IMG/VR virus record: IMGVR_UViG_3300027777_000185
Span: 1 to 20,913 of that record
Source of the DNA: a virus
Length of the DNA stretch: 20,913 nucleotides
Reading direction: 5' to 3' (one strand)
Made by a program: the position numbers and the translations under genes. Below, piece by piece: positions 1 through 20,913 of this stretch. The notes under the pieces are model-generated. The model saw only the letters and a program-made list of their open reading frames with translations. It did not search any database and was not told the origin of the DNA. The number at the start of each line of letters is the position of its first letter. Within the stretch, counting starts at the first letter, position 1.

Positions 1-254
1 TTGCTTCTTTTGCGGCGTCTGCGGGCGTTGGTTTTTTTACTTGCGCGTTATTCTTTAAAAACGGTACGCGGTTTGACCTTGGAAATGCTACGGCTGTATA
101 TCCCACCATCCCCAATTTTATGCTCATCCAGTCATTAGTTTACATGAATGGAACTACCGATTACATTGAGCTAGGCGTGTATCAAAATGCTGGCTCAAAC
201 AAAGATACCAACACTGGTGGGGTAAGCTTTAAAGCGTTTTGGGTAAAAAGTTAA
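1..254 (+). CDS. C-terminal end of C1q-like tail fibre protein (partial)
   Basis: Only the last 83 codons are visible; the frame is open from base 3 to the TAA at 252-254 and the gene starts outside the window. The visible part is a beta-rich sequence with alternating hydrophobic and small polar residues, ending in a pattern of the type DYIELGVYQN, a Gly/Asn-rich loop, then VSFKAFWVKS. This matches the end of C1q/TNF-like jelly-roll domains, which are common at the tips of phage tail fibres and help bind the host surface. No catalytic residues are seen. It lies on the same strand as the structural genes and is followed by the longest intergenic gap of the window. The C1q assignment is pattern recognition; another beta-sandwich receptor-binding tip is possible. 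Confidence 0.6.
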   Translation, partial: ASFAASAGVGFFTCALFFKNGTRFDLGNATAVYPTIPNFMLIQSLVYMNGTTDYIELGVYQNAGSNKDTNTGGVSFKAFWVKS

Positions 255-263
255 AGGTTATCA

Positions 264-311
264 ATGAAAAGTTTAAACGCAGCGCCTAACAGTAAAACGT
301 ATCCGCGCTAA
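264..311 (+). CDS. Possible 15-residue leader peptide (MKSLNAAPNSKTYPR)
   Basis: A 16-codon frame (ATG 264, TAA 309-311) lies in the 90-base gap between the fibre gene and the 598-residue structural gene. An AAAGG sits about six bases before the ATG. The stop codon falls in the loop of the small hairpin at 300-321. A frame this short can arise by chance, and nothing about its peptide is recognisable. It is listed because it is the only coding potential in the gap and because its stop and the hairpin coincide. Confidence 0.2.
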   Translation: MKSLNAAPNSKTYPR

Positions 312-321
312 CCGCGTGATA
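300..321 (+). promoter_or_regulatory. Small intercistronic hairpin
   Basis: The arms TATC-CGCG and CGCG-(T)-GATA form eight pairs with one bulged T around the five-base loop CTAAC. No T-tract follows, so this is not a standard intrinsic terminator. It lies 23 bases before the start codon of the next gene and upstream of its GAGG ribosome-binding site. It could be an RNA-processing or mRNA-stability element, or chance. Confidence 0.35.
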
Positions 322-344
322 ATATTAGTAAAAGTGAGGTAATT

Positions 345-2141
345 ATGGATTACGCAGGCACCGCGCCCCAACCGATGTACCCTAATGCCCCCGGTACGAC
401 ACCTCAACCTACGTCGCCATACGCTACTCCGGGTGCGCCAGCTAATCCTGCACAAGGGCAAATTAACCCCAACCAGATCAATCAAGTAAGCCAGCCGGGA
501 CTCCCCAATCTGGCACAAATGGGTCAGGGTTTTGCCGGTGGTGGTTCGGTAGGTCAAGCTAAAGGACTTGCTTCTCTTGGTCGGGGACAGGACTCCATGC
601 TTGTGCATATGACCCCCGGTGAAGTGCATGGGTTGCAGCAACTTGCGCAAAAACACGGCGGCTCCCTTACTACTAACCCCCATACAGGTCTGCCTGAAGC
701 TGGGTTCTTGAGTAATATGCTGCCCACTCTGCTTGGTATTGCTGCTGGTGCGGTAACTATGAACCCTATGATTGGTGCCGCAGTTGGTGGCGGTCTGGGC
801 TATGCAAAACACGGTAGCCTGATGGAAGGTCTTAGTGCAGGCTTTGGTGCGTATAGTGGCGCAGGGTTGCTTGGCGGGTTGGAAAGTGCTGGTACAGCAG
901 CAGCTACTAATGAAGGGGCGGCTCTAGCTGGGCAACAAGCAGGGGCTACGGCGGCACAAAGTACGGCTGCATTAGGACAAGATGCAGCGGCACAACAAGC
1001 TGCTTCTAAGCTGGCTATAGATCAAGCAAGTGGTAGTTTTACGGCCCCTAAACTTGATATGTTTGATCCTGCTAGACTTGACCGCATAAAAGCGGGAATG
1101 CCTACTTCATGGGATTCGGCTAAGACTTTCTTTAACGCTACTCCTACGGGTGAGGCTGCTTCAGGGCTTTCTAATAAAACCGCTTTGCTGGGTCTTGGTG
1201 TTTCAAGTTTGTCGGCTATGAGTCCTAATATGTCTACGTCTGGGGCTCCTATATACGAGCCTGATGAGTACGATAAGGCAATGGCTAGATACAAAATGTC
1301 AAAAGACTTTAAAGTGCCAACGGTTCCGCAACCAGACTATTACAAACCTTCATATACAAACTATAAATACGCTGATGGCGGTAATGTCGCTGGTGCTCAA
1401 GGTTCAACTTCCCCAATTGATTCAGCGGGTAATCCCCTTGTTTACGACCCGCTTACTGGGCTCTACAAACCTGCTGCTAACGCCCCACCCATTTACGGAT
1501 TAGGTAATTCAGGTTCTGGTGATGCTCCTCCTGCCGCCGATGCCGTTGGCAATGATCCTGCTGGTACTGCCGATGCTTCTGGCGGGAATGACGCCCCTAG
1601 CGGAACTGGTGAACCGGGTAATGGTGATTACGCTCTTGGTGGGCAAATTCATTCTAAATACGCTTCTGGTGGGCATCTTCCTAGGCCAGATGTGGGTATT
1701 GCGCACGATAATGACCCGGACACAGCTTCTTTAGACCCTTACGCCGCTACTATGGCGCGTTTAAAGAAAATAAATACTAGGGCCAACATGCCCTTAAAGT
1801 ACGGTAGTCCCCCTGTAGCTGGCATTAAGGGTTTGGGGAATATTCAACCTATGGCTACTGGTGGTCAATTAGGTGGGTACTCAGATGGTGGGCATTTGCT
1901 TAAGGGGCCGGGTGATGGCATGTCCGACTCCATCCCTGCGTCTATCAATAAGAAGCAACCCGCTGCCTTGGCTGATGGGGAGTTTGTAGTACCCGCAGAT
2001 GTGGTCTCACACCTTGGTAATGGTTCTACAGATGCGGGTGCAAAAAGGCTTTACGCTATGATGGACAAAATTCGTCAAGCACGCACTGGCAACCCCAAGC
2101 AAGGTAAGCAAATTAACCCTAATAAGTTCCTGCCTAAATGA
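345..2141 (+). CDS. Virion structural protein with GG-hydrophobic repeats and tape-measure-like signatures
   Basis: The 598-residue product starts with a Pro/Gln/Asn-rich stretch (about 1-60). The rest is Gly/Ala-rich, with a hydrophobic segment near residues 125-160. Short GG-hydrophobic motifs recur (GGSV, GGNV, GGQI, GGHL, GGQL, GGHL). Two signatures combine DS with a later GE: DSMLVHMTPGE near residue 83, and SDSIPAS followed by ADGEFVVPADVV near 525-560. In phage tape-measure and related tail proteins a motif of the form SDSIPA...GEFVI is common, so a virion role (tail, internal or assembly) is likely; the exact place is inferred. The start has GAGG seven bases upstream. The stop overlaps the next gene's ATG (ATGA), indicating translational coupling. 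No signal peptide or enzyme motif is seen. Confidence 0.7.
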   Translation: MDYAGTAPQPMYPNAPGTTPQPTSPYATPGAPANPAQGQINPNQINQVSQPGLPNLAQMGQGFAGGGSVGQAKGLASLGRGQDSMLVHMTPGEVHGLQQLAQKHGGSLTTNPHTGLPEAGFLSNMLPTLLGIAAGAVTMNPMIGAAVGGGLGYAKHGSLMEGLSAGFGAYSGAGLLGGLESAGTAAATNEGAALAGQQAGATAAQSTAALGQDAAAQQAASKLAIDQASGSFTAPKLDMFDPARLDRIKAGMPTSWDSAKTFFNATPTGEAASGLSNKTALLGLGVSSLSAMSPNMSTSGAPIYEPDEYDKAMARYKMSKDFKVPTVPQPDYYKPSYTNYKYADGGNVAGAQGSTSPIDSAGNPLVYDPLTGLYKPAANAPPIYGLGNSGSGDAPPAADAVGNDPAGTADASGGNDAPSGTGEPGNGDYALGGQIHSKYASGGHLPRPDVGIAHDNDPDTASLDPYAATMARLKKINTRANMPLKYGSPPVAGIKGLGNIQPMATGGQLGGYSDGGHLLKGPGDGMSDSIPASINKKQPAALADGEFVVPADVVSHLGNGSTDAGAKRLYAMMDKIRQARTGNPKQGKQINPNKFLPK

Positions 2142-2548
2142 GGGTAGAAGCTGTTCCGCTGGAATGGGTCAATACGGTATGGCCTAGGGTAGAGCCCTTT
2201 TTTGTAGAAGCTGTAAAGCACGGTGATGACTACAATGTAGAGCACTTAAAGGTGTTTGCCACACAAGGTAACTGGCTTCTTCTTGTTTTTGTAGCTCCAG
2301 AATCAGATATTCGTGGGGCGATGCTAGTTAACTTCTTTAACCGCCCTAATGCCCGTGTTGCTTTTATAATGGCAATAGGCGGTAAGTTCGTTATCCGTAA
2401 AGAAACATTTGAACAATTTAAAGCAATTGTTGCATCCCGTGGGGCTACAGAGATAGAAGGCGCGGTACGGGGATCAGTTGCCCGTTTGCTACGGCAAAAT
2501 TTGGGGTTTAAAGAAAAGCATCGAATTGTAGGAGTTAAACTATGTTGA
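2138..2548 (+). CDS. GNAT-like small phage protein, possible internal virion protein
   Basis: The product has 136 residues. It opens with a W-x(n)-P-x(n)-A pattern of the type seen in phage GNAT-fold proteins, has a central strand-rich part (NWLLLVFVAPES...RGAMLV) and ends with RLLRQNLGFKEKHRIVGVKL, a helix followed by a final strand typical of acyl-CoA N-acyltransferase folds. The usual acetyl-CoA loop (Q/R-x-x-G-x-G/A) is not evident, so it may be a non-catalytic, structural version of the fold. In T7-like phages a GNAT-like protein (gp13) precedes the internal core proteins; the position here, just before two large internal-type proteins, is consistent with that. The gene overlaps both neighbours (ATGA at 2138 and a 7-base overlap at 2542-2548). 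The function is inferred from fold and context. Confidence 0.6.
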   Translation: MRVEAVPLEWVNTVWPRVEPFFVEAVKHGDDYNVEHLKVFATQGNWLLLVFVAPESDIRGAMLVNFFNRPNARVAFIMAIGGKFVIRKETFEQFKAIVASRGATEIEGAVRGSVARLLRQNLGFKEKHRIVGVKLC

Positions 2549-4776
2549 AGTTAAAAACACTTTTTAGTGCGCTGACGGGAAAATACTTTCGCTTATATAT
2601 GGGCGGTGGGGATTCTCCTTCTGGGCAAGCTACTACGACTACTGTAAATAACACCAACATCCCGGACTACGCTAAACCCTACGTTACTAATATGTTGGGG
2701 GCTACGCAAAATGCACTGTTTGATACAGACCCTACTAGCGGCGGCATAACTGGTTTTAAACCATACCAACCGTACAGTACTGACATGAATAAGTACGTTG
2801 CTGGGTTTAGCCCCATGCAACAGCAAGCGTTTGGCAACACCGCCAATATGCAAGTTTCTCCACAGAATTCACAAGCTACGGGCATGGCTGGTATGGCTGG
2901 CCTTGGTGGTTTGTTTGCTGGGCAGAACTACATGAATTCGGCTTCTGACTCTGACCAGCTTTCTAAGCTCATGTCGCCGTACCAGCAGAATGTTACTGAC
3001 TTTCAGAAACGGCAAGCTATTAGTGATTATGGTCGGCAGTTGCCGGGTATGAACGCCCAAGCTATCGGTCAGGGTGCGTTTGGTGGTAGCCGTCAAGCCG
3101 TTGCCGCCGCTGAAAATCAACGCAATCTTCAGAATAGTCTGCTTGGTATTCAAGCATCGGGTACGCAGGACGCTTATCGAAACGCTCAACAAATGCAGCA
3201 GTTCGGTGCCAACCTTGGTCTTCAGGGTAATCAACTGGCTAATACTGCCGCTAATACGATGTTGGGTGCAGGGCAGCAAGACTACACGCAACAGATGGGT
3301 ATTAACACCGCGCAGCAACAAGCTGGTTCGCAACAGCAACAACTTGAACAAGCCAAGATCAACCAGCAAATTCAGAACTACGCTACCCAACAGCAGTACC
3401 CCATGATGCAGCTTGGCATGATGTCAAACATGATCCGTGGGCTTCCGATGCAGGCTTCCACGACACAGACTTACCAAGCTACTCCTAGTCCTATGACGCA
3501 AGCTATTGCTGGGGCAGGTGCTGTAGGTTCCGCACTCAAAGTTGCTGGGGGTGGGCAGATTAAGGGCTTGGCAGGTGGTGGGGATGTTGCAAGCTACAGT
3601 GTGGGTGGTGCGATACGCCAGCAGATTGATGCAATGTCACTGCCCCAGCTACAGCAGGTAGAACAAACTACGCAGAGTGGTGAAATCCGTAGCTACGTAC
3701 AACAGCGTATTGCTATGATGGAACAAAGCCAGAAAGCCCAAGAGGGCCAAGAACAACAAGGTCTGCCTGCAATGGACTCTGGTTCTGCTCTTGAGTCTGG
3801 CTTGGCTGGCGGCGGCATTATTGCGTTTGCTAATGAAGGTTTAGTACCTAATACCAATCCTATTCTGGATGCCAACGACGCAAGAGCTCTTGTTCCCCCA
3901 CCCGTTGCAGGTCTCGCACCCCCACAATCCACCGGGGCACCGGGTTCGCTTCAAGCTACGGTTGCAGAACTAGAAGCCCAACGTGCTCGTATGGGCATAA
4001 CGGGTAATTCACAAGCGGGACGCCTTGCAGAACTTCAAGCACAAAGGGAAGGGTTGGGGGCTACAGAAGATAGTGCTAAGGCACTTAAAGCTCTTGAGTT
4101 CTTTGCCAACATGGGCACTAAAACAGGTTCCCCCCTTGCTGCTGCATTGAAATCGGCTAGTGAAACTGCCCCCGGATATGCGCAACTAATAAAAGACCAA
4201 GCAGCAGTTAGGGCTGGTATTGCGGATAAGGAAGCCAATATTGCACAGTTGGTAGAAGCCAGTAAGCTAGGTACTCTTAAAGACGCTGAAGCTATCATAG
4301 CCGCAGAAAAGAAAGAGAAAGCGGAACTTGCAAGAACTGAAGTTACAATTGCTGGTCGGTTAAAAGAAGCGGGGATGCACGTTGCCTCAGCGAATATGGC
4401 GGGTAAAGCAGATGCACAAACCCTTGCTGCTTTTGCTGCGGAAGTTGCTAAAGAAACTGGTAAACCCATTACTGATCCAAGCGTGCAAACAGAAGCCTAT
4501 AGAAGAAGGGAGAAAGCTAAGGGTGGGACTGGGGACAAAATTGACGCTGCTAAAGCAGCAGCACTACTAAGAACGATAACTCCGCTTATTAAAGAGCTTG
4601 AAAAGAAATTTTATTTGGCTGATCCGGTGGACAAACCTGCTATACAAACACAAATAGACGAAGCAAGAGCACTTATATTTAATGCCCCTACTGCCGCTGC
4701 CGCAACACCTACCGCCGTGCCATCTTTGCAAGAGCAAGCCGCCGCTGAAATTGCGCGGCGCAAGGCGGGAAGGTAA
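2542..4776 (+). CDS. Internal virion / ejection-type structural protein
   Basis: The product has 744 residues. Residues about 144-195 begin MSPYQQNVTDFQKRQ and later contain GQGAFGGSRQAV; this MSPY...GAFGGSRQ pattern recurs in internal or ejection-type proteins of environmental podoviruses. A Gln-rich, probably helical stretch covers roughly 213-283. GG-hydrophobic motifs like those in the 598-residue protein appear near 336-350 and 427. A charged helical part (about 475-700) and an Ala/Pro-rich tail ending QEQAAAEIARRKAGR follow. The chosen ATG at 2542 has AGGAG seven bases upstream and overlaps the previous gene; a second ATG at 2599 (MGGGDSPSG) lacks a ribosome-binding site. The giant gene begins two bases after this stop. 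A role in the inner core or genome delivery is inferred from the motif and order. Confidence 0.65.
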   Translation: MLKLKTLFSALTGKYFRLYMGGGDSPSGQATTTTVNNTNIPDYAKPYVTNMLGATQNALFDTDPTSGGITGFKPYQPYSTDMNKYVAGFSPMQQQAFGNTANMQVSPQNSQATGMAGMAGLGGLFAGQNYMNSASDSDQLSKLMSPYQQNVTDFQKRQAISDYGRQLPGMNAQAIGQGAFGGSRQAVAAAENQRNLQNSLLGIQASGTQDAYRNAQQMQQFGANLGLQGNQLANTAANTMLGAGQQDYTQQMGINTAQQQAGSQQQQLEQAKINQQIQNYATQQQYPMMQLGMMSNMIRGLPMQASTTQTYQATPSPMTQAIAGAGAVGSALKVAGGGQIKGLAGGGDVASYSVGGAIRQQIDAMSLPQLQQVEQTTQSGEIRSYVQQRIAMMEQSQKAQEGQEQQGLPAMDSGSALESGLAGGGIIAFANEGLVPNTNPILDANDARALVPPPVAGLAPPQSTGAPGSLQATVAELEAQRARMGITGNSQAGRLAELQAQREGLGATEDSAKALKALEFFANMGTKTGSPLAAALKSASETAPGYAQLIKDQAAVRAGIADKEANIAQLVEASKLGTLKDAEAIIAAEKKEKAELARTEVTIAGRLKEAGMHVASANMAGKADAQTLAAFAAEVAKETGKPITDPSVQTEAYRRREKAKGGTGDKIDAAKAAALLRTITPLIKELEKKFYLADPVDKPAIQTQIDEARALIFNAPTAAAATPTAVPSLQEQAAAEIARRKAGR

Positions 4777-4778
4777 AT

Positions 4779-7700
4779 ATGCCGCTCGATATGGCTACCT
4801 TATCCGACGCGGAATTAGCCGCGCTTGCGTCCGGCAAAATGTCAGGGCTATCCGACGCTACGTTGGCAATGTTGGCAAAACCAGACATGCCTGTCGTTGC
4901 TCCTACACCTGCGCCTAAAGCTCCCTCAACGGATCGCACATGGGGGGAAGCTATAACCGATCTGGGTTTGGCTGTTGCTAAGGGTGGAGCGCAAACGCTT
5001 CAAATACCGGGGAAAATTCAACGGTTAGTTACTGGCACAGGTTCGCCTGAAGAAGGACTTGAAGGGTACGCTAAACGCTCAGAAGACATATCGACCTCAT
5101 TGCAGTCTGAAGGGCTAAAAGCTAGGGACGCTCAACGCCAAGCAAAAATAGACGAAGCTGAAAAAGAAGGTGGTGTTTCGGGGTTCCTTAAGAGTGCTAG
5201 CACTGCCGCGTTTGAAACCATCAAAGACCCGGCCCTGCTTAGTACGTTTCTTTTTGAACAGCTTCCTCAATTAGTTCTTACTCGCGGGGTAGGTAAAGCT
5301 GCGCAAGCAGCCAACGCGCTTCGAATGACGTTGGGTAAAGCCACCGTAGAAGAAGTTGCTAAAACTAGTCTTAAAGTAGGTGTTAGCGCGGATATAGCCG
5401 CTGGTGCTTTGTTGCAAGGCGTGGATGTTGGAGCAGATGCGTTTGATAAAATCTACAAATATGGGATAGCCCAAGGGTTGTCAGACGAAGCCGCGCGTGA
5501 TTTGGCATTGAATAAGGCTAGGGCTGCTGCTGCTGCTGCGGCTGTTATTTCGCTTGGTGCGCAGAACCTCCCCGGTGCTAAGAAGATGGAAGAAGCCCTC
5601 CTTGGTGGCGTGGGCAAAAAACCTACAAGTATTCCGGGTGCTCTTGGGCGTGGTGCGGTTGCTGGCGCACAAGAATCTTTTTCTGAAGGTATTGAAGAAG
5701 GTGGTGGTGCGTTAGCCGGAAACGTAGCTGTGCAACAGGCAGACCCAACTCAAGCTCTTATGCAAGGTGTTGGTTCTGCCACTGGCCTTGGTGCGGTGGG
5801 TGGTTTTGGTATGAGTGCGCCAATTAGTACTATGGCTGCTATGCCCGGTAAACAACCTAAAGTAGCAAAAGTACCTGAAGCCATAGTTAAAGACGCACTC
5901 CAGACGGGTGCCGCCCCCGATGAAGTAATTGCACGAGTAGCGCAGGTGTACCAGAACCAAGGGATATTGGCTGAAGAAGCACTGGCTCTGGCAACCCGTG
6001 AAGTTGCTGAAGCTGCTGAAGCTGCTGCTAAAGCTGCTGCTAAAGCTGAGCAGGATGCTGCCGACGCGCAAGCTGCTTCCGTTGATGCTCGTGTTGCTGA
6101 CCTTTTTGATGAGCTAACTGCTAATGGGGTTCCTGTAGCCGAAGCCAAAGTTCAAGCTGTTAAACAAGCGGCAGAAGAAGAACAAAACGATGCAGAAGCC
6201 GCAGCAGAGGAACAAAATGCAACCGTCAATCCAACTGTCAACGGAGCAGATCAGCGAAGCGATGGAGTGCCTGTATCATCAGACGCCACCGCAGGGACAA
6301 CTGCTTCTGCTGGAACTCCCCCAGTGGAGGGAACTCCGGTTGCTGCTGGTAGCACTACTGGAGGAGAAGGAACAAAGCCTGCTGCATTAAATCTTTACCA
6401 AGCAAAATACGAAAATCTCCCAAATTCGGATAACGCCACGCACGTATTTACAACTGCAAAGGGTTCTGTATACGAGCAACGCGCCGATGGCACTACGGTA
6501 CGAGACAAGCAGCAGCGCCCAGAGCATGTAGGGGAAAAGGAAAAGGGTCTGCAACCTGCTTCTCTTAGAACTATATTTGTGCAAAAACCCATGGTTATTG
6601 CGCCCGTTAATAGCCCTACTGTTCTACGTCCAACAACTGAAGGCAAAGTTGCACGGTTTTATTCCGCAGATTATGGCCCTCACAAAGTTGGGGAGATGCT
6701 TCCCGGTACTGAGACCTCTTTTACTACTGTCCCTGAAGTAGGGCTTTCTCCTATTGAAATTTTTACCAACGGATCAGTTCATTTTGGGAACGCAATAACT
6801 GAAGTTAAACCAGTCAAAGCTAAAGCCGCTGCGCCTGCTGCTCCCGTAACTGAAACCAAAGCCACTAGTTTTTCTTTGAACAAAATTCCCCAAGGCGGGA
6901 ACAAGAATACATGGGAAGTGAAAGACAACAACGGAACAGTTCTTAGCACTCACGATAACAAAATCGCTGCTAACTTAGCTATTAAAGCTGTACGAGCCGC
7001 CCAAGCTACTCAAGCTAAACCAGTTGTTGAAACCGAAGCCCCTGCCCCTGCCCCTGCTCCCGCTATTACATCGGAGCCTGCTCCAAACGCTTTTTCAAAA
7101 TTAGTGAGGATGGAATATGGGGAGCCAATTTCTCTAGTAGCAAAAAACAAAACTGGGGAAGAAGTTGGTAGATTGACTTACATGCCTAATGGTGGGCCTA
7201 TAGACGTTTTTGTACGGGAACAAGACAGACGCAAAGGTATTGCTACTGCTCTGTACGCTGCGCATAAAGCCGCTGGGGGGAAACTTCTTTCTGTGGATAG
7301 CGGCGTAGCTATTTCTGACGAAGCTCGTGCTGTGCGTGCCGCAAAAGAAGAAAAACCCATCGACGTATCTGACATACTTGAATACCTTGAAAAACGCGAT
7401 GAGCTTATTAAACAACTTGATGAAGCAGGTGAAGAAAGCTCGGCTCTACTAGACAAAATATTTGACTTGGATAGTGTTCGCTCAGGGAGTGTTTTAGGCG
7501 CTGATGGTAAGCCGTTGGTTCTTGACGAAAACGGTAAATATGACTCAGACAAAAAATACGAAGCTATAAAAACTTTAGAAACTGAGCTCGCCAAAGCCTC
7601 AGCTAAATTTGATGTTGTCAGTAAACAGCTTGACGAACTTGATGCGGCTAGAGCAGTCGCAAAAACGCAAGGTACTGAAACTAAAGCCGCTGCTCCCGTA

Positions 7701-10700
7701 ACTGAAACCAAAGTTAAAACTACCCCCGCTGGTCTGGTTTCGGTAAAAAAAGTAAAACTAGAAACGCCGGTAGGTAGAAGGCAGTTTGAGTATCAGGTGC
7801 TTAGTCCTACTGGGGAAGTTGTTAGTACTCACGGTACACAAGTTGAAGCTAGTAAAGCTGCTACCGCTGAACGGGCTAAAGCAAATGCAGTGACGGGGAA
7901 ACAAAAAGCTGGCCCTAAGACAAAGTTAACGCCAGAACAAGTAATTGAAAACCGTAAAGCAACTAATGCGCAAACCAATATAAACAAAAAAAATACCCGT
8001 ACTTTAGAAACTACGGTAAAAGGCATTAAAGAAACACTAGATAGAGACCTTGATGTCGTTGACGCTGCTGATGATGCGGAACTTAAAACAATTGCAGAAG
8101 ACCACGGTGTTGCTAGAGTAGCTGCTATTGCTGAGGCTATGCGGATAACGGAAAACCGTCTGTTAAAAGACACAAAAGAAGGTGAAGCCGCAGCAGAGTT
8201 GCTTGGGCATAAAACTATTACCGATAATGAACGCCTCAAAGCTATTAATAAACTACGCCTTGCCAAAGGAGAAAAACTTTTATTTAACCTTCCTTCCCGG
8301 TCTACTAAGAACACAACTAAGGCGCTTAGCGATTCCACTAACGGAAACGATGATGCTAAGTACTTGAAGTTTGAAACGGCTACTCAAGCTCTTATAAGCA
8401 TTAGCAAAGACAAAAACTCTACTTCGTTTGAAAAGTACTTATCTAACCTCTTGGCATTTTTTGTACGTGACATACGCATTGTTGTTGTTAATGAAAACAC
8501 AGTACTTCCTGAAAAAGTAAGAAAAGAATTTGATGCTGATGCTGGTGGTGTTTACTTCAAGCGGGTTATTTACTTAGCCGCTGATGGGGGCATAAACAAT
8601 ACCGTATTCCTGCACGAAGTTTTGCATGGGGCTTTAAACAACCGATTGATTGCTTTCTTTAAGGCAACTCAAGAAGGTAGACGCATTGATAAAAAATTTG
8701 CTGCCGCAGTAGAAAACATATTTAGCATTATGGAGTCGGCTAATGCTGAGTACAACGCCCTTGAAAAAGTTGGGATGTTAGATGAGCGTTTGCGGTTGCT
8801 TAAGAAGGGTGGGGCGTTTACTAACATATTTGAGTTCATTGCTTACGGCATGTCTAACCCAGTCATGCAAGAGTTTTTGTTGCAGTCTGAAGGGACGTAC
8901 ACACAGAAGAATGCTCCTAACCTGTTTACGCGCTTTGTAAATGGTCTCCTTGATTTCTTTGGTATGGGGCCAGAGCATAAGTCAGCAATGCAAGATTTGA
9001 TTCTTAGCACCAATGCGTTGTTGGCTAACCCCACTGGTGGCCCTGCGATACTTCGGGAAGCTGCTAGACCGTCTGCGGCAAGAAAGGCTAGAGCAGCCAA
9101 GGTAAAAGTTGATAAGGCTCTGGAGCAAGTAGCGCAGTCTAATAATGCAGGGGATATAGGTAATGTTGTAGGTGCTAGTGCTGATGACCATGATGCGTTT
9201 AAAAACGAAGCTATAGCTAGGTGGGATGCTCTGAACAATGCTTCCCAGAAGTTGATGCTGGGGGCTATGCAGACCTCCGATATCCTAAAGTGGAAGGGCG
9301 ATGAGATTCCGGGCATTGTTGGCATAGATGCTTTGGCCCAAAAGGTGGCTAGTACCCGTGACAATATGCTGTCCAAGTTCTCTGCGCTTGCTGAACCCTT
9401 TGCTAAGTTTGTACGGAAGTTCGGCCAGAAGACACTGGGCGACACAATGCACTTGGCTAGGTTGAAAAGCGTACCCGTAACAGAATACAAAGACCGTGCT
9501 GACGCATTGGTTAACGACGCGCTGGTTAAATACTACGAAAAAAAACTAACCTCTACTACGCTAACCCCACAGGTTCGCGGTATGACTGCTAAAGCTCTTA
9601 GTGATCGCAAGGTTGATATTGGTGTTGTCTTTGATGCGTGGGACAAACTAGGCAAGCAAGAGGGTGGGCACAAGACTTACGCTATGGTTCGTAAGTTTTA
9701 CATAGATAACAAGAACCTTACTCGTGCTGTATTGAACAGGCAGCTTGATGAGTTGCCAATTGCCGCTGATGCCAAGGCTGAGTTGCTGAAGTCAGTTAGA
9801 TTGCTCTATGAAAACGTAGAGTCTGACGAGACAGGTGACTCCACTGAACTCCAGAAGGCTAAGCAATCGGTTCAAGAGTACTTCCCGTTTAGCCGCTATG
9901 GGAATTACTGGTTGCGTGTTGCAAGTGGTACAAAAGGTACAGTTGGTGCGGAAACTTATTTCTTTGAAAACGGCACAGACCGTAACAAGTACCTTATCAG
10001 TCGGGCTAAGGAACTGAACATAAGTAAGGAAGATTCAAGCGTATTCTCTATTGGGGATGACGTTAGCGTATTGCGTAAGAAGTTTAGCTCTGAGAGCATC
10101 ATGCTCCAGAAGATGTTTGCCACAATTGATGCGGCTAAGTTGACCACCGACGCTGAACGGGATGCGCTAAAGGATCAGTTGTACCAGACCTACCTGCTTA
10201 CCTTGCCGGAACGTAGTATCCGCAAACAGTTTTTGCACGCTAAAGAACGAACTGGTTTTACCAACGATGTGTTCCGTAACTTCCAAACTTACTCGCAACG
10301 GTACGCAAGCCAGATACCCAAGCTGCTTTACGGGGACAAAATCCGTAACGCCATATCTGCATCGCGGGACAACATCAAGGATCAGCCTACTACGCAACGG
10401 GGAACCAACGAACTGTTCCTTAACGCAATAGCACGGCGTGCGGAGGATGTACTCAACCCACCTGAACCCAATAAGATTGTTACCTTTAGTAGCCGGTTTG
10501 CTTTTCTCTGGCTCCTGACTAGCCCTGCTTCGGCTGCTACCCAAATGGCAACTATACCTATTATGGTATTGCCTGCGTTGAATGCGGAGTATGGGTATGC
10601 GCAGACTGCGGCTAAGACGGCTAAGTACTTGAACATCTGGAAGTCTCTGGGTAAGACGGTAGTAGGGCCAAATGGGGAGACTACGTTTACTGCACCGTCC

Positions 10701-12140
10701 GTTGGTGCTTCCCAGATCGTTACTAGCGACCCTATCAAGCAACGTGCTTTTCAGTTGGGGCAAGAGCGCAGTATATTCATGACTAACACTTCGGTGTTGA
10801 CCAGTACGGTGCGCTCGCCGGGTAGCTCTAAGGCTTCGTTGCCGGGGCATGTGCTAGAGAAGACTTACAACATCATGACTGCGCTGTTCAACGGTGCGGA
10901 GCGTATCAGCCGTGAGTCCACGTACATGATGGTGTTTGAGTTGGAGTACGCAAAGACCAAAGACTTCGATGCTTCTGTGAACAAGGCTGTGGAACTTACG
11001 CACGAACTGCTGTTCCGCTACGACCCTGCAAACCGCCCTGACATACTTAAGAGCAACCTCGGTCGTACCCTGCTTCAGTTCAAGATGTACGCGGTTGGTA
11101 TGACTTCGTTCTTGCTTCGCAATGCCTACAACTCCATGCGTATCTCTGGTATCTCTGGGCAGGAGCGGGTTAAGGCGATGCACAAGCTGGCAGGTACACT
11201 GGTTATGGGTAGCGTGTTTCACGGCTTGGTTGGTATGCCGCTGTACAGCACGATATGCTTGGCTATTGATGCAGTGCTGTCAGCATTGGGTGACGATGAA
11301 GAAGAAAAGAAACGCCGTCGCCATTCCCCGCTGACTGCTGACAACTCGGACATGCGGTTTCGCTACGAATACTTGCCTGAGAACTTTGGAACTATCACAA
11401 TGCCGGGGCTGGACATGCGTCAGCATAGACTAAGTGAGGTGCTAGAGAAGGGGTTAATTTCTTCACTGACGGATGTAAACATAGGCTCACGTACCAGCTT
11501 TGACAACCTATGGTTTCGCAACCCACAACCGGGTAAGGACTGGTCGGAGACAGCTACCAACATAGCCACATCACTCATGGGGCCGTCTGCGTCTGCGGGG
11601 GTAAACATCGTTAAGGGTATTGATGATTTTGGTAACGGGCACATCCTCCGTGGCCTAGAGAAAATTTCTCCGGCGTTCTTTAGGGGTGCTGCCGCTGCAA
11701 TTCGCATGGGTACTGAGGGTGCGGAGACTAAGCGCGGTGACGATATGCTGAAGCCAGCAGAAATAAATACTGCTAACTTAGTAGCTCAAGTTCTTGGGTT
11801 CACGCCAGCCCGTCTTGCCCGTATTCAAGAACAAAACAATGCCGCAAGCCAAGAGCTTATGGTTGCAAAGGGCAAACGTAGCGCACTCCTCAAACGGTTT
11901 GATGAAGCTGTAACTGACCGGGAAGGTGACAAGTCCAAAATCAAGGGGATCATTGAGGATATCAAACGGCACAACAAACGCTACCCGTCTGAAAGTTTGG
12001 TAATTACGGGCGATACCATAGACGCATCGTTGACTGCATTTATTAACAGATCACAAATGACTATACGTGGTCAGACCATGATTGAAAAAGATATGCCGAT
12101 GTTGATTAGAGGGAATAGGGCTGCTGCACCGTTTGAATAA
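4779..12140 (+). CDS. Giant PLxRFG-type virion protein with zincin and GNAT-like domains
   Basis: The product has 2453 residues. Visible order: an Ala/Gly-rich helical N-terminal part (1-380); an Ala-rich coil (about 400-480); a beta-rich part with two copies of a short module (about 688-743 and 971-1036); a GNAT-like segment with DVFVREQDRRKGIATALY (about 795-835); an HEVLH zinc motif (H1279, E1280, H1283) with a likely third ligand at E1352 in FEFIAYG; a PFSRYG motif at 1703-1708; a hydrophobic stretch 1907-1933; an ERISRE motif near 2041 with a downstream HELLFRYDPANRP; and a hydrophobic segment 2137-2171 followed by DDEEEKKRRR. PFSRYG and the later motifs match the PLxRFG family of giant phage proteins, also called large polyvalent proteins. 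Such proteins are thought to be packaged and injected with the DNA. The start has AAGG six bases upstream. No RNA-polymerase motifs were found. The role in ejection or early takeover is inferred. Confidence 0.75.
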   Translation: MPLDMATLSDAELAALASGKMSGLSDATLAMLAKPDMPVVAPTPAPKAPSTDRTWGEAITDLGLAVAKGGAQTLQIPGKIQRLVTGTGSPEEGLEGYAKRSEDISTSLQSEGLKARDAQRQAKIDEAEKEGGVSGFLKSASTAAFETIKDPALLSTFLFEQLPQLVLTRGVGKAAQAANALRMTLGKATVEEVAKTSLKVGVSADIAAGALLQGVDVGADAFDKIYKYGIAQGLSDEAARDLALNKARAAAAAAAVISLGAQNLPGAKKMEEALLGGVGKKPTSIPGALGRGAVAGAQESFSEGIEEGGGALAGNVAVQQADPTQALMQGVGSATGLGAVGGFGMSAPISTMAAMPGKQPKVAKVPEAIVKDALQTGAAPDEVIARVAQVYQNQGILAEEALALATREVAEAAEAAAKAAAKAEQDAADAQAASVDARVADLFDELTANGVPVAEAKVQAVKQAAEEEQNDAEAAAEEQNATVNPTVNGADQRSDGVPVSSDATAGTTASAGTPPVEGTPVAAGSTTGGEGTKPAALNLYQAKYENLPNSDNATHVFTTAKGSVYEQRADGTTVRDKQQRPEHVGEKEKGLQPASLRTIFVQKPMVIAPVNSPTVLRPTTEGKVARFYSADYGPHKVGEMLPGTETSFTTVPEVGLSPIEIFTNGSVHFGNAITEVKPVKAKAAAPAAPVTETKATSFSLNKIPQGGNKNTWEVKDNNGTVLSTHDNKIAANLAIKAVRAAQATQAKPVVETEAPAPAPAPAITSEPAPNAFSKLVRMEYGEPISLVAKNKTGEEVGRLTYMPNGGPIDVFVREQDRRKGIATALYAAHKAAGGKLLSVDSGVAISDEARAVRAAKEEKPIDVSDILEYLEKRDELIKQLDEAGEESSALLDKIFDLDSVRSGSVLGADGKPLVLDENGKYDSDKKYEAIKTLETELAKASAKFDVVSKQLDELDAARAVAKTQGTETKAAAPVTETKVKTTPAGLVSVKKVKLETPVGRRQFEYQVLSPTGEVVSTHGTQVEASKAATAERAKANAVTGKQKAGPKTKLTPEQVIENRKATNAQTNINKKNTRTLETTVKGIKETLDRDLDVVDAADDAELKTIAEDHGVARVAAIAEAMRITENRLLKDTKEGEAAAELLGHKTITDNERLKAINKLRLAKGEKLLFNLPSRSTKNTTKALSDSTNGNDDAKYLKFETATQALISISKDKNSTSFEKYLSNLLAFFVRDIRIVVVNENTVLPEKVRKEFDADAGGVYFKRVIYLAADGGINNTVFLHEVLHGALNNRLIAFFKATQEGRRIDKKFAAAVENIFSIMESANAEYNALEKVGMLDERLRLLKKGGAFTNIFEFIAYGMSNPVMQEFLLQSEGTYTQKNAPNLFTRFVNGLLDFFGMGPEHKSAMQDLILSTNALLANPTGGPAILREAARPSAARKARAAKVKVDKALEQVAQSNNAGDIGNVVGASADDHDAFKNEAIARWDALNNASQKLMLGAMQTSDILKWKGDEIPGIVGIDALAQKVASTRDNMLSKFSALAEPFAKFVRKFGQKTLGDTMHLARLKSVPVTEYKDRADALVNDALVKYYEKKLTSTTLTPQVRGMTAKALSDRKVDIGVVFDAWDKLGKQEGGHKTYAMVRKFYIDNKNLTRAVLNRQLDELPIAADAKAELLKSVRLLYENVESDETGDSTELQKAKQSVQEYFPFSRYGNYWLRVASGTKGTVGAETYFFENGTDRNKYLISRAKELNISKEDSSVFSIGDDVSVLRKKFSSESIMLQKMFATIDAAKLTTDAERDALKDQLYQTYLLTLPERSIRKQFLHAKERTGFTNDVFRNFQTYSQRYASQIPKLLYGDKIRNAISASRDNIKDQPTTQRGTNELFLNAIARRAEDVLNPPEPNKIVTFSSRFAFLWLLTSPASAATQMATIPIMVLPALNAEYGYAQTAAKTAKYLNIWKSLGKTVVGPNGETTFTAPSVGASQIVTSDPIKQRAFQLGQERSIFMTNTSVLTSTVRSPGSSKASLPGHVLEKTYNIMTALFNGAERISRESTYMMVFELEYAKTKDFDASVNKAVELTHELLFRYDPANRPDILKSNLGRTLLQFKMYAVGMTSFLLRNAYNSMRISGISGQERVKAMHKLAGTLVMGSVFHGLVGMPLYSTICLAIDAVLSALGDDEEEKKRRRHSPLTADNSDMRFRYEYLPENFGTITMPGLDMRQHRLSEVLEKGLISSLTDVNIGSRTSFDNLWFRNPQPGKDWSETATNIATSLMGPSASAGVNIVKGIDDFGNGHILRGLEKISPAFFRGAAAAIRMGTEGAETKRGDDMLKPAEINTANLVAQVLGFTPARLARIQEQNNAASQELMVAKGKRSALLKRFDEAVTDREGDKSKIKGIIEDIKRHNKRYPSESLVITGDTIDASLTAFINRSQMTIRGQTMIEKDMPMLIRGNRAAAPFE
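6837..6861 (+). repeat. 25-base direct repeat, copy 1
   Basis: This block is identical to 7689-7713 and encodes the linker APVTETK. It marks the beginning of the first copy of a duplicated module inside the giant protein. Confidence 0.85.
7689..7713 (+). repeat. 25-base direct repeat, copy 2
   Basis: This is the second identical copy of the block at 6837-6861, in the same frame. It precedes the second copy of the module that contains FEYQVLSPTGEVVSTHG. Confidence 0.85.
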
Positions 12141-12145
12141 AAACC

Positions 12146-12340
12146 TTACAACCGCCAGATGCGTATACCGCGCACACTTTCTTCTATGCAAACTTTGATA
12201 AGTATATTTACCTTCAACCGTTTGCACACCCTCTGCACATTGGCTTTAGCCAGTGCGCAGTTCAAGCAGGGTAGGAAGAAAGAAGTGCCCTTCTTAAAGT
12301 TACTCCAGTTTATGTTGTAACTAATCTGCTCTATCAGCAC
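12146..12340 (-). CDS. Small conserved-looking phage protein, function unknown
   Basis: The product has 64 residues. It runs from a GTG start at 12340-12338 to a TAA at 12148-12146. The start lies inside the last 20 bases of the primase-helicase gene, so translation is probably coupled; no strong ribosome-binding site is seen and no internal ATG exists. The sequence pattern is W-S-x-F-K-x-G-T-S-F-F-L-P, then a basic helix, then two strands ending G-I-R-I-W-R-L. I recognise this layout as typical of short phage proteins of unknown function; a small alpha/beta DNA- or protein-binding fold is possible. C28 and C31 (CLNC) alone are not enough for a zinc site. The stop is five bases from the stop of the convergent giant gene. 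Confidence 0.6.
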   Translation of the reverse strand: MLIEQISYNINWSNFKKGTSFFLPCLNCALAKANVQRVCKRLKVNILIKVCIEESVRGIRIWRL

Positions 12341-15218
12341 TGTCTACACCCGTGGCTACGAGGTTGTCCATATCCAGAAAGTCTGGGTTAGAGCAATCAA
12401 AGACCAAGGAGTAGACCCCCGGTGAGGTTATCTTCATGCCCTTGGACATGCGCTTGTTGACGCTGCCGATATACACCCCGCGTGCCTTTAATTGGACTAG
12501 AACATCCTTGTAGTGAACCTGACCGCTTACGCAGTCTTTACGGAAGTTGCTTGCAACGATGAACATACGCTTGGTGTCTGGCTCATACCGGATAATCAAC
12601 TCGCTGCGTGGTTCCAGTATCGGTGCGGCGTGCAAGCTAGTACGCTTGTCCACTTCTTCGTTCACCACAAGGATGTTCTGCATGTGGCGGTTGATAAAGT
12701 CACCAACAACTGCTGACACATCGCTGATGGGGGCGGCTACATCTTCTCTAAGTCCACGAAGCATTTGGATACACCATTGGTAGATAGCCTTCATATCGTA
12801 GTCGTGCAGCCCCAAGTTACGGGCAATCAATCCCCCAGTAATGTTGCAGGCGATAACCGCAGACCAGAAACGCTCACGGTTTGTGAGGCGCAGTTCTTTA
12901 TCGAGCTTGGCCTGAATAGCCAAGATGCCACTCTGTACTTCCTCTAGGTGGCTAACTAGGTACTGCGCATAAATATCCCCAGCTATGCCGTAGTTCTCCC
13001 GAAGCTGATGGTCAAACATTTCTTTGGCGGTATGCGGCGGGATGATGTTTGTTGGCTGGATGGTGTACTCAAGCAAGCGCATCATCTCACCGTCAGGGCT
13101 GTTCTTATGGATACCTAGTTTTTCATAGAAGCTGGCGTTGGCACTAGCCAGTGAGATAGTCTTCCAAGTGGTGTTGTTGATGCGAAGCTCGTTGGACTGC
13201 GACTTAGCTCGGTTCGCATAACGTCCTTGCGACATGCTGTAGGCCAGATTGGAGAAGTCCTCTGGTGCCATGTTAGTGATTTCATCCACCGTGAATGGCA
13301 GGTTGTTCATAACCCCCAAGTGAATCATCTTTGCAGCAAGGGTGTCCTTCCAGATTGCCGCCAGATTCTCTGGATGCCCATATACGCTGTTAGCCATAAA
13401 CAGGATGGTTGATTTGCCAGTCCCTGAACTCTTGTGGATCAGGTTGATGATGGCTCCGTTCTGTCCTGTAAACCCAAGCAAAGGAGAACCAAAGGCAGAC
13501 AGCGCAGCGAAAGCGTGCCCCTCTAGCCCCGGCAATGCGTACATGTTGAATACTTCCTTCCACTTCTCAAGCGTGCCCTTGGCGTTCATGAACTCTGCGA
13601 AATGCCGTGTAGCCTTGGACGGGGGGCTGTGAAACACACCGTCCTTAGTGATCTCTCTGTTGCCAATAATGAACTTGCTGTGGTTGTCTGCCCAGCCGAA
13701 TTGGGTTCTCATAGTCTCTGCTTTCCTTTTGTACTGAAGTTCTTTAACAGACATCATCACGAACGTAGTTATGTTGTCCATCTGTTTAGGTAGCCCAGCT
13801 ACCCCGTGCCTAGCCAATTCAGTGCGTAGTGCCTCCCTGACTGCTATGGTAGCTAGTGGGACTGTAAACTCCTTAATCCCATCCTGCGGCAAGTGCAGTC
13901 TAATCAGGGCAAGCTCCCCTTCCTCTGGGTCGGTCATCCTCTTGACTACATACAGGTCATGTTCGTAGACACATATTGGTTCTGCTTCAGCATCAGCATC
14001 CTTGGTGGGGGATACAAAAATGCCGCCGTTCTTGCCACGAAAGAATGGGAACGGGAACTTCGGGATTACGTTATGCGGCACATGGGTAGTGCCCGTTGGT
14101 AGCTCCGGCCCTTCGTCCCCTTCCTCCCTTTCTTCATCCTCCTCTGGGTAGTCATCCTCATCAGGAACAATGATCTCCCTGCCTAGACCAAGCGGAGTCT
14201 TACGCCTACCTTTGTGGGGGCAACCATCGCAGCCTCCGGGGTTATGTGATTCAAACGTAGCGCAGCTATGTGCTCCCCGTCCTCTGACCTTGTGCTCAGT
14301 TTCATTAGGGTCGTAGTTAGGGTGCTTCTCAGATAGTTTGTGGATAGCTGTATCACGGTCATCGCAGCAGTCTGCTACGGACAAGGCATCCCACCAAAGG
14401 GGTTCACTGATTGTTTCTTGGTTCTGGTACGCATACAGAAGTTGAGCGCAGCCCTCGCCCTTAATGCTTTTCAGCATGATCTTACTGAACTTGAGCATGG
14501 TGTTGCCAAGCAGGGACTTCTGTAACTCGCTCAGTTCTTCGCGTGGGGCTGGGGCTACTGAGGACGCGGTGCTTACGGGCAGTGGCTTAACACCAAGTAT
14601 GTCTCGGAAGGTGGTGAACTCTATATCCACACAATCGCTGATAACCTGTACTACGCTAGGGGGTTCGTCCTTGAAGTTGAAAGTGCCGGGGATACGCAAT
14701 ATACGGGCTACTTCGAATACGCTGGGGTCAACAAAAAAGTTATGGAGTATGCAGAGGTCACGAAGTTTTGCACCTACGGGTTCCCACTCGTCGCGGGTAA
14801 TCGGGGATACCAAAGGCCAGTACGCATGTATGCCGCGCCCTGAGTCCACAAGCAATGGGCGGGGTAGCCCGATGAGCTTACAGAAACTCTCTAGTGCGGC
14901 CAGTCCGGTTGGCTGGTCAATGTAACCATCTGGTCGGTTGGTTGCTGAGTTGATGACGGCCTTGGCTTCGCCGCAGTCTATGTCCAACCAAAATGCCTTG
15001 ATGCTCAGGACATTTTCTTTCTTACGGTTTTTATCGGTCTCGTACTTAGAGCAACCAAAGTATACATTGCGCTTCTGTCCGACAAACATAGCTTCAACTT
15101 CACTTACTTCTTCCCGTGTGGCTACCAACTCCTGCTTTACACTCTTTCCCTTAATGCCCAGCACAGCGAACCAGCCTACAGGGGCCAGCACTCTGTCCAG
15201 TAAATCAATGATCGGCAT
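12321..15218 (-). CDS. Fused primase-helicase (AEP prim-pol plus P-loop helicase)
   Basis: The product has 965 residues. The N-terminal part has archaeo-eukaryotic primase (AEP) motifs: WLDID with D79 and D81 for metal, SGRGIH ending at H131, and RILRIPGTFNFK (172-183). Next is a PriCT-like helical part (about 255-315) with EPLWWDALSVADCCDD and SEKHPNYDP. A small cysteine cluster follows (C319, C330, C333, perhaps H335), then an acidic linker (about 351-372). The C-terminal half is a helicase with Walker A SSGTGKST (K602), Walker B PFTVDEI (D645, E646) and a sensor-like SLASAN (689-694). It probably makes primers and unwinds the fork in one chain, as fused AEP-helicases do in phages and plasmids. 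The ribosome-binding site is weak (AAGAGA). It is separated from the upstream HTH gene by a terminator, and no DNA polymerase gene is in the window. Confidence 0.85.
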   Translation of the reverse strand: MPIIDLLDRVLAPVGWFAVLGIKGKSVKQELVATREEVSEVEAMFVGQKRNVYFGCSKYETDKNRKKENVLSIKAFWLDIDCGEAKAVINSATNRPDGYIDQPTGLAALESFCKLIGLPRPLLVDSGRGIHAYWPLVSPITRDEWEPVGAKLRDLCILHNFFVDPSVFEVARILRIPGTFNFKDEPPSVVQVISDCVDIEFTTFRDILGVKPLPVSTASSVAPAPREELSELQKSLLGNTMLKFSKIMLKSIKGEGCAQLLYAYQNQETISEPLWWDALSVADCCDDRDTAIHKLSEKHPNYDPNETEHKVRGRGAHSCATFESHNPGGCDGCPHKGRRKTPLGLGREIIVPDEDDYPEEDEEREEGDEGPELPTGTTHVPHNVIPKFPFPFFRGKNGGIFVSPTKDADAEAEPICVYEHDLYVVKRMTDPEEGELALIRLHLPQDGIKEFTVPLATIAVREALRTELARHGVAGLPKQMDNITTFVMMSVKELQYKRKAETMRTQFGWADNHSKFIIGNREITKDGVFHSPPSKATRHFAEFMNAKGTLEKWKEVFNMYALPGLEGHAFAALSAFGSPLLGFTGQNGAIINLIHKSSGTGKSTILFMANSVYGHPENLAAIWKDTLAAKMIHLGVMNNLPFTVDEITNMAPEDFSNLAYSMSQGRYANRAKSQSNELRINNTTWKTISLASANASFYEKLGIHKNSPDGEMMRLLEYTIQPTNIIPPHTAKEMFDHQLRENYGIAGDIYAQYLVSHLEEVQSGILAIQAKLDKELRLTNRERFWSAVIACNITGGLIARNLGLHDYDMKAIYQWCIQMLRGLREDVAAPISDVSAVVGDFINRHMQNILVVNEEVDKRTSLHAAPILEPRSELIIRYEPDTKRMFIVASNFRKDCVSGQVHYKDVLVQLKARGVYIGSVNKRMSKGMKITSPGVYSLVFDCSNPDFLDMDNLVATGVDSADRAD

Positions 15219-15241
15219 GGGTGTCTCTTATGAGTAGGGGT

Positions 15242-15269
15242 AAAAAAGGGGGAGACGAATCCCCCCCTT
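15242..15269 (-). terminator. Intrinsic terminator with UUCG loop, - strand
   Basis: Read on the - strand, AAGGGGGGGA and TCTCCCCCTT form a ten-pair stem (one G-U) closed by the stable tetraloop TTCG, followed by a run of T (six, two of them in the stem). It is directional: on the + strand the wobble becomes an A-C mismatch and no T-tract follows. It lies 21 bases after the HTH stop and 23 bases before the primase-helicase ATG. Confidence 0.85.
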
Positions 15270-15290
15270 GAAGAACAACTTAGTGCTGGC

Positions 15291-15524
15291 TTACCTATTT
15301 AACTTCTGAATCATGGAGTTAACCCCCTTAGCTACTTCTTTTCTAGGAGCGTACAGCCCCATGAACCAGTTATAGACAGTTTGCCTACTAACCCCAACTT
15401 GTTCAGAAACACTAGCCACTGGGATATCAAGCGCAATGCAAAGCCTTCCTAGCGCAACCCCAAGATTAGCCCTATCTGCGTTCTTGTTTAACGCTATGAT
15501 TCTTGCGCTGTATCCGTAGCTCAT
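15291..15524 (-). CDS. Small helix-turn-helix DNA-binding protein
   Basis: The product has 77 residues. Residues about 36-60 (PVASVSEQVGVSRQTVYNWF) form a clear helix-turn-helix: a first helix, the V-G-V-S turn, and a recognition helix starting RQTVYNW, as in Cro/XRE-type regulators. The rest is helical and short, so it is probably a minimal DNA-binding dimer without an effector domain. The ATG is two bases after the stop of the candidate ssDNA-binding protein gene, suggesting coupling; the nearest GGAG is about 12 bases upstream. A strong terminator lies directly downstream, so this gene appears to be the last of the unit that starts at the 16902-16929 promoter. It may regulate that unit or the primase gene (inference). 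Confidence 0.75.
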   Translation of the reverse strand: MSYGYSARIIALNKNADRANLGVALGRLCIALDIPVASVSEQVGVSRQTVYNWFMGLYAPRKEVAKGVNSMIQKLNR

Positions 15525-15526
15525 TG

Positions 15527-16447
15527 TTAAGCGTCACTCCATGCACTGACAACATCAGCCAAATTCTTCTTAGCGGAGGGGACTACAACCTCTGCCTTCT
15601 TGGACGGACGCTTCGTTGGTTGGTCGGTATCTTCTGGTTCTTCTTCAGCAAAAGCCTCTGCAATTACTGCGGGGGCTGTTTCAACGACTGGCTTGGGTAG
15701 CTTAGGTGCAACTGCTGGCAGCAGTTTAACTCCATCCTGTTGTGCAACCGTCAGCTTAATCATACTCTGTGCTGCAACAGAACCGGAAGCAGTGGCAACC
15801 AAATCTGCCTCATCATCCGTCATATGACGAAGCGGGGTGAACTTAAGAACCGCCACATCTGATTCAGGATCAAGGCTGATCTGAGTAACCACACGGTCAA
15901 TGCTCTTGTTGTTGCCCGAAAGAAACTTGCAGTAGCTCTCGAACGGGTGCGTGTTGCCCTCGCCCTTGCCAAACAACGACTTGGATGCGAAGTTCATCTG
16001 ATACACATCACCAGACGCATCACCTTCCAGCAATACCGCAACGCGCCGCATGAAGCGACAAGCACGGTTATTACGCTTACCAGAGCCCTCGATATTCTGG
16101 GGGCAAGTAGCACAGCTTGTGGCTTGCGGGTTAGATGCAGCCTTGTCCGGCACATCACCAAGGTTAGACCAGCAATCAGGCAGGGTTGCCGCTGCTTCAG
16201 AGTCGTACTCACCTGCGTAGAACTGCCGTGATACCTTGGGCAGGGCGTTAACGATGATGACGTTAAGCTCGGTGGTGTTCAGCTTTGCTACTTCTTCACC
16301 ACCCACAATCTTACGGAACTTATTGCCACGGGTCGTGATGCGACGGACAGAGGTAGTACCTGCCAGAGATTTCGTCAGTTCACTGATGCCGTCCACAGCG
16401 CGTGCAGATGCAGGAATGTCCTGCTTAAAAATGCTCATATTACTCAT
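15527..16447 (-). CDS. Candidate ssDNA-binding protein with four-cysteine motif
   Basis: The product has 306 residues. The N-terminal 60 residues are basic (VRRITTRGNKFRKIVGG). The core has C92 (PDCWSNLG), C112 and C115 (SCATC) and C130 (NRACRFMRR), a likely zinc site. Strand-rich sequence follows: RRVAVLLEG, GDVYQMNF, and an SYCKFL-to-VVTQIS part. The C-terminal third is Pro/Ala- and Glu/Asp-rich, with a basic stretch (TKRPSKKAEVV) and the end VVSAWSDA. A beta-rich core with a flexible tail, and a place in a replication operon before the primase-helicase, suggest a single-stranded DNA-binding protein, but no standard SSB motif is present, so this is inference. AGGAG lies nine bases before the ATG. 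The start overlaps the previous gene (ATGA). A second ATG three codons in is possible. Confidence 0.55.
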   Translation of the reverse strand: MSNMSIFKQDIPASARAVDGISELTKSLAGTTSVRRITTRGNKFRKIVGGEEVAKLNTTELNVIIVNALPKVSRQFYAGEYDSEAAATLPDCWSNLGDVPDKAASNPQATSCATCPQNIEGSGKRNNRACRFMRRVAVLLEGDASGDVYQMNFASKSLFGKGEGNTHPFESYCKFLSGNNKSIDRVVTQISLDPESDVAVLKFTPLRHMTDDEADLVATASGSVAAQSMIKLTVAQQDGVKLLPAVAPKLPKPVVETAPAVIAEAFAEEEPEDTDQPTKRPSKKAEVVVPSAKKNLADVVSAWSDA

Positions 16448-16872
16448 ACTGGTTTGCTCCTTCGAATGGACACGGTGTATTTGCTATTTGCTTGCAACCC
16501 CATCGGTAGTTTGTCGGGGTTGTCATCTAGGAACTGCTTTAAATTTGACTGATGCAATCGCCTTTCAAGTAGCGGGTACGCATCGTTGTCCTTAATAAAG
16601 TTGTACATAGAGTCCCAATCATTCGTCCAGTACCGCGTGTCAACTCTACGAATGATGGTGCCAGCTTTTGTCTTAATGCTATCTGCGTTGTTCTCTTTAC
16701 AAAGAACCAGTATCTCTGCACTGACCACTTCCATTTGCTCTTTTAACGCTGCGTCCTCAACTTCAAACTTGGCTTTCAGAGCATCACGCCTATCCCGGAT
16801 TTTGATGTAGATTTCCGTGAGTGTATCGGCTGGGTAGTCAGTGTAGTCTTCTACGTGCGCGTCACCTTCCAT
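16444..16872 (-). CDS. Conserved-looking coiled-coil phage protein, function unknown
   Basis: The product has 142 residues. Residues about 18-60 are a heptad-like, charged helix (IYIKIRDRRDALKAKFEVED and on). The second half has a TKAGTIIRRVDTRYWTNDWD segment, then an aromatic helix (MYNFIKDN), LLERRLHQSNLKQFLDDNPD and PMGLQ, and ends in a strand of the type YTVSIRRS. This order (IRD-R-A-L, G-T-I-I-R, YW-DW, FL--NPD, PGL-like) looks familiar from phage replication operons, but I cannot assign a function; a recombination- or replication-accessory role is a guess from context. GGGAG lies seven bases before the ATG. It is the first gene after the promoter at 16902-16929 and overlaps the next gene by four bases. 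Confidence 0.65.
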   Translation of the reverse strand: MEGDAHVEDYTDYPADTLTEIYIKIRDRRDALKAKFEVEDAALKEQMEVVSAEILVLCKENNADSIKTKAGTIIRRVDTRYWTNDWDSMYNFIKDNDAYPLLERRLHQSNLKQFLDDNPDKLPMGLQANSKYTVSIRRSKPV

Positions 16873-16901
16873 TTTTGAACTCCCGTTGTTACTGCTCCTC
16901 C

Positions 16902-16929
16902 ATCATACCAACTACTTTTACTTTGTCAA
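16902..16929 (-). promoter_or_regulatory. Sigma70-like promoter, - strand
   Basis: On the - strand there is a perfect -35 TTGACA (16929-16924), a 16-base spacer and a -10 TATGAT (16907-16902, one mismatch to consensus). The predicted start of transcription is near 16895, about 20 bases before the ATG of the coiled-coil protein gene. The -35 box overlaps the stop codon of the SNF2-type helicase gene. It should be read by host RNA polymerase and drive the coiled-coil, ssDNA-binding and HTH genes. Confidence 0.75.
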
Positions 16930-18317
16930 GCTATATCAAAAATTTCTTCACGGTACAAATCAATGATTTTGGTATGCCCTGCGATGTTGTTGCTCAGGAC
17001 ATGGTACAGCCGCGACTCTATTTCACTGCCGTTGATATGCACGATGGTCATTGCGTTTTTTTGCCCCGGCCTGTTGATGCGTGCGTTGGCTTGCAGGTAT
17101 GTCTCTACGCTAGTAATGGGTGAGTACCAGATGATTGTGTTTGCTTCTGTAAGGGTCAAGCCATGTGAAGCTGCCTGTGGTTGAAGCACCAGTACGTGCG
17201 GGTTGGGCGACGTTTGGAACCTCTCGATAATGTCATTGCGCTTATGGACAGGCACAGAGCCATTGATTACTTCACTAGTGATACCGTGCTTAACCAAGTG
17301 GGCTTGCAGTAGGTCTATGGTGTGCGTAAAAGGTACAAAGACCAGCACCTTGTGGCTAGACTCCTCAATAACTTCACGCACTACACGCAGCCTGTTGCTC
17401 ACATCAAAGTCTATGATCTCGCCAGTATCCGTATAGACCGCGCCACCTGATATTTGCAGCAGCTTGTTGACCTTCACAGCAGCATTAACAGCGGAGACAC
17501 CCTCCCCATCAGCTTCGATTCGCATCTCGTTCTTGAGTTGCTTGTACGCTGCTAGTTGTTGTGGCGTGAGAGGCGCATCTCGTTTTACAAACGTAACTTC
17601 TGGCAAGTCCAAGCACTGATCTCGTTCAAACCTTATAGCCGGTTGCAGTATGTTGTGAACGATGGAGTCTGCGTTTGCCTTTGGAACCCACCGGAACTCT
17701 GACACCTTGTACATGACCTGATCTCGAAAGCTACCGAAGAACTTAGGGGTGTTCTGGGGATTAACTAACTTAGCTATGCCGTAAGCATCAGCAGGAGACT
17801 GCGCTGCTGGAGTACCTGTAAGCATCCACAAGCCCTTTATGTCTTTCACTATGTCCCGCAGTATCTTCCAACGCTTTGTAGTTGCTGTCTTATAGGCATT
17901 GCACTCATCAATAACAATCAAATCAAACCCGCCATTGATGATCTCGTTCTTCACAATCTCTACGCCATCAAAGTTTATGATGACGAAATTCGAACCTTGG
18001 CTAAATACTTTCCTGCGCTGAGCTAAACTGCCGTGGGCTACGCTGCATGTACGGTGTATAGCAAACTTAAACAAGTCGCCTTGCCATGCTGACTTCATGA
18101 TCGACAACGGGCAAATCACCAGTACGCGCTTCACTAGCCCCATGTTCATCAGGTAATCACATGCCCATATCACACTAGCCGTTTTGCCAGTCCCCTGCTC
18201 ATTAAAACAAAAAGCCTTGCGGTTCAGAGTAAGGAACTCGGCAGTCTGTTTTTGGTGAGCAAAGGGAGCGAACAACCCCGGCCATTTGTAATCCGTGAGG
18301 ATGTTACTTGGGGGCAT
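16926..18317 (-). CDS. SNF2-type superfamily 2 helicase/translocase
   Basis: With the start at 18317 the product has 463 residues. Helicase motifs in order are HQK near 21-23 (Q-motif-like), NEQGTGKT with K45 (motif I), VIDECN at 135-140 (motif II, with N in place of the usual H of DEAH), LTGTP at 166-170 (motif III), and GLTLTEA followed by QANARINRPGQK near 409-420 (motifs V and VI). The last motif is characteristic of SNF2-type ATPases, which move along double-stranded DNA. In phages such proteins are linked to recombination, replication fork processing or transcription. The frame is open further upstream to 18506, but those starts would overlap the HNH gene deeply; ATGs at 18317 (14-base overlap) and 18341 are the realistic choices, both without a clear ribosome-binding site, so translation is probably coupled to the HNH gene. 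Confidence 0.85.
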   Translation of the reverse strand: MPPSNILTDYKWPGLFAPFAHQKQTAEFLTLNRKAFCFNEQGTGKTASVIWACDYLMNMGLVKRVLVICPLSIMKSAWQGDLFKFAIHRTCSVAHGSLAQRRKVFSQGSNFVIINFDGVEIVKNEIINGGFDLIVIDECNAYKTATTKRWKILRDIVKDIKGLWMLTGTPAAQSPADAYGIAKLVNPQNTPKFFGSFRDQVMYKVSEFRWVPKANADSIVHNILQPAIRFERDQCLDLPEVTFVKRDAPLTPQQLAAYKQLKNEMRIEADGEGVSAVNAAVKVNKLLQISGGAVYTDTGEIIDFDVSNRLRVVREVIEESSHKVLVFVPFTHTIDLLQAHLVKHGITSEVINGSVPVHKRNDIIERFQTSPNPHVLVLQPQAASHGLTLTEANTIIWYSPITSVETYLQANARINRPGQKNAMTIVHINGSEIESRLYHVLSNNIAGHTKIIDLYREEIFDIA

Positions 18318-18585
18318 TTTTTTTAACGGTGTGGTCTGCATTGCGGCTGAAGGAACGGTTGCTACTAGCTGCCCTGACGCGGAGGTTCCCTTCAGTGCCG
18401 GTTCCCCCCTTACTAAGCGGTTTAATGTGGTCAACATCTTTCCCATCTCCCTTTTGTACTTCGCCCTTCTTAACCAGCAGACTACGTGCTGAATTACGTG
18501 CCGCACGCTTCTTGATCTGGTCTGGCTTACCTTGGTATTCTTCGTACTCTTTTTTATACGGTCTTGGTTTGTTGACGTAAGGCAT
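18304..18585 (-). CDS. HNH endonuclease
   Basis: The product has 93 residues. The basic N-terminal half (KKRAARNSARSLLVKKGE) leads into VDHIKPLSKGG with H53 as the likely general base next to D52, then N67 in EGNLRV and N76 in SSNRSF, which together make the HNH (beta-beta-alpha metal) core. The zinc-knuckle cysteines found in some family members are absent. AGGAG lies seven bases before the ATG, one of the best ribosome-binding sites on this strand. The 3' end overlaps the SNF2-type helicase start by 14 bases. HNH proteins of this size occur as free-standing homing endonucleases or as functional parts of phage replication or packaging; here its tight fit within the operon favours a resident gene (inference). 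Confidence 0.85.
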   Translation of the reverse strand: MPYVNKPRPYKKEYEEYQGKPDQIKKRAARNSARSLLVKKGEVQKGDGKDVDHIKPLSKGGTGTEGNLRVRAASSNRSFSRNADHTVKKNAPK

Positions 18586-18594
18586 TTGTATCTC

Positions 18595-19014
18595 CTAAGC
18601 TATCCTCATGAATGAATCTATAGGTATGTACACACAGCGTTCAATATCTTTGGGGTCTCCGCGATCATGCCGCCCTCCTACAAACACTTCGTAGTTGCTA
18701 AGCATCTTAGCCATGAACAGCCCGTCCGTGAACTCTACTATGAGAAGAAACGGAACATGCTCTGCTTGAGCCCACTGACCGCCACGCTCCCACTTATTAG
18801 CACTAAGCATCAACGTCGGGTATTTGGTACTGCGGTTATTACGTGACTTGATCTCTGCAACAGCTACGGTCTTACCCCCAGTAACAAACTTCCCATTAAC
18901 CGGATGCAGGGGAGGGTACTGCTCGTAAGTACAATCAAACACTCCACAAAAATGAGAGGCTATGGATAGCTCTTTGGCTACGTGAGCAGAGGTCTCGTAT
19001 GTTGGTCTGCTCAT
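18595..19014 (-). CDS. PD-(D/E)XK-like nuclease
   Basis: The product has 139 residues. The core is a strand AVAEIKSR with E54 and K56 (E-x-K), followed by YPTLMLSANKW with K74, and then PFLLIVEFTDG, a hydrophobic strand pattern. This matches small phage nucleases of the PD-(D/E)XK fold, where an upstream acidic residue (D27 or E31 would fit) completes the metal site. It overlaps the upstream Cas4/RecB-like gene by four bases (ATGA at 19011-19014) and ends nine bases before the HNH gene start. In phages such small PD-(D/E)XK proteins, including VRR-NUC types, are often next to SNF2 helicases, so they may work together on branched DNA. The exact family is not certain. Confidence 0.65.
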   Translation of the reverse strand: MSRPTYETSAHVAKELSIASHFCGVFDCTYEQYPPLHPVNGKFVTGGKTVAVAEIKSRNNRSTKYPTLMLSANKWERGGQWAQAEHVPFLLIVEFTDGLFMAKMLSNYEVFVGGRHDRGDPKDIERCVYIPIDSFMRIA

Positions 19015-19682
19015 CTCCGTGTCCTATGGTTAGGGCATGTCTTTACTGGACACCACCCGCACAATGGCCCTGCTGATGCGTTCCATATACCGTTATTCAT
19101 AGCTTGCTCCAGTCGTGCTAGGTCTTGGTGAAACGGCTCCATGTATTCTTTAGTGCCATCCCGCACATGGTTCTTGGTAACAAATTCGTTACTAACCACG
19201 AACAGCAACCCTGATTTAATGGTGTTCACCTGCGGGAAGTGTGCAAACAAAGCCGTTGCCACTAAATCAAGTTGCTTCACATCTGCGTACTTAGCGTTCT
19301 TACTAGTCTTGTAGTCCACAGAAAAAGCCGTGTCCCCTTGGATGATTAGCAAGTCAGCGATGCCCCGCCACCAAACGCCCTCGTCAAAGAACCCACAGGG
19401 TTTGTAAGTATCCCCATCTTTGATAAGCCCCAGCTTAAGCTCGCAATGCTTGTCACCCTCAATGCTTTTCAGTACGTTAAGAACTGGCAGTACATATGCA
19501 AACTTAGGCGGTATCGGGGTATCGTGCATGACGTATTGCTCGGCAGCTTGGTGTACTTCATTCCCGTATATGGTTGCTTCACTACCCGTATCCTTTACAT
19601 CCTTGGCTACTTTCAAGTGGTAGTATTTTTTAGGGCATTGCTGGAATGTTTTAAGGCTGCTGTAAGACCAAGCTATCGTCAT
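19011..19682 (-). CDS. Cas4/RecB-like PD-(D/E)XK exonuclease with Fe-S cysteines
   Basis: The product has 223 residues. It begins with YSSLKTFQQCPKKYY (C16), as in RecB/Cas4-type nucleases. Likely catalytic residues are H44 (NEVHQAAEQY), D110 (RGIADLLI) and D123-x-K125 (SVDYKTSK). The C-terminal end has C208, C211 and C216 (CGWCPVKTC). One N-terminal and three C-terminal cysteines is the arrangement that holds a 4Fe-4S cluster in Cas4 and AddB-type nucleases. The protein should degrade DNA from an end, with likely roles in recombination or end processing. The ATG is preceded by AAGGA. No cas genes or repeat array are present, so a CRISPR adaptation role is not supported by the window. Confidence 0.8.
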   Translation of the reverse strand: MTIAWSYSSLKTFQQCPKKYYHLKVAKDVKDTGSEATIYGNEVHQAAEQYVMHDTPIPPKFAYVLPVLNVLKSIEGDKHCELKLGLIKDGDTYKPCGFFDEGVWWRGIADLLIIQGDTAFSVDYKTSKNAKYADVKQLDLVATALFAHFPQVNTIKSGLLFVVSNEFVTKNHVRDGTKEYMEPFHQDLARLEQAMNNGIWNASAGPLCGWCPVKTCPNHRTRR

Positions 19683-19724
19683 GGTATTTCCTTGGGGAAA
19701 AATACTATTTTACCTTGACTCTAT

Positions 19725-19925
19725 CTAACTTGCTTGCTTTACTTCTTCCCAGACAGTGCTAGGGTATACCTTATTGGTTTTCTCCATCGCGTCGCACTTG
19801 TTGCACACATGAGCGAATGGCAGGTCGGCATAGTTGACGTTGAACTTATGCTCAAACTCGCCGCCGCACTCGCACATGAGGCGTTGCACAACCCACTTGA
19901 TATTGCTTTCTTTGATGGTACTCAT
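19725..19925 (-). CDS. Small zinc-ribbon protein
   Basis: The product has 66 residues. C18 and C20 (MCECGGEF) and C41 and C44 (HVCNKC) can form a four-cysteine zinc site across a beta hairpin; H26 or H39 are alternative ligands. This is a minimal zinc ribbon with no other domain. Such proteins may bind nucleic acid or RNA polymerase, but nothing here decides which. The start overlaps the stop of the upstream HTH gene (ATGA at 19922-19925). A 42-base gap, AT-rich but without a clear promoter, separates its stop from the Cas4/RecB-like gene. Confidence 0.7.
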   Translation of the reverse strand: MSTIKESNIKWVVQRLMCECGGEFEHKFNVNYADLPFAHVCNKCDAMEKTNKVYPSTVWEEVKQAS

Positions 19926-20155
19926 TTTCTAATCGCCTTTTTATAGAGGTGTTCACGAAGTGTTGTCCTGCTCAAATTCATTCGCCGTGCGATAGCTGAT
20001 TGGTTCATACCCATAGCAAGCAACCTATCAACCTCAAGCGACCTTTGTCTTGCTACTGCTGTTGATCCTGCATGACCGTTAATGACGCCCCCAAAACACA
20101 TTACGATTTTAGATTGGGGTGGCAGGGGAGTCCATCCTTCAGGGCAGTACGGCAT
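19922..20155 (-). CDS. Helix-turn-helix protein, second of a tandem pair
   Basis: The product has 77 residues. Residues about 49-71 (GMNQSAIARRMNLSRTTLRE) form a helix-turn-helix of the resolvase/sigma-like type: A-I-A-R-R-M, turn N-L-S, recognition helix RTTLREHL. The N-terminal 30 residues start MPYCPEGW and have no clear fold. The upstream neighbour has the same layout (MPY-x-P start, C-terminal HTH), so the two are probably paralogues. The ATG overlaps the upstream stop by one base (TAATG). It is likely a DNA-binding regulator of early genes or a replication accessory (inference). Confidence 0.7.
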   Translation of the reverse strand: MPYCPEGWTPLPPQSKIVMCFGGVINGHAGSTAVARQRSLEVDRLLAMGMNQSAIARRMNLSRTTLREHLYKKAIRK

Positions 20156-20415
20156 TAGCTTTTCCTTTTCATCAAACGATATACCGCATCTTCTGTTATG
20201 CCCAATCGCGCGGCAATGTCTTTGTACTGCAAACCTGTTGCACGCAACGCTTTAACTTTGATTGCAGCCTCGTCAAGACGGCCACCCTTAGCACGCCATC
20301 GCGCAGCCAGATGATCCAGACCTGCCTGTTTGCGAGTCATCTGTGCGGGTGTGCATCGCTTGCCTTCGATTACGCAGACGGACTCAAGCGGGTGTGTTAG
20401 TGGGGCGTAGGGCAT
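20155..20415 (-). CDS. Helix-turn-helix protein, first of a tandem pair
   Basis: The product has 86 residues. Residues about 61-83 (GLQYKDIAARLGITEDAVYR) make a clear helix-turn-helix, with A-A-R-L-G-I-T and recognition helix EDAVYRLMKRK. The N-terminal half is Cys/Thr-rich, then basic (HLAARWRAKGGRLDEAA). Its ATG (20415-20413) is one base after the TGA of a 16-codon frame and sits in the loop of the hairpin at 20399-20430; its likely ribosome-binding site (GGTGGGG) is in the 5' arm of that hairpin. Translation is therefore probably controlled by, or coupled to, the micro-ORF. The function is inferred as DNA binding. Confidence 0.7.
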   Translation of the reverse strand: MPYAPLTHPLESVCVIEGKRCTPAQMTRKQAGLDHLAARWRAKGGRLDEAAIKVKALRATGLQYKDIAARLGITEDAVYRLMKRKS

Positions 20416-20430
20416 ATCAATAGCCCCACC
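20399..20430 (-). promoter_or_regulatory. Hairpin covering the start region of the HTH gene
   Basis: In the mRNA, GGUGGGGC (20430-20423) pairs with GCCCCACU (20406-20399): eight pairs, one a G-U, around a 16-base loop. The loop holds the UGA of the micro-ORF and the AUG of the 86-residue HTH protein, and the 5' arm contains the candidate ribosome-binding site. Part of the loop (GCCC) could instead pair with the GGGC of the 5' arm, giving a competing shorter hairpin. Confidence 0.55.
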
Positions 20431-20467
20431 GAATACGAAAATCGTCGTACTCTTTATCTTTAGCCAT
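20417..20467 (-). CDS. 16-residue micro-ORF (MAKDKEYDDFRIRWGY)
   Basis: The frame has ATG at 20467-20465 and TGA at 20419-20417. It has the best ribosome-binding site in this part of the window: AAAGGAG at 20481-20475, seven bases before the ATG. It overlaps the end of the 114-residue gene and stops one base before the next ATG. The charged and aromatic peptide is not recognisable. It may be a real microprotein or only a translated leader that opens the hairpin at 20399-20430 for the HTH gene. Short frames can arise by chance, but the strong site and tight junctions favour translation. Confidence 0.45.
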   Translation of the reverse strand: MAKDKEYDDFRIRWGY

Positions 20468-20804
20468 TGTTCTTCTCCTTTAACAACGCTTCAATATCCC
20501 TGACCATCCACCACGGCTGGTCGTTACGCAAATGCTCAATCTCATCATCCGTCAGCCCAACCCAAGGGCGTGGCTCTGGGTTAATTTCAAGCTGTGCCAA
20601 GTTTGCCCATTCGGGGCGTGAGGCGTATAAATCTGGTTCGTTTATATAAACCCAATCTAGCAGTTCAATTAAATCAACGGCGGTGGTGTTGTGCCCACCT
20701 TCGTTGCGGGCGACAACTATCGGGCGTCCATTTTCGTAATTTAGTTTTAGTTTTACGTCCATGCCCTCGCCGTATTCAGTAACTCCGGTCATTATTTCAT
20801 TCAT
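20460..20804 (-). CDS. Hypothetical phage protein
   Basis: The product has 114 residues. It has a strand-rich first part (MDVKLKLNYENGRPIVVARN), a Trp-containing helix (VDLIELLDWVYI), and a C-terminal PWVGLTDDEIEHLRNDQPWW segment ending in a charged helix (VRDIEALLKEKN). A W-x-G-L-T-D-x-E-I pattern appears in many short phage proteins, but I cannot give a function. The chosen ATG at 20804 has GAGGGG six bases upstream and overlaps the stop of the partial upstream gene (ATGA); internal ATGs at codons 5 and 15 are less well supported. Confidence 0.6.
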   Translation of the reverse strand: MNEIMTGVTEYGEGMDVKLKLNYENGRPIVVARNEGGHNTTAVDLIELLDWVYINEPDLYASRPEWANLAQLEINPEPRPWVGLTDDEIEHLRNDQPWWMVRDIEALLKEKNNG

Positions 20805-20913
20805 TTGAACCCCTCTGCCTTGGCAATTGCATCACGCGCTAAGTCGAACGCTTGTACGATTGAATCGTTGCGGTCTGGGTCGTAGCAGTGCTCCATCATT
20901 GCGTACAGTGCAG
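20801..20913 (-). CDS. C-terminal end of hypothetical protein (partial)
   Basis: The frame is open from the right edge to the TGA at 20803-20801, giving about 36 residues that begin ALYAMMEHCYDPDRND and end AIAKAEGFK. The sequence is helical and charged. The stop overlaps the next gene's start (ATGA), continuing the chain of coupled genes. The start lies outside the window and no family is recognisable. Confidence 0.55.
   Translation of the reverse strand, partial: ALYAMMEHCYDPDRNDSIVQAFDLARDAIAKAEGFK

Follow-up and report, generated by a model that had tools for sequence, protein, structure and literature searches.

A putative short leader frame behind a shared gene-end module, with a predicted masked helix–turn–helix gene start, in an uncultured phage

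The start region of a small helix–turn–helix (HTH) gene in an uncultured phage is best explained, by a single reading that we hold with slightly better than even confidence, by a 16-codon micro-ORF that serves as a leader frame at a gene-exchange junction and, through translational coupling, delivers ribosomes to the HTH start. The window analyzed here is a 20,913-base IMG/VR virus fragment. The micro-ORF/HTH arrangement is probably a case of ordinary linked translation, a well-known mechanism in a new instance, and the gene-end module that precedes the micro-ORF is the more unusual observation at this locus. The features discussed below are as follows.

20460–20804, minus strand: gene for a 114-aa protein that ends in the shared gene-end module (C-terminal tail PWVGLTDDEIEHLRND...IEALLKEKNNG), with tail relatives in loci L082–L085 and many others
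20475–20481, minus strand: AAAGGAG, the ribosome-binding site of the micro-ORF (SD1), read directly and predicted to be unpaired
20417–20467, minus strand: micro-ORF of 16 codons plus TGA, MAKDKEYDDFRIRWGY, read directly from the sequence
20431–20452, minus strand: hairpin 1, within the micro-ORF, GAGUACGA-CGAUUU-UCGUAUUC, 8 pairs, −7.5 kcal/mol, pair probabilities 0.87–1.0
20399–20430, minus strand: hairpin 2, GGUGGGGC-16 nt-GCCCCACU, 8 pairs, −13.6 kcal/mol, with UGA and AUG in the loop
20407–20429, minus strand: alternative hairpin, GUGGGGC (20429–20423) with GCCCUAC (20413–20407), 9-nt loop, the minimum-energy form in an 84–111-nt context
20424–20430, minus strand: GGUGGGG, a weak SD-like stretch of the HTH gene (SD2), anti-SD duplex −6.5 kcal/mol
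20155–20415, minus strand: gene for the 86-aa HTH protein, with the predicted masked start (PF13384, E 1e-5; phrog_686, E 5e-5)
19922–20155, minus strand: gene for a second HTH protein of 77 aa, whose start overlaps the stop of the 86-aa HTH gene (TAATG)

The gene order on the minus strand is the 114-aa gene, the 86-aa HTH gene, the 77-aa second HTH gene and a 66-aa gene, followed by genes for a PD-(D/E)XK exonuclease, a second PDDEXK nuclease, an HNH-like protein, an SNF2-type helicase and a DUF927 protein, with close spacing or overlaps throughout. The DUF927 protein has 965 aa (window positions 12321–15218, minus strand) and lies within a replication-type gene block. Assignment of the 86-aa protein as an HTH protein is based on a PF13384 match of 25.6 bits (cutoff 24.6) at residues 56–84; together, its HTH profile matches span only residues 50–84 or so. 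The closest syntenic relative, L002, is without the 114-aa, HTH and second HTH genes, which indicates that this segment was recently exchanged. A helicase search of GTDB genomes did not yield a host.

Direct reading of the minus strand bears out the anatomy given in the initial annotation. AAAGGAG is followed by a 7-base gap (AAGAACA), the micro-ORF from its ATG (20467–20465) to its TGA (20419–20417), a single T and the HTH ATG (20415–20413). The final codons of the 114-aa gene contain both the micro-ORF ribosome-binding site and its ATG, the ATG overlapping the stop of that gene in a −8 configuration (ATGGCTAA). The anti-SD duplex of SD1 (−8.7 kcal/mol) is the strongest among 13 starts scored, and folding predicts an unpaired probability of about 1 for this segment; for SD2 the predicted value is near 0 except at one base, where it is 0.35. 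Codon usage in the micro frame is normal for this phage, and the frame looks more like coding sequence than do 97% of length-matched random open frames.

The same annotation had placed the UGA and the next AUG in the loop of an eight-pair stem whose 5′ arm contains the HTH ribosome-binding site, and this is what we find. The arms of hairpin 2 are GGUGGGGC (20430–20423) and GCCCCACU (20406–20399), with one G-U among the 8 pairs and a 16-nt loop, UAUUGAUAUGCCCUAC; hairpin 1 directly abuts this structure. A tandem near-repeat, GCCCTAC GCCCCAC (window positions 20407–20413 and 20400–20406, minus strand), supplies two 3′ arms that compete for one 5′ arm. The winner of this competition varies with the folding context, the probability of the hairpin 2 stem being 0.95 in a 20-nt context, about 0.3 in 50–100 nt and 0.82 in 200 nt. 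Because hairpin 2 and the alternative hairpin share the 5′ arm, the HTH ribosome-binding site is predicted to be buried either way. A search of Rfam 15 gave no match above the gathering score in the window. We also considered and rejected a Rho-independent terminator at hairpin 2, since the next minus-strand bases (AACACACC) contain no U run and no terminator-like site was called. Elsewhere in the window, a strong small hairpin at 15245–15275 (minus strand, AAGGGGGGGATTCGTCTCCCCCTTTTTT), where the DUF927 gene is separated from a small HTH gene, resembles an intrinsic terminator.

Neither composition, codon usage nor the encoded amino acids predict a structure this stable. An equally stable start-enclosing stem is found at 0 of 881 SD-preceded starts in related loci and at 7 of 6000 random ATGs; on the entire minus strand such stems occur in two places only, the other being intergenic at about 15,258. 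Dinucleotide shuffles reach the stem in 3 of 1000 cases. For the 59-nt two-hairpin core, the energy is −23.3 kcal/mol versus −12.0 ± 2.65 (SD) for shuffles, with 1 in 1000 as low. When both reading frames were recoded synonymously (3000 trials), 0.57% of the recodings reached the stem and 0.1% reached the core energy; the structure is therefore not dictated by the encoded peptides. Taken as a whole, the 111-nt context is only mildly stable (z = −1.56). These rarity figures are weakened by selection, the hairpin having been singled out for its striking look, and a rough correction for the approximately 17 gene starts in the window turns per-start values of 0.1–0.6% into about 2–10% for one such structure somewhere.

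In the coupling model, ribosomes would enter at SD1, read 16 codons across both hairpins and stop at the UGA in the loop of hairpin 2. By standard footprint geometry, the 5′ arm of the hairpin that otherwise buries SD2 would lie beneath a ribosome that has stopped at this UGA, and the stem could therefore not exist at that moment. The HTH AUG is located one base past the stop, where the same or a later ribosome could start. Output of the HTH gene would then track translation of the upstream genes and, given the TAATG overlap, output of the second HTH gene would likewise do so. The sequence of the peptide itself would probably be irrelevant. Two aspects of the locus conform to this scheme: (i) stop and start are one base apart on the same strand (UGA-U-AUG), within the distance of about −4 to +25 nt that we allowed for coupling, and (ii) the downstream start is predicted to be masked by structure that upstream translation crosses, with SD2 placed in two alternative hairpins. 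The spacing also falls inside the −4 to +3 nt range where coupling is most efficient (PMC12548453), and short uORFs have been discussed as ribosome deliverers (PMC12548453). Even for Escherichia coli, it is an open question if restart involves the same ribosome or the entry of a new one (PMC7538156).

Comparison with other phages indicates that the 114-aa gene terminates in a mobile module whose DNA also serves as a strong ribosome-binding site for any gene that comes next. The tail, W.GLTD.E...IEAKLKEKN, is carried by otherwise different small phage proteins in the window (20460–20560, minus strand), in L082–L085 and in L091–L170, with at least 143 tail relatives confirmed in one scan. The tail codons AAG-GAG double as the Shine–Dalgarno sequence of the next gene, where the DNA reads AAGGAG…ATG. 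In a set defined by protein motif, comprising 86 distinct tails from 72 loci (14 of them with two tail copies), the next start lies at −4 relative to the tail stop in 42 tails and at −8, as for the micro-ORF, in 35. The K-E codons of the tail are AAG for 75 of 76 lysines (background 56%) and GAG for 77 of 84 glutamates (background 45%), although the shared ancestry of the tails means that these counts are not independent. In a set defined by DNA, 98 of 109 ends have ATG or GTG at the expected position. A literature search on related ideas gave no description of this gene-end module, which is weak evidence of absence. We tentatively raise the possibility that uncultured phages share a mobile gene-end module in which the protein tail is kept partly for its DNA, as a portable ribosome landing site; genes would be exchanged behind the tail, occasionally leaving short leader frames, and the one described here would have an acquired hairpin switch over the next start.

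A frame of 16 codons is exceptional at this location, since frames after the module in the DNA-defined set have a median of 77 codons and a 5th percentile of 37. Next frames that start with ATG and extend for no more than 21 codons are seen in L024 (18 codons, identical in L157) and in L160 (21 codons). The L024 frame (positions 866–922, MTKDEALRMALDATGITE) is coupled by ATGA to an unrelated 115-codon gene and corresponds to the beginning of a longer, known gene (MTKDEALRMALEALDAL... in L165) that has been truncated. At the same place behind the module, L111 has a truncated remnant of a longer gene. The L024 case thus indicates that a short leader behind the module can arise by gene exchange, and the fact that the micro-ORF ribosome-binding site is part of a widely shared gene-end module makes an origin as a remnant likely. 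From these comparisons, the micro-ORF in the window is probably a gene-exchange leader or remnant of the L024 kind. L024 has no hairpin comparable to that of the window, and searches of the loci and of IMG/VR by pattern did not reveal a full-length gene from which MAKDKEYDDFRIRWGY could derive.

No relative of the HTH protein was found by IMG/VR patterns, in cultured phages using tblastn at E 0.01 and 10, or in GTDB genomes or contigs behind 87 loci (37 + 50). Two candidates were discarded: the L175 match falls inside a 401-aa nuclease-like frame, and L176 shares the bare HTH core only. The second HTH protein likewise has no IMG/VR match, and the peptide has no relative in the loci fetched by that stage or by IMG/VR pattern. 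Junction patterns gave nothing in IMG/VR, and at the DNA level the junction was found in no phages or plasmids; a cassette variant pattern, AARGAGAAGAAYAATGGCTAARGA, had as its sole match an unrelated 94-aa gene without the tail.

The main rival to coupling, and a real possibility even if we consider it somewhat unlikely, is that one gene begins at the module ATG and has been split by a one-base indel, whether a natural mutation or an error of assembly; the T4 and G4 runs of the micro-ORF would be candidate sites. In that case, the AUG at 20415 would encode a methionine inside the longer protein, and the hairpin would be an incidental by-product of the coding sequence. Indeed, the HTH frame is open upstream through the entire micro-ORF (LKIKSTTIFVFGGAID before MPYAP), and the module ATG normally opens a gene of median 77 aa. 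Codon log-odds favor the micro frame over codons 2–9 (+11.8 versus −3.1 for the HTH frame); over the last 8 codons the preference passes to the HTH frame (+6.7 versus +0.2). The 8 codons preceding the HTH ATG are the top-scoring among all starts examined. The best single frame switch gains 4.7 nats with the window codon table, as reached by 0.24% of 1268 real segments, but the gain is 2.3 nats, reached by 3.3% of 8431 segments, when the table is derived from 43,723 codons of related phages. With a tail of 0.2–3%, the codon statistics provide weak to moderate backing for a split gene. However, the continuous gene is present in no relative, HTH codons 2–26 are themselves weakly coding-like and the stability of the hairpins would have to be a coincidence. 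A programmed +1 frameshift at UUU-C was also rejected; the geometry allows it, but CGU is an ordinary codon and nothing speaks in its support.

It is also conceivable, but in our estimate unlikely, that the micro-ORF is junction debris, a short chance frame left by recombination behind the module, with the HTH gene coupled in the ordinary way and the hairpin having no particular function. The truncated remnants in L024/L157 and L111, the tight packing or overlap of neighboring genes and the recent exchange indicated by L002 would all be expected in that case, but hairpins stronger than amino acids or composition demand would not, nor would a micro frame that outscores length-matched random frames to the extent noted above. 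The inverted repeat GTGGGGC-N16-GCCCCAC could alternatively be a DNA operator for the HTH protein, with autoregulation by roadblock, rather than an RNA switch. This is a perfect 7-bp inverted repeat at the start of the DNA-binding protein's own gene, present as a single copy in the window where zero are expected. The proposal is nevertheless very improbable given that there is no promoter-like site nearby on the minus strand and no second copy of the repeat in the window or the loci, and it leaves the second hairpin unexplained. A further suggestion made in the initial annotation, that the 16-aa peptide may act by itself, is scarcely credible: the normal codon usage of the micro frame is compatible with it, but we found no evidence for independent function, and the peptide searches described above returned no relative.

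For translational coupling, the points in favor are the strong, unpaired SD1, the weaker, buried SD2, the rarity of the stem and core, the stop–start spacing, the launching of the next gene by the module elsewhere and the L024/L157 leader. The points against it are that neither the HTH gene nor the peptide has a homologue, that a striking case was picked from multiple starts, that a competing fold exists, that L024 is without the hairpin and that codon statistics lean toward a frame change inside the micro-ORF. The idea we started from, that translation of the micro-ORF opens the stem for restart at the HTH gene, is upheld insofar as the anatomy (strong exposed SD1, buried SD2 and one-base stop–restart) fits coupling and the stability is above that of controls, but it overlooked the shared module origin and the split-gene option.

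If the coupling model is correct, the locus would be a naturally occurring phage equivalent of engineered bicistronic leaders, and the output of a DNA-binding regulator would be tied to translation of the preceding genes. A protein tail whose DNA doubles as the ribosome entry site of the next gene would also explain how small genes can be swapped without loss of expression, comparable to the part played by integron ORF-11 for cassettes. ORF-11/ORF-18 of class 1 integrons resembles the arrangement described here in that a short frame with a strong SD is fixed in a recombination platform and ribosomes are supplied to whichever gene was inserted next (PMC8876359). There, the end of the frame is set by the inserted gene, and short frames can relieve attC stem-loops (PMC8876359). 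The integron platform is attI1 with site-specific recombination, whereas in the phage this role falls to the end of a protein-coding gene, with no recombinase or site identified.

A similar layout is found in bicistronic design (BCD) leaders, which combine an SD1, a frame of <20 codons with an embedded SD2 and an adjoining stop and start (PMC5995908), and in which structure at the second start is unfolded by ribosomes that entered at SD1 (PMC5995908). BCD leaders are engineered and their SD2 is strong, whereas the SD2 described here is weak and predicted to be buried. In S004-repA of Salmonella Genomic Island 1, and also in plasmid leader-peptide/rep systems such as R1 tap-repA, the leader stop and downstream start sit in one stem-loop, which hides the SD and start of the downstream gene, as is predicted here; translation of the S004 leader is required in cis (PMC7826253). 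S004 is longer, overlaps repA by four codons and has had its coupling proved by nonsense mutants, whereas coupling in the window is predicted from sequence. The plasmid systems also differ from what is known here in serving copy-number control, with an antisense RNA in R1. Finally, in the gene VII-IX pair of phage f1 a predicted hairpin blocks the downstream start and is opened by upstream translation (PMC12548453), as proposed for the HTH gene, but that pair has −4 spacing and full genes, and its hairpin lies upstream of the start rather than enclosing it.
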